Assembly: GCA_946631295.1 (NCBI GenBank)
Contig: CAMOZY010000010.1
Span: 1 to 51,690, forward strand
Length of the DNA: 51,690 bases
Source of the DNA: an uncultured Lachnospiraceae bacterium
GTDB taxonomy: Bacteria > Bacillota > Clostridia > Lachnospirales > Lachnospiraceae
Direction: 5' to 3'
Part shown: one piece after another, positions 1 through 51,690 of the stretch
Position numbering within the stretch: the first letter of the stretch is position 1
How the letters are laid out: every line of letters starts with the position of its first letter
Notes under the pieces: generated by a model
Told to the model about the DNA's origin: nothing
Seen by the model: the letters and a program-made list of their open reading frames with translations, nothing else
Database searches by the model: none
Position numbers and translations under genes: made by a program

Positions 1-157
1 TTGCAGGAGCTGCCTTCTTAGCGGTGGTAGCCTTCTTTGCAGGAGCTGCCTTCTTGGTTGCGGTAGCCTTCTTTGCAGTGGTAGCCTTCTTTGCAGGAGC
101 TGCCTTCTTAACTGCGGTTACCTTCTTTTCTTCAGTTGCCTTTTTTGCTGTAGCCAT
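1..157 (-). CDS. Lysine/alanine/proline-rich repeat protein, N-terminal part (partial)
   Basis: The gene runs off the left edge of the window; only the first 52 codons are visible. It starts at ATG 157 behind a strong GGAGGA site. The visible chain is almost entirely Ala, Lys, Thr and Pro, built from repeats of the types KKAAPA and KKATTA, so it is highly basic and probably disordered. Such tails bind nucleic acid in histone H1-like bacterial proteins, and Lachnospiraceae also carry them as N-terminal extensions of small uncharacterised proteins (for example DUF6465). The folded part, if any, lies outside the window, so the function cannot be decided. The repeats are also nearly identical at DNA level (the 17-mer gcaggagctgccttctt recurs), which makes length variation by slippage plausible. 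Confidence 0.7.
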   Translation of the reverse strand, partial: MATAKKATEEKKVTAVKKAAPAKKATTAKKATATKKAAPAKKATTAKKAAPA

Positions 158-341
158 TTTTTCCTCCTCCGATTTTGGAATAAAATTTTAACATTAAACA
201 ACTACTGAAATGAATATACTACATTATCTTGATAAATACAAAGTTTTTTTGCATTTTTTCTACAATTTTTTGTAAATTTTTTCTGTATTTATCATGCTTC
301 CGCGTTTTATGACACCACTGTCAGTTTTTTGAAGGTTATCT

Positions 342-1700
342 TTACCTCTCGTTAATAGGCTTATAATCAGTATTTTCCTGTATTCCAATGTATGCGGGAC
401 GTATAATCTTATCTACGTTTATAAGCTCTTCCATTCTGTGTGCACTCCATCCGACAATCCTCGCGATTGCAAACATCGGAGTAAATAATTCGAGTGGAAG
501 TTCAAGCATGCTGTAAACAAACCCACTGTAGAAATCTACATTTGCACTTACACCTTTGTAAATTTTTCTTTCCTCTGAAATGATCTCCGGAGCAAGTCTT
601 TCGATCATTGAATAGAGTTCGTATTCTGCCATGCGGTGTTTTGATTCAGCAAGTTTTTCAACGAACTGTTTGAAGATAAGTGCTCTGGGATCTGATACGG
701 AATATATTGCATGACCGAATCCATAAATAAGTCCGGCTTTATCAAATGCCTCCTTGTGAAGTATCTTCTTCAGATACTCGCGCACTTCATTTTCATCTTT
801 GTGATCATGAACGTTCTTACGTATATCCTGGAACATCTTAACAACTTTTATATTCGCACCACCATGCTTTGGTCCCTTAAGTGATCCGAGTGCTGCAGCC
901 ATTACGGAATACGTGTCGGTACCTGATGATGAGATTACGTGAGTTGTAAATGTAGAGTTATTACCTCCGCCATGATCCATGTGAAGTACGAGTGCGATAT
1001 CAAGTACCTGTGCTTCAAGCTGAGTGTACTTCATATCCGGACGAAGCATGCGAAGTATATTTTCAGCAGTTGATAATTCAGGATCAGGTCTGTGAATATA
1101 AAAACTCTTATCCTTGTAATAATGATTGTATGCATGATATCCGTAAACGGAAAGCATCGGAAAAACTGCTATCAGCATAAGACACTGACGCATTACATTA
1201 TCAAGAGATGTATCATCTGAATTCTTATCATATGCATAAAGAGTCAGGACACTTCTTGCAAGAGTGTTCATCATATCCTTGCTGGGTGCCTTCATTATGA
1301 CATCACGCACAAAATTTTTCGGAAGCGATCTTGAATCGGCAAGTACTTCCCTGAAGTTTTTAAGCTGTTCTTCAGTCGGGAGTTTTCCGTAAAGAATAAG
1401 ATAAGCTGTCTCTTCAAATCCGAAACGACCTTCATTATAAAAACCGGCAGTAAGATCTCTGACATCAATCCCGCGATAGTATAACCGTCCAGCACAGGGG
1501 ACACTCTCACCATTTACATCTTCCTTGGCGATGATGGTTGAGATCCTGGTAAGTCCCGCTCTTACACCGTTACCGTTTACATCACGCAGCCCTTTCTTGA
1601 CATCATATTTTGAAAACAGTTCGGGGGCAATCTGCGAATTCTCCCTGCATACCCCGGCAAGAGCCGAGATCTCGGGAGTGGGTTCCATTTTAAAGCTCAT
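342..1700 (-). CDS. gltA: Citrate synthase
   Basis: This enzyme condenses acetyl-CoA and oxaloacetate to citrate, the entry to the oxidative branch that supplies 2-oxoglutarate for glutamate in anaerobes. The family pattern is clear over about 452 residues: RGIDVRDL near residue 78, HMDHGGGNNST near 240-250, GPKHGGAN near 277-282, GFGHAIY near 330 and SANVDFYSG near 389, giving the expected histidines and aspartate of the active site. The open frame extends to a GTG at 1706, but that codon lies inside the GGAGG site; the ATG at 1700 sits 5 bases behind it and is the better start. The protein is longer than the E. coli enzyme and resembles the clostridial citrate/2-methylcitrate synthase clade, so methylcitrate activity cannot be excluded. 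It appears to be a single-gene unit. Confidence 0.93.
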   Translation of the reverse strand: MSFKMEPTPEISALAGVCRENSQIAPELFSKYDVKKGLRDVNGNGVRAGLTRISTIIAKEDVNGESVPCAGRLYYRGIDVRDLTAGFYNEGRFGFEETAYLILYGKLPTEEQLKNFREVLADSRSLPKNFVRDVIMKAPSKDMMNTLARSVLTLYAYDKNSDDTSLDNVMRQCLMLIAVFPMLSVYGYHAYNHYYKDKSFYIHRPDPELSTAENILRMLRPDMKYTQLEAQVLDIALVLHMDHGGGNNSTFTTHVISSSGTDTYSVMAAALGSLKGPKHGGANIKVVKMFQDIRKNVHDHKDENEVREYLKKILHKEAFDKAGLIYGFGHAIYSVSDPRALIFKQFVEKLAESKHRMAEYELYSMIERLAPEIISEERKIYKGVSANVDFYSGFVYSMLELPLELFTPMFAIARIVGWSAHRMEELINVDKIIRPAYIGIQENTDYKPINER

Positions 1701-1808
1701 TTCCACCTCCTCATAAATCCATTAACGTAACAATATAATATTAGCAAAAATCACGGGAATAAGCACCCCTATATAAACCTTTGAAATAAGCGCTCTTTTA
1801 TCAAGTTT

Positions 1809-1837
1809 AAAAAAAGGGCCTTCGTATTCGAAGGCCC
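1809..1837 (-). terminator. Rho-independent terminator of the first chemotaxis receptor gene
   Basis: A perfect 9-bp stem (gggccttcg/cgaaggccc, 1816-1824 with 1829-1837) with a 4-base loop is followed on the minus strand by a run of seven T. It lies 50 bases behind the stop of the receptor gene at 1887. Confidence 0.9.
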
Positions 1838-1886
1838 CTTTCATATCACACATCGTTATGCGTTTCTATATTGATTCAACCATTGC

Positions 1887-3563
1887 TTATCTGAAATAAG
1901 AAACAACCTGTATGAGTTTTTCAGAATTACTCTTTGTCTGATCTGCGTTCTGTGCAATCTCTTCAACCGATGCAGCAATACCTGTAATGGATGCACTGAC
2001 TTCTTCATTGGAAGCAGCGTTCTCTTCGGATATTGCGCTGAGTGACTGAACAGCATCGGTGATGACTCCCTGAATCTTCTCAAGCTTCACGGCATCATCG
2101 GATACCTGATTGATCCTGTTGAGTGATTCTGCAATCTCTGTTCCCAGAGTTTCGAACTTGGTCTGAGTATCGCTTATGTAACTCTGCTCTTCCTTGATAA
2201 GTGCTGCAACATTTCCGGAGAGTTCAACAGATGCTTCTGAATTTCTTACTATCTCATCAACAATTGTTCTGATCTCATTTGCAGATGTGCTGGACTGATC
2301 TGAAAGACTGCCGATCTCAGATGCAACAACAGCAAATCCTCTTCCTGCTTCTCCGGCTCTTGCAGCCTCTATTGATGCATTCAGTGCAAGAAGATTGGTC
2401 TGTCTTGCAATCGATGTGATCATATCAACAGCTTCCTTGATCTTCTGAACCGCATCATTTGTATTGGAAATCTGCTTTGTGATGTTATCAACTGCTTCAA
2501 CAGTCTGAACTGAAGATGATGAAACCTTTCTGATGTATTCGCTTGCATCATCATTTGCTTTCTTAATATTTTCCGAAGAAGTGATAAGAGCATCAGAGCT
2601 TTCAGATAGCATTGCCACTGTATCACTCATATCGGACACTGACTTTGCTATATCCTGAACATTGGAAGCCATTTCGCTTGCGCCGTCTGCAAGATCTTCC
2701 ATTGCGGATGAAATCTGATTAGTACTGGATGATGCTGTTTCGGAAAGAGCCTGAACATTATTGGCATCACCATTTAACTGTGAACTTACATCCTTAACAT
2801 TTCCGAGGATATCACTGAGCTTATCTCTGAGAGTATGTGATGCAAAGATCAGTGCCTTGGTTTCATCAACAAGAGAGTGCGCATTGTTCTCTGCCCTAAG
2901 ATCACCATCTGCAAGCTTTCCAATAGCATCTGCACAAGCCTTCAGAGGATTTGCAACAACATTGGATACTGCGTAGCAGATAATAGCGAATATTATGATC
3001 ATACAGATTGCAATGGCAATAAATACGATCATCATAGTATTGACTACTTTATTGAAGTTCTCACATGTCTTACCCGCAAAGGCCATACCTACAATCTTGC
3101 CATTGCCGTCCCTGAGAGGAACATAATATACAAAATAATCTTTTCCGTTGATGACTACGTCATCCGAAAAGAATTCATTTCCCTTATTGATAACCTCTGC
3201 GATGACGGCATCAGATGCCTTTGTACCTTCTATCCTCTTGCCATCTGATCCTATGATGGAAGTACAGAATCTGGTATCTCCCTTAAAGAGAGTAAGTTCA
3301 ACGTCCGCATCCTGAAGATGATCCATATATCCGGTATCATATTCTACCCATCCGTCAACAAGCTGTTCCTCATGAGTAAGGTCATATGAAATATATTCAT
3401 ACAGATCAAGTGCTGCAACACGAAGTGTTTCCTTCGTCTCATCAGCAAGCTTCGATCTCATGTAGATAATACTGAAAATAGTGAGTACCAGTATTACCGT
3501 AATTAATGGTATGAGTGCAAACAGCATCAGCATCCTTCGCATATTGAACTTTGATTTACTCAT
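1887..3563 (-). CDS. Methyl-accepting chemotaxis protein with single Cache domain
   Basis: This is a transmembrane receptor that controls CheA and the flagellar motor. A first membrane segment lies at about residues 11-34 and a second at 175-200. Between them is an extracytoplasmic domain of about 140 residues with the YFVYYVPL...[10 protein letters not shown] pattern of single-Cache (sCache_3-like) sensors. HAMP follows at about 200-255, then the cytoplasmic signalling domain with the conserved hairpin tip ([19 protein letters not shown]). No C-terminal CheR-binding pentapeptide is seen. The open frame continues upstream to 3641, but the ATG at 3563 follows a GGAGGT site and a promoter lies at 3627-3654, so the extra 26 residues are rejected. 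The length is 558 residues. The ligand cannot be told from the sequence; small organic acids are common for this sensor type. Confidence 0.9.
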
Positions 3564-3626
3564 CCGTGAACCTCCATTGATAAATATATTATTCTCATAA
3601 GCAATCACATCTCCGATATGATATTT

Positions 3627-3654
3627 CTTATATAATAACACTTTTCTTGTACAA
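3627..3654 (-). promoter_or_regulatory. Sigma-A-like promoter of the single-Cache receptor gene
   Basis: On the minus strand TTGTAC (3654-3649), a 16-base spacer and TATAAG (3632-3627) are seen. The predicted transcript starts near 3620, about 57 bases before the ATG at 3563, which supports the internal start chosen for that gene. Confidence 0.55.
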
Positions 3655-3684
3655 ATGTATAAATATACTATTAAATTTCAGAAT

Positions 3685-3721
3685 ATTACCACATACGGCA
3701 GTTAATTACCACATTTGGCAG
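3685..3721. repeat. Two direct repeats upstream of the receptor promoter
   Basis: The 17-mer ATTACCACATNNGGCAG occurs twice (3685-3701 and 3705-3721) with a period of 20 bp, close to two helical turns. It lies about 30 bp upstream of the -35 element of the receptor promoter, a place typical for an activator. No regulator is identified. Confidence 0.6.
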
Positions 3722-3794
3722 CTTAGCCCAGCATATTACAGTTTACATACTTATATCAGCTTATACCCTTAACATTTTTTTATATTAGACAAAT

Positions 3795-3824
3795 AAAAAC
3801 AGGGCTCCTTATCCGGAGCCCTGT
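3795..3824 (-). terminator. Rho-independent terminator behind the second chemotaxis receptor
   Basis: A 10-bp perfect stem (acagggctcc/ggagccctgt, 3799-3808 with 3815-3824) with a 6-base loop is followed on the minus strand by TTTTTATTT. It closes the rubrerythrin-receptor unit. Confidence 0.9.
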
Positions 3825-3846
3825 TCCAATGGGAGTTCAAATGATA

Positions 3847-5853
3847 TTAGATCTTGAAATAACTGATTGTATCATTCAGCTGATTTGCAAGATCCTGAAG
3901 ATCTGTTGCCGACTGTGATATAAGTGAAAACGTTGCATTGAGTTCTTCCATTGATGCATTTGTTTCCTCGGTGGAAGCAGCATTCTCTTCGGATATTGCA
4001 GAGAGATCTTCGATGATCGCATCAAGTGCTTCTCTTGCCTTATTGAGCTCACCGACTCTGTCTTCGATATTGTCAGCACTCTTTGATACGTTCTGAACAT
4101 TCTCGAGCATCTCACTCATGTTGTTCTTGGTCGTACCGAGCTTTACTGTCTGCTCATCGAAATTCGTTTTAAGTTCGGAAAGAGCCTGGACCGAAGATGC
4201 AACATCTGAAAGGAGTTTGTCTACAATCGACTTGATCTTCGTTGCACTGTCTGCAGACTGATTAGCAAGGATTCCAATCTCACCTGCAACAACTGCGAAG
4301 CCCTTACCCATCTCACCTGCTCTTGCTGCCTCTATTGAAGCATTAAGAGAAAGAAGGTTTGTCTGACTTGCGATTTCCTGGATAGTAGCTGTAAACTTGC
4401 TGATCTCATTAGCAGAATCATTGGTTGCCTTGATCACGGAATCAATTTCCGCAACAGATCTGGTAACATGATCGGACTGCTTGATAAGTTCGTTCATAGC
4501 ACCCATAGCTGTATCACAGGATGTCTGCATTACCTTCGAGTAATTGTTCAGCGAATCAACTTCTCCGTTAACGGTATCGATGCTTCTGCCCATGCTGGTG
4601 GTGTTATCCGCAGCATTCTGAACGAATTCAGCCTGTGATACGGAACCGCGGCTTATGTCCTCAACTGCCTGGCTTACCTGACCTGATGCTTCAGTTGCCT
4701 GTGAAGCACTTTCAGCAAGACTGTTTCCGGATTCCTTAACCTGTATCGCCATGGTCTTGGTCTCACCGATTATATCGGCAAGTTTTTCGGTAACGGTATT
4801 AACATTGTTGACCATTGCACCGAACTCATCTGCACGGTTTGTATATTTATCAATCTTGGTAAAGCTTCCGTCTGCAAGGTCTCCGACTGCCTTGTTGACT
4901 TCTTCAATAGGTCTGGTGAAGCTGAGTGCGAGATTAACTGATAATAATCCTGCAAAAATAACAAGAACGATTGAAATGACTACAGCTATCATAGATGATC
5001 TTCTTGCGGCACCGACTGCAGCATCCATTGTCTTAACAGTGACAACAGCCCAGCCTTCGGCAAAATAATCAACTGATGCATCGCCTTCACCCATCCTGAC
5101 ATATCCGATAAGGCTTTCTACATCTTCGAAATCTTCCTCATAAACTCCTTCAGGATCAGAACTCTTCATAAATTCTTCTCCGGAGTAATTCGTAGTTTCT
5201 TCGCCTGCCTGAATCTCAAATCTTGAATGAGATGCAAGTACACCGGTTCTGTCTACAATAAATGCATGATCTGATTCAGCTGCAAGGAAATCATGAAGGG
5301 CATTCAGATCATAGTTTCTCTGAACAGTACCGATGATGGATCCGTCTTTTCCGCGGACAGGAACAATAATTGTAATGATCCTTGTTCCGGTTGATTTACT
5401 TACGATAACATCGGAAACATAGTTATTGCCCGCCATAGCCTGCTTGAAATACTCTCTGTCTGATACATCAACGCAGTTACCGACAGTTCTGAAAAGCTGC
5501 ATACCTGATGCATCTGCAATTGCTATGGTATTGCCGTCGCCGAATGCCTCATCAACATAATAGATATAAGACTCTATCTCATCAGCCTTGGTCTTATCTT
5601 CACCGTTCAGATACTCAACGACAGTAGGCGAGATTGAAATAGCGGTTATAGCCTTCATGTTCTGATTAACGATTGAAGAGAACATATCCTCAATATACCA
5701 GGATTCCCATGAAAGCATCTCTTCGGAATCCTGCAACCCCTTTTTGGTCGACGAATTGTAACTGATTATCGTTGTGATAAGTACAGGTACAATAGCGACC
5801 AGAAGCATTGCCAAAATCAGTTTGGTTTTTACGGAACTGCTGATCTTTGCCAT
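3847..5853 (-). CDS. Methyl-accepting chemotaxis protein with double Cache domain
   Basis: This receptor of 668 residues has membrane segments at about 12-31 and 280-305, and a large extracytoplasmic domain of about 245 residues. That domain contains a dCache_1-like pattern ([35 protein letters not shown]). HAMP (about 306-360) and a complete signalling domain with the [19 protein letters not shown] tip follow. The start at 5853 has a GGGAGGAG site about 10 bases upstream. It begins 29 bases behind the rubrerythrin stop, with no terminator between, and the only terminator is at 3795. It is therefore probably co-transcribed with rubrerythrin, which suggests, without proving it, that the receptor works under oxygen or peroxide stress. 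dCache domains usually bind amino acids or other small metabolites. Confidence 0.9.
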
Positions 5854-5882
5854 AGCGCATCATCTCCTCCCTGAGAATTATT

Positions 5883-6548
5883 TTAGAAGTTGTCTTCGTG
5901 AACCTCGAAGAAGCTCTGAGGATGCTTACATACAGGACATACATCAGGAGCTTCGGTACCAACCACGATATGTCCGCAGTTGCGGCACTCCCATACAGTA
6001 ACGCCGGACTTCTTGAACACTTCCATAGCCTTTACATTTTCAAGAAGCTTACGATAACGCTCCTCATGCATCTTCTCAATCGCAGCAACTCCTCTGAACT
6101 GCTCAGCAAGTTCATGGAATCCTTCTTCATCTGCTTCCTTAGCCATTCTCTCATACATGTCGGTCCACTCATGATTCTCACCCTCTGCTGCAGCAAGGAG
6201 GTTCTCTTCTGTGGTTCCGATTCCGCCGAGAGCCTTGAACCAGAGCTTTGCATGCTCCTTTTCATTCTCAGCTGTCTTAAGGAAGAGAGCTGCTATCTGC
6301 TCATATCCGTTCTTCTTTGCAACGGATGCAAAATATGTATATTTATTCCTTGCCTGGGATTCGCCTGCGAAAGCATCCTTAAGATTCTGCTCAGTCTTGG
6401 TTCCGGCATACGGATTCTTAGCATCTCCGCCAACCTTTTCAAACTTTTCAGCAGGTGCCTTACATGTCGGACATGAAAAATCAGCAGGAAGCTCCTCTCC
6501 TTCATACTCATATCCGCAAACACTGCATTTCCATACTGTCTTACTCAT
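5883..6548 (-). CDS. Rubrerythrin with rubredoxin domains at both ends
   Basis: Rubrerythrins reduce hydrogen peroxide to water at a di-iron site and protect anaerobes. This 221-residue protein has three parts. An N-terminal rubredoxin-like domain has C8, C11, C26 and C29. A four-helix diiron domain (about 45-170) has ligand motifs E63, E96xxH99 and E158xxH161. A C-terminal rubredoxin-like domain has C188, C191, C204 and C207. Classical rubrerythrin has only the C-terminal rubredoxin and reverse rubrerythrin only the N-terminal one, so this version combines both. The start at 6548 follows a GGAGG site. A strong promoter lies at 6599-6627, and a chemotaxis receptor follows after 29 bases. It is a cytoplasmic enzyme; the electron donor (rubredoxin or an NADH-dependent reductase) is not in the window. 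Confidence 0.93.
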
Positions 6549-6598
6549 AAAAGCCTCCTTTAGATTTGTTGGGTTTTCTGATAAAAACTGTAATTTAT

Positions 6599-6627
6599 AT
6601 TATATATTCAGATTATTCATTTGCCAA
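6599..6627 (-). promoter_or_regulatory. Sigma-A promoter of the rubrerythrin operon
   Basis: On the minus strand TTGGCA (6627-6622), a spacer of exactly 17 bases and a perfect TATAAT (6604-6599) are seen. The transcript would start near 6592, about 45 bases before the rubrerythrin ATG. No obvious PerR box is visible at the start site. Confidence 0.8.
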
Positions 6628-6650
6628 CGAAAGTTTATGCAAAAACAGCA

Positions 6651-8984
6651 TTATTTCAAAAGTTTTGAAAGCTCACCGCACAGTGCAAAATAATCCCCCA
6701 GAAACAGCCCATGATCAGCCAAAACCGTATCCCAGTCACCTGCAGCAGAAGCTTCTTCAAGCTTTCTTGCCTCTTCAGACAGTTCATTCGCTCCTATGGT
6801 CCTGGCAGAGCTCTTAATTGAATGGACCAGAGTCTTGTATTCCTTAAGGTCTTTTGATCTGAAGTAATTCTCCAGATCCACGCTCTTAGTCTTGGATGAG
6901 GTAATAAATTCACCTATCATCTCCTTATAAAAGTTCCTGTCGCCGGCACAGTACTTAAGGGCACTGACCGTATCGAGTCCCATGGCATTAAGAGAAGTGA
7001 TCAGTTCAGACTCAGTGTCTTTTTTTTCGGATGAAGGCATAAACTCCATGATGTCTTCGTCAGCATCCGAGGGAGCAAATTCAAGAATGTCATCATCAGC
7101 AGAATCAGATGGATTGCTTTCTTTTTCTTCTTTAGATGATCGTTCAGAAGCATTACGAGAAGGCTCTTCTTTCCACTCATAAAAATTCTTCGACAGATAC
7201 TGAGCGAGTTTTTCTTCAAGCGAGTCTATCTCTATAGGTTTGGAAAGATAATCCTCAAAGCCCGCCTCAAGATACATCTCCTTAGCACCTACAACCGCAT
7301 TGGCAGTCAGAGCGATAATGACAGTACCTTCGGGGATAAGCTTTTCGTCCTGAAGAATCTTAAGAGTCTCCATGCCATCCATCTTCGGCATCATATGATC
7401 GAGAAATACAATGTGATAAAATTTTTCACGGATCTTTTCTATCGCTTCTTCTCCCGAAAAAGCAAAATCAGGAACGATGCCGTTTTGCTTAAGCAGATTT
7501 TTGGCAACCTTGCAGTTCATCTCATTATCATCGACCACAAGAATCTTCGCATCGGGTGCATACAGATACCTGTGATCTGATTCCTGACGGCTGCTTCTTT
7601 CGAATCTCTCGGTATAGTCTCCGACAGGTTCGGGATTTACTATTTTCTGATCTATAAGAAAAGAAAAACTGGAGCCCACTCCGTATTCACTCTCAACCTT
7701 CAGCTCACTCCCCATCATATCGAGAAGTTTGACCACAATAGCCATGCCGAGACCCGTACCTTCAATCCCGCGGTTTCTCTTTTCATCAAGACGTCCGAAG
7801 GATTCGAAAAGCTTGTCCATATCCTCGCTGCGGATTCCTATGCCGGTGTCCGCGACGCAGCATTCCAGTGTGATAATATCTTCTTTTCTTGAGAATTCCT
7901 TTATCGAAAGAGATATGCTTCCGGTTTCGGTATACTTAACCGCGTTTGTAAGAAGATTGATTATAACCTGGGAAATACGGACATCATCACCATACATTGT
8001 TACCGGTATCGATCTGTCCACATCAACGTTGAATTCAAGATGCTTGGCCTTGGCTCTTGCTGCAATGGAATTGATCAGATTATTCAGGATGGATGCGAAA
8101 TCATAATCAGCAGGAATGATCTCCATCTTCCCGTCCTCTATCTTGGAAAAATCAAGAATGGTATTGATTATAGATAAAAGATTTCTTCCGGCAACCTGGA
8201 TATCCTCAGCATAATCTCTGATGTTATCGTCTGTTGCTTCCCTGATGATCATCTCATTCATTCCAAGAACCGCATTGATGGGAGTCCTTATCTCATGGGA
8301 CATCTGTGCAAGGAACTGGCTCTTTGCCTTATCCGCAGCTATCGCGGCATCAGCAGCTTCCTTCAGTTTTTTCTCATATTCAATCTCGGATAAAGTAGAA
8401 ATATGATAGCTTCCGACAGCAAGAAGATTAAGAAATATTCCGACCATATAAAGCAGCGGAAATCTGTTCATGAATGTTTCGGTGTAATACATTCCCATCT
8501 GCGCGCGAATCGGTGTCCAGAAAAGAATAATAAACTGAACCTCCAGTATAGCTGAAAGAGATATGCCGTATAATGCGCCAATAAGAAAACTTACCGCTAC
8601 AGGTATCAGCAGAGTCCAGAGTATGGCAAATCCCTCATTAACTCCGGATATACTGTAATAAGCAAACACAGCAAGTGAGAAAATAAAAATCGCAGAAGTG
8701 ACCAGCCTCCTGTTTCTAAGCACCTTGATTCCATAAACAATGAACAGACCAAAGACCATTACCGCAGCCGTTGTGAAAGTTACAAATCCTTTTTTCTGAA
8801 AAATATTAAGAAGCGTCATGACGAATCCGCCTATCGTCACAACAACTCCCATTGCGGTGATTGCCTTCATATTTCTCTCAAAACGTTCACCCACAAATAT
8901 AGACTGTCTGAGGCGTCTCAGAAAGTTTCTTATCCTTCCGCCCCCGACACTTTTTTCTTTCACTAAACCTTCTTTTTCAAGCAT
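6651..8984 (-). CDS. Hybrid sensor histidine kinase with receiver and Hpt domains
   Basis: This is a membrane-bound phosphorelay protein. The visible order is: about six membrane helices, a short coiled coil, HisKA with SHEIRTP, HATPase (NLLTNAVKYT, VADTGIGI, GTGLGMAIV), a receiver with VVDDNEMN, phospho-acceptor Asp in FLDHMMPKMDG and the lysine of LSKPI, an acidic linker, and a C-terminal Hpt domain with LVHSIKSSART. Counted from 8984 it has 777 residues, with key residues H230, D529 and H721. The open frame reaches 9116; that extra N-terminus is odd, and neither start has a strong ribosome site, so the start is uncertain. The linker contains a near repeat (DILEFAPS and DIMEFMPS). No periplasmic sensor domain is seen, so the signal is probably sensed in the membrane. 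An output regulator is not encoded next to it. Confidence 0.88.
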   Translation of the reverse strand: MLEKEGLVKEKSVGGGRIRNFLRRLRQSIFVGERFERNMKAITAMGVVVTIGGFVMTLLNIFQKKGFVTFTTAAVMVFGLFIVYGIKVLRNRRLVTSAIFIFSLAVFAYYSISGVNEGFAILWTLLIPVAVSFLIGALYGISLSAILEVQFIILFWTPIRAQMGMYYTETFMNRFPLLYMVGIFLNLLAVGSYHISTLSEIEYEKKLKEAADAAIAADKAKSQFLAQMSHEIRTPINAVLGMNEMIIREATDDNIRDYAEDIQVAGRNLLSIINTILDFSKIEDGKMEIIPADYDFASILNNLINSIAARAKAKHLEFNVDVDRSIPVTMYGDDVRISQVIINLLTNAVKYTETGSISLSIKEFSRKEDIITLECCVADTGIGIRSEDMDKLFESFGRLDEKRNRGIEGTGLGMAIVVKLLDMMGSELKVESEYGVGSSFSFLIDQKIVNPEPVGDYTERFERSSRQESDHRYLYAPDAKILVVDDNEMNCKVAKNLLKQNGIVPDFAFSGEEAIEKIREKFYHIVFLDHMMPKMDGMETLKILQDEKLIPEGTVIIALTANAVVGAKEMYLEAGFEDYLSKPIEIDSLEEKLAQYLSKNFYEWKEEPSRNASERSSKEEKESNPSDSADDDILEFAPSDADEDIMEFMPSSEKKDTESELITSLNAMGLDTVSALKYCAGDRNFYKEMIGEFITSSKTKSVDLENYFRSKDLKEYKTLVHSIKSSARTIGANELSEEARKLEEASAAGDWDTVLADHGLFLGDYFALCGELSKLLK

Positions 8985-9135
8985 AAAACACCATCCAAAT
9001 CCTATAATCTCCAATAAAACTATACACCCGAAACAATAAATGCGCGAAGCTAAAAAAGCCAAAAAACAAAAAAAATGCCCGAAATCATGCATATTCACTG
9101 AATTTTCAGGTGTCATATATCCATATTCGTAAATT

Positions 9136-9156
9136 ATTTAATGTTTTTCATTAAAT
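9136..9156. promoter_or_regulatory. Inverted repeat upstream of the DUF2975 promoter (candidate operator)
   Basis: ATTTAATG - 5 bases - CATTAAAT is a perfect 8-bp inverted repeat centred at 9146, six bases upstream of the -35 box of the divergent plus-strand promoter. Its half-site resembles that of the second inverted repeat at 9194-9212. Confidence 0.55.
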
Positions 9157-9161
9157 TCTTG

Positions 9162-9190
9162 TTGACAAACGTTTTATCTATTGTTATATT
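9162..9190 (+). promoter_or_regulatory. Sigma-A promoter of the DUF2975-regulator operon
   Basis: A perfect TTGACA (9162-9167), a 17-base spacer and TATATT (9185-9190) are seen. The transcript would start near 9197 and carry a leader of about 125 bases. The promoter is close to consensus and is flanked on both sides by inverted repeats, as expected for a strong promoter that is normally repressed. Confidence 0.85.
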
Positions 9191-9193
9191 ATG

Positions 9194-9219
9194 TTTAACG
9201 ATAAACGTTAAATATTTAA
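9194..9219. promoter_or_regulatory. Inverted repeat over the transcription start (candidate operator)
   Basis: TTTAACG - 5 bases - CGTTAAA (9194-9212) covers the predicted start point. It overlaps a perfect 12-base palindrome TTAAATATTTAA (9208-9219). Together with 9136-9156 it defines a shared pattern TTTAA(C/T)G-N5-C(A/G)TTAAA with centres 57 bp apart. The Cro-like regulator encoded at 9893 is the obvious candidate to bind here. Confidence 0.6.
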
Positions 9220-9322
9220 TGACATCGAAAAACCGGGTCCAAACCGGAAGGCGCCAGATAAATAAATACTTCATGTCAGAATTACAACACATAAACTCAA
9301 TTAATTATATTGGAGGAACATC

Positions 9323-9880
9323 ATGAACGAACAGAATAAGAAACTCGAATCATTAAAGAAGCGCTGCTCTACCGCAGCTAAGGTTGTAACCGTATTTCAG
9401 ATTATTACAATCGTGGGAACCGTATTAGCATTTATCGCAGGTATATACCTCTTCACTGCGGCTGAAAAAGTCAATCCCCAGATCATCGAAGGAATCGAAG
9501 CAGGATATCTTGATCTCAATACCGATCTTCAGTACCACGGATTATTTGAACTCTGTGTCGAGGTTCAGGATTACTATCCTGCAAACGATTACGCTCATCC
9601 TCTCGGAATCACATGTATGGTTGCTGCATGCACCTGCGCAATGGTTGCCGTGATCCTCATATTCATCAAGAAGATCTTCACGATCATTGAAAAAGAAAAC
9701 AATCCCTTCTCAGAGAATTGTCTGAAGCAGCTCAAAATAAGCTTCATAATCATCGCAATTACTGCTTTCCTTACTCTGTCAGCGGGATTCGGAATCGTCA
9801 CATCATTCATCCTGTTCTGCATCTATTCGATCTTCCAGTATGGTGCAGCTCTGCAGACTGAGATTGACGAGACACTTTAA
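9323..9880 (+). CDS. DUF2975-like membrane protein
   Basis: This 185-residue protein has about four membrane helices (near 18-45, 97-115, 132-152 and 155-172). A loop carries the NNPFSENCLKQLK pattern typical of DUF2975 proteins. Proteins of this family are usually encoded directly before a small Cro/YozG-type regulator, as here, where the regulator starts 12 bases behind the stop. The biochemical role of the family is not known to me. The start at 9323 has a TTGGAGGA site. Expression is predicted from the promoter at 9162-9190 and probably controlled by the downstream regulator. Confidence 0.8.
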   Translation: MNEQNKKLESLKKRCSTAAKVVTVFQIITIVGTVLAFIAGIYLFTAAEKVNPQIIEGIEAGYLDLNTDLQYHGLFELCVEVQDYYPANDYAHPLGITCMVAACTCAMVAVILIFIKKIFTIIEKENNPFSENCLKQLKISFIIIAITAFLTLSAGFGIVTSFILFCIYSIFQYGAALQTEIDETL

Positions 9881-9892
9881 GGAGGTGACAGT

Positions 9893-10126
9893 ATGGGAAA
9901 GATAATACTCAGACTTGACCGTGTAATGGCTGACAGGAAAATGAGCCTTAATGAACTGTCCGAAAAAGTAGGCGTATCAAACGTCAATCTCTCCAAGATA
10001 AAAACAGGCAAGATCAGTGCCATACGCTTCTCCACTCTTGAAGCAATATGCGATACCCTGAACTGTCAGCCGGGAGACATTCTCGAATATGATCCTAATG
10101 CGATCAATGACAGGGAAGGTGACTGA
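9893..10126 (+). CDS. Small Cro/XRE-family (YozG-like) transcriptional regulator
   Basis: This 77-residue protein is essentially one helix-turn-helix domain: LNELSEKVGVSNVNLSKIKTG gives the two DNA-contact helices, and FSTLEAICDTLNCQPGDILEY is the C-terminal signature of the YozG/YdaS-like group. The start at 9893 follows a strong AAGGAGGTGA site. It is second in the operon with the DUF2975 membrane protein and is probably an autorepressor acting on the inverted repeats at 9136-9219; that last step is inference. A terminator follows the stop. Confidence 0.88.
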   Translation: MGKIILRLDRVMADRKMSLNELSEKVGVSNVNLSKIKTGKISAIRFSTLEAICDTLNCQPGDILEYDPNAINDREGD

Positions 10127-10133
10127 AACAAAA

Positions 10134-10164
10134 AACGGGGTGGACCCTGAGTCCATCCCGTTTT
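10134..10164 (+). terminator. Terminator between converging operons
   Basis: A 12-bp stem with one G-T pair (aacggggtggac/gtccatcccgtt, 10134-10145 with 10151-10162) is followed by TTTTCATT on the plus strand and by TTTTTGTTT on the minus strand. It can stop both the regulator operon and alaX. Confidence 0.85.
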
Positions 10165-10183
10165 CATTATTTATCTGATTGAA

Positions 10184-11389
10184 TCAGCAAAGTGATGCAA
10201 ACAGTTCTTCTATCACATCATGAGCGGCAGATACTTTGCCTTGTATCATTTCGGCTGAACCGCCGCCCTTGGCATCAAGCTTTTCTCTCATTGCCTTAGC
10301 AAGCTCACGTGCGTCCCTTTCCCGTCCGCCTGCATAATATCTGTATCCTTCTTCATCGCTTCCGACAAAAAGTCCCACAAAACCTTCCCTAAGCGAAACA
10401 AGTTCATTAAAAATGTTTTTCATCGATGTGGGTGAAAGTTCGGTATCCGTGAACACGCATCCGCTGCCTTCGCCATTTCCCGAACCTTTTCCTATTGAAT
10501 CAAGAATTGATTTCTCCGACAGCTCTGCCAATTTGGAATTCAGCAATCTGTTCTCTTCTCTCAGATTCTGTACCAGTTCAGGTACATTATCCCTGTGTGT
10601 AGAAAAGCTCCTTGCGATACCTTCAAGTGCATCGATATTCTTTTCAATGAATTCCAGTGCTCTTCTTCCGCACAGTATCTCAAGCTGTGTGCCTTCTTTT
10701 ATTCCGGAGGATGAGATGATCTTGATTATGCCTATTGAACCGGTTCCGGATACATGAGGTGCACAGCATGCGCATACATCGAGAGGAGCTTCCGCATCAC
10801 CTATCGTTATAAGTCTTACCTGTCCCGCAACTTCAATCTTGCTCCTGTAGGAAAGGCCACTCAGTTCTTCCTTTGACGGATATGAATCGGTTATCGGAAG
10901 ATTTGCATAGACAGCTTCATTTGCCCTGATCTCAAGATCTCTTATCTGCTCAGCGGTCAGTTTACCATCCACCGTAAGAGTTACAGGTTCATCATCGCTC
11001 AGATGGAATCCGATATTGTTATATCCGTACAGATTATGGATAAGCCCCGATACAATATGCTCCCCGCTGTGATTCTGCATACGTGAAAATCTGACATCCC
11101 AGTCAAGCACACACTTAACCTCTGTGCCTTCCACAACCGGTGCATCAACAAGATATCTTATATCAGGATCACCTTCAGTCGCAGAACATGTATGTTCACC
11201 CTTAAGGATCCTGACCTTCTTATCACCGAAGCACAGACATCCTGTATCCGAATACTGTCCGCCCTCCTCCGGAAAAAAGATAGTCTCAAGAAGTTTGATA
11301 TATGCAGATGTTCCGTCAGAGATACACTCTGTCACCACTGTATCTATCTCTCTGATGTAGCTGTTCTTTTCATAAATCTTCTCAGTCAT
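10184..11389 (-). CDS. Alanyl-tRNA editing protein (AlaX, long form)
   Basis: This free-standing editing enzyme hydrolyses mischarged Ser- or Gly-tRNA(Ala) in the cytoplasm. The N-terminal part resembles the beta-barrel found between the catalytic and editing domains of alanyl-tRNA synthetase (FPEEGGQYSDTG near 39-50). The zinc-binding editing site is complete: H107xxxH111 in NHSGEH and C208xxxH212 in CCAPH. A coiled segment leads to a C-terminal DHHA1-like domain (GGGSAEMIQGK). The length of 401 residues fits the AlaX-L class. The open frame begins with a TTG at 11392, but the ATG at 11389 lies 6 bases behind AAGGTGG and is preferred. It is a single gene with a shared terminator at 10134-10164. 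Confidence 0.9.
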   Translation of the reverse strand: MTEKIYEKNSYIREIDTVVTECISDGTSAYIKLLETIFFPEEGGQYSDTGCLCFGDKKVRILKGEHTCSATEGDPDIRYLVDAPVVEGTEVKCVLDWDVRFSRMQNHSGEHIVSGLIHNLYGYNNIGFHLSDDEPVTLTVDGKLTAEQIRDLEIRANEAVYANLPITDSYPSKEELSGLSYRSKIEVAGQVRLITIGDAEAPLDVCACCAPHVSGTGSIGIIKIISSSGIKEGTQLEILCGRRALEFIEKNIDALEGIARSFSTHRDNVPELVQNLREENRLLNSKLAELSEKSILDSIGKGSGNGEGSGCVFTDTELSPTSMKNIFNELVSLREGFVGLFVGSDEEGYRYYAGGRERDARELAKAMREKLDAKGGGSAEMIQGKVSAAHDVIEELFASLC

Positions 11390-11478
11390 CAAAATCCACC
11401 TTGTTTCTTAATTCTCACACACTGTTTTCTGCACTATTTAACTTCACACATTTTCACATAAAGCGGTATAAAAAATCA

Positions 11479-11511
11479 AGAGACCGACTGCCATACAGAC
11501 AATCGGTCTCT
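11479..11511 (-). terminator. Terminator behind the wall-binding repeat remnant
   Basis: The stem agagaccga/tcggtctct (11479-11487 with 11503-11511) has an inner ctg/cag helix. T-rich sequence lies on both sides, so it can act in both directions. In the minus direction it follows the gene remnant at 11544. Confidence 0.75.
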
Positions 11512-11543
11512 TTTGTTATTTCAGATATATACGAACAATTATA

Positions 11544-11711
11544 TTACCAGATCAGATTACCGCTGATCGCATCAAAGCAGTGATTTACTCCATCAATGGT
11601 AACCTCTCCCTTTGCCATAAGGCCGGTACGGGTATCGTAGTAATATACGTTTCCTGCCTGTTCGGGATAAAGCTCAGCAAGCGCTCCGTCGATGGTTACC
11701 CAGCCCTTTAG
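11544..11711 (-). pseudogene. C-terminal remnant of a cell-wall-binding repeat protein
   Basis: About 55 codons encode two consecutive glucan/choline-binding-type (CW_binding_1) repeats: KGWVTIDG...YYYDTRTG and KGEVTIDG...HCFDAISG, ending in NLIW and a stop. Such repeats form the C-terminal anchoring region of secreted hydrolases and surface proteins in Clostridia. No signal peptide, catalytic domain or ribosome site precedes them. The residues upstream of the first repeat in the open frame (to 11750) come from the opposite-strand fragment at 11712-11842. The normal terminator of the lost gene is still present at 11479-11511. It is almost certainly a truncated relic and not a working gene. 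Confidence 0.7.
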
Positions 11712-11842
11712 CATTGCACTATTCTCTCGTTCAGGATGGAGATCTTTCACCTGAAAAAGCTGCTGAAAAGATGCAGGTTTCCATTCAGGAATTCGAAAAG
11801 CTTATGACTGAAGCCGGATACAAGCTTCCGGTCACAGTATAA
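11712..11842 (+). pseudogene. C-terminal remnant of an unidentified helical protein
   Basis: In the plus direction, a frame ending in TAA at 11842 reads HYSLVQDGDLSPEKAAEKMQ and continues through QEFEKLMTEAGYKLPVTV. The pattern 'L..DG.LS.E.AA.....S..EF' resembles the C-terminal tail that closes Rpn/PD-(D/E)XK-type proteins and similar Lachnospiraceae proteins, but the match is by eye only. No start codon with a ribosome site exists before the point where the opposite-strand wall-binding fragment begins, at about 11712. It is therefore the end of a gene whose front part is gone. A perfect terminator follows at 11873. Exactly where one remnant ends and the other begins is an estimate. Confidence 0.5.
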
Positions 11843-11872
11843 GAAGGTTCATATTCTTAATTCTATTCCGAC

Positions 11873-11908
11873 AAAACGCCGCTCAGATTTCGTTCGGAGC
11901 GGCGTTTT
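11873..11908. terminator. Bidirectional terminator between remnant and MATE gene
   Basis: A perfect 12-bp stem (aaaacgccgctc/gagcggcgtttt, 11873-11884 with 11897-11908) has a 12-base loop and ends in T runs on both strands. It serves the MATE gene on the minus strand and the old plus-strand gene. Confidence 0.85.
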
Positions 11909-11925
11909 AATATGTCTCACTATGT

Positions 11926-13332
11926 TTATTCTACTATCTCTTCTTTCTTTGCCAGATTCTTCAGCCAGCGTTCTTTTTTCAGCCAGATGTGGAATGCAAT
12001 GACCTTTACAATATCCAGTAGCTTTATTCCCATATACATTGCAACAGGGCCTATTTCTGTGAAGAATCCGAGAATGAAGATCAGCGGAAGCATCACGAAT
12101 ATCGTAATAAGTGCATCGGCAATCGCTCCCATTGCGGTATCACCGCCTGATCTTGCAACAGCCATCTGAGCATTCATATAAACCCATACAGGCATAAAGA
12201 ACGACATCAGTATGACCATGTTTCTGCAGATATGCTGGGCACCATCACTTAACCTTCCAAACACTACAGGTATAAGAAGTACCGTCACAAATCCAAAGAG
12301 CGTCATCATAAATCCGAATACCGCTGAACCGGATAAAAGCCAGGTCTTCTCTTTTCTCGCCTTCTCCAGCTCTCCCATTCCGAGCGTCTTACCAAGAACG
12401 ACTCCCGTTGCAGAGTATATTCCGCCGAATGCTACGAAGAAAAGATTTGCTATAGTAAAGCTTGAAGCCATTCCGGAAACAACATCTGCTCCGCCTCTTC
12501 CGTTATATATCGCGGTTGTAACAGTCTCCGAAAACACCCATACCATCTCACAGAAAAGAACAAGCGCACCCTTCCTGAGCATTCCAAAGAATATCTTTCC
12601 TTTTATCCTGAATGCACCACTTACAGAGACTGCAAAATCCGGCCTGAGCTTTATATAGATCACGATAAAGATCAAAAGCTCAAGCGTCCTTGCTATGACT
12701 GTAGCAATCGCAGCGCCTCTAACTTCAAGTCTGGGGAAACCAAGATTTCCGTAGATGAGAAGCCAGTTAAAAAGCGTGTTGGTCAGAGTAGCAACTATAG
12801 TGACTACAAGAGGAATCTTAACCTTACCCATATCTCTGAGCGAGGATGCGATACACATTGAAATCGTCATCGGCAGTCCCATAAAGAATGCAATCCTGAT
12901 ATAGCTGACTCCCTGATCAAGGATAAGGCTAGCATCAGTATTTCCTATGAGCATCATCGAAAGAACCTGTCTTGGAAAAACAAGACATACTAAAACAAAA
13001 GGAATGAATGCCACAAATCCCATCAAAAGCTTAAATCTGAATGCATGCTTCATCCCCTCCGGATCCTTGGCACCAAAGTACTGTGTCATGAAGATTCCGC
13101 CAGCCATGCATATTGCATTCAGATAAACGAAGAAAACAAACAAAACCTGACCTGCAACATTTACTCCGGACATGCTTATATCGCCAAGTCCGGATACCAT
13201 GAAATTATCTACAAGTGAAACCAGACTCTGTATCAGGGACTGGAGCATTATAGGTATCGCAATTGAAAGGGTATTTTTGTAAAACGATCCCGTACCAAAT
13301 AAACTGTTCTTTTGTACAGCAGCTTCTGCCAT
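11926..13332 (-). CDS. MATE family efflux transporter
   Basis: This polytopic membrane protein has about twelve helices in 468 residues. It belongs to the multidrug and toxin extrusion family, which exports cationic compounds in exchange for sodium or protons. The N-terminal half starts with IAIPIMLQSLIQSLVSLVDNF, the usual MATE opening, and the second half repeats the pattern (EMVWVFSETVTTAIYNG). The open frame extends to 13365, but the ATG at 13332 follows AGAGG with 8 bases spacing and gives the typical short cytoplasmic N-terminus. It is flanked by terminators on both sides (13365 and 11873), so it is a single-gene unit. The substrate cannot be predicted. Confidence 0.9.
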   Translation of the reverse strand: MAEAAVQKNSLFGTGSFYKNTLSIAIPIMLQSLIQSLVSLVDNFMVSGLGDISMSGVNVAGQVLFVFFVYLNAICMAGGIFMTQYFGAKDPEGMKHAFRFKLLMGFVAFIPFVLVCLVFPRQVLSMMLIGNTDASLILDQGVSYIRIAFFMGLPMTISMCIASSLRDMGKVKIPLVVTIVATLTNTLFNWLLIYGNLGFPRLEVRGAAIATVIARTLELLIFIVIYIKLRPDFAVSVSGAFRIKGKIFFGMLRKGALVLFCEMVWVFSETVTTAIYNGRGGADVVSGMASSFTIANLFFVAFGGIYSATGVVLGKTLGMGELEKARKEKTWLLSGSAVFGFMMTLFGFVTVLLIPVVFGRLSDGAQHICRNMVILMSFFMPVWVYMNAQMAVARSGGDTAMGAIADALITIFVMLPLIFILGFFTEIGPVAMYMGIKLLDIVKVIAFHIWLKKERWLKNLAKKEEIVE

Positions 13333-13364
13333 TTTCAAAACCTCTACTTTATAACAGTAAAACA

Positions 13365-13388
13365 CGGCTCACCGCTTCCGATGAGCCG
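13365..13388 (-). terminator. Probable terminator of the prepilin-like gene
   Basis: A 7-bp GC-rich stem (cggctca/tgagccg, 13365-13371 with 13382-13388) is followed on the minus strand by TGTTTTACTG. The T run is short, so the call is moderate. Confidence 0.6.
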
Positions 13389-13414
13389 CATAATAATATA
13401 TATTTACACAAGCA

Positions 13415-14143
13415 TTATTTCATTGTCTTAAGCCAATCCCAAAATTCCTTTTTTCGGATCGTATTATTCTGTCCCTGGTAATCCCTGTTGTGATTGGCTA
13501 TCAGGTAATACTGTATCCTTACGCCTTTGCCACTGCCCTTTATGATGTAGTTATTCTCATCAAAGAATAAATTCTTGTTATTATATCTGGGATTGGTAGT
13601 CGTCCACTCACCATTGTAGTAATACCAGGCTTTGGCATTTGCAGTTTCCATATAAACTGCATAATAGATCGTATATTTATCAGCTTCTGTATAAGTATGA
13701 CCGTTATGAGTGGATCCGACATTCTCCCGGGCGCTTCCGACCCCTACCATAAAAAGATACGGTGCCTCATCTGCTTTTCCATCCAAGCCTCCGTTAGGTG
13801 TAGTATTCGGGAGTCCCGCAAGTCTGAGAACCTCAACGGCAAATTGGGTATTTGTAATGTCCTGATCCTTATTTAGATTGTTTGATTCGTCCATTGCTCC
13901 GGGAACGACAGGATCATGAGGCCCCAAACCATCATTTAACGCATACTGTTGAGAGAACATCGCCTGTGCCGCATCCAGACAGGACTTGGCATTTGGAAGA
14001 TACTTCTTGGCTCTTGCTTCATCGATATATCCGATAAGTGTCGGAACAAGAAGCGCTGCCAGGATTGCCAAAATGACCAGCACCACGATCAGCTCAACAA
14101 GAGTAAATCCCTTATTTGAATTCTTTTTAAACAGTTTTTTCAT
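13415..14143 (-). CDS. Type IV prepilin-like protein
   Basis: The 242-residue protein starts with a short basic leader (MKKLFKKNSNKG) followed by FTLVELIVVLVILAILAALL. This is the class III signal cut by prepilin peptidase between G and F, with the essential Glu at position +5 of the mature pilin. The hydrophobic helix continues into a variable globular domain rich in Asn, Tyr and Trp. The start at 14143 follows GAGAGGG; the longer frame to 14197 lacks such a site. No pilus assembly ATPase, prepilin peptidase or platform protein lies nearby. It may be a minor pilin or pseudopilin used by machinery encoded elsewhere. Terminators on both sides make it a single transcription unit. Confidence 0.85.
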   Translation of the reverse strand: MKKLFKKNSNKGFTLVELIVVLVILAILAALLVPTLIGYIDEARAKKYLPNAKSCLDAAQAMFSQQYALNDGLGPHDPVVPGAMDESNNLNKDQDITNTQFAVEVLRLAGLPNTTPNGGLDGKADEAPYLFMVGVGSARENVGSTHNGHTYTEADKYTIYYAVYMETANAKAWYYYNGEWTTTNPRYNNKNLFFDENNYIIKGSGKGVRIQYYLIANHNRDYQGQNNTIRKKEFWDWLKTMK

Positions 14144-14259
14144 ATTCCCTCTCAGAAATCCGAAAACTATAGACATATAATATATCGGCATACACACCCA
14201 TTGATATTACATTTTATCGGGATTCAGGTCAAGTATAACCAAATAAGGGCATTCAATGC

Positions 14260-14286
14260 AAAAAACCGCCGGAATAGGTCCGGCGG
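14260..14286 (-). terminator. Terminator of the larBCE operon
   Basis: A perfect 8-bp stem (ccgccgga/tccggcgg, 14266-14273 with 14279-14286) with a 5-base loop is followed on the minus strand by six T. It lies 20 bases behind the larE stop. Confidence 0.9.
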
Positions 14287-14305
14287 GGCAAATATAAATC
14301 CTGTA

Positions 14306-15142
14306 TTATTTTTCGAGAGCTTTATTCATGCTTCCGGTCACATATCCTCCAAGATCGAGGGTTACATATCTGAATCCAAGCTCATGCAGATATCTGTTTA
14401 TGGAAATTGCTGTATCGGAGCTCAGGATTTTTTCAAACTCTTCAGGTTCTATCTCAATCCTTGCAATGTCTCCGTGACACCTGACTCTGAACTGAGAAAA
14501 TCCGAGGTCCATAAGTCTCTGCTCTGCAAGCTCGATCATGCGGAGTTTTTCTACAGTAATCTTCTCTCCATATACAAAACGCGTTGCAAGGCATGCAAAG
14601 GAAGGCTTATTCCATGTGGGCAGTCCAAGTTCTTTGGATAGTTCACGTATATCTGCTTTGGATAATCCCGCCTCACGCAAGGGGCTCTTTATCCCAAGCT
14701 CTGAGATAGCTTTCATTCCGGGGCGATAATCCCCCATATCATCCGTATTGGAGCCTTCCGCAATATGAGCAAATCCGTTTTCTTCAGCAACACTTACCAT
14801 TTTTGAAAACAGAGCCCTCTTGCAGATATAACATCTGTCAGGAGAATTATCTTCAAAGCCCTCAATAGCAATCTGGTCGACTTCGATGATCAGTTGCTTT
14901 ATTCCTTCTTTTTCGCAGAATGCGATTGATTCTTCAAGTTCGCGTTCAGGAACAGAAACCGTCTTCATTGTTATCGCGATTGCATCTTCTCCAAGCGTGT
15001 CATGACAAACCTTCAGTAGAAAGGTAGAATCAACACCTGAGGAAAATGCAACAGCAACTTTTCCAAGACTTCTTATATATTCTTCAAGCTTTGTTTTTTT
15101 CAGATGAAGATCAATCTGACTTTCAATGGATGCCTTCATCAT
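14306..15142 (-). CDS. larE: LarE-type pyridinium biscarboxylate mononucleotide sulfurtransferase
   Basis: LarE puts sulfur on the two carboxylates of the LarB product during synthesis of the nickel-pincer nucleotide cofactor of lactate racemase. This 278-residue protein has the PP-loop SSGVDST (34-40) that adenylates the substrate. It carries C104 and C107 in DRCYIC and C184 in FACLATR. LarE of Lactiplantibacillus has only the last of these and gives up its own sulfur. Three-cysteine LarE proteins instead bind a [4Fe-4S] cluster and can work catalytically, so this one probably belongs to the second type. It overlaps larC by the ATGA junction at 15139-15142 and ends the operon. No larA lies in the window. 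Confidence 0.9.
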   Translation of the reverse strand: MMKASIESQIDLHLKKTKLEEYIRSLGKVAVAFSSGVDSTFLLKVCHDTLGEDAIAITMKTVSVPERELEESIAFCEKEGIKQLIIEVDQIAIEGFEDNSPDRCYICKRALFSKMVSVAEENGFAHIAEGSNTDDMGDYRPGMKAISELGIKSPLREAGLSKADIRELSKELGLPTWNKPSFACLATRFVYGEKITVEKLRMIELAEQRLMDLGFSQFRVRCHGDIARIEIEPEEFEKILSSDTAISINRYLHELGFRYVTLDLGGYVTGSMNKALEK

Positions 15143-16458
15143 TTGGCATCCTCAATAAGCTTTCTGACCTCTGCAAGTGATAATCCTTTTTCCCTTGCTA
15201 TACGTGCAAGATCTTCGAATTCATATTTCTGACGCTCAATACCGTATCCTGATGATTTCTTAACCCGCACTTCACCATACTCGGTATTTAGCGTTTCAAT
15301 CTTTCTGTCGAGTATGAAGCGCTTTGTCAGAGTCTGGCGCACACCTATCGTCGAAGTGTACTTATATATCAGCCTGACCATCTCCTCAACCTTCTGAGAC
15401 CTGCACATAACGCGGATAAGCGTACCCGGACGGCTCTTCTTCATTCCGATGGGAACCGTATATACTTCAAATGCTCCTCCTTCAAAAAGACGCTCAACCG
15501 CAAAGCTGATATCTTCCGCAGTCATATCATCCACATTACATGACAATTCAACAACAGTCTCAGTCTGATCTGCCGTCTCACCGAGCATTACTCTCACACA
15601 GTTGGCTGTCTGAAAATCCTTCTTACCCATGCCGTAGCCTATCGACTTCACGTTCATAACAGGCATATCACCGAAACGGGTTGCGAAATGTTTTAAAAGT
15701 GCAGCTCCGGTAGGAGTACATAATTCTCCCTTTATGCCACCGCCATAAATGGGAGCTCCCTGAAGGATAAATGCTGTAGCAGGTGCAGGAACAGGCAGTA
15801 TACCATGCGCACACTTTACCTGTCCGCTTCCGACATGAACAGGAGAAACAATCACCTCTTCAGGTGCAATATCATTCATGAGCATGCATACTGCGGTTAT
15901 ATCCGCTACGGCATCCATGGTACCGACTTCATGAAAATGGATCTTTTCTATCGGAACTCCGTGTACATGACTTTCTGCTTCTGCAATCAATGAATATACA
16001 CTCAGAACATCTTCCTTTACTTTTGCAGGAAGGTCCATATGATCATTAACGATATGTCTGATACCATCCATACCTGTATGACTATGATGATGATCATGAT
16101 CGTCGTCATGGCTGTGTTCATGGTCGTGATGATGATCATGTTCATCATGACTGTGTTCATGAGAATGCTCATGGTCGTGATTGTGACTGTGCTCACGAGA
16201 ATGCTCATGGTCATGATCGTGACTGTGCTCATGGTCATGCATCTCGCTGCTTTCTTCAACTCCATGAACAGTGACCGAAATATGAGTTCCGGATATACCA
16301 CATTTAACAGAAGCTTCCCTTGTATATTTCACATCGGGAATACCAAGCAAGTTGAGCTTTTCAATATATGCATCCGGATCCGGCATCAGTTCAAGCAGTG
16401 CAGCTGTGAGCATATCTCCGGCGGCACCCATTCCGCAGTCAAGATAGAGAGTTTTCAT
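15139..16458 (-). CDS. larC: LarC nickel-insertion protein (nickel-pincer cofactor cyclometallase)
   Basis: LarC inserts nickel into the dithio pyridinium nucleotide and forms the Ni-C bond, using CTP. The protein is one uninterrupted frame of 439 residues; in some lactobacilli it is made by programmed frameshifting from two frames. It opens with YLDCGMGAAGDM and has HFHEVGTMDAVADI after the insert, both LarC signatures. Residues 74-127 form a His/Asp/Glu/Ser tract with 27 histidines in 54 residues, surely able to hold nickel. It overlaps larB by four bases (ATGA, 16455-16458) and larE by four (15139-15142), so translation of all three is coupled. The tract is also repetitive at DNA level, which could allow length variation. 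Confidence 0.93.
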   Translation of the reverse strand: MKTLYLDCGMGAAGDMLTAALLELMPDPDAYIEKLNLLGIPDVKYTREASVKCGISGTHISVTVHGVEESSEMHDHEHSHDHDHEHSREHSHNHDHEHSHEHSHDEHDHHHDHEHSHDDDHDHHHSHTGMDGIRHIVNDHMDLPAKVKEDVLSVYSLIAEAESHVHGVPIEKIHFHEVGTMDAVADITAVCMLMNDIAPEEVIVSPVHVGSGQVKCAHGILPVPAPATAFILQGAPIYGGGIKGELCTPTGAALLKHFATRFGDMPVMNVKSIGYGMGKKDFQTANCVRVMLGETADQTETVVELSCNVDDMTAEDISFAVERLFEGGAFEVYTVPIGMKKSRPGTLIRVMCRSQKVEEMVRLIYKYTSTIGVRQTLTKRFILDRKIETLNTEYGEVRVKKSSGYGIERQKYEFEDLARIAREKGLSLAEVRKLIEDAK

Positions 16459-17210
16459 TTTTTTACCTCCATATGATTGATCATTCCTGCCAAATATCCG
16501 GCTCCGAAACCATTATCGATATTTACAACAGAAACTCCGCTTGCACATGAATTGAGCATTGAAAGAAGTGCAGATAGTCCGTTAAAGGAAGCACCATATC
16601 CTACGCTTGTAGGAACAGCGATAACAGGGCAGTCAGCAAGTCCGCCTATCACACTTGCAAGTGCTCCTTCCATTCCGGCGATTGCAATGATAACAGACGC
16701 GTTCATGATCTCATCCATATGTGAAAGCAGACGGTGAAGACCCGCTACGCCAACATCATATAATCTGACCACTTCATTACCCATGCACTCGGCTGTCAGT
16801 GCTGCTTCCTCGGCAACAGGAACGTCACTCGTTCCTCCGGTCGCAACAACTATCCTGCCTATACCTGTTGCTTCCGGCATACCGCCAATGATCCCTATTT
16901 TACCATCAGGATAATATTCAAAATCAGGTATGGATGAAAGTGAGTCTGCCTTATCACCGTCCAGCCTTGTGATAAGGATATTTTTCTGTCCCTTATCAAG
17001 CATCTTTTCAGTAATACCTTTTATCTGATCAGATGTCTTACCGGCGCCATAGATCACCTCAGGATAGCCCTGACGTATCGAACGATGTGTATCTATCTTG
17101 GCGTATCCGATATCTTCAAATGGAGCCTTCTTTATTTTCAAAAGAGCATCTTCAACCGAAAGGCTTCCGTTTTGAACACTCTCAAGGATCTGCTTTACAT
17201 CTGTATTCAT
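16455..17210 (-). CDS. larB: LarB nicotinic acid adenine dinucleotide carboxylase/hydrolase
   Basis: LarB carboxylates the pyridinium ring of nicotinic acid adenine dinucleotide and cleaves off AMP, the first step of nickel-pincer nucleotide synthesis. The 251 residues show a PurE-related fold: GTSDVPVAEEAALTAECMGN near the middle, and the glycine-rich VPTSVGYGASFNGLSALLSML and NGFGAGYLAG near the end. The N-terminal region with VIYGAGKTSDQI is the LarB-specific part. It is the first gene of larB-larC-larE. A terminator (17231-17265) separates it from the genes upstream, so its promoter should lie within the few bases between 17211 and 17231 or be shared by read-through; I see no clear consensus there. 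Confidence 0.92.
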   Translation of the reverse strand: MNTDVKQILESVQNGSLSVEDALLKIKKAPFEDIGYAKIDTHRSIRQGYPEVIYGAGKTSDQIKGITEKMLDKGQKNILITRLDGDKADSLSSIPDFEYYPDGKIGIIGGMPEATGIGRIVVATGGTSDVPVAEEAALTAECMGNEVVRLYDVGVAGLHRLLSHMDEIMNASVIIAIAGMEGALASVIGGLADCPVIAVPTSVGYGASFNGLSALLSMLNSCASGVSVVNIDNGFGAGYLAGMINHMEVKK

Positions 17211-17230
17211 ACCCGTTCCTCATATATCAC

Positions 17231-17265
17231 AAAAGAGCGGTTCTGACTATTAAGACAGAACCGCT
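17231..17265 (-). terminator. Terminator between the small membrane-protein operon and larB
   Basis: A perfect 10-bp stem (agcggttctg/cagaaccgct, 17236-17245 with 17256-17265) with a 10-base loop is followed on the minus strand by CTCTTTTG and on the plus strand by TTTTATTTA, so it is possibly bidirectional. Confidence 0.8.
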
Positions 17266-17270
17266 TTTAT

Positions 17271-17591
17271 TTAAGCTGTTTTACTTTTCAAAAGTGCCTT
17301 CTTCAAGGCGCCTTTGGGATCTTTTACCAGAAGTACGACAACCCAGATGATCATACCGAGTGCTACTACGGAAAGTCCGAGGAAGAAATCATTCAGCATA
17401 TCGACAGGCTCCGGAGTAAAATATTCCGCTCCAAGCTCAGCATATTCGAAGATTGCATCTACGAACCACATAAGTGATGCACCCCAGTACATCCGGCAAA
17501 GCGTTCCTACCATCATGTCATTCTTCGGAGCGTTCTTGTACCAGATAGCGGTACATATCACAGCAGCGAAAACAGAAGTAAGTAATGTCAT
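17271..17591 (-). CDS. Small membrane protein of unknown function (second of a pair)
   Basis: The 106-residue protein has three membrane helices (about 3-18, 33-52 and 68-90) and a lysine-rich C-terminus. I do not recognise a named family. Its second helix, MYWGASLMWFVDAIFEYAE, parallels MLWGGSALLAFEHVWHGE of the upstream partner, so the two may be distant relatives that form a heteromer. The start overlaps the partner's stop by ATGA (17588-17591), so they are translationally coupled. Acidic residues buried in the helices suggest ion or cofactor handling, but this is speculation. Confidence 0.8.
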   Translation of the reverse strand: MTLLTSVFAAVICTAIWYKNAPKNDMMVGTLCRMYWGASLMWFVDAIFEYAELGAEYFTPEPVDMLNDFFLGLSVVALGMIIWVVVLLVKDPKGALKKALLKSKTA

Positions 17592-18013
17592 GATGCTGCC
17601 TCCTTTTCATCCTCTGCAGATGTATTCTGAACTCTCTTCTCAATCACGGATGAAACGGCAACCATTCCAAGCCATACCGCCGAAACGAGCACTGCCATCG
17701 TAACACCTACCGTTGACATCTCATGAAGCATCTCTGCAGCATCTGCAGGATCACTTGCAGCCGTAAGGAAGGGGAAATAAGGAACAACCTCTCCGTGCCA
17801 TACATGCTCAAAAGCAAGAAGTGCGGATCCGCCCCAGAGCATATTGTTAAGCCACTTCAGCTTTCTCGAAAAAGGAACATGCAGTGAACCTGCATTTTCT
17901 GTATTCCCAGAGTGCTTCTTAGCTTCTTCCGGAGAATTCTCTTTCTTTTCAATAACCTTAGATGCTATTGTTGTTACTATTGCTTCAGCTGTAGGAACAA
18001 GAAAACATGCCAT
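17588..18013 (-). CDS. Small membrane protein of unknown function (first of a pair)
   Basis: This protein has 141 residues from the ATG at 18013, which lies 7 bases behind GGAGGT; the open frame to 18028 passes through the ribosome site and is rejected. It begins with a hydrophobic MACFLVPTAEAIVTT segment. A hydrophilic basic stretch (about 22-50), a helix WGGSALLAFEHVWHGE (about 62-80) and a helix near 103-122 follow. The His and Glu residues within the membrane helix are unusual. No family name comes to mind. It is the first gene of a two-gene operon, expressed from the extended -10 promoter at 18233-18241 with a leader of about 210 bases that contains repeats of TGATAC. Confidence 0.78.
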   Translation of the reverse strand: MACFLVPTAEAIVTTIASKVIEKKENSPEEAKKHSGNTENAGSLHVPFSRKLKWLNNMLWGGSALLAFEHVWHGEVVPYFPFLTAASDPADAAEMLHEMSTVGVTMAVLVSAVWLGMVAVSSVIEKRVQNTSAEDEKEAAS

Positions 18014-18188
18014 ATGCTTTACCTCCATATTTAAAAACCTTACTTAGATATCATTACTTAAACAGGGAATTAACTCAATAGTTTTTTGAAAACAAGACAA
18101 AAAAGGGGGAAAAGATGACATATTTTTGTATCAAATCTTTTTCTGTGAAAGAAAATAATTATCGATATTCTGTCGCAGCTGTTCTCAT

Positions 18189-18220
18189 GTATCAGTCGTA
18201 ACCAATTGATACGTTGATAC
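18189..18220. repeat. TGATAC/GTATCA repeat cluster (candidate operator)
   Basis: The hexamer occurs as GTATCA at 18189-18194 and as TGATAC at 18207-18212 and 18215-18220. The last two form a direct repeat TTGATACG-TTGATAC of 8-bp period, and the first is inverted to them. A further GTATCA is at 18128-18133. The cluster starts a few bases downstream of the predicted transcription start of the membrane-protein operon, a position suited to repression. This explains part of the 343-base gene-free stretch 18014-18356, which also holds the promoter and the ppdK terminator. Confidence 0.5.
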
Positions 18221-18232
18221 AACAGTATTTAT

Positions 18233-18241
18233 ATTATAGCA
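18233..18241 (-). promoter_or_regulatory. Extended -10 promoter of the small membrane-protein operon
   Basis: The minus strand reads TGCTATAAT (18241-18233), an extended -10 with a perfect TATAAT. The -35 region falls in the T run of the ppdK terminator and is poor. The predicted start is near 18226. The same TGCTATAAT occurs before ppdK. Confidence 0.6.
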
Positions 18242-18255
18242 CGTATTATTTCAGC

Positions 18256-18292
18256 AAAAAAAATATAGGGAGCCTATAAAAGGCTCCCTATA
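18256..18292 (-). terminator. Strong terminator of ppdK
   Basis: A perfect 11-bp stem (tatagggagcc/ggctccctata, 18264-18274 with 18282-18292) with a 7-base loop is followed on the minus strand by eight T. Confidence 0.95.
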
Positions 18293-18356
18293 CAGGAAAA
18301 ACTATATTCAGGTTTTCTTTTGATATCTCAAAAGTTCCGGGGACGTTCTGTGACTA

Positions 18357-21008
18357 TTATCTGTCAGCGATAGCTGCCTGTGCTGCTGCAAGTCTCGCGA
18401 TGGGTACGCGGAAAGGTGAGCATGATACATAGTCAAGTCCGATCTTGTGGCAGAACTCAACGGATGAAGGATCTCCGCCGTGCTCACCGCAGATACCGTA
18501 GTGAATGTTCTTGTTAACAGGCTTGGAAAGAGCGATACAAGTCTTCATAAGGCTTCCTACACCAACCTGATCGAGCTTTACGAAGGGGTTAGCCTCAAGG
18601 ATCTTACGATCGAAGTATGCAGGCATGAACTTGGAAGCATCGTCTCTTGAGAAGCCGTAGGTCATCTGAGTAAGGTCGTTGGTTCCGAAGCAGAAGAAAT
18701 CAGCTTCAGGAGCGATCTCGTCAGCGGTAACTGCTGCTCTGGGGATCTCGATCATGGTTCCAACCTTGTACTCAAGGGTAACGCCTGCAGCTGCGATCTC
18801 CTCGTCAGCGGTCTTAACGACGATATCCTTAACGTACTTAAGCTCCTTAACTTCACAGGTAAGAGGGATCATGATCTCGGGCATAACCTTCCACCCGGGA
18901 TGCTTCTTCTGAGTATTGATAGCTGCACGGATGACAGCCTTGGTCTGCATTCTTGCGATACCGGGATATGTAACATCGAGACGGCATCCTCTGTGACCCA
19001 TCATAGGGTTGATCTCCTTAAGGCCGGAGATGATAGCCTTAATCTGCTGAACAGTCTTGCCCATTGCATCTGCAACTGCCTTGATCTCTTCCTCAGTGGT
19101 AGGAACGAACTCGTGAAGAGGGGGATCAAGGAATCTGATGGTAACAGGATGTCCCTCGAGAGCATCATAGAGAGCTTCGAAGTCAGACTGCTGATAAGGA
19201 AGGATCTTAGCAAGAGCTGCTTCTCTCTCCTCATCGGTGTCTGAGCAGATCATCTCACGGAAAGCCTCGATACGGCCTTCCTGGAAGAACATATGCTCGG
19301 TACGGCAAAGTCCGATTCCCTCTGCACCAAGCTCGAATGCTCTTCTTGCATCCTCAGGGTTATCAGCATTGGTACGAACCTTGAGCTTACGATACTTATC
19401 AGCCCAAGCCATAACTCTTCCGAACTCGCCTGCGATGGTAGCATCAACAGTAGGGATCTCTCCCTCATAAACATTACCGGTAGATCCGTCGATTGAGATC
19501 CAGTCTCCCTCTTTGAAGGTCTTGCCGCCGAGAGTGAACTGCTTGTTCTCCTCGTCCATAACGATGGCGCCGCATCCGGTAACGCAGCACTCACCCATTC
19601 CTCTTGCAACAACTGCTGCGTGAGAAGTCATACCGCCACGAACGGTAAGAATTCCCTCTGCAGCCTTCATTCCCATGATATCCTCGGGAGAAGTCTCAAG
19701 TCTTACGAGAACAACCTTCTCGCCTCTCTCATCTGCCCATTCAACTGCATCGTCTGCATTGAATACAACCTTACCTGCAGCAGCTCCGGGAGATGCTCCC
19801 ATACCCTTTCCGAGAGGGGTAGCAGCCTTAAGAGCCTTAGCATCGAACTGAGGATGAAGAAGGGTATCAAGGTTACGGGGATCGATCATTGCAACAGCTT
19901 CCTGCTCGGTTCTCATTCCCTCATCAACGAGGTCACAAGCGATCTTGAGAGCAGCCTGAGCGGTTCTCTTTCCGTTTCTGGTCTGAAGCATATAGAGCTT
20001 GCCGTGCTCAACGGTGAACTCCATATCCTGCATGTCTCTGTAGTGCTTCTCGAGGGTAGCGCATACGTCCTTGAACTGTGCGAATGCCTCGGGGAACTTC
20101 TCTTCCATCTCGGAGATGTGCATAGGTGTTCTTACACCTGCAACAACGTCCTCGCCCTGTGCGTTGGTAAGGAACTCACCGAAGAGACCCTTAGCGCCGG
20201 TAGCAGGATCTCTGGTGAATGCAACACCGGTTCCGCAATCATCGCCCATGTTACCGAATGCCATGGACTGAACGTTTACAGCGGTACCCCATGAATAAGG
20301 GATATCATTGTCACGGCGGTATACGTTAGCACGAGGATTATCCCATGAACGGAATACAGCCTTAATTGCTCCATAGAGCTGCTCCTTGGGATCGGTGGGG
20401 AAATCCTTGCCGATCTTAGCCTTGTACTCAGCCTTGAACTGATTTGCAAGAGACTTAAGATCGTCAGCATCGAGCTCAACGTCCTGGGTAACACCCTTCT
20501 CGTTCTTCATCTTGTCGATGAGCTCTTCGAAATACTTCTTGCCGACTTCCATAACAACGTCGGAATACATCTGAATGAATCTTCTGTAGCAGTCCCAAGC
20601 CCAACGGGGATTTCCTGACTTGGTAGCGATGGTGTTAACAACGTCCTCATTGAGGCCGAGGTTAAGGATGGTGTCCATCATACCGGGCATGGAAGCTCTG
20701 GCGCCGGAACGAACGGAAACGAGGAGGGGATTCTCCTTGTCACCGAACTTCTTGCCGGTGATTCCCTCAAGCTTAACGATGTACTCTTCGATCTGGCCCA
20801 TGATCTCATCATTGATCTCACGACCATCCTCATAGTACTGTGTGCAGGCTTCGGTGGTGATGGTAAAGCCCTGAGGAACGGGGAAAGACTCGCCTGATCC
20901 GTCAAGCTTAATGTTTGACATCTCAGCAAGGTTAGCTCCCTTACCTCCGAGGAGTTCACGCATGTTAGCGTTACCCTCTGTGAACAGATAGACCCATTTC
21001 TTACTCAT
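18357..21008 (-). CDS. ppdK: Pyruvate, phosphate dikinase
   Basis: This cytoplasmic enzyme interconverts pyruvate + ATP + phosphate and phosphoenolpyruvate + AMP + PPi. The 883 residues show the three expected parts. The N-terminal ATP-grasp domain has LLGGKGANLAEM at 19-30. The swivelling domain has GGMTSHAAVVARGMG, with the phospho-histidine near residue 460. The C-terminal PEP/pyruvate barrel has EIMIPLT, FGTNDLTQ and the catalytic C840 in YGICGEHGGDPSS. It is complete, with a start at 21008 behind AAAGGA. In anaerobes with a PPi-dependent phosphofructokinase, such as the one at 24478, the enzyme can work in the glycolytic direction and save ATP. It is a single gene with its own promoter and a strong terminator, and appears highly expressed. 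Confidence 0.96.
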   Translation of the reverse strand: MSKKWVYLFTEGNANMRELLGGKGANLAEMSNIKLDGSGESFPVPQGFTITTEACTQYYEDGREINDEIMGQIEEYIVKLEGITGKKFGDKENPLLVSVRSGARASMPGMMDTILNLGLNEDVVNTIATKSGNPRWAWDCYRRFIQMYSDVVMEVGKKYFEELIDKMKNEKGVTQDVELDADDLKSLANQFKAEYKAKIGKDFPTDPKEQLYGAIKAVFRSWDNPRANVYRRDNDIPYSWGTAVNVQSMAFGNMGDDCGTGVAFTRDPATGAKGLFGEFLTNAQGEDVVAGVRTPMHISEMEEKFPEAFAQFKDVCATLEKHYRDMQDMEFTVEHGKLYMLQTRNGKRTAQAALKIACDLVDEGMRTEQEAVAMIDPRNLDTLLHPQFDAKALKAATPLGKGMGASPGAAAGKVVFNADDAVEWADERGEKVVLVRLETSPEDIMGMKAAEGILTVRGGMTSHAAVVARGMGECCVTGCGAIVMDEENKQFTLGGKTFKEGDWISIDGSTGNVYEGEIPTVDATIAGEFGRVMAWADKYRKLKVRTNADNPEDARRAFELGAEGIGLCRTEHMFFQEGRIEAFREMICSDTDEEREAALAKILPYQQSDFEALYDALEGHPVTIRFLDPPLHEFVPTTEEEIKAVADAMGKTVQQIKAIISGLKEINPMMGHRGCRLDVTYPGIARMQTKAVIRAAINTQKKHPGWKVMPEIMIPLTCEVKELKYVKDIVVKTADEEIAAAGVTLEYKVGTMIEIPRAAVTADEIAPEADFFCFGTNDLTQMTYGFSRDDASKFMPAYFDRKILEANPFVKLDQVGVGSLMKTCIALSKPVNKNIHYGICGEHGGDPSSVEFCHKIGLDYVSCSPFRVPIARLAAAQAAIADR

Positions 21009-21125
21009 GTTCTTCTTTTCCTTTCTCTTCTAACATCAACTTCTACTCTTATAAATTAAATGAATACGGTCTTTCAAAAGATCAAAAACCTTATTCAAAA
21101 TAATCTAAAGATGGATAGCCTATGT

Positions 21126-21134
21126 ATTATAGCA
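21126..21134 (-). promoter_or_regulatory. Extended -10 promoter of ppdK
   Basis: TGCTATAAT on the minus strand (21134-21126) lies about 120 bases before the ppdK start codon. The -35 region is weak, as usual for extended -10 promoters. Confidence 0.6.
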
Positions 21135-21265
21135 AAATAAATTTAAAAGTTCATCAAAAATTTAACAATTTTCCCGATATTTTTTTCTGAAAGTCCTTAC
21201 ATGCCGAATACTGCGCTTTTCCATCTTTTAAAACTTTTTAGTGAAAAATATTTTATGTCTACCAA

Positions 21266-21835
21266 CTAATCCATGAATTTCCAAAAAGGCTTCCTTCCGT
21301 CAATCCTGACAACCTTCCCGTTCATCTCCATATAACGGACCAGCCTCTGCCATCCCTTGAAAAGATTGTCCTCCATATAGAACTTTCTTCCGTCTCCGTA
21401 ACAGATCACAAGCTTGGAGTAATTCTCATGGATCTTACCGCCTGTCACAAGTCCGGTGATCACCTCACATCTTTCAACCTCAGAAACATTCAGTGATTCG
21501 TACATGATAAAAAATCTTCTGAGCACTATTCCATGTCCGGAAACCACTACTTCTTTTCCGCAGTTGAGCATAAAAAAATACAGCCCCATCAGAAATACCA
21601 GAACAAGAACTCCCTGAAACATCGTGGTATACGATTCAAGTCCTGTTGCGTCCAGTACTCTGAAGAAACTGATGAACATTATATAAAATATTATGGGGAA
21701 TGCGATCATGAACAGATGGGGAAGTACGCGATGAGGATAGATGGATACCTTAAAAGAGGCATCCTTTATCTCATCCTCAAGAAAATCCGAAAAGTCATAA
21801 CCTGTCTTATTTTCGTTCTGATCGCCCGTTTCCAA
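21266..21835 (-). CDS. Membrane protein of unknown function with two helices and a PH-like C-terminal half
   Basis: The protein begins with an acidic cytoplasmic stretch, has two close membrane helices (HLFMIAFPIIFYIMFISFF and MFQGVLVLVFLMGLYFFML), and then a beta-rich region of about 90 residues. That region (VVVSGHGIVLRRFFIMYESLNVSEVERCE) reads like a bacterial PH domain. The likely start is TTG at 21835, 8 bases behind AGAGG and just after the PHP gene stop. An upstream TTG at 21862 would give 9 more residues and an overlap. It is third in a unit with the ABC-F and PHP genes. I do not know its function. Confidence 0.7.
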   Translation of the reverse strand: METGDQNENKTGYDFSDFLEDEIKDASFKVSIYPHRVLPHLFMIAFPIIFYIMFISFFRVLDATGLESYTTMFQGVLVLVFLMGLYFFMLNCGKEVVVSGHGIVLRRFFIMYESLNVSEVERCEVITGLVTGGKIHENYSKLVICYGDGRKFYMEDNLFKGWQRLVRYMEMNGKVVRIDGRKPFWKFMD

Positions 21836-21839
21836 AAGA

Positions 21840-22700
21840 TTATCCTCTCGAAGAAAGATCAAACCATACCTGTTCGGGAATGTTCATATCACCGCAGCCC
21901 GTACCAAGTTCTATTCCGGGCTTGTTGTTTCCGTGATAATCGCTTCCTCCCGAGATCTTAAGACCGGTTTCCGAAGCAAGTTTCTTAACATATTCGACAT
22001 CCTCGGCTGAATGCGTGCTGTACATAGCCTCAATGCCGACAAGTCCCACTTCCTTCATTTCAGCAATAAGCTCCCGAAGCTTATCATCTCCGAATCTGTA
22101 TATCAGAGGATGTGCAAGAACCGGGATTCCGCCTGCTGAAAGAGTCATCTTAACAGCCTGCACGGGTGTGATCTTTTCCCTCGGGACATATGCAGGTGAA
22201 TCGGGACCAAGATACCTCTCAAACGCCTCGTGAACGCTCCTTACATATCCGTATTCATACAGATACTTTGCGAAATGAGCCCTTGTAAGAACACAGTCGG
22301 GGAACATCTTCATAAGTCCGTCAAAAGAGATGCCGATTCCCATCTTCTTCAGATTTTCCGCCATCTTGCGGTTTCTTCCTTCACGTGAATCAAGGAAGCT
22401 CTGAAGTTTTCCCACAAACTCTTCATTATGATGATCTATATCAAGTCCGACGACGTGAACATCTCTTCCGCCCCAGTCCGTCGAAAACTCTATTCCGGGA
22501 ATGATAACAGGCGCACGTAAAGACGAGGAAGCATCTGCATTTATCATTGCAGCTCTTCCTATCGCCTCTTCAATACCCGCAACCGTATCATGATCTGTCA
22601 CCGCAAGATAGGTAATCCCTTTTTCTGCTGCCAGATCAACAAGCTCCGAAGGCTCGAGAGTTCCATCCGATTTATTTGTATGGGAATGAAGGTCTATCAA
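21840..22700 (-). CDS. PHP-domain phosphoesterase (RNase AM / nucleoside bisphosphate phosphatase type)
   Basis: The 286 residues carry all PHP metal motifs: DLHSHTNKSDG at 3-13, AVTDHDT near 34-40, PGIEFS near 68, a histidine in AHPLIYRFG near 195, and GGSDYHGNNKP near 253-263. The order and spacing match the YciV/TrpH group, whose members act on 3',5'-nucleoside bisphosphates and trim the 5' ends of structured RNAs. The start codon is TTG at 22700, overlapping the ABC-F stop in TTGA. The IDLHSH opening right after the start codon supports this choice, since PHP proteins begin that way. Translational coupling to an ABC-F ribosome-associated ATPase is suggestive of a role linked to RNA, but this is inference. 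Confidence 0.88.
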   Translation of the reverse strand: MIDLHSHTNKSDGTLEPSELVDLAAEKGITYLAVTDHDTVAGIEEAIGRAAMINADASSSLRAPVIIPGIEFSTDWGGRDVHVVGLDIDHHNEEFVGKLQSFLDSREGRNRKMAENLKKMGIGISFDGLMKMFPDCVLTRAHFAKYLYEYGYVRSVHEAFERYLGPDSPAYVPREKITPVQAVKMTLSAGGIPVLAHPLIYRFGDDKLRELIAEMKEVGLVGIEAMYSTHSAEDVEYVKKLASETGLKISGGSDYHGNNKPGIELGTGCGDMNIPEQVWFDLSSRG

Positions 22701-24334
22701 TCTTCGTCGTCTTCCTTGTTAGCGGTAAATACGGTTCTCTTTCTTGCATTCTCATCCTGAGCAAGATACTCATCATAAGTAGTGATCTTGTCAATGATGC
22801 TTCCATCGGGAAGAATCTCGATTATCCTGTTCGCCGTGGTCTCAGTAAGCTGATGGTCCCTGCAGGAGAAAAGAATGACTCCGGGGAACTTTACCATACC
22901 GGTATTGAGTGCAGTGATGGACTCCATATCAAGATGGTTTGTCGGCTCGTCAAATACAAGACAGTTAGCCGCACTTATCATCATCTTGGAAAGAAGACAT
23001 CTTACCTTCTCACCTCCGGAAAGAACCTTGACCTTCTTGACACCATCCTCACCGGGGAAAAGCATTCTTCCAAGGAAACCTCTGACATAGGTAGCATCCT
23101 TGACTGCAGAATATCCGGTAAGCCACTCGGTGATGGTAAGGTCATTATCGAATTCCCTCGTATAATCCCTGGGGAAATATGCCTGTGAAGTTGTAACACC
23201 CCACTTGAATGAACCGCTGTCAGGCTCAAGATCACCTGTAAGGATCCTGAAAAGCGCAGTCTTAGCCTTCTCACATCCGCCTACGAATGCGATCTTGTCA
23301 TCATGTCCCATGATAAACGAAACATTATCAAGGAGCTTTTCTCCGTTTTCGGAGTAGCAGATATTTTCAACGGAAAGTACTTCGTTACCGATCTCTCTTT
23401 CGGGTCTGAAATCGATATAAGGATACTTTCTTGATGAAGGCTTGATCGTATCGAGCTCGATCTTCTCAAGTGCTCTCTTTCTTGATGTAGCCTGCTTGGA
23501 CTTGGAAGCATTTGCCGAGAATCTGGAAATGAATTCCTGTAACTCCTTGATCTTCTCTTCCTTCTTCTTGTTAGCTTCCTTCATCTGGCGGATCATCAGC
23601 TGGCTGGACTCATACCAGAAATCGTAGTTACCTGCATAGAGCTGGATCTTGCCATAATCGATATCTGCAATCTGTGTGCAGACCTTATTCAGGAAATATC
23701 TGTCGTGGGATACGACGATAACCGTGTTGTTGAAATCAATAAGGAACTCTTCAAGCCATCCGATAGCTTCAAGATCTAGGTGGTTGGTAGGCTCGTCGAG
23801 AAGCAGAATATCGGGATTACCGAAAAGTGCTTTTGCAAGCAGAACCTTGACCTTCTTAGAACCGTCAAGATCGGCCATGGTCATATAGTGATCCTCGGTA
23901 GGAATTCCAAGACCGTTAAGAAGCATTGCCGCATTGGATTCTGCCTCATATCCGTCCATCTCGGCAAACTCCGCCTCAAGCTCACCTGCCCTGATTCCAT
24001 CCTCATCTGAGAAATCTTCCTTCATATAGATGGCATCCTTCTCCTTCATGATGTCATAAAGGCGCTTATTACCCATGATAACGGTATCCATTACCGAATA
24101 CTCATCATACTTGAAGTGGTCCTGCTCAAGAACTGACAGACGCTCACCCGGTGTAATAACTATCTCACCCTTGGTAGTGTCCAGTTCACCTGACAGGATC
24201 TTCAGGAATGTTGATTTTCCTGCTCCGTTTGCGCCGATAAGACCGTAGCAGTTTCCTTCCGTGAACTTGATGTTGACATCTTCAAACAGAGCCTTCTTAC
24301 CTACTCTGTAGGTTACATTTACAGCTGAGATCAT
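22697..24334 (-). CDS. ABC-F family ATPase (YbiT-like)
   Basis: ABC-F proteins have two ATPase domains and no membrane part; they bind the ribosomal E site and aid translation or antibiotic protection. Domain one has GANGAGKST, a variant signature (DLDGSKKVKVLLAKA in place of LSGG) and LLLDEPTNHLDLEA. The linker (about 240-300) is Lys/Glu-rich. Domain two has an altered Walker A, GGCEKAKT, where Ala replaces the last Gly, then LSGGEKVRCLLSKM and FDEPTNHLD. The short linker and 545 residues fit a YbiT-like housekeeping member more than a resistance protein. The start at 24334 follows GGAG; the frame reaches 24370 without a better site. It is first in a unit with the PHP and membrane genes. Confidence 0.88.
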   Translation of the reverse strand: MISAVNVTYRVGKKALFEDVNIKFTEGNCYGLIGANGAGKSTFLKILSGELDTTKGEIVITPGERLSVLEQDHFKYDEYSVMDTVIMGNKRLYDIMKEKDAIYMKEDFSDEDGIRAGELEAEFAEMDGYEAESNAAMLLNGLGIPTEDHYMTMADLDGSKKVKVLLAKALFGNPDILLLDEPTNHLDLEAIGWLEEFLIDFNNTVIVVSHDRYFLNKVCTQIADIDYGKIQLYAGNYDFWYESSQLMIRQMKEANKKKEEKIKELQEFISRFSANASKSKQATSRKRALEKIELDTIKPSSRKYPYIDFRPEREIGNEVLSVENICYSENGEKLLDNVSFIMGHDDKIAFVGGCEKAKTALFRILTGDLEPDSGSFKWGVTTSQAYFPRDYTREFDNDLTITEWLTGYSAVKDATYVRGFLGRMLFPGEDGVKKVKVLSGGEKVRCLLSKMMISAANCLVFDEPTNHLDMESITALNTGMVKFPGVILFSCRDHQLTETTANRIIEILPDGSIIDKITTYDEYLAQDENARKRTVFTANKEDDED

Positions 24335-24426
24335 ATTCTTTCTCCATATAAAACAAAACAATAGCCACAAACTATAAGATTATAACTTTACTTTATATAA
24401 TTTTGCAAGGGCGAACGAGGGGACAG

Positions 24427-24456
24427 AAAAGGACCTCTGCATCAGCAGAGGTCCTT
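24427..24456 (-). terminator. Terminator of the phosphofructokinase gene
   Basis: A perfect 12-bp stem (aaggacctctgc/gcagaggtcctt, 24429-24440 with 24445-24456) with a 4-base loop is followed on the minus strand by TTCTGTCC. The T run is short but the stem is very strong. Confidence 0.85.
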
Positions 24457-24477
24457 GGAGAAGTTATAGCGTGAAGA

Positions 24478-25737
24478 TTACAGGAGTTCCTGGAATCCCT
24501 TGACGTAAAGGTGTCTGGGAATACCATCAACCATGATAGGTGCAACATCGCCCTGGATAAGAGGTCTTACATATGTTACGAACTCAGAAGTAACATAAGT
24601 TCCATCCTTGGTGATCCACTCTCTGGGAACGAGTCTTTCATCGTTAGCGATCTTGTGAACATCCTTAACCTCGGTACCGGCCTGATAAGGATCATCGGAA
24701 AGTCTCTTGAAGACAACCATCTTACCTGAATCGCCTTCGTCAGCAGCCTTCATTGCAGCACCGCCTACCTCGTATGCTTCGAGAATATCGATTCTTGATG
24801 CACAGTGTGAAGCTGCTCTCTGAAGAGTTGAAAGCTCGATGGCTCTGGTCTTACATCCGATCTCCTTTGCAACTACAGTTGAAAGATAGGTAGCTGTTCC
24901 GGTGAGCTGCTTGTGTCCGAATGCATCGACATACTCAACACCTTCGGTCATCTCGCTTACATACTTTCCTTCAGCGGTACGGATACCTTCGGATACGCAC
25001 ATAACGATGGATGCCTTGGTCTTAAGAAGTTCCTTACACTTATCAACAAAAGCATTAACATCGAAAGGAATCTCAGGAAGATAGATTGCATCAGGTCCGT
25101 CGCAGTCCTCACTCTTTGCAAGAACTGAAGCGCCGGTAAGCCATCCTGCATTACGTCCCATGATCTCAACGATGACAACCTGACCATGTGCAGTCTCAAG
25201 GCTCCATCCGTCACGGATGATCTCTTTTACGGAAGTACCGATATACTTCGCAGCTGAGCCGTATCCGGGAGTATGGTCGGTAAGAGCAAGGTCATTATCA
25301 ATGGTCTTGGGGCATCCTACGAAACGGATCTCAGAACCGGAAATGATAGCATAATCTGAAAGCTTCTTGATGGTATCCATTGAATCGTTACCACCGATGT
25401 AGATGAAGCAGTCGATCTCGAGTTCATCGAGCATCTTGAAGATCTTCTCATAGAGCTCTTTGTCCTCATTGATATTGGGAAGCTTATAACGGCAGGAGCC
25501 GAGATATGCAGAAGGAGTTCTCTTAAGGAGCTCTGCATCAAGACCGGTCTGGATATGCTCGGAAAGATCTACATATCTTCCCTCCATAAATCCCTGAATA
25601 CCGTGGATCATACCATAAACTTTGGCATATCCTCTGTCCTTAGCGGTACGAAATACACCTGCAAGAGAGGAATTGATGGCTGCGGTAGGGCCTCCGGACT
25701 GTCCGACAATGACATTTCTTTTCTTGATTTTACTCAT
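24478..25737 (-). CDS. 6-phosphofructokinase, probably PPi-dependent
   Basis: This enzyme phosphorylates fructose 6-phosphate in glycolysis. The 419 residues carry GQSGGPTAAIN at 12-22, GGNDSMDT at 115-122, PKTIDND at 143-149 and EIMGRNAGWL. In ATP-dependent enzymes the last glycine of GGDG and a glycine in PGTIDND leave room for ATP. Here Asp and Lys stand in those places (D118 and K144), the classical signature of pyrophosphate-dependent enzymes. The reaction is then reversible and uses PPi, which the dikinase at 18357 can form. The start at 25737 has GGGAACG upstream. It is a single gene with its own promoter and terminator. Donor preference is inferred from residues only. Confidence 0.9.
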   Translation of the reverse strand: MSKIKKRNVIVGQSGGPTAAINSSLAGVFRTAKDRGYAKVYGMIHGIQGFMEGRYVDLSEHIQTGLDAELLKRTPSAYLGSCRYKLPNINEDKELYEKIFKMLDELEIDCFIYIGGNDSMDTIKKLSDYAIISGSEIRFVGCPKTIDNDLALTDHTPGYGSAAKYIGTSVKEIIRDGWSLETAHGQVVIVEIMGRNAGWLTGASVLAKSEDCDGPDAIYLPEIPFDVNAFVDKCKELLKTKASIVMCVSEGIRTAEGKYVSEMTEGVEYVDAFGHKQLTGTATYLSTVVAKEIGCKTRAIELSTLQRAASHCASRIDILEAYEVGGAAMKAADEGDSGKMVVFKRLSDDPYQAGTEVKDVHKIANDERLVPREWITKDGTYVTSEFVTYVRPLIQGDVAPIMVDGIPRHLYVKGFQELL

Positions 25738-25826
25738 TTTCGTTCCCTTTCTGCTAGTTACTTTATTTTTTGAGGCTTTAAAACACCCGGTTCAAAACCT
25801 GACTGTTTAATGACCCCACTTGTATA

Positions 25827-25835
25827 ATTATATCA
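25827..25835 (-). promoter_or_regulatory. Extended -10 promoter of the phosphofructokinase gene
   Basis: TGATATAAT on the minus strand (25835-25827) is an extended -10 with a perfect TATAAT, about 90 bases before the start codon. No good -35 is seen. Confidence 0.55.
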
Positions 25836-25910
25836 GAATATGTCACAAAACATAGTAAATTTTCAGAATATAAATATGGGCAATTTGAATAAAAAATGCA
25901 CGCTTCGGCC

Positions 25911-25939
25911 AAAAAAGACGCCCCCAAAAAGGGAGCGCC
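25911..25939 (-). terminator. Terminator of the hydrolase-glycosylase operon
   Basis: An imperfect GC-rich 9-bp stem with two mismatches (gacgccccc/gggagcgcc, 25917-25925 with 25931-25939) is followed on the minus strand by six T. It lies 10 bases behind the glycosylase stop. Confidence 0.75.
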
Positions 25940-25948
25940 GTATACAGT

Positions 25949-26773
25949 TTAAAGCTCATGTCTGTCAGCAAACATATACTGCTGCATGATGCCATTATAA
26001 GGATGATACTTCTCGAGCGGAAATACCCCGTCATAAAATGCATCAAGTGCCCGCTGGATCCATACGTCTATAGGGAAAAGGTCAAGCCTGTGGAATCCGA
26101 ACAGCGCCGTACAATTTGCTATTTTGATACCGACTCCCTTAAGAGTCATAAGAGTATTGATCAGATCTTCGTCATTCATTTCAGACAGTGCCGCGATGCT
26201 CATATCACCATGGGCAAAAGCCTCTGCCGTCGCATGAATGTATGGTGCCCTGTATCCGAGTCCGCATTCGGCAAGTGTATCTGCATCAAGCTTAAGCAGT
26301 TCTCCCGGTGTCGGGAAATCATATACATCAGTTCCCGGTATCTTTCTTCCGACAGCCTCACATATCTTCTCAACGCTCGTCTTGATCGCAGGTATGCTCT
26401 TTCTCTGGGAAATTATGAAGGTTATCAGTGTCTCGAAAGGATCCTGGTTGATGATCCTTATGCCCTTGCCTGCTTTTGCGGCATTGCACAGATACTTATC
26501 TGTCTTATCCGGCATCTTGCGGATCTTCTCATAATCGAGTTTCGCATCAAAATAGGAATTCCATAAGAAACCGTCATCATCCTTTGTTTCGCTGAGTATC
26601 TCCACATCGAGACCGACCCAGTTTTCCCTGACGCGGATAAGTCTTCCGTAAGCAGGTATCTCATAGACTCCGGGCTCGATAAACCTCCATCTGAAGCACT
26701 GTCCGGACTGTTCTGTTTTATCAAGATCAATGCCTCCCTTTAAAGGCATATGCAATACATTAGAACTGTTCAT
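25949..26773 (-). CDS. 8-oxoguanine DNA glycosylase/AP lyase (Ogg type)
   Basis: This repair enzyme removes 8-oxoguanine from DNA. The N-terminal part (about 1-100) matches the OGG N domain, with GQCFRWR near 24-30. The helix-hairpin-helix part has LKGVGIKIANC, with the expected catalytic lysine K217, and FPIDVW, with D236. The 19-residue distance between the two equals that in human OGG1. The length of 274 residues is normal. It starts 27 bases behind the lipase-like gene and ends at a terminator, so it is the last gene of a three-gene operon. The ribosome site is weak (GGA only). Together with rubrerythrin it adds to the oxidative-damage defence of the segment. Confidence 0.92.
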   Translation of the reverse strand: MNSSNVLHMPLKGGIDLDKTEQSGQCFRWRFIEPGVYEIPAYGRLIRVRENWVGLDVEILSETKDDDGFLWNSYFDAKLDYEKIRKMPDKTDKYLCNAAKAGKGIRIINQDPFETLITFIISQRKSIPAIKTSVEKICEAVGRKIPGTDVYDFPTPGELLKLDADTLAECGLGYRAPYIHATAEAFAHGDMSIAALSEMNDEDLINTLMTLKGVGIKIANCTALFGFHRLDLFPIDVWIQRALDAFYDGVFPLEKYHPYNGIMQQYMFADRHEL

Positions 26774-26800
26774 TTTTCAAATCCATCCGACCGTCAGAGG

Positions 26801-28156
26801 TCAGAATCCCTTTTTCTTAAGATCAGCTACAAGCTGTACATAAAATTCCCTGACATCGTATCCGGGGATGTTCTCCCTGTTAAGGTCGATAACATCACCG
26901 TGCGATATGCCTCTTTTTCCGGGAACGGTCATAAGATGAAAATCCGATCCCCAGGGGAATGACTTTTCTCCGACAAGTCCGTCGTTATTTCCGTCGAAGA
27001 TCCCGACAAAACCATGTGTGAGATTTAATGGGAACTGTCCGCCGCGGTGGTTTTTCATAATGGAACCGTAGCTCTGAATATATACTCCCTCGGGATCCTT
27101 AACTCTCTCATTAAATTCTGCGCAGAACGACCTTGTAAGATTCTGACATGCAGAAAGAAAATCAGGGGCATAGTCGCCAAGCTTTGCAAGAGTCCTGTTA
27201 TACGCTTCAGCCACTTTGTTACGAAGCTTTTCCGGAGACTTTGTCAGAAGATATTCTGCAAATTCACATCCTCTGTGAGGTGTATTGATTGTGGTAAGAG
27301 ATGCTACATGCTTAGCTATCTCCGGATCACTCATAGCGCTTCTTGCATCAAGTCCGCCCTTAGAGTGAGCGATGATATTGACCTTCTGTGAACCTGTGGT
27401 CCTGACGATCTCCTCGATCTTACGCGCGACTTCTTTTCCGCAGGATTCAACCGTTGCGGCAGACTGCTGTTCACCATAGAAGATCCTGCATCCGTTAATG
27501 ATAAGTTCCTTGGGAACCCGTCCCCAGTAATCAAAGTATTTGAAATCCCTGAAGAACACTCCGTGTAAAAGAAGGACCGGATACTTAGTCGCGCAGATTT
27601 TATCGGCCTTACGCTTTTCGTTGAGTATTGCCTTTTCGTTTTCGAAGCGTATCTCCTCGGACGTTTCCTTAAGCATCATGCATAAGATGATCAGGTTTAT
27701 CGGGAAGATCATTCCGAATATCACGCCAAGCACGCGCATCTTGATACCAAGCTGGATACTCGTCAGATAAACACGGATTATTCCGACCCAGAAAGTGATG
27801 GAAAGAAAGACTATCGCGATTATGACGTGGGATACAATGCCGGCTATTTTGAGCTTATCTTCAGCAAAAAACAGTTTATATACCGTCCCGGCAATCGTGA
27901 TCACAAGTGCTTCAAGGAAGATACGAAGCTGCACATTTCCGTACCAGAGCTGTCTCATCCTTCCGTCAAGAATATCCTTTCCGTAAACGGCAGGCCATAT
28001 CCAGAAAAAGAATGTGGCGATCATGCAGACCAGCATCAGAAGGGTATCCTTCCCTGCAGAAGATAACAGTAATACAGAGTTTGTGCAAAGAAGGAGCACA
28101 AACAGAACAAGAAGATGATATATAAAACGTGCTATCACATGAACAGGATTTTTCAA
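26801..28156 (-). CDS. Membrane-anchored lipase-like alpha/beta hydrolase
   Basis: The 451-residue protein has four to five N-terminal membrane helices (about 7-32, 38-56, 78-97, 104-130 and 142-162). A serine hydrolase domain follows, resembling triacylglycerol lipases and PGAP1-like enzymes: YPVLLLHG near 192-199, the nucleophile S265 in AHSKGG, an acidic residue in NDGLV, and a catalytic His in GISHGD near the end. The start codon is TTG at 28156, 3 bases behind the stop of the small upstream gene and within reach of its GAGGAAG. The membrane domain suggests a lipid substrate at the membrane surface. Cys residues and the TTINTPHRG motif are as in bacterial lipases. The natural substrate is unknown. 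Confidence 0.85.
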   Translation of the reverse strand: MKNPVHVIARFIYHLLVLFVLLLCTNSVLLLSSAGKDTLLMLVCMIATFFFWIWPAVYGKDILDGRMRQLWYGNVQLRIFLEALVITIAGTVYKLFFAEDKLKIAGIVSHVIIAIVFLSITFWVGIIRVYLTSIQLGIKMRVLGVIFGMIFPINLIILCMMLKETSEEIRFENEKAILNEKRKADKICATKYPVLLLHGVFFRDFKYFDYWGRVPKELIINGCRIFYGEQQSAATVESCGKEVARKIEEIVRTTGSQKVNIIAHSKGGLDARSAMSDPEIAKHVASLTTINTPHRGCEFAEYLLTKSPEKLRNKVAEAYNRTLAKLGDYAPDFLSACQNLTRSFCAEFNERVKDPEGVYIQSYGSIMKNHRGGQFPLNLTHGFVGIFDGNNDGLVGEKSFPWGSDFHLMTVPGKRGISHGDVIDLNRENIPGYDVREFYVQLVADLKKKGF

Positions 28157-28159
28157 GGC

Positions 28160-28450
28160 TTATTTAACTTCCTCGTAACGCTGGAAGATCTTGTCTTCAC
28201 CGCATACATGCTTGGTTCCGTCATCATCAATGATGATGTAATCTCCAACGCCTATAAAAGTTTTCCCCCTTCTGTGAGAGATATAAGGACATACAATAGA
28301 ACCGTCTTCACGGGTTATCTGGATGAGCTTGGCTGTCACAAACCACTCCTTGGTGATAACATCACTGAGCAGTTCAAAGCCGTCTTCAAGGCCTTTTCCG
28401 ATCTCATACTTCTGAACTTCAGCTTCAAGAGGTACTCTTTTGCATCTCAT
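28160..28450 (-). CDS. Small conserved protein of unknown function
   Basis: The 96-residue protein starts at ATG 28450, 6 bases behind GGAG; the longer frame to 28498 has no ribosome site. It is rich in charged residues and beta strands and ends with VGDYIIIDDDGTKHVCGEDK, a pattern like the 'PGDYIV...G....G.D..F...Y' motif of small bacterial and phage proteins of unknown role. No membrane segment or signal peptide is present. It is the first gene of an operon with a membrane hydrolase and 8-oxoguanine glycosylase, with a promoter at 28538-28567. Confidence 0.75.
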   Translation of the reverse strand: MRCKRVPLEAEVQKYEIGKGLEDGFELLSDVITKEWFVTAKLIQITREDGSIVCPYISHRRGKTFIGVGDYIIIDDDGTKHVCGEDKIFQRYEEVK

Positions 28451-28516
28451 AAATGCTCCTTTCTCCCGGACTTTCCTGTCGGAAAAAGAAAATCTCATGC
28501 AGGAAGATCTTCAGGG

Positions 28517-28528
28517 TACAGCGCTGTA
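28517..28528. promoter_or_regulatory. Perfect palindrome at the transcription start (candidate operator)
   Basis: TACAGCGCTGTA is a perfect 12-base palindrome lying 9 bases behind the -10 box of the promoter at 28538-28567, over the expected start site. The binding protein is not known. Confidence 0.4.
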
Positions 28529-28537
28529 AATACAGGT

Positions 28538-28567
28538 TCTATATAAAGTATATCGACATTAAGACAA
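28538..28567 (-). promoter_or_regulatory. Probable promoter of the small protein-hydrolase-glycosylase operon
   Basis: The minus strand shows TTGTCT (28567-28562), an 18-base spacer and TATAGA (28543-28538), about 85 bases before the first start codon. Confidence 0.5.
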
Positions 28568-28603
28568 TATATCAACAGAATGCAAAGCACCTGAAATTTG
28601 GCC

Positions 28604-29695
28604 TCAGTTAAGGTTCAGCAGTATATCGATAAACCTTCCGGCTTCCGCCCATGCCTTCTTGGATTCGGGTATGGCGGTATATGCCATCTGAAAATCATGA
28701 AACATTCCTTCATATACATGAAGTCTTACTTTTACGCCCTCGGCGCGCGCCTTTTCAGCAACTCTTTCTGAGTCCGACAAAAGCATCTCATTTGATCCGA
28801 CCTGTATGAGCATCGGAGGAAAATCCTTAAAGCTTCCGAACACCGGTGAAATATAAGGATCGGTCTTATCATGATCCCCGGGATATGCATTTACGAAGAT
28901 AAGGCTTTCCCTGGTATTACCGTAAAGAGGATCCTTTTCAAAATTGGCCTCGTAGGATTCGCCGGAAGCTGTAAGATCCGTCCACGGGCTCATTGCGATT
29001 ATTCCCATGGGAAGCTCCATACCCTTATCTCTCAGATACATGCAGAGAGCCAGGCACAGTCCGCCGCCCGCACTGTCACCTGCAAGGATGATATTCTCAG
29101 CCTTATAGCCATGACCAAGGAGCCATTCATATGAGGCATATGCATCCTCAAGAGCTGCAGGATAGGGATTTTCGGGAGCAACTCTGTAATCGGGGCTAAG
29201 GACATTCATGCCATGGCTGATCTCGTTGTAGAGACCTGCAAAGACATAATATGCATTTCTGATCGATCCCATATATCCGCCACCATGGAGCTGAAGGATG
29301 ACATGGTCTAGATCAGGGTTTTCTTTTGACGAAAGCATCTTCATCGAGAAATTCTCAAGATCAAAGCTCGTCATGTTAAACGGTGCCGGAACAGTCCATG
29401 CAGGTTCCTGCATCTTCTTTCTGAGTTCACCTGTCTTAAGGCTCTTTCCCATGAGTGACTCATTCGAAATATAAGAGATCATTCTCGAAACGACTTTTCC
29501 CCTTGATGATACGCCTGCTGCCTCGTGCTGCTGCTCAGCTTCACCGGCTTCGGCTTCAATGTTTTCCTCAGAGCCTTCGTCCTCATTTTGGACTTCATCA
29601 GCTGAATACGCCGCCTCTGTATACAGGGTTTCATTCTCTTCAGCTTCGCCAAGCAGTTCATATTTTTTTATCCATGGAAGCTTAATGATAGCCAT
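28604..29695 (-). CDS. Alpha/beta hydrolase of the acetyl-esterase (hormone-sensitive lipase) family
   Basis: The 363-residue protein contains the family's oxyanion motif HGGGY (137-141), nucleophile S208 in GDSAGG, the SPWTDLT segment and a catalytic His in YEGMFHDF near 335. It is a cytoplasmic esterase acting on short acyl esters. Residues about 16-60 form an acidic, Glu/Ala-rich insert not needed for the fold. The start ATG overlaps the stop of the DUF6320 gene by one base (TGATG), so translation is coupled. It is the last of the acyltransferase-DUF6320-esterase cassette, and probably removes or transfers the acyl group handled by the acyltransferase. No clear terminator is visible behind it. 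Confidence 0.88.
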   Translation of the reverse strand: MAIIKLPWIKKYELLGEAEENETLYTEAAYSADEVQNEDEGSEENIEAEAGEAEQQHEAAGVSSRGKVVSRMISYISNESLMGKSLKTGELRKKMQEPAWTVPAPFNMTSFDLENFSMKMLSSKENPDLDHVILQLHGGGYMGSIRNAYYVFAGLYNEISHGMNVLSPDYRVAPENPYPAALEDAYASYEWLLGHGYKAENIILAGDSAGGGLCLALCMYLRDKGMELPMGIIAMSPWTDLTASGESYEANFEKDPLYGNTRESLIFVNAYPGDHDKTDPYISPVFGSFKDFPPMLIQVGSNEMLLSDSERVAEKARAEGVKVRLHVYEGMFHDFQMAYTAIPESKKAWAEAGRFIDILLNLN

Positions 29696-30360
29696 CAGAT
29701 AAAGAATCTCCTCTTAAGCTCGTCGGAAGCACGTCTTCCTCCGAAAATCAGCGTTCCCGTAAAAGTAACGAATGAAAAAGTAATAGCGATGACAACAAGT
29801 ACCGGCTGCCTGATGATATCGAACTTGAGCAGCAATGCTATGACTATGCTCCAGAAGATATTAAAGAGCTGAAAGCTAATATAGCTCTGCCAGTTTCGTC
29901 TGTTGATTATCATGAGCAGGATACATACCGCATTCAGGAATATGATTCCCGACGGAAGCGTGTAGTCAAGCGACCATCTTTTATATCCCGTAAAATAATC
30001 AATGCCTATCAGGATAAGCAGTGCCAGAATCGTAAGAAACAGCGTCTTGAACATATACCCTATCTTACCGGTAATGCTCATATAGAGACTTACATTCACA
30101 TAGAGAAGTATCAGTCCCACCACAACTATCCAGTTGAAGATGTCCGCACCCATATACTGGGCAATGATCATTCCGCCTACTGCGCAGAGGGAAATGAACA
30201 GTACTATCTTCCTGAAGATCCTCCAGAACTTTACAGTTTCCTCAGTATTGGGATAGACGTTTTCACCCTTAATCCCGTCGTCCTCAAGAACGCATCTGCA
30301 AAATGGACATCTGTCCGTATCATCGGTTATATGCACACCGCATTTTTTACACTCAGCCAT
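29695..30360 (-). CDS. DUF6320-like zinc-ribbon membrane protein
   Basis: The 221-residue protein begins with a zinc ribbon of two CxxC knuckles (CKKCGVHI and CPFCRCVL, about residues 4-23). Six membrane helices follow from about residue 48 to 208. This layout fits the DUF6320 proteins that accompany acyltransferases in Firmicutes; the name is by memory of pattern and context. It overlaps the acyltransferase gene by 8 bases and the esterase gene by one. It may present or carry the substrate at the membrane. The biochemical role is unknown. Confidence 0.75.
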   Translation of the reverse strand: MAECKKCGVHITDDTDRCPFCRCVLEDDGIKGENVYPNTEETVKFWRIFRKIVLFISLCAVGGMIIAQYMGADIFNWIVVVGLILLYVNVSLYMSITGKIGYMFKTLFLTILALLILIGIDYFTGYKRWSLDYTLPSGIIFLNAVCILLMIINRRNWQSYISFQLFNIFWSIVIALLLKFDIIRQPVLVVIAITFSFVTFTGTLIFGGRRASDELKRRFFI

Positions 30361-31615
30361 AAAACACTCCGTTAGTTGTAACGCTCACCCTTACTCCGTC
30401 TGCGGCAAGCTGTTTTACAAATGTTCTCTCGATGGAAGTATCCTCAAGAGATGTTGAGAAGGTATATACGAAATCGTCACCGTAGGAAAGGATCGTACCC
30501 TTTATATTCTGGCCTATGCTCATTGCAATATTGGCTGTGAATCCCTTTATAAACTTTCTGTATTCATCAAGTATCTTGATATTACCTACATTGGTAACAG
30601 TTGTAGTGTTTGCCGTAGCAGACTTTGTATATACGAACTTGATCGCCATGTTCTTTATTCCCAGAGGGATGGCCTTCAGGAACGGATTCATCTGGTTGGA
30701 TACAGAGTAACTGAACAGGTCCTCAAGATGCTCCTTATTGATCTGCTCCCTCAGGGTCTTCTTTACCGCCTGCAGGATCTCGTCAAAGGTATATTCCTCT
30801 TCCCTGTCACATATTTCCGCAGAAACCACAACGAAGAAATTCTTGGTCGTATATGAATCATAGAAGGGTCTCAGGTTTACAGGCACCGCAACCCTTATCG
30901 GATGATCCTTTGATCTTCCCCTGAATCCGTTTCGATAGATCGAATATGCGGTAAGTGCCACCATGTACTCGTTGATCGACACTTCCCTGGCATGTGTTAC
31001 CTTCTTAAGTTCCTGTACGGACATGGTCAGATGCATAAGTCCCAGTTTTCCGTCAGGAAGATGTTTTCCCTTTATCAGGAATGCCTTCTTTGCAACAAAT
31101 CCCTTGGGCTTAGCCTTCTTATAGTTTCTTACAAAGCTGTCCTCTTTATTCAGGGATGTATCCGCACAGAGACCGTCTCCCTTAAGTTCATCCGGATGGG
31201 CAAGTCTCAGATACTGATATGCGAGCTCTCTTATGAAATTGATACCGCCCATTCCGTCCGTAAGAGCATGGAAAACTTCCAGATTGATCCTTTTTCCGTA
31301 ATACGTGACTCTGAACAGATAGGAATGATTCCTGTTTGCCCTTATGAACCTGCAGGGAAATGTTTCTTCCACAACCCTCGGAGCCGGCTTTCCGTTTTCC
31401 TCAAAGTAGTACCAGAAGAATCCCTTTCTGAGTCTTACGTTGAACAGGTCTATCTTAGGCAGCAGGATATCAAGTGCCTCCTGCAAAAGTGCCTTATCTA
31501 TTTCCTCGTTAAGGATGATGGATATCCTGTAGGTACTTGTCATGTTTTCCCCTGCTATCGAGGGAAAAAGATACCCCGTATTATCCAATCTGTCCCATCT
31601 TATCTGTCTATCCAA
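30353..31615 (-). CDS. Condensation/alcohol-acetyltransferase-type acyltransferase
   Basis: The 420-residue protein belongs to the CoA-dependent acyltransferase superfamily that includes chloramphenicol acetyltransferase, non-ribosomal condensation domains and wax-ester/alcohol acetyltransferases. The catalytic HxxxDG motif is H116-ALT-D120-G in EVFHALTDGMGG. A second core motif lies near VRVAVPVNLRPFY, and a tunnel strand near NVGNIKIL corresponds to the DFGWG region but without that motif. The start is TTG at 31615, 8 bases behind GGAAGG, which lies inside the end of the preceding gene. It is followed by DUF6320 and esterase genes with overlaps. It probably makes an ester or amide from an acyl-CoA and an unknown acceptor. 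Confidence 0.85.
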   Translation of the reverse strand: MDRQIRWDRLDNTGYLFPSIAGENMTSTYRISIILNEEIDKALLQEALDILLPKIDLFNVRLRKGFFWYYFEENGKPAPRVVEETFPCRFIRANRNHSYLFRVTYYGKRINLEVFHALTDGMGGINFIRELAYQYLRLAHPDELKGDGLCADTSLNKEDSFVRNYKKAKPKGFVAKKAFLIKGKHLPDGKLGLMHLTMSVQELKKVTHAREVSINEYMVALTAYSIYRNGFRGRSKDHPIRVAVPVNLRPFYDSYTTKNFFVVVSAEICDREEEYTFDEILQAVKKTLREQINKEHLEDLFSYSVSNQMNPFLKAIPLGIKNMAIKFVYTKSATANTTTVTNVGNIKILDEYRKFIKGFTANIAMSIGQNIKGTILSYGDDFVYTFSTSLEDTSIERTFVKQLAADGVRVSVTTNGVFYG

Positions 31616-31619
31616 AATC

Positions 31620-31877
31620 TTATCCTTCCACTATGAGGTATCTTCCGTCGTCTATCTCAAAAACCTCATCAGCCTTTAATATGTCTTCTATCTCAGGCGC
31701 ATCAAAATCAACGCCTTCTTCCTCAAAATATTCCCTAACCTCATCGGCAGAGTCAACAACAACCGCCATGAGTTCTTCAAGGAAATCCCTTGCCTCTTCT
31801 TTTGTAGATGCAACAGGCTCATCAAAGAGCTTCTTCTGATCCCTCAGGAAAACATCGAGAACCTTGTCATCATACAT
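31620..31877 (-). CDS. Small acidic conserved protein
   Basis: The 85-residue protein is strongly acidic, with many Asp and Glu residues and a KKLFDEPVASTKEEARDFLEE core that looks helical. It ends in DGRYLIVEG. No membrane segment, signal or known motif is visible; I do not recognise a named family. The ATG at 31877 is placed 7 bases behind AGGGG, better than the ATG at 31883 directly behind it. It lies 4 bases before the acyltransferase start and supplies that gene's ribosome site, so it belongs to the same operon. Confidence 0.72.
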   Translation of the reverse strand: MYDDKVLDVFLRDQKKLFDEPVASTKEEARDFLEELMAVVVDSADEVREYFEEEGVDFDAPEIEDILKADEVFEIDDGRYLIVEG

Positions 31878-31929
31878 ATCCATACCCCCTATTCCAATTT
31901 CGTATGTTTCGTCTGTTAAGTCATGTTTT

Positions 31930-32904
31930 TCAGAACAATCTGCTGTTTCGAACGTACTGTCTCATGCATACACGGAAGCTTTCAACGGAATCTGCTTTAC
32001 ACATATCCTTATATCCTTTTTCATTTTCCGAAAAGGCAGGCTTTGCAAAATTCCAAAGATCCTTTATCTTGGCAAGGACATTTTTTTCCGAAGGGATCTT
32101 TTCCGAATATCCGTCAAGCACGGCTTCCATGTATTTCAGATACTCTTCGTTATCTGCCTGCTTTCCGCCCTTTATATACCTTGCAAGTGAAGGATCCCTG
32201 AGAAGGCCTCTTCCTATCATCACGCCTTCAAGCTTCGGAAACTCTTCCGCAATGCGCATGTAGTCTTCTTTTGTCAGGATATCTCCGTTATATACAACTC
32301 CTATTCCCGCATCCGTAAAGGCTTCATACATATATCTGAACTCATCCATGCAAACCTTTCCCTGATACATCTGGGTTCTGGATCTTGGATGGATTATGAT
32401 CTGTTTTACGGGATGGGCAAGGAAAATCTCCGTGAGCCTTTTATGTTCATTCTCGGAATAATATCCGATCCTTGTCTTGATCGAAATATCCGGAAGAAAA
32501 GTTCCTTCGGGACGTATCTCCTTTATCTCTTTTTCCAGATCGGTCATGTAATCTTCAAGGAAGTCCGGGTCTCTGAGCATTCCCGAGCCCTTGGCCTTGG
32601 ACACGACGCATCCGGAAGGACAGCCCATATTTATATTGACCTCTTTATATCCGTACTTTTCATGGATCATATAGAGATACTCGGCGCTCTGATGGGCGGA
32701 GTTGCTTATTATCTGAGGTACCAGTGTCAGGTTTTTATTGTTTTCCGGATCGACGTCTCTTAGTTCCTTATGGTTCAGAAGGTAGTTCTCGTTTGTCGAG
32801 ATAAATGGCGTAAAGTACTTGTCGCATCCACCGAAAAACTCATTATGCAGGTTCCTCAGAAGTGAAGGGGTCATGCCTTCCATCGGTGCAAAATAAATCT
32901 CCAT
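31930..32904 (-). CDS. tRNA-dihydrouridine synthase
   Basis: This flavoenzyme reduces uridine to dihydrouridine in tRNA loops. The 324 residues have the FMN-binding barrel opening IYFAPMEGMT, the catalytic C95 in NINMGCPSGCV, the SIKTRIGY strand, IIHPRSRTQMY, and VVYNGDI and MIGRGLLRDP, which bind the phosphate of FMN. The closest family pattern is the Firmicutes Dus group, not E. coli DusA. The start ATG lies one base behind the maf stop, so the two genes are coupled. Terminator signals after the stop are not clear, and the following genes may be read through. Confidence 0.93.
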   Translation of the reverse strand: MEIYFAPMEGMTPSLLRNLHNEFFGGCDKYFTPFISTNENYLLNHKELRDVDPENNKNLTLVPQIISNSAHQSAEYLYMIHEKYGYKEVNINMGCPSGCVVSKAKGSGMLRDPDFLEDYMTDLEKEIKEIRPEGTFLPDISIKTRIGYYSENEHKRLTEIFLAHPVKQIIIHPRSRTQMYQGKVCMDEFRYMYEAFTDAGIGVVYNGDILTKEDYMRIAEEFPKLEGVMIGRGLLRDPSLARYIKGGKQADNEEYLKYMEAVLDGYSEKIPSEKNVLAKIKDLWNFAKPAFSENEKGYKDMCKADSVESFRVCMRQYVRNSRLF

Positions 32905-32905
32905 C

Positions 32906-33520
32906 TCACACCATCCCGAGTGATCTTAACTCTTTATACAGATGGGATGCGGGAAGTCCGACCACATTCAGATAGTCTCCCTCTATTCCCTCTATATACC
33001 TTGCGCAAAAGCCCTGTATTCCGTATGCTCCGGCTTTATCCATGGGATCACCCGTCTTAATATATTCGAGTATCTCCTCATCGCTCATCTCGGAAAAATG
33101 AACCGCAGTGCGCTCCCAGAACTGTCTCTTTACGGGAGTCTTAAGCCCACTGACAAGTATAGTCACTCCGGAATATACCTCATGTACGCCGCCCTGAAGC
33201 GATGAGAGCATCTCAAAGGCTTCAGCATCAGTGTGGGGCTTTCCGAGGATCCCGCTTCCGTTTTCCTGATAAACTATCGTATCGCAGCCGATAACGCAGA
33301 ATGTCTCTTTTTCCGGTTCATCGCATACCCCTGACTTTCCGCTCTCGAGCTTTTTTAGCACGGACATCGCCTTTCTTTCAGAAAGCATCATCACCAGCTT
33401 TTTCGGATCACGCTCTATCGTATTCTCATCCGCATCGCTGACGCACACATCATATTTAATTCCGATCTGATCGAGTATCTCCCTTCTTCTCGGAGATGCC
33501 GATGCAAGTACAATTCTCAT
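32906..33520 (-). CDS. maf: Maf family nucleoside triphosphate pyrophosphatase
   Basis: Maf hydrolyses non-canonical or modified nucleoside triphosphates (dTTP/UTP or m7GTP types) and affects septum formation. The 204-residue protein opens with IVLASASPRRREIL, the family signature, and has GCDTIVYQ with the catalytic Asp, and DKAGAYGIQG near residue 160. The start at 33520 has a short-spaced AAGGGAAG site. It is the first gene before dus. The intergenic stretch upstream (33521-33607) holds two copies of a dispersed repeat. Confidence 0.93.
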   Translation of the reverse strand: MRIVLASASPRRREILDQIGIKYDVCVSDADENTIERDPKKLVMMLSERKAMSVLKKLESGKSGVCDEPEKETFCVIGCDTIVYQENGSGILGKPHTDAEAFEMLSSLQGGVHEVYSGVTILVSGLKTPVKRQFWERTAVHFSEMSDEEILEYIKTGDPMDKAGAYGIQGFCARYIEGIEGDYLNVVGLPASHLYKELRSLGMV

Positions 33521-33549
33521 ATCTTCCCTTACAGTACCTTCCCCTGATG

Positions 33550-33598
33550 GGTGCCTGGTAACATTAAGAAAAATTAATGGTGCCAGGTAACATTAAGA
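33550..33598. repeat. Two copies of a dispersed 20-base repeat
   Basis: GGTGCCTGGTAACATTAAGA (33550-33569) and GGTGCCAGGTAACATTAAGA (33579-33598) differ only at one central base. They lie 10 bases behind the ppk stop. The same element occurs at 50542-50559, and a related, longer hairpin at 49229-49274. It is possibly a REP-like element; no transposase is near. Confidence 0.85.
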
Positions 33599-33607
33599 TT
33601 TTATTAA

Positions 33608-35752
33608 CTATTTGGCGGGCTTGGTCTTAGGCACGAACACACGGCTTTCGGAGGTTTTCCTGGGTGCTGCTTTTTTGGCGGCATCCGCAGCTTCCTTAAG
33701 AGCGATGAGCTGTGAATCGACTGCCTTTTTCTGGCGAAGTCCTTCCTTCACATATTCGCATCCAAGAGGCCTCAGAACATTGGCCCTTCTGTTATCCTTA
33801 AGCTCCGTGTCAAGTATGTGCCACAGCCTTGCCTTAAGTGCCTCGTCGGTAACGGGGAACACTATCTCAACTCTCCTGTCGAGGTTTCTTGGCATCCAGT
33901 CGGCACTTCCGCAGTAAACTTCGGAGTTTTCATCATTCTTGAACCAGAATATCCTAGCATGCTCCAGGAAATTACCGGTGATGGATCTTACGCTGATATT
34001 TTCGCTGACGCCCTTTATTCCTGTCTTGAGACAGCATATTCCTCTTACAATAAGCTGGATCTTAACGCCTGCTGCCGACGCGCTGTACAGAGCCTCGATG
34101 ATATCCGGATCTGAAAGGGAGTTCATCTTCGCAACGATCCTTCCTTCTTTTCCGCTGCGGGCGATATCGGCTTCCCTGTTTATCAGATACAGGAATCTGT
34201 CCTTGAGCCACAGTGGTGCAACGACCAGTGAGTTCCATGCCTTAGGTTCGGAATAACCGCTGAGCATATTGAAGACAGCGGTTGCGTCTTCACCTATCTG
34301 CTCCTTGCATGTAAGAAGTCCTATATCCGTATATATCCTTGCCGTGGCATCGTTATAGTTACCTGTTCCAAGATGCACATATCTTCTGATGCCCTCGTTT
34401 TCTTTTCTCACGACAAGTGTGATCTTCGAATGTGTCTTAAGTCCGACCAGTCCGTAGATAACGTGGCATCCCGCCTTTTCAAGCATCCTCGCCCATACGA
34501 TGTTGTGCTCTTCGTCAAAACGCGCCTTAAGCTCTACAAGAACCGTTACCTGTTTTCCGTTTTCGGCTGCCTGTGCAAGCGCTGCGATTATGGGCGAATT
34601 ACCGCTGACCCTGTAGAGAGTCTGCTTTATCGCAAGTACATCCGGATCTGATGCCGCTTTTCTGACAAAATCGACAACGGGCTCAAATGTCTGGTACGGA
34701 TGGAAAAGAAGTATGTCTCCCTTTCTGATCTGTGAAAAAATATCGCATCCTGCGGGAAGTTCCGGAACCTGTGCAGGTTCAAAAGCAGGATTTCTGAATC
34801 TGTCAAAACCGGGCATGGAGCTGATCTTAAAGAAAGCCGTAAGATCCAGGGGGCCGTCTATCATGAACAGTTCTTTTTCGTCGATATTCAGTTCCCTTTT
34901 CAGAAAAGAAACCAGCTTCTTGTCAGCTCTGTTTTCTATCTCAAGTCTTATGACCTCTCCGCGCTGACGCGCCTTTACGGATCTTTCAATTTCCTTGAGC
35001 AGATCCTCTGCATCATCTTCATCTATGTTCATATCGCCGTTTCTCGTGATCCTGTAAGGATGTGCGCAGACGATATCATAATTCAGGAACAGGGATTTCA
35101 TATTCCTCTCGATTATCTCTTCGAGAAGGATTATCCTCTTTACACTTCCGCTGCCCGGAAGGGCAAGTACTCTGGGAAGAACGGAAGGCACCTGCACGGT
35201 TGCAAATTCAAGATCCTTTCCGCCGTCCTTTTTCCGGACCATTGCTCCTATATTCAGAGACTTGTTCAGAATCAGAGGGAAAGGTCTTGATGAATCCACG
35301 GCCATGGGAGTAAGAACGGGATAGACGAGCGTACGGAAATACTCATCTGCAAATTTGCATTCGGCTGCCGTCATATCCTCATGACTTTTTACAAGTTCAA
35401 GACCGTTTGCTTTAAGTTCGGGAAGAATCTCAGTCCTGAGTGCCTTATACTGATCGTAACAAAGAGCATGTACGCTTTCACTTATAGCTTCAAGCTGCTC
35501 AGACGGAGTCATCCCCGCAATGTCAGGTCTGTCAAAACCGGCCTGCTGCATATCAAGGAGCGATCCGACTCTTACCATTACAAACTCATCCAGATTAGAT
35601 GAAACTATGGCAAGGAACTTAAGCCTCTCAAAAAGCGGCGTCTGCTTATCCCTTGCTTCGGATAAGATCCTTCTGTCAAACTCAACCCAGCTGAGCTCGC
35701 GGTTTGTATAATACTGCGGATCTCTGAAATTTTTTATTTTCTTAGATGGCAT
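33608..35752 (-). CDS. ppk1: Polyphosphate kinase 1
   Basis: Ppk1 polymerises the terminal phosphate of ATP into long polyphosphate chains. The 714 residues show the N-terminal domain opening YYTNRELSWVEFDRRIL, the head domain, and two phospholipase D-like C domains. The autophosphorylated histidine is H441 in GLKTHSKITLV and the second conserved one is H598 in FLEHARIFWF. HLGTGNYND lies between. The C-terminus is Lys/Ala-rich (KKAAPRKTSES), an unusual basic tail that could bind the product. The start at 35752 follows GGGAGG. It lies 33 bases behind the ppx stop, as the last gene of pheA-ppx-ppk1. Confidence 0.95.
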   Translation of the reverse strand: MPSKKIKNFRDPQYYTNRELSWVEFDRRILSEARDKQTPLFERLKFLAIVSSNLDEFVMVRVGSLLDMQQAGFDRPDIAGMTPSEQLEAISESVHALCYDQYKALRTEILPELKANGLELVKSHEDMTAAECKFADEYFRTLVYPVLTPMAVDSSRPFPLILNKSLNIGAMVRKKDGGKDLEFATVQVPSVLPRVLALPGSGSVKRIILLEEIIERNMKSLFLNYDIVCAHPYRITRNGDMNIDEDDAEDLLKEIERSVKARQRGEVIRLEIENRADKKLVSFLKRELNIDEKELFMIDGPLDLTAFFKISSMPGFDRFRNPAFEPAQVPELPAGCDIFSQIRKGDILLFHPYQTFEPVVDFVRKAASDPDVLAIKQTLYRVSGNSPIIAALAQAAENGKQVTVLVELKARFDEEHNIVWARMLEKAGCHVIYGLVGLKTHSKITLVVRKENEGIRRYVHLGTGNYNDATARIYTDIGLLTCKEQIGEDATAVFNMLSGYSEPKAWNSLVVAPLWLKDRFLYLINREADIARSGKEGRIVAKMNSLSDPDIIEALYSASAAGVKIQLIVRGICCLKTGIKGVSENISVRSITGNFLEHARIFWFKNDENSEVYCGSADWMPRNLDRRVEIVFPVTDEALKARLWHILDTELKDNRRANVLRPLGCEYVKEGLRQKKAVDSQLIALKEAADAAKKAAPRKTSESRVFVPKTKPAK

Positions 35753-35785
35753 TTTAAGTTCCTCCCGGAACCTTCCCTGCTTTTA

Positions 35786-37315
35786 TCATTTTCTGATTAT
35801 CACCGGTCTTATCGAATATATCTCTTCGAAAAAGTCAGACGCTTCCGGGAAAAATGCTTCCTCCAGCAAAAATCCCTGCGGCGTGCTTACACTAAGCTGA
35901 AGTTCACTGCCTGAAAGCGTCGCCCTGACTTCCTTAAGCTTTTGCTTATGGCTTCTGTCGAGACTGTTTGCAAGTCTTAATATCGCAGTGAGCTTGGCAA
36001 CTTTTATATATCCGTCCCTGCCAAGAGTTCCGCCGTTATCTTCTTCGCTTCCCGAATAAACAAATTCGGAATGATTGAATCTGACGATGTTTGCAACTAT
36101 CTCTCTTTCGTGATGTGACAGACCGATTATCTCGGTTGCCATTATGATGTCATATGATCTTTCGCCGATATCCGTCATCGCGATATATTTTCCGCAGTCA
36201 TGAAGGATCGAGGCGATATCCAGATATAACCTGTCTCTTTTCTTAAGCCCGCTGACTTTTTTCATGGAATCAAATATGGTTCCGGAAATCTGCCTTAACG
36301 TCTCTGCTCTTGAACGTGATCCGTTATATCTTCTGGAAATATTCAGTGCACATGCTGTTATGTCCTTTTCAAAATCATGCTCGGGCTTTATGATCCCATG
36401 CTCTTCTGCAAATTCATAAGCGATACCGTCAGAAAGCGTAACTCCCGGAGCATATATTTTCTCGGACTTTAAAATGCTGCACAGGCTTTTAACAAGAAGT
36501 CCCGATATCCTGATAAGCGGAACCTTCTCTTCGGGAACCCCCACCATTCTGGCAGTCTCATATGTTCCTCTCGTGGACAGATCTTCAAGAAGCTTAATAT
36601 AATCCTTCCCGGAAAGGAAATCCTGTCCGAGCTCCTTTGCTCTTTTCCCGACGCATCCGCTGATGTAATCATCCATAACTATCAGATTTCTCACCGTGCC
36701 GGAAAGGAATAATTTCTTGTAGGTAAGGAGCTGTGCATCAATAAGCTCTTCTTCGAGAAGTCTCATTCTGTAAGGATCAGCCCCAAGACTCTCGACCCTC
36801 TCCCTTATCCTCAGAACACCGAGTCTGAGATTCTGGGTACTTACAAGCGAATCCTCGTCGAAAAGCGAGATCTGTATGCTTCCTCCTCCGATGTCAAGGA
36901 TTGCGGCGCTGTCCTGTATCGCTGTATAAAAATCCTTACCCGCACCGGCTATGGATTTGTAATCGAGGAATCTCTGCTCTGAATTCGAAAGTGTATCGAT
37001 ATGTATGCCGGTCCTTGTCTCAATAAGATCGAGCAGGATGCCGGAATTTTCAGTTTCCCTTATCGCACTTGTTCCATAAGCTTTGTAGCTTTCAACCTTG
37101 TACGAACGCATTACGGAGGCAAAGTGTGACAGAACATGACAGAGTTCTTCAACCTTCTCCTTGGAGATCTTGCCCGTTGCATAAGTATCCGCACCAAGGG
37201 AAAGACCGGTAACAAGGCAGTCGATCTCTTTCATCTGCTTCTTCCCGCCGTATTCAAATATCTTCATGGTCAGTTCGAAGCTTCCCACATCTATGGCAGC
37301 AAATGTATGTACCAT
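35786..37315 (-). CDS. ppx: Ppx/GppA family phosphatase with C-terminal HD domain
   Basis: This family degrades polyphosphate or converts pppGpp to ppGpp. The protein has 509 residues from the ATG at 37315, which lies behind CGGAGGG; the frame to 37354 overlaps the end of pheA and is rejected. The actin-like N-terminal half has FAAIDVGSFELTM, GTSAIRETEN and AAILDIGGGSIQISLF. The C-terminal half (about 320-500) is an HD-type helical domain with ASILHDCGKYI. It is placed directly before ppk1, so synthesis and breakdown of polyphosphate are encoded in one transcript. True substrate preference cannot be read from the sequence. Confidence 0.92.
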   Translation of the reverse strand: MVHTFAAIDVGSFELTMKIFEYGGKKQMKEIDCLVTGLSLGADTYATGKISKEKVEELCHVLSHFASVMRSYKVESYKAYGTSAIRETENSGILLDLIETRTGIHIDTLSNSEQRFLDYKSIAGAGKDFYTAIQDSAAILDIGGGSIQISLFDEDSLVSTQNLRLGVLRIRERVESLGADPYRMRLLEEELIDAQLLTYKKLFLSGTVRNLIVMDDYISGCVGKRAKELGQDFLSGKDYIKLLEDLSTRGTYETARMVGVPEEKVPLIRISGLLVKSLCSILKSEKIYAPGVTLSDGIAYEFAEEHGIIKPEHDFEKDITACALNISRRYNGSRSRAETLRQISGTIFDSMKKVSGLKKRDRLYLDIASILHDCGKYIAMTDIGERSYDIIMATEIIGLSHHEREIVANIVRFNHSEFVYSGSEEDNGGTLGRDGYIKVAKLTAILRLANSLDRSHKQKLKEVRATLSGSELQLSVSTPQGFLLEEAFFPEASDFFEEIYSIRPVIIRK

Positions 37316-37340
37316 GCGTTCCCTCCGCAAAAGGCGAAAG

Positions 37341-38465
37341 TTAATAGTTTCCAAGCACTCTTAAATATCTTGCTTCTTCCCTGAGTCCCGTCAGTGCACA
37401 TCTTACGGAAGGATCCGAAAGGTTGCCGTCAAAATCAAGGAAGAATCTGTATTCCCATGTACGGCCTTCAATAGGTCTTGATTCGATCTTGGAAACATTA
37501 AGTCCGTTAAAAATAAAATGTCCGAGACAGTTGTAAAGTGCACCGCTTTCATGAGGCACTTCAAAGCAGATACTGATCTTACACGCATCCTCTCTGTATA
37601 CCTTCTGTCCCGTTACGATTATGAATCTTGTCGAATTGTTTTCGGCGGAATTGACTCCCTTTTCAAGGATGTCCAGACCATAGATTTCAGCAGCAAGTTC
37701 ACTTGCTATGGCAGCCTGAGACTTATCTCCTTCATCGGCTACCTTCTTTGCTGCAAATGCGTTATTCGGCATCGAGATAAGCTTCCAGTCATGCTCTCCC
37801 AAAAATCGTGAAGACTGCATCAGTGACTGTGGATGCGAAAAAACGGTTTTGATATCACTGATATCCGCACCCTTAACCCCCATAAGGCAATGCTCGATGG
37901 GAAGAACCTGTTCGGCTATGATATAGTTTTCATACTCAGCAAGAAGATCGTAAATCTCGCTGACAATACCTGCCGTTGAATTTTCGATGGGAAGAACCGC
38001 ATAATCCGCACTTCCTTCCGAGATTGCGGTCATTGCGCTTCTGAATGTAGGAACATGGATTGAAGATACGTCATCTCCGAAATACTTCTTCATCGCAAGC
38101 TGTGAATATGCTCCCTCGTCTCCCTGAAAAACAACTCTGGGAGAACCCTTTCTTATGTCACCGACAGGGATGAAGGGAATATTGATATGCCTTCCGTTTT
38201 CCTCAAGCATCCTGTACTGAAGCTTGCGGCTTATACTCATAAGGAGCTTGAATACCTCCTTAACTCCTTCGGCATTTATTTCATTGCAGGTCATTGAAGC
38301 AACCTTAGCAAGCTTTGCAGCCTCACGTTCCTTATCAAGAACAGCCTTGCCTGACTCGAGCTTAACCGATGCTACATCCTCAGCCAGAGCCATTCTTTTT
38401 TCGAACAGCTTAACTATTTCTGCATCGCATTCATCAAGCTGACTTCTTATATCGAGTAAATCCAT
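37341..38465 (-). CDS. pheA: Bifunctional chorismate mutase/prephenate dehydratase
   Basis: The protein makes phenylpyruvate from chorismate, the branch to phenylalanine. It has 374 residues from ATG 38465, 6 bases behind AGGAG. The N-terminal 85 residues form a chorismate mutase AroQ domain (LLDIRSQLDECDAEIVKLFEKR). The dehydratase domain has FQGDEGAYSQLA, VLPIENSTAG and STRFIIV. The C-terminal ACT domain has the ESRPIEGR motif that binds phenylalanine for feedback control. It is first in an operon with ppx and ppk1, an unusual combination. The promoter is at 38516-38544. Confidence 0.95.
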   Translation of the reverse strand: MDLLDIRSQLDECDAEIVKLFEKRMALAEDVASVKLESGKAVLDKEREAAKLAKVASMTCNEINAEGVKEVFKLLMSISRKLQYRMLEENGRHINIPFIPVGDIRKGSPRVVFQGDEGAYSQLAMKKYFGDDVSSIHVPTFRSAMTAISEGSADYAVLPIENSTAGIVSEIYDLLAEYENYIIAEQVLPIEHCLMGVKGADISDIKTVFSHPQSLMQSSRFLGEHDWKLISMPNNAFAAKKVADEGDKSQAAIASELAAEIYGLDILEKGVNSAENNSTRFIIVTGQKVYREDACKISICFEVPHESGALYNCLGHFIFNGLNVSKIESRPIEGRTWEYRFFLDFDGNLSDPSVRCALTGLREEARYLRVLGNY

Positions 38466-38515
38466 AAAAAACTCCTGTGACAACCACTTAAAACAGTCAA
38501 AATTTTAACTAATAT

Positions 38516-38544
38516 ATTTTACTCCGAAACTGCGGTTTTTACAA
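38516..38544 (-). promoter_or_regulatory. Sigma-A promoter of pheA-ppx-ppk1
   Basis: The minus strand shows TTGTAA (38544-38539), a 17-base spacer and TAAAAT (38521-38516). The transcript would start near 38509, about 45 bases before the pheA ATG. Confidence 0.7.
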
Positions 38545-38566
38545 CGTTTTTAGGGCATTCTGAGCC

Positions 38567-38595
38567 TTGATAAAACATGGTTTCAAGGTTAAAAT
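38567..38595 (+). promoter_or_regulatory. Sigma-A promoter of the DUF5050 gene
   Basis: TTGATA (38567-38572), a 17-base spacer and TAAAAT (38590-38595) on the plus strand lie about 45 bases before the GTG start. The promoter is divergent from that of pheA. Confidence 0.7.
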
Positions 38596-38641
38596 ATCTG
38601 TATATGGGTTCAGTGCCCGTAATATGAAAGGATTAACGTAA

Positions 38642-39718
38642 GTGGCGGCAAAAAGTAAGAAAACCGATAAATCCGCGATCATCATTGCAGTTGCGATAAT
38701 AATTGCCATATCAGCATTCCTTGTCGTGGTTGGTGTTTTTTTCCGGAGAGGTGAAAAGATACCTTCCAATCCCGAGGGAACGGTAGGCAATATCGCCGGC
38801 AACATCAATAACGGAGGCATCGTCTGTGAATCAGAGGGAAGGATTTACTTTTCCAATCCCTATGACGGCGGTGCGCTTTATTCCATGAATGTTGATGAAA
38901 CAGACTGCAAAAAGATCTCTTCGGCAGTGGCATCCAGCATAAATGTTGCAGGTGACTACATCTACTATTTCCAGTCCGGAAGTTCGGGAGCCGCGGGACT
39001 CGGAAGTGTCAGAGTGCCTAATGCCTTCATCAGATCACACACGGACGGTTCAAAAGGATATACACTGAGCCGTGATGTTGTTGTAAGAGCGCAGGTGATC
39101 GTCGACCGTATCTACATGGAAGGCACCGCAGACAACAATCACAATGCACCGTATTTTCTTGTAATGGATACAAGCGGTGAAAATATGGAAATCCTGGCGC
39201 AGTTCGGAATAAATCCTGCATGCGTGTACGGCGACCAGATCTACTATAACAACACCGAGGGCAATCACAATCTGATGGCATATAATACCAAAACCGGTAC
39301 CACATCACTTGTGCTTGAGGGAAACATCTGGAACCCGGTAATCGATAACGGATATGTCTATTACATGGCACTTTCGGAAGGATATCAGTTAAGACGATAC
39401 TCTCTTTCAGATAAAACCATTGAGATACTTACAGATGAAAAGGTTGAGCTGTTCAATGTCTACAAGGGATATATCTATTACCAGACCATAGGTGACAATG
39501 CACATCTGGGATTCATGCTGTCAGACGGAAGCGGCAAGACGGTTCTTGCAAACGGAAATTACAATTCGATATCCATGACAAACGGATATGTATATTTCAA
39601 GGATTACTGGAACGAGACTTCCCTATATCACACATTCCCCGGAAGCACATCCTACTCTCCCTGCAATGCAGCACTTGAAGCAGCACTGGAAAATATACAG
39701 AAAGAATCCGAAAAGTAA
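38642..39718 (+). CDS. Membrane-anchored DUF5050-type beta-propeller protein
   Basis: The 358-residue protein has a short basic N-terminus, one membrane anchor (about 12-34) and an extracellular domain. That domain is built from repeats containing (D/G)(Y/Q)IYY: GRIYFSNPYDGG, GDYIYYFQSG, GDQIYYNNTE, NGYVYYMALS, KGYIYYQTIG and NGYVYFKDYW. This is the DUF5050 pattern and suggests a six-bladed propeller. Such proteins are common on the surface of Clostridia; their ligands are not known. The start codon is GTG at 38642 behind AAAGGA. It is a single gene with its own promoter and a hairpin terminator. Confidence 0.85.
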   Translation: MAAKSKKTDKSAIIIAVAIIIAISAFLVVVGVFFRRGEKIPSNPEGTVGNIAGNINNGGIVCESEGRIYFSNPYDGGALYSMNVDETDCKKISSAVASSINVAGDYIYYFQSGSSGAAGLGSVRVPNAFIRSHTDGSKGYTLSRDVVVRAQVIVDRIYMEGTADNNHNAPYFLVMDTSGENMEILAQFGINPACVYGDQIYYNNTEGNHNLMAYNTKTGTTSLVLEGNIWNPVIDNGYVYYMALSEGYQLRRYSLSDKTIEILTDEKVELFNVYKGYIYYQTIGDNAHLGFMLSDGSGKTVLANGNYNSISMTNGYVYFKDYWNETSLYHTFPGSTSYSPCNAALEAALENIQKESEK

Positions 39719-39788
39719 CGAAGCTGAAATGACAAAATAAAGAGAAATAATCCCGTGCAGTAGCAAATCTGAATTACGTCAAAATAAG

Positions 39789-39838
39789 GGACGGTGCCTG
39801 AGTTTTCAAAAATGAAAGCTTCGGAACCGTCCTTTTTT
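39789..39838 (+). terminator. Long imperfect hairpin terminator between converging genes
   Basis: The outer stem ggacggt/accgtcc (39789-39795 with 39826-39832) and an inner tttca/tgaaa stem are followed by TTTTTT on the plus strand. On the minus strand CTTATTTT follows, so it may also end the arsR-type unit. The long low-complexity arms resemble REP-like hairpins. Confidence 0.75.
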
Positions 39839-39875
39839 ATTCTTCTTTTTTCTTTCTGTTTTTACTCTTTTTGCT

Positions 39876-40196
39876 TTACTCTTCTATATGATCGATACCC
39901 ATCGACAGTATCGTTGAGATATGATCATCTGCGAGGGAATAAAAAATTGTCTTTCCCGCACGTCTTGTCTTTACAAGATCAAGCTGTTTTAAGAGCTTTA
40001 ACTGATGTGATATAGCTGATTGTGTCATCTGAAGTGCATCTGCAATATCCTGAACACATAACTCACTTTGAAGCAGTGCGATCATTATCTTCAGTCTTGT
40101 ATTATCACCAAACACCTTGAAGAAATCCGCAATATCATCGAGCTCCTCCTCAGGCGGGGTCGCATCATATATCTTCTTAAGTATCTCTTCTGTCAT
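39876..40196 (-). CDS. ArsR/SmtB family metal-sensing repressor, probable zinc sensor
   Basis: The 106-residue winged helix protein has a recognition helix in MTQSAISHQLKLLKQLDLV and a wing RRAGKTIFYSL. The C-terminal helix carries D90-x-H92-x10-H103-x2-E106, exactly the alpha-5 zinc site pattern of SmtB/CzrA. The alpha-3 site (ELCxC) is incomplete (ELCVQD), so lead/cadmium sensing is unlikely. It should release DNA when zinc binds. The ATG at 40196 lies 8 bases behind GGAG; the frame to 40223 has no better site. It follows apbE by 42 bases and may be its co-transcribed partner. The regulated transporter is not evident. Confidence 0.9.
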   Translation of the reverse strand: MTEEILKKIYDATPPEEELDDIADFFKVFGDNTRLKIMIALLQSELCVQDIADALQMTQSAISHQLKLLKQLDLVKTRRAGKTIFYSLADDHISTILSMGIDHIEE

Positions 40197-40238
40197 GCAA
40201 TATACTCCATTAGCCATAAGCACCTGACGGCGCAGCTG

Positions 40239-41405
40239 TCATTTCAGTTTAAATATCTTATTACCGCTGTCATAGATTATACCATGAGATGTAATGACAG
40301 TTCCATCATCCATGATATAAATAACTTCCGATGAATACTTTTCCGCAAGGGAAATCCCCATATCAGGTCCAAGCACAAAGCATGCAGTAGAAAGTGCATC
40401 GGAATAAAAACCGCTGTCACTTATAACTGTTACGGAAACCGGGATTTGTTCGGGAATCGGAGCAGGACCTGACAGTGCCAGGGCAGGTATTGCGTTTCTG
40501 TTTTCGATATCTTCTTTCGTCCAAGCAGGATAGCCACTGAGCGGGTTGATTATATGATGATATCTCTCACCGCCATATTCAAAATATCTTTCATAGCTTC
40601 CTGATGTCGAGATAAAATGCGTCCCAGATAAGATGATCGTCCCAAACGCATCCTGCGAAGACTCCGAAAAAGGATTTCTTACAGCAACCTTAAAATCCGA
40701 TCCGTCCGGTTTTTTACCATACACAAGCACGCTTCCGCCGGCACTGATTATCGCTGCAGTCACGTCCTTTCCTTCAAGAATGTCTGATGCAAGATCGAGA
40801 TATATTCCTTTTCCGACGCTTCCAAGATCAAGCACCGACCTGTCTTCGATCACTGATACTATCTGTGCCTGTGCAGGTATCAGGGCAGTCCCGTCTTTAG
40901 TCATATTCCCCTTTATATTCCACAGATCAGAAAGCGCGCCAATACGCACATCAAAGGCTCCGGCGGAATTCTCTCTCATATCTTCACACGCAGAAAACAG
41001 TTCATACAGGTTATATTCCGTGCCCGCTACGGATGCAGAATATCCGCTCATAGCATGTCTTCTGTCCACATCATCCGTCTGCCTGTTACCGTTAAAATCA
41101 TACACTTCGCTGCCATTGCTTTCGTAAACTTCTTCCGTATACTTTACGACGAGCGAATTATCATTAAATCTGGAAAGTACTGTTTTGTCCAGCTGATCTG
41201 CGGCTTCCAGAAGTTCTCCCGGCAATTTCTCATCTCCATACACGGTAACGGTAAAGACCGTATCCATAACAAGTCCGCCCTTTGTTTCCGGATTTATGTC
41301 AGCACATGAAGCAAGGAGAATGAACGAAAAAAATATTATCAGCGCTCTTACTTCCCGCAATAAAAAGCCTGCATATCTTCTATTGTTTACTTCATTTTTT
41401 TTCAT
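40239..41405 (-). CDS. apbE: FAD:protein FMN transferase (ApbE), lipoprotein
   Basis: ApbE attaches FMN covalently to Thr/Ser of target proteins of respiratory or extracellular redox complexes. The 388-residue protein has a lipobox LLASC with C34 and acts outside the membrane. Family motifs are visible: DTVFTVTVYG, LDLGSVGKGIYLD, ISAGGSVLVYG, STSGSYERYF and HHIINPLSGYP. SDALSTACFVLG near residue 340 holds the magnesium-binding region. The start at 41405 has no recognisable ribosome site, but the lipoprotein signal that follows supports it. It is divergent from a NusG_II/Gx transporter pair, as in flavin-based electron transfer loci. The target protein is not in the window. Confidence 0.92.
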   Translation of the reverse strand: MKKNEVNNRRYAGFLLREVRALIIFFSFILLASCADINPETKGGLVMDTVFTVTVYGDEKLPGELLEAADQLDKTVLSRFNDNSLVVKYTEEVYESNGSEVYDFNGNRQTDDVDRRHAMSGYSASVAGTEYNLYELFSACEDMRENSAGAFDVRIGALSDLWNIKGNMTKDGTALIPAQAQIVSVIEDRSVLDLGSVGKGIYLDLASDILEGKDVTAAIISAGGSVLVYGKKPDGSDFKVAVRNPFSESSQDAFGTIILSGTHFISTSGSYERYFEYGGERYHHIINPLSGYPAWTKEDIENRNAIPALALSGPAPIPEQIPVSVTVISDSGFYSDALSTACFVLGPDMGISLAEKYSSEVIYIMDDGTVITSHGIIYDSGNKIFKLK

Positions 41406-41459
41406 TTATATCTATTGTTTCATTTATTCCTGAACTATATTTTTTTATACTTCATTTAT
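41401..41459. repeat. Three copies of TTCATTTAT before apbE
   Basis: The 9-mer occurs exactly at 41401-41409, 41419-41427 and 41451-41459 in the AT-rich gap between divergent apbE and NusG_II genes. It may be operator sites or simple AT-rich sequence; support is weak. Confidence 0.35.
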
Positions 41460-41516
41460 TCTTATGCTTCGCATATTCCTGTTCTTCATTTTCCTCATAC
41501 GTGATAAAATGCCATT

Positions 41517-41960
41517 ATGTCAGGTTATTTCAAAAATCTTAAAAAGCCCCATATCATCATGGCTGCGATGCTTGTTATCATTGCAGTCCTCTGTCTTGTT
41601 CTTATTTTTCACGAAGATAAAGGCTCCGGAAATATCGTTAAAATCACATCCGGCGGCACTCTGCTTGGAACATATGACACGAGCGTCATCACTGAGGATA
41701 TCTATATAACAGTCATTCCGGCGACAGCTTCAGAAAGTGCATATATCCTGGAAGGCCGGCACCCATCAGAGGGACACTATAACATAATAAAGATATCACA
41801 TGAAGGGGTGTGCGTCACAGATTCAGATTGTCCCACAGGTCTTTGTACCCACGCAGGCTTGATCGATTCACCCGGAATCCCGATAGCATGTCTTCCCAAC
41901 AGACTCATGATAACAGTTGAAAGAAAAAGCGAAAGTGATACAGATGCCTGGACATACTGA
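41517..41960 (+). CDS. NusG domain II-containing membrane-anchored protein
   Basis: The 147-residue protein has one N-terminal membrane anchor (about 13-31) and an extracytoplasmic NusG_II-like domain with GTLLGTYDTS, CPTGLCTHAG and IACLPNRLMI. Four cysteines (CVTDSDC, GLC and AC) lie in that domain and could bind a cofactor or form disulfides. Proteins of this type accompany Gx transporters and ApbE, for example as EetA in flavin-based extracellular electron transfer loci. The start ATG at 41517 lacks a good ribosome site. The gene overlaps the following one by 17 bases. Confidence 0.85.
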   Translation: MSGYFKNLKKPHIIMAAMLVIIAVLCLVLIFHEDKGSGNIVKITSGGTLLGTYDTSVITEDIYITVIPATASESAYILEGRHPSEGHYNIIKISHEGVCVTDSDCPTGLCTHAGLIDSPGIPIACLPNRLMITVERKSESDTDAWTY

Positions 41961-42465
41961 CAACAGTAAAAAAATAAAAAGAACCGTAACACTCGGGCTC
42001 CTTGCTGCGCTTTCACTTGGCATCTACGCATTTGAAAGCATGCTTCCGCCGCTTTTTTTCATACCAGGAATAAAGCCCGGTCTTTCTAACATCATCACTT
42101 TATACTGCTTAAAACGCTTCGGAAAAAGGGAAGCAGTCACAGTGCTTTTTGTCAGGATACTGATATCTTCCATTCTTTTCGGAAATCCCATATCCCTTAT
42201 CTATTCCATGGCAGGAGGTTTTTCCGCCCTGATCATCGAGATATTGTCAGATGCCATACTTAAGGGGAAATACCTCCACATAACAGGGTCTTTTGGCGGG
42301 CTTTTTCACAATGCAGGCCAGCTCATCTGTGCATTCCTCATCATGGGATCTGCTGCGGTATTCGCCTACACTCCATACCTGATCCTTGCGGGGATCATCA
42401 CCGGTCTTTTCACAGGACTTGCATCATTTTTCCTTTTAAAAGTAAAGATCCCGGATCGGCTGTAA
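41944..42465 (+). CDS. Gx transporter family membrane protein
   Basis: The protein has 173 residues and about five membrane helices. It shows the family signature LGIYAFESMLPPLFFIPGIKPGLSNI, with the conserved PG(I)KPGLSN stretch, and FGNPISLIYSMAGG. Older annotation calls this family heptaprenyl diphosphate synthase component I, but it is a membrane transporter-like protein similar to EetB of the extracellular electron transfer locus. The frame is open back to a TTG at 41917; the ATG at 41944 is chosen and overlaps the NusG_II stop. No good ribosome site exists at either, which suits translational coupling. Confidence 0.85.
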   Translation: MPGHTDNSKKIKRTVTLGLLAALSLGIYAFESMLPPLFFIPGIKPGLSNIITLYCLKRFGKREAVTVLFVRILISSILFGNPISLIYSMAGGFSALIIEILSDAILKGKYLHITGSFGGLFHNAGQLICAFLIMGSAAVFAYTPYLILAGIITGLFTGLASFFLLKVKIPDRL

Positions 42466-42477
42466 CCGTCCGGGATC
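42447..42477. terminator. Hairpin between converging Gx transporter and folate genes
   Basis: A perfect 9-bp stem (gatcccgga/tccgggatc, 42447-42455 with 42469-42477) spans the Gx stop codon. It is followed by CGATTTATTTA on the plus strand. It probably ends both units. Confidence 0.65.
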
Positions 42478-42481
42478 CGAT

Positions 42482-43345
42482 TTATTTATCCGCGTCTGAG
42501 ATCTTCTCTTCAAGCTCGAGAAGGAGCTGCATTACCGTCCTGTTCAAAAGAGGATGTCTGTATCCGGGCTCAATCTCTGACAATGGCTTCAGCACGAAAT
42601 ATCTGTTCTGCATATCAATGTGAGGAATCTGAAGTGTTCCGTCACCATAAACAAGATCATCGTAAAAAACTATATCTATATCAAGAGTTCTGGGTCCCCA
42701 GTGTATCTTCCGTTCTCTTCCGTGCTGCTGTTCTATTCCCTGCGTAAAGATGAGAAGATCCTTGGGAGGAAGAAGTGTCGTAACTTCCACAGCACAGTTG
42801 ATGAACTTATCCTGTTCCTTAAATCCGTAGGGATTGGTTTCCATGAGACTCGAAATCTTCACCACATTGGTAGCAGGCTCTGCATCGAGTTCTTCAAGTG
42901 CATCTCTAATATGCTTTTCCCTGTCTTCCATGTTGGAGCCGAGACTTAAGAGTGCTCTGTGGCGGCTCATCTTTCTTACCACGGAAGCATATGCAAGAGG
43001 AAGTCCGATCGGAGCCTGAGGCTTTTTGATCTCAACCTCAACACTGTCTATCAGTGAATACTTCATGAGAAGACTCTTGCTGAGTTCCTCTGCTGCTGTC
43101 TCAAGAAGCTTAAATGTATTATCCGTAAGAAAATCAGTGATGTGATGGCACATATCGCCGTAATCGGTCGTAAGTACCAGTTCATCGAGTGTTGCGGCGG
43201 TGGTTATATTCTGGTATGCGTCAACGCACACATAAAAATCCTGACCGTTTTCGGTCTCCTCCTCAAACACCCCGTGATGCGCAAAAACCTTAAGGTCCCT
43301 GATCCTGATCAGTGAGTAGTCCTTTTCATTTCTCTCCTGTACCAT
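42482..43345 (-). CDS. folBK: Fused dihydroneopterin aldolase and HPPK (FolB-FolK)
   Basis: This is a bifunctional folate enzyme of 287 residues. Residues 1-120 form FolB (IRDLKVFAHHGVFEEE, TTDYGDM, LLETAAEELSKSLL and VEVEIKKPQAPI). Residues from about 128 form FolK (ALLSLGSNMEDREKHI, ETNPYG, INCAVEV, GPRTLDIDIVFYDD and IPHIDMQNRYFVLKPL). FolB gives hydroxymethyl-dihydropterin and FolK adds pyrophosphate from ATP. Such fusions are known in Clostridia. The start at 43345 has GGAGGAG about 9 bases upstream and overlaps the end of folP by 20 bases, so it is the last gene of folE-folP-folBK. Confidence 0.95.
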   Translation of the reverse strand: MVQERNEKDYSLIRIRDLKVFAHHGVFEEETENGQDFYVCVDAYQNITTAATLDELVLTTDYGDMCHHITDFLTDNTFKLLETAAEELSKSLLMKYSLIDSVEVEIKKPQAPIGLPLAYASVVRKMSRHRALLSLGSNMEDREKHIRDALEELDAEPATNVVKISSLMETNPYGFKEQDKFINCAVEVTTLLPPKDLLIFTQGIEQQHGRERKIHWGPRTLDIDIVFYDDLVYGDGTLQIPHIDMQNRYFVLKPLSEIEPGYRHPLLNRTVMQLLLELEEKISDADK

Positions 43346-44138
43346 AACAGATCTCCTCCGTCATGCGAATGGCATCCGCATTCATCCTGACATTGTGAAC
43401 TCTGACAAATCTTGCACCTGCCTGTACAGCCATTACGGATATCGCTGCAGTTGCAGCATCGCATTCGGCAGGCTTATTACCGAGTGTTTTCCATAAAACA
43501 GACTTTCTGCTCGCTCCGACTAAAACCGGATATCCCATATTGGTAAAATCCGAAAGATGCCTGATGATCTCAAGATTCTGTTCGTAGGTCTTGCCAAATC
43601 CTATACCCGGATCAACTATGATCCTGTCCTTGCGGACGCCTGCTCCGAGCGCAATCCTTACTGATTCACCAAGTTCCCTTGCAACGTCCTGTACAAGATC
43701 TCCGTAATAGGTGTCATCACTGTTATGCATGAGCACACACATGGCACCATATTCCGAAACCACCGATGCCATCTGGGGATCCTGTCTGAAGCCCCAGATA
43801 TCATTTATGATATCAGCTCCGGCATCAAGTGCTTTTCTTGCAACAGATGATTTGTAGGTATCAACGGAAATGGGAATATTAAAATACTTTCGAAGTTCCT
43901 TTATAACAGGAACAACTCTGGCTTCTTCCTCTTTAGCATCAACAGGAGTATATCCCGGTCTTGTGGATTCTCCGCCGATATCAATGATATCAACCCCTTC
44001 GGATACCATCTTTTCCGCCTGTCTGAGGGCAGAATCCATATCCGTATAGTTGCCGCCGTCGGAAAAAGAATCCGGAGTCACATTAAGGATTCCCATGATG
44101 TAAGTCTTTTTAGCGTCACCGAAATTAGAAATGTCCAT
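43326..44138 (-). CDS. folP: Dihydropteroate synthase
   Basis: FolP joins the pterin pyrophosphate and p-aminobenzoate and is the sulfonamide target. The protein has 270 residues from ATG 44138, 8 bases behind CGGAG; a GTG two codons earlier overlaps the folE stop and is too close to the ribosome site. Motifs are complete: IMGILNVTPDSFSDGG, IDIGGESTRPG, SVDTYKS, DIINDIWGF, VDPGIGFGK, VGASRKS and RVHNV. It is the middle gene of the folate operon. Confidence 0.96.
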   Translation of the reverse strand: MDISNFGDAKKTYIMGILNVTPDSFSDGGNYTDMDSALRQAEKMVSEGVDIIDIGGESTRPGYTPVDAKEEEARVVPVIKELRKYFNIPISVDTYKSSVARKALDAGADIINDIWGFRQDPQMASVVSEYGAMCVLMHNSDDTYYGDLVQDVARELGESVRIALGAGVRKDRIIVDPGIGFGKTYEQNLEIIRHLSDFTNMGYPVLVGASRKSVLWKTLGNKPAECDAATAAISVMAVQAGARFVRVHNVRMNADAIRMTEEICYGTGEK

Positions 44139-44140
44139 GA

Positions 44141-44704
44141 TCACGACTCCGATGTCATAAGTTTTAAGAATCTGTCACAAAGATCCTGATCATCCTTAAA
44201 AACACCCTTTGCGGAGATGGTCATGGTCCTGCTTCCCGGCTTTTTGACGCCTCTCATGGTCATGCATGTATGCTCTGCTTCAAGCACCACCAGCACTCCT
44301 TTGGGAGAAAGTGCCTCCATAAGCGCATCTGCGATCTGTCCGGTCATGTGTTCCTGTATCTGAAGTCTTCTTGCATAAATCTCTACACATCTTGCAAGCT
44401 TGCTTATACCGACTACTTTTCCGTCAGGGATATATGCAATATGGGCTTTACCGAAAAACGGCAGCATGTGATGTTCGCACATCGAATAAAAGGTTATATC
44501 CTTTTCGATAACGGGCGAATCATCCGAAACGGTGAAGAATGTATTCAGGACATCAGAGGGTTCCTGGGCATAACCGGCCATGATCTCCTCATACATGCGT
44601 CCGATCCTCGAAGGAGTAGCCTGAAGCCCTTCCCTTTCAGGATCTTCACCAATGGCTTCTATGATAAGCTTTGCAGCTTCCTGTATTTTTTTCTGATCGA
44701 TCAT
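44141..44704 (-). CDS. folE: GTP cyclohydrolase I
   Basis: FolE opens GTP to dihydroneopterin triphosphate, the first folate step. The 187 residues show the zinc site in [12 protein letters not shown] and HTCMTMRG, plus the substrate motifs [15 protein letters not shown] and [11 protein letters not shown]. The length is normal and the protein is cytosolic, a decamer in the family. The start at 44704 has only an AAAGAGA site. It is the first gene of folE-folP-folBK; folC and pabA/B/C are not in this window. Confidence 0.96.
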
Positions 44705-44755
44705 TTTCTCTTTTTATGCAGATCTAAACAGCGTACTGATCAATGTGAAACAGCG

Positions 44756-45154
44756 TTAGTTAAAATTTGCGTCATCAAGATCACCGACATCACCGGAACC
44801 GATGTCGAGCATATTGACGGTACGTCTCTTGATCCTTGCCTCCTCGGAAGTCTTAAGGAGGTAATCCTTTATCTCCTCAGAATGTTTGATGTGCTGGAGG
44901 ATAAGCTCCTTATCGGTGGTATCACCTGTGTAGCAGGTAATGGTACCAAGACCGACGATTCTCTCCATGAATGACTGTGTAAGCTTAACATCAACGATCT
45001 TATACATATAGCAGTCATTCTGAACAAGCTTGAAGAAACCGCTCTTAACATTGAGCATATCTTCCTTCATGCGATATATGGTGAATGTCCAGGGAAGTCC
45101 CAGGAGCAGCCAGCGCTTTCTCTCTACGTGATCATAATTGTCCGTCTGTTGCAT
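44756..45154 (-). CDS. PH-domain-like protein (bPH2 type)
   Basis: The protein has 132 residues from ATG 45154, 6 bases behind GGAGG; the frame to 45193 lacks such a site. The sequence ERKRWLLLGLPWTFTIYRM...LNVKSGFF...MYKIVDVKLTQSFMERIVGLGTITCYTGD is the pattern of bacterial PH domains of the YdbS/YdbT type, but without membrane helices. The C-terminal part is helical and charged. It probably binds at a membrane or protein surface; no specific role is known. Confidence 0.8.
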   Translation of the reverse strand: MQQTDNYDHVERKRWLLLGLPWTFTIYRMKEDMLNVKSGFFKLVQNDCYMYKIVDVKLTQSFMERIVGLGTITCYTGDTTDKELILQHIKHSEEIKDYLLKTSEEARIKRRTVNMLDIGSGDVGDLDDANFN

Positions 45155-45300
45155 AATATCCCTCCGTTCATAATCAAAATTCAGTTTATTCAACCGACAA
45201 GGTACATTTTATCATCATATGTAACCGTTTTCCATTAATTGGACATAAAATCTTTTAATGCTCTCCAAATAGGAGTAAAATCATTCCCTGGAGGCCAAAA

Positions 45301-46221
45301 ATGATCCATATTATCGAAAATTCATCCTCAGGTTCCGACAAAAAAGGAACTCTTGAGCAGATCATAAAGCCATATCTGTCAAATGCAGGCGAGGAATATA
45401 AGATCTATTTTTCCGAGAAGCCGGGCGATATAGCAAGGATCGCATCCGAGATCACCCAGGCAGATGAAACCGTAAGGATCCTTCTCATGGGTGGGGACGG
45501 TTCTATCAACGAACTTCTGAGCGGCATCAGGGATACCAGAAAAGTCATCCTCAGCATCATCCCGACAGGCTCCGGAAACGATTTTGCACGAAGTGTCGGC
45601 ATTCCCAAGGATGTAAGACTTGCTCTTGATATCGCTGTAAAAAGAGGCCGCACAGGCATTATAGACCTCGGTGAGATAACATACTCAGACGGAAACAGCA
45701 GAAAATTCATTATCAGCTCCGGAATAGGCTTCGATGCTGAAGTCTGTGAAGAAGCGATGCATTCGAAGATCAAGAAAAGCCTGAACAAAGTAAAGCTCGG
45801 AAAACTCTCCTACGGACTCATCGCAGCCAAGCAGATATTCGGTGCATCAAGACCGGACGGATGGTTTACATTAGATGGAGGCGAGCAGATTCCCATTAAA
45901 AAACTGCTCTTTTCCGCATTCATGAATGAGCCCTTCGAAGGCGGAGGATTCAAATTCGGACCAAACGCATCACATCAGGACGGCAAGCTTGATATCTGCG
46001 TGGTCGACAAGGTTCCGGGCTTCATGTTTTTCGTAGTTGTTCCTTTTGCGATGTTCGGAAAGCATTACATGTTTAAAAACATCACGGAATACCGTGCATC
46101 ACGAATCCACATACATCTTGATTCTCCGATGTGGGTTCATACCGACGGCGAAGTAACAAGACAGGCAGATGAAATGGATATACGCGTACTGAGATCCGCC
46201 ATCAACATCACGATGCCGTAA
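45301..46221 (+). CDS. Diacylglycerol/lipid kinase family protein
   Basis: This family phosphorylates diacylglycerol or related lipids (DgkB/YegS type). The 306 residues have the nucleotide-binding GGDGSINELLSGI near 79-91, IPTGSGNDFARSVGIP near 105-120, GIGFDAEVCEEA near 147, and the GPNASHQDGKLDICVV strand near 228. The start at 45301 has CTGGAGG. The last codons of the gene are duplicated just behind the stop (46204-46259). A terminator follows at 46311-46360, before a PAP2 phosphatase-like gene on the same strand. Confidence 0.92.
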   Translation: MIHIIENSSSGSDKKGTLEQIIKPYLSNAGEEYKIYFSEKPGDIARIASEITQADETVRILLMGGDGSINELLSGIRDTRKVILSIIPTGSGNDFARSVGIPKDVRLALDIAVKRGRTGIIDLGEITYSDGNSRKFIISSGIGFDAEVCEEAMHSKIKKSLNKVKLGKLSYGLIAAKQIFGASRPDGWFTLDGGEQIPIKKLLFSAFMNEPFEGGGFKFGPNASHQDGKLDICVVDKVPGFMFFVVVPFAMFGKHYMFKNITEYRASRIHIHLDSPMWVHTDGEVTRQADEMDIRVLRSAINITMP

Positions 46222-46259
46222 AGATATCTCGTACCGCAAAAACATCACGATGCCGTAAA
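46204..46259 (+). repeat. Direct repeat of the lipid-kinase gene's 3' end
   Basis: A 19-base sequence, AACATCACGATGCCGTAAA, occurs at 46204-46222 (last codons and stop) and again exactly at 46241-46259, period 37. It marks a short tandem duplication. Confidence 0.9.
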
Positions 46260-46310
46260 TCCGCACAAAGGGGCCACGTGATATTAAGTAAATTTAAGTA
46301 AAAATACCAT

Positions 46311-46360
46311 TGCACATTCAGACAAATAATCCTATGATGTTCTGAGTGTGCAGTTTTTTT
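46311..46360 (+). terminator. Terminator of the lipid kinase gene
   Basis: A 12-bp stem with G-T pairs (tgcacattcaga/tctgagtgtgca, 46311-46322 with 46341-46352) and an 18-base loop is followed by seven T (46354-46360). Confidence 0.8.
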
Positions 46361-46380
46361 AATTATCGGTTGGCATAAAA

Positions 46381-47094
46381 ATGAACTTCATAAAAAACAC
46401 TTACAATAAGTTAAACGAATTTGTGCATAAGCACAAAGAAGGAGTTCCGTTTCTGATCTATGTGGTATTTTACCTGACATGGTTCTCAATCCTCGAGAAC
46501 AAGGTCGTGGTCCCAAAATACCTGATCCACCTGGAAGCAGATAACCACATTCCCTTCGTTCCCGCATTTATAATCCCTTACGAGATATGGTTCGCATATG
46601 TGCTCGGCACAGTACTGTTCCTGCTCTTTACGGCAAAGGAAGAATATTCAAGGCTCTTTGTTTTCCTGACGACCGGAATGACGCTCTTCCTCATCGTTTC
46701 AACGCTGTGGCCTAACGGACAGGACTTAAGACCTAACCTCATAGGAAGTGAAGGATTCTTCGAAACCTGGGTCGCACACCTCTATAGGACCGATACTCCG
46801 ACAAACATATGGCCAAGCATTCACGTATATAATTCACTCGGTGTCGAGTTTGCCGTAGCAAGAAGTGAAAAGTTCCGCAAACACAAGTGGATAAGGATCT
46901 CAAGCTTCATCCTCTGTATCCTGATAATCCTTTCAACGATGTTCCTCAAGCAGCATTCGGTATTTGATGTCGGAACCGCGATAATCCTTGCAGTCGGAAT
47001 GTACTATCTGATCTACTACCTGGATATTCTCCAGATGATCAAAACAGCCAGGGAAAAGAAACAGGCTGAAAAAAAATATGTAAGAAAGCATTAA
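46381..47094 (+). CDS. PAP2 family membrane phosphatase
   Basis: This 237-residue membrane protein has about six helices and the two diagnostic PAP2 motifs: PSIHVYNSLG near residue 143 (PSGH class) and KQHSVFDVG near 197 (HxxxD class). The first motif, KxxxxxxRP, is not clear, as often in this Clostridia subgroup. Such enzymes act on phosphatidate or undecaprenyl-pyrophosphate. The start ATG at 46381 has no strong ribosome site. A gene for a lipid kinase lies just before it on the same strand, so the pair could act in opposite directions on the same lipid pool; this is inference. A strong terminator follows. Confidence 0.82.
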   Translation: MNFIKNTYNKLNEFVHKHKEGVPFLIYVVFYLTWFSILENKVVVPKYLIHLEADNHIPFVPAFIIPYEIWFAYVLGTVLFLLFTAKEEYSRLFVFLTTGMTLFLIVSTLWPNGQDLRPNLIGSEGFFETWVAHLYRTDTPTNIWPSIHVYNSLGVEFAVARSEKFRKHKWIRISSFILCILIILSTMFLKQHSVFDVGTAIILAVGMYYLIYYLDILQMIKTAREKKQAEKKYVRKH

Positions 47095-47103
47095 ACAAAT
47101 TAA

Positions 47104-47134
47104 GCCCTGCGGCAGAGCCGCAGGGCATTTTTTT
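47104..47134 (+). terminator. Strong terminator of the PAP2 gene
   Basis: A perfect 9-bp stem (gccctgcgg/ccgcagggc, 47104-47112 with 47118-47126) with a 5-base loop is followed by seven T. Confidence 0.95.
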
Positions 47135-47160
47135 GAATACAGGAACCTTTCCCCACTGTT

Positions 47161-47826
47161 TTAAAATTCTTTATTTTGCATGATGCGGATGCTGATCATC
47201 ATCGATATGGAAAGGACTATGATGCAGACTGCATATGCTGCGATCACAAGCACAGAACCGTTGATATTCTGGAATCCTGCAACTATCTTCTCTACATTAA
47301 CAATTCCCGAAGATGAAAGTGATTCTGCGATGGATTTTCCGCCAAGAACGATCAGCATCACTAAACCGAATATGATGAATAAAACCACACGAGCCTTCTC
47401 GGGAGAATATTTAAGTTCGATTGGAAGCATTACTGCAAGGATCAGGAGGAACATGGGAAGCATCAATGCATCTGTCATAATTACTTCACTGGTTGCTACA
47501 TCAGTTTTCTGGATCATGATTGCAATAATCTGAAGTAAGATCGATACCAGCCACATAAAAGTGACACTGAGCATGGAGAATATATATTTTGCTACAGCAT
47601 AATCTCCGGGCTTGTTAGGAAGAGTCATTATGAATGATAGTCCGTTATCGTTGTAATCATATGAAATCGTTGACAGTGCAAGGATCGTAGACACCATGGG
47701 AACATAGCTTACGATAAATGTATGATCCATGGAAAAACTCAGGATCAGTGCTATAAACAGATACAGTACTATGAATCTCTTCTGATTCATTATTATGCGG
47801 AAATCTTTTATCATTAAACCTTTCAT
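47161..47826 (-). CDS. ABC-2 type permease
   Basis: The protein has 221 residues from ATG 47826, 7 bases behind GGAGG; the frame to 47880 overlaps the ATPase gene and is rejected. Six membrane helices are visible and the N-terminus MIKDFRIIMNQKRF is typical of ABC-2 permeases of the YtrC/BcrB type. It forms the transmembrane half of the exporter whose ATPase starts at 48712. Substrate may be a peptide, bacteriocin or antibiotic, as for other GntR-linked ABC-2 systems; this is not shown by the sequence. Confidence 0.85.
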   Translation of the reverse strand: MKGLMIKDFRIIMNQKRFIVLYLFIALILSFSMDHTFIVSYVPMVSTILALSTISYDYNDNGLSFIMTLPNKPGDYAVAKYIFSMLSVTFMWLVSILLQIIAIMIQKTDVATSEVIMTDALMLPMFLLILAVMLPIELKYSPEKARVVLFIIFGLVMLIVLGGKSIAESLSSSGIVNVEKIVAGFQNINGSVLVIAAYAVCIIVLSISMMISIRIMQNKEF

Positions 47827-47857
47827 TTTTATACCTCCATACACACCAAACGGGCCG

Positions 47858-48712
47858 TTAACCTTCCTTCGATGTGTCAAGCATTAAGACGATGATGTCG
47901 TCGATATGTGCGTTTTCAATAACAGTCTTGGGATAATTGTCTATGTAGAACTGCTTTTCAGATGTAAGACATGTTACGGAGAATCTGTCTTTCTGTGAAG
48001 CTACTATATATTTCTTATCCAGTGTTTCAAATTCCTCTGAGCTGACCTTGATAAGTCCATAATTGCCAAGAAGCCTGTCGGTATCTTCGTGAAGAATTAT
48101 CTTGCCGTCATTGATCATATATATATCATCACAAAGTCCTTCAAGATCCGAAGAGATATGTGAGCTGATAATGATCGAACGTGTCGGATCTTCTTCCAGA
48201 TACTTCCTGATAAGTGCGAGAATATCATTTCTTGCAATAACATCGAGACCTGCTGTGGGCTCATCAAGTATGAGAAGTTTTGCCTTATGACTCATTGCAG
48301 TGAGCACTCTGAGCTTTGCTTTCATACCGCTTGAGAAATCCTTGATCTGTTTGTCAAATGGAAGACTCTGTGCAGTACACTTATTTCTGAATTCATCCTC
48401 ATTAAAATCTTCGTAGCTTGCCTTAAGAACCTTTATGACATCCTCGATCGTAAAGATCATGCAGAATCCGGATTCTGAGAGTGCAACACCGATCTGCTGT
48501 TTTTCTTTTGCGGTAAGCTCAACGGGAGCCTTGCCGAAAACTTCGATTTCTCCTGCGGTGGGTTTTACCAGACCGAGTATCGACTTGATCGTGGTGGTCT
48601 TGCCGGCACCGTTTCTTCCGATGAGACCTGTAACGCATCCCTCGGGGATTTCCAGTGAAACATTTAACTTAAAGCCTTTATATTCTTTTTGAAGATTATT
48701 TAACCTTACCAT
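47858..48712 (-). CDS. ABC transporter ATP-binding protein
   Basis: The 284-residue ATPase has Walker A GRNGAGKTTT near 33-42, a signature close to DFSSGMKAKLRVL, Walker B LLILDEPTAGLD and the switch IIISSHISSDLEG. A C-terminal regulatory extension follows after residue 215. The start at 48712 has AGAGG with 7 bases spacing. It lies 18 bases behind the gntR gene, so the operon order is gntR-ATPase-permease. Its family is that of BcrA/YtrB exporters. Confidence 0.93.
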   Translation of the reverse strand: MVRLNNLQKEYKGFKLNVSLEIPEGCVTGLIGRNGAGKTTTIKSILGLVKPTAGEIEVFGKAPVELTAKEKQQIGVALSESGFCMIFTIEDVIKVLKASYEDFNEDEFRNKCTAQSLPFDKQIKDFSSGMKAKLRVLTAMSHKAKLLILDEPTAGLDVIARNDILALIRKYLEEDPTRSIIISSHISSDLEGLCDDIYMINDGKIILHEDTDRLLGNYGLIKVSSEEFETLDKKYIVASQKDRFSVTCLTSEKQFYIDNYPKTVIENAHIDDIIVLMLDTSKEG

Positions 48713-48730
48713 TTGTTTGCCTCTCTATTC

Positions 48731-49105
48731 TTATGAATCCTCCAGCAGGATCTCCAGGATCTCGCGGATTTCATCATCCTCCAGCCCCGCTGAACGCGCT
48801 TTTGAAACTGCCTCTGAAAATTCTTCCTCAACAGCCTTGCGCCTCGCTTCAAGTGCCAGGGGTATATCGGTGGCTGCAACGTAACTTCCTTTTCCATGAA
48901 CCGTTACCGTGAAGCCGTCTTCTTCCAGTTTGTCGTAGGCCTTCTTAACGGTCAGTGCACTGATCTTAAGTTCGCCTGCCAGGTTTCGTACCGAAGGGAG
49001 GGCGTCCCCTTCCTTAAGTCCTCCGCCTATGATCTCCTGTTTGATCTGATCCATGAGCTGCTCGTAAACAGGGACCATTGAAGTATTGTTAATGATTATC
49101 TTCAT
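48731..49105 (-). CDS. GntR family regulator, YtrA subfamily
   Basis: The 124-residue protein has a winged helix at residues 10-75 (VPVYEQLMDQIKQEIIGG, PSVRNLAGELKISALTVKKAY and GKGSYVA) and a short helical tail, as in the YtrA group. Members repress their own ABC-transporter operon and respond to cell-wall stress or antibiotics. The operator is visible inside its own promoter (49155-49188). The start at 49105 has GGAGG. It is the first gene of a three-gene operon. Confidence 0.93.
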   Translation of the reverse strand: MKIIINNTSMVPVYEQLMDQIKQEIIGGGLKEGDALPSVRNLAGELKISALTVKKAYDKLEEDGFTVTVHGKGSYVAATDIPLALEARRKAVEEEFSEAVSKARSAGLEDDEIREILEILLEDS

Positions 49106-49154
49106 TATTTTCCTCCGCGGAACTGATATGCATCTTCAGCTCCTTGCAATAAAC

Positions 49155-49188
49155 ACTATATAACAGTTTATAACTGTTGTCAACTGTT
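49155..49188 (-). promoter_or_regulatory. GntR-ABC operon promoter with operator in the spacer
   Basis: The minus strand shows a perfect TTGACA (49183-49178), a 17-base spacer and TATAGT (49160-49155). An inverted repeat AACAGTT-TAT-AACTGTT (49162-49178) fills the spacer, and a third half-site AACTGTT lies at 49182-49188, ten bases from the second. This is the layout of a YtrA-type autorepressed promoter. Confidence 0.85.
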
Positions 49189-49224
49189 ATACGCTGTTTA
49201 CTTAAATATTTTTTCTGACATGGC

Positions 49225-49274
49225 AAAAAAAGTGCCTGGCACCAATAATTTTTCTTAATGGTGCCAGGCACTTT
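49225..49274 (-). terminator. Repeat-type hairpin terminator behind pepT
   Basis: A perfect 16-bp stem (aaagtgcctggcacca/tggtgccaggcacttt, 49229-49244 with 49259-49274) is followed on the minus strand by a run of seven T. The core GTGCCTGGCACC matches the dispersed repeats at 33550 and 50542, so the terminator is built from that repeat. Confidence 0.85.
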
Positions 49275-49297
49275 AACGATGTAAAGCGGCAGGGATA

Positions 49298-50515
49298 TTA
49301 CTTTTCAGAATACTTTCTGATGATATTACATATAATGTTTACCACTGCATCCATTCCCTCTGCTGTTATATGTTCAAGCGGGCCATGGAATGCATATCCG
49401 GCAGTACCGAGATTCGGGCAGGGAAGTCCGCGGTATGAAAGCTGTGCTCCGTCCGTACCTCCACGGATAGGAACGTCGGAAACATTTCCGCACTCCTCTT
49501 CTATACACTTCTTTGCGGTATCGACAATATGAATGTGAGGCTTTATCTTTTCTATCATGTTGCGGTACTGGTCAGTAATGGTTAGAGTTACCGTTCCAGC
49601 GCCATACTTTTCATTCATATTCTTTTCGATAAGCCTTAATGTTTTCAGCTTTGCATCAAAAAGGTTCGCATCGTGGTCTCGTACGATATATGCTATTTCT
49701 GCATTTTCAACATCTCCGGTTATATCAGTAAGGTGATAGAATCCCTCGCGCTCCTCTGTGTTTGCGGGAGTTTCCGCGGCAGGAAGCATGGATGAAATCT
49801 CACATGCAAGAAGTGCTGCATTTATCATACGATTCTTAGCGCTTCCCGGATGCACGCTTATTCCTTTTATCTTAAACACTGCTTTTGCAGCATTGAAATT
49901 TTCATACTCGATCTCATTTTCTGGACCGCCGTCTATCGTATATGCAAAGTCCGCATCAAATGCTTCAAGATCAAGAAGGCTTGCACCATGTCCTATCTCT
50001 TCATCCGGAGTAAAAGCGATACAGATCTTGCCGTGAGGAGTCTGACCCTTTAATATCTCCTCAGCCATTGTCATGATCACCGCTATTCCCGATTTGTCAT
50101 CAGCACCAAGAAGAGTTGTTCCGTCGGTTGTGATCAGTGTCCTTCCCTTAAGTCCCGGCAAATGAGGGAATTTACCTACGCTCAGAACGATACCGTTTCT
50201 AAGTTCAACGTCTTTCCCGTCATAGTTTTCATGAATGACCGGATGAACATTTTCTCCCGACGCATCAGGTGCTGTGTCAAGATGAGCTATAAAACCGATC
50301 TTAGGTGCATTCTCATAACCTTCGGTAGCAGGTATATGTCCCATGACATATGCATTCTCATCAACAGACGTATCCTCTATTCCCAGTGCTTTCATTTCCT
50401 CTGCAAGAAGATTTGCCAGATCAAACTGTATCTTTGTCGATGGCACAGTCTCCGAATTTTCATCACTCGTCGTATGGATCACCACATACTTTAAAAGTCT
50501 TTCATATGCTCTCAT
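49298..50515 (-). CDS. pepT: Peptidase T (tripeptidase)
   Basis: This zinc aminotripeptidase of the M20 family releases the N-terminal residue from tripeptides. The 405 residues show IGFIAHLDTAPDA near 72-84, TTLLGADDKSGIA near 135-148, FTPDEEIGHGA near 170-180 and TIDGG near 193, giving the expected two-zinc ligands. The dimerisation domain follows, and RGGTDGAQLS near 350. The start at 50515 follows GGAGG. It lies 64 bases behind the nuclease gene at the right edge, with a dispersed repeat in between. Confidence 0.95.
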   Translation of the reverse strand: MRAYERLLKYVVIHTTSDENSETVPSTKIQFDLANLLAEEMKALGIEDTSVDENAYVMGHIPATEGYENAPKIGFIAHLDTAPDASGENVHPVIHENYDGKDVELRNGIVLSVGKFPHLPGLKGRTLITTDGTTLLGADDKSGIAVIMTMAEEILKGQTPHGKICIAFTPDEEIGHGASLLDLEAFDADFAYTIDGGPENEIEYENFNAAKAVFKIKGISVHPGSAKNRMINAALLACEISSMLPAAETPANTEEREGFYHLTDITGDVENAEIAYIVRDHDANLFDAKLKTLRLIEKNMNEKYGAGTVTLTITDQYRNMIEKIKPHIHIVDTAKKCIEEECGNVSDVPIRGGTDGAQLSYRGLPCPNLGTAGYAFHGPLEHITAEGMDAVVNIICNIIRKYSEK

Positions 50516-50541
50516 TTCTTATTTCCTCCATCTTAATTAAT

Positions 50542-50579
50542 GGTGCCAGGTAACATTAATTTTTATTAATGGTGTCATT
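50542..50579. repeat. Copy of the dispersed GGTGCC repeat
   Basis: GGTGCCAGGTAACATTAA (50542-50559) is identical to the core of the repeat at 33579-33598, followed by a partial second copy ATTAATGGTGTCA. It lies immediately behind the stop codon of the minus-strand gene at 50580. Confidence 0.8.
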
Positions 50580-51690
50580 TTAGCGGTCGCCGGCCATCAT
50601 AAGATCGTAGATCTGGCGGACAAGCTGATCGGGAGTATCATTTTCGGTGACACGTATCGTCATGACATCCATCATTTTTCCGCGTTTTGCCTGAAGACGG
50701 TTTGCCTGACGCTTCATCTCAAGTTCTTTGCCATATTGATCTTCGGCAGGAGCATGGTTTTCACCAAGTTCCGCAGTCGTGAGCAGTATACGCACCGCAT
50801 CTATTCCAAACATATCCTCGAGACTGCCAAGTGTCAGATAGTAGTCCTGAGTAAGTTCTGCTCTTGCCTTACATTCCACAAAAGCTGATCTGTAGCCTTT
50901 TGTAACGATAAGATCCAGCTCATTTTCAACATTCTTATCAGACCACAGCCAGTGATAACCGCTCTCCGCATCATCAAACAGTCCCGACTCACATGCCGCA
51001 TAATAAACGCATATCTCCAGCACATCTCCTGCCTTTGTCATAAGACGTTTCATCTCACGGTCACGGAATCTGTAAATCTGATCCGACTTTCTGCCGTTAT
51101 TATCGTCGCTCCGCCCGCCCGCCGGAAGGATCAGTTTTGCCTGACGAAGTTCGGAAATTATGTGAAGGATATTATTGTGATATGCGCCTCTCCACGCATT
51201 TTCCATTTCCCGGACATCAAAGCTGTCATCTTCATTTTTCTTTTTGTTAAAGTACGCCCCAAGCGAAGCGCAGAGAATATTCCAGCTTCTCGTTTCAAAG
51301 GTCACCTTATCAACAGGGTATTTTCCACGGAACATGTTGCGTGAAGCACCTATATAGATCTCCCACAGCTTCCTGTAATCACGTATCAGAATTTCCGGAT
51401 GACCTGACAGCTTATCGCTTCCTCCTGCCAGAGCAAACATTTCATCCACCCGCAAAAATGATCTGTCAGGCAGGAAGCGCAAATGCCCGGCATCACCTTC
51501 ACACAGAAATTTACGCCCGCGCACATCATATCTGAATATCGGAAAAGCAGCCTTCACAGCTTCCACAAAAGAAGCATTATTTACAGCATCCTTAAAAGGA
51601 GCCTCCGACAGATCAACAGCCTCTACACCAAGCGCCTTCATTGCAGTGATCCATTCATTCAGGAGTTTTTTCTTATTGCCGGGTTCACCT
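50580..51690 (-). CDS. Card1/Can2-like (DUF1887) PD-(D/E)XK nuclease, C-terminal part (partial)
   Basis: The frame is open to the right edge, so the N-terminus and the start are missing; the ATG at 51641 is only the first visible methionine. Numbered from it, the C-terminal region carries the nuclease core: E209 in VLEICVYY, D243 in NELDLIV and E256-C-K258 in AFVECKAR, followed by YYLTLGSLEDMFGI. This matches the Card1 endonuclease domain (NEIDV...G...FISCK). In that family an N-terminal CARF domain senses cyclic tetra-adenylate from type III CRISPR complexes and activates DNA or RNA cleavage. The middle part (about 85-200) would be the connecting helical region. The CARF part, if present, lies outside the window. 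A different restriction-type PD-(D/E)XK protein remains possible. Confidence 0.72.
   Translation of the reverse strand, partial: GEPGNKKKLLNEWITAMKALGVEAVDLSEAPFKDAVNNASFVEAVKAAFPIFRYDVRGRKFLCEGDAGHLRFLPDRSFLRVDEMFALAGGSDKLSGHPEILIRDYRKLWEIYIGASRNMFRGKYPVDKVTFETRSWNILCASLGAYFNKKKNEDDSFDVREMENAWRGAYHNNILHIISELRQAKLILPAGGRSDDNNGRKSDQIYRFRDREMKRLMTKAGDVLEICVYYAACESGLFDDAESGYHWLWSDKNVENELDLIVTKGYRSAFVECKARAELTQDYYLTLGSLEDMFGIDAVRILLTTAELGENHAPAEDQYGKELEMKRQANRLQAKRGKMMDVMTIRVTENDTPDQLVRQIYDLMMAGDR

Follow-up and report, generated by a model that had tools for sequence, protein, structure and literature searches.

A Card1/Can2-like nuclease gene cut by a contig end in a Lachnospiraceae genome, probably the tail of a CRISPR-independent kinase fusion

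The stretch of DNA that we analyzed (the window) is, according to the assembly record, the complete contig CAMOZY010000010.1 of 51,690 bases. It belongs to an assembly of 95 contigs and 2.54 Mb that is 90.96% complete. As had been predicted, a reading frame is open at the right edge of the window: on the minus strand, 369 codons (50583-51689) run through the contig end, with a stop codon at 50580-50582. We refer to the product of this partial coding sequence (50580..51689, minus strand, by ORF reading) as P0001; it comprises 369 residues plus the stop, and its N-terminus is cut by the contig end. Because the window is the whole contig, the assembly itself stops at its right edge, and the part of P0001 that is absent is the N-terminus. 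Based on base composition alone, about 10^-3.5 stop-free runs of this length are expected in a window of this size. The GC3 of the gene is 0.455, which equals the mean of the 38 other long ORFs in the window, and composition therefore shows no sign of a misjoin.

The next gene downstream (49298..50515, minus strand, from the ORF list) is a peptidase T-like neighbor that we place outside the system; its gene name is carried over from the original prediction, not from a family search. None of the 8 congener pepT loci that we examined has a relative of P0001 beside it. Between the stop codon of the nuclease gene and the next start codon (window positions 50516-50579) there are two copies of a short repeat, TTAATGGTG.

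The C-terminal part of P0001 contains a PD-(D/E)XK nuclease core, which we delimit to residues 211-310 (50760..51059, minus strand) using a Pfam and a PADLOC match. The Pfam match, to Card1_endonuc (PF09002), covers residues 213-304 with an E-value of 5.9e-4, and its 19.9 bits are below the curated cut-off of 26.4; the fusion proteins described below that were scanned with PF09002 are likewise under this cut-off. The PADLOC match, to CARF4--CARF_PDDEXK, is the best among the CARF-PDDEXK models and covers residues 207-305 with an E-value of 1.3e-10. The gene had originally been assigned to the Card1/Can2-like (DUF1887, PF09002-like) nucleases, and the PADLOC match and the catalytic motifs uphold this assignment, with the Pfam match remaining sub-cut-off. 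The patterns NELDLIV, FVECKAR and LTLGSLEDMFG that had been pointed out are all found in the P0001 translation. The same is true of the residues given as E209, D243 and E256-C-K258, which were numbered from the first ATG of a 353-residue ORF; the full open frame adds 16, making them E225, D259 and E272-C-K274.

By motif, the catalytic residues are E257-L-D259 (50913..50921, minus strand), identified from invariant columns, and E272-C-K274 (50868..50876, minus strand), identified from the alignment of relatives. Across seven aligned relatives, E225, E257, D259, C273 and K274 are invariant, and E272 varies. P0001 has the PD-(D/E)XK domain with ExD and ExK that is expected of Card1/Can2 nucleases. 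By motif, E257/D259 are likely counterparts of E276/D278 in SthCan2, and E272/K274 of E302/K304 in TsuCan2. The E276/D278 double mutant of SthCan2 is described as inactive, and E302/K304 of TsuCan2 were also mutated (PMC7969007).

Among proteins of known structure, a profile of P0001 and six relatives finds VC1899 (E 8.7e-14), Can2 (E 5.9e-13) and a further DUF1887 structure (E 2e-10). A profile consisting of the nuclease part of P0001 and three fusion tails, with no stand-alone proteins, finds the DUF1887 structure 8bao (E 9.6e-6); with this profile, VC1899 (0.032) and Can2 (0.45) are among chance-level matches. A search of the PDB with P0001 alone returned no match.

The similarity to Card1-like proteins is not confined to the core. 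We built a 20-row model of stand-alone Card1-like proteins without P0001, and P0001 scores 81.8 bits against it, with residues 34-313 aligned to model positions 95-370. The stretch from residue 1 to about 92 (51414..51689, minus strand) corresponds to the latter half of a CARF-like domain. Of these residues, ~34-92 align with that half, and 1-33 occupy the position expected for strand 4 and the preceding helix. Residues 1-195 alone give a weak match of 12.3 bits to the same model, where the best of 200 shuffles reaches 1.2. The original prediction expected the CARF domain to the right of the window. Its first half would indeed lie past the contig end, where by extrapolation about 60 CARF residues are absent, but its second half is already inside. 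The middle region (residues 93-210; 51060..51413, minus strand), as defined by the collinear HMM alignment, consists of a linker and a part that, judging from the family, is probably a winged helix. Structure predictions were of low confidence, with a mean pLDDT of 40.6 using a single sequence and 38.1 using three sequences. The three-sequence model, in which block means of 55-77 are reached only by residues 1-60, has predicted helices (H) and strands (E), also of low confidence, at H3-19, E24-26, H33-37, H39-48, E51-56 and E59-66.

These observations bear on the idea that P0001 is an unrelated PD-(D/E)XK nuclease, of the restriction or NERD type, that is Card1-like only in its catalytic core. 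Such a nuclease could explain a Pfam score under the curated cut-off, and one of the fusion proteins, L038, has a NERD match in Pfam, although this match is weak and below its cut-off. However, the collinearity continues past the core, across the linker and into the half CARF domain, with a score that none of 200 shuffles reaches, and no restriction or NERD family matches P0001 in Pfam, PADLOC or a further family scan. We consider this idea extremely improbable.

We located the site of the CARF ligand motif, D25-L-S-E-A-P-F-K32 (51594..51617, minus strand), by comparing the alignments with the published signature. The signature follows strand 4 and is given as [DN]X[ST]XXX[RK] (PMC4012209). 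P0001 departs from it: D-x-S is kept, TGG is replaced, and the basic residue is shifted by one position toward the C-terminus. Of the 44 scored stand-alone proteins, 42 have a TGG-like motif, and one of the remaining two is a 202-residue fragment.

Card1 and Can2 are cyclic-tetra-adenylate effectors of type III CRISPR systems. By analogy, P0001 might be a type III effector activated by cA4 whose CRISPR locus is in an unassembled part of the genome. Its resemblance to Can2 and its intact catalytic site fit this explanation, and a locus could be missing from an assembly that is 91% complete. However, we found no match to Cas1 in this assembly (90.96% complete), using a model that has matches in 9 of 14 control genomes. 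We also found no true Cas10: the only match to the Cas10-palm model, which finds matches in 5 of 14 control genomes, is a GGDEF protein that scores 19.9 versus a cut-off of 27. There is no array-like repeat in the window, nor in 100 stretches that cover 1.47 of the 2.54 Mb of the same genome. Among the scanned stretches of relatives, only L016 has a regularly spaced repeat, which is a 20-mer in three copies. The absence of TGG from the CARF motif of P0001 is a further argument against cA4 as the activator. Thus, the repeat scan and the Cas10 and Cas1 models agree with the original statement that no CRISPR array or cas gene is in the window, and give no support to the type III CRISPR link that had been suggested as possible. 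Because the assembly is incomplete, the absence of CRISPR genes from the genome is likely, not proven. We regard a cA4-activated type III effector as quite improbable.

To place P0001, we collected its relatives. Among 30 congeners, four carry a match, and none of the four is close (26-29% identity). At an E-value of 0.001, matches are found in 19 of 396 other genomes of the family and in 32 of 390 other genomes of the class. Most relatives with loci are stand-alone proteins of about 360-440 residues, which are common in both the family and the class. The position of the ExK glutamate is occupied by S in 44 of 44 scored stand-alones, where P0001 has E; the second list of stand-alones had been filtered by a motif in which either S or E was accepted, and L103 failed this filter. 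It may be that the 44 S-bearing proteins are inactive or altered nucleases that are kept as sensors. One candidate relative, L010, appeared ATPase-like by eye and was dropped.

Searches of plasmids, phages, viral contigs and the genome_contigs collection directly with P0001 yielded no match. A two-row alignment found only L053 in genome_contigs, and this is the contig of L038. Plasmids gave no match to the window region at the DNA level, and none to the fusion protein L108 at an E-value of 1e-20. A motif scan of viral contigs produced eight stretches, and one of them (L061, 9219-10340; viral contig IMGVR_UViG_3300024996_000127) encodes a Card1-like protein in which the motifs TGGTK and VECK occur. 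In another locus (L041, 8688-10358; also L024), a stand-alone Card1-like frame leads by eye into a deaminase-like tail, with 556 residues in total.

In the search of the class (391 genomes), the best matches after P0001 itself are frames of 1371 and 1420 residues, which score 65.1 and 52.6 bits, compared to 48.8 for the best stand-alone protein. These two frames contain L108 and L109. The large proteins that we studied are fusions of 1359 (L108), 1412 (L109), 1507 (L038), 1051 (L039), 1005 (L079) and 1427 (L080) residues. A kinase domain is found above the Pfam cut-off in L108, L109 and L080 and under the cut-off in L038, and none is found in L039. In L108 and L109, the kinase is N-terminal and the Card1-like nuclease forms the tail. 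The region between kinase and CARF has, by eye, a Rossmann-like sequence pattern that is common to the fusions. It includes a stretch of the EHxRW type that resembles RyR domains; the Pfam RyR model has no match up to an E-value of 1 in the fusion proteins P0002 and P0003, and we make no claim of such a domain.

The fusions vary in how well their individual parts can be recognized. With the 20-row model, the CARF match is clear in L109 (56.7 bits), L039 (42.4 bits) and L079 (24.5 bits). There is no match above 3 bits to the CARF part of L108, and L038 has only 6.5 bits, over the part after CARF. We left L080 out of the nuclease comparisons, as its motif is not recognizable. Of the five scored fusions, three (L108, L038 and L079) have the same E in ExK as P0001, and the other two have S; L109 keeps TGG. 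Long inserts precede the nuclease in L038 and L039, and P0001 is without them. L108 has about 177 residues where P0001 has 93.

We compared the nuclease domain of P0001 with both kinds of relatives. A model of the nuclease of five fusions scores P0001 at 94.5 bits, with a bias toward this model in that L108 and L109 were chosen by best match to P0001. Nuclease models of stand-alone proteins reach 73.2 bits using all 42, at most 70.9 bits in 100 random sets of 5, and at most 78.5 bits when the sets were picked, or improved by climbing, to fit P0001 as well as possible, the picked sets being meant to offset that bias. In single-sequence comparison, the stand-alones L083 and L020 match P0001 better than L038, L039 and L079 do. 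L109, when left out, scores 88.8 bits on the stand-alone model versus 55.8 on the fusion model. The better fit of L109 is thus to the stand-alones, and the fusions do not make up a single clean class.

In a tree of 46 rows, from which L005, L031, L104 and L106 were left out, P0001 groups with L108 and L038 (support 96/83) and, in the next larger group, also with L109 (96/88). Support for a branch that unites all five fusions is 48/76, and L039 pairs separately with L079 (98/92). If L038, L108 or L109 is omitted in turn, P0001 stays with the other two (95/91, 81/86 and 100/97, respectively). AU tests leave three alternatives for P0001 unrejected: a position among the stand-alones (p 0.116), one outside its three nearest fusions (p 0.23), and one outside all five (p 0.052). 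A 25-row tree without L108 and L109 has P0001 with the fusions (86/87), and the stand-alone placement is again unrejected (p 0.377); after removal of L039 and L079 from this tree, P0001 moves to the stand-alone L021 (59/53). Judged by the model scores and the 46-row trees, the P0001 nuclease domain appears nearest to the kinase-fused group, and the AU tests and the 25-row tree are compatible with other placements.

These data also allow us to assess an explanation in which P0001 is a Card1-like orphan that stands alone and has the usual length of about 430 residues, comparable to VC1899 or the many stand-alones of Lachnospiraceae. Its CARF pocket would have drifted and would bind another ligand. 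The S that replaces E in ExK in every scored stand-alone is an argument against this explanation, as are the nuclease model scores and the larger trees, which favor the fusions. On the other side, stand-alones outnumber fusions in every search for relatives with P0001, the stand-alone model aligns collinearly with residues 34-313, the inserts of L038, L039 and L108 are absent in P0001, and the AU tests do not reject a stand-alone placement. There is also a precedent in VC1899, which is described as an orphan that is not regulated by cA4 (PMC7969007). We consider a simple stand-alone protein doubtful, but worth serious attention. The original prediction had included a stand-alone effector among its options; this option fits less well, since the score of the nuclease domain is higher with the giant fusion proteins; the AU tests reject neither.

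We searched the assembly for the missing N-terminus. No contig was found in it that overlaps or continues the window end, and a search of the whole genome with the fusion L039 found only P0001 at an E-value of 0.01. Comparison of the fusion N-termini with 100 stretches of the genome (1.47 of 2.54 Mb) gave one match under an E-value of 0.01, which is a kinase at the left end of contig C4 (E 6e-4). We rejected this candidate, as its neighbors make it look like a housekeeping prkC; it is presumably prkC-like, and the neighbors are, by our assignment, PP2C, rlmN, rsmB, fmt, def, priA and recJ. Because the missing N-terminus was not found, and several contig ends were outside the survey, we can only infer the kinase part of P0001.

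The neighborhoods of the fusions and the stand-alones differ with respect to TIR genes. With a TIR model built from five of the genes found, four of which are from fusion loci, five of the six fusion loci contain TIR genes, 9 in all over 115 kb, versus 2 of 17 stand-alone loci (256 kb). As background, they occur in none of 8 congener pepT loci and at two places in 1473 kb of the genome that carries P0001. Pfam TIR_2 is above its cut-off in all 9 proteins tested, 7 of which come from fusion loci. PP2C genes are located directly before L108 and L038.

Several individual loci have further arrangements. In L109 (6180-7748), a TIR domain is fused to a Ser/Thr kinase according to Pfam, near the kinase-CARF-nuclease gene. 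In L039 (2796-6510), ThiF-family and AAA genes, also according to Pfam, precede the Rossmann-CARF-nuclease fusion, and this arrangement presumably resembles ubiquitin-like defense islands. In two congeners (L013, 2913-5294; L015, 1-2310), a stand-alone Card1-like gene follows a TIR-TPR gene after a gap of about 20 bases, which suggests that the pair is a two-gene TIR/CARF cassette.

Our preferred reading, which we hold with moderate confidence, is that P0001 is the C-terminal part of a CRISPR-independent, signal-gated Card1/Can2-like nuclease that is probably fused to a kinase and most likely belongs to a branch encoded near TIR and, in some cases, PP2C genes. P0001 has in common with Can2/Card1 (DUF1887; 7bdv and 8bao) the order of a CARF-like part (here its second half) and then PD-(D/E)XK nuclease, as well as the ExD and ExK residues. 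It differs from them in that no CRISPR genes were found, in the replaced TGG and shifted basic residue, and in that the protein is probably longer. VC1899 of Vibrio cholerae (1xmx) is similarly described as an orphan CARF-nuclease without CRISPR and with a changed ligand pocket (PMC7969007), but it is a stand-alone protein, whereas P0001 groups with fusions in the larger trees. The fusions L108, L109 and L038, which are from other Clostridia-type genomes of the same class, are nearest by nuclease model and tree, and L108 and L038 share the ExK with E. However, their identity to P0001 over the nuclease region is 26-31%, CARF is clear only in L109 among the three, and the N-terminus of P0001 is unseen.

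Zn-ribbon-kinase-AAA-CARF-wHTH proteins, noted in 2014, have a kinase upstream of CARF (PMC4012209). This family differs in having an AAA ATPase, and its description there names no nuclease. The same source places VC1899-family genes, e.g., Daci_4198, in Ter / type VII-like clusters that are not linked to CRISPR. P0001 resembles these genes in that no CRISPR genes were found with it, but the fusion neighbors that we tested are TIR and PP2C genes. In a literature search at the level of titles and abstract openings, we found no description of a kinase-Rossmann-CARF-nuclease fusion, and we do not claim that the fusion is undescribed. A term search of the main text of PMC12669027 found neither kinase nor RyR.

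We propose the following working for this protein. P0001 provides half of a CARF-like sensor, then a linker that probably includes a winged helix, and finally a PD-(D/E)XK nuclease whose E...ExD...ExK site is intact. This module would form the C-terminal end of a protein of some 1.4-1.5 thousand residues whose N-terminal portion comprises a Ser/Thr kinase and a Rossmann-like region, and that is encoded in a CRISPR-independent locus near TIR and, in some cases, PP2C genes. The trigger might be received by the N-terminal sensor/kinase part, or it might be a nucleotide other than cyclic tetra-adenylate that binds the altered CARF pocket, or both. In Can2, ligand binding across the CARF dimer is reported to open a metal-dependent nuclease cleft (PMC7969007). 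Analogously, the trigger would open a nuclease dimer, and metal-dependent cutting of nucleic acid would then halt phage replication or the cell. Because the pocket motif is altered and the catalytic site is intact, we favor the interpretation that P0001 may be an active nuclease with a trigger other than cA4.

A broader and more speculative hypothesis is that there is a CRISPR-independent immune family of proteins of about 1400 residues that combine a kinase, a Rossmann-like sensor, a re-tuned CARF and a Card1-type nuclease, and that act with TIR and PP2C proteins. Under this hypothesis, which we consider rather unlikely, a TIR-made signal or a phospho-signal, instead of a Cas10 product, would fire the nuclease. 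If it is true that the Card1/Can2 nuclease module also serves kinase fusions encoded beside TIR and PP2C genes in CRISPR-free genomes, this module can be activated by other signals. This would bear on the role of orphan DUF1887 proteins, such as VC1899, and on the question of whether TIR-made nucleotides have CARF receptors.
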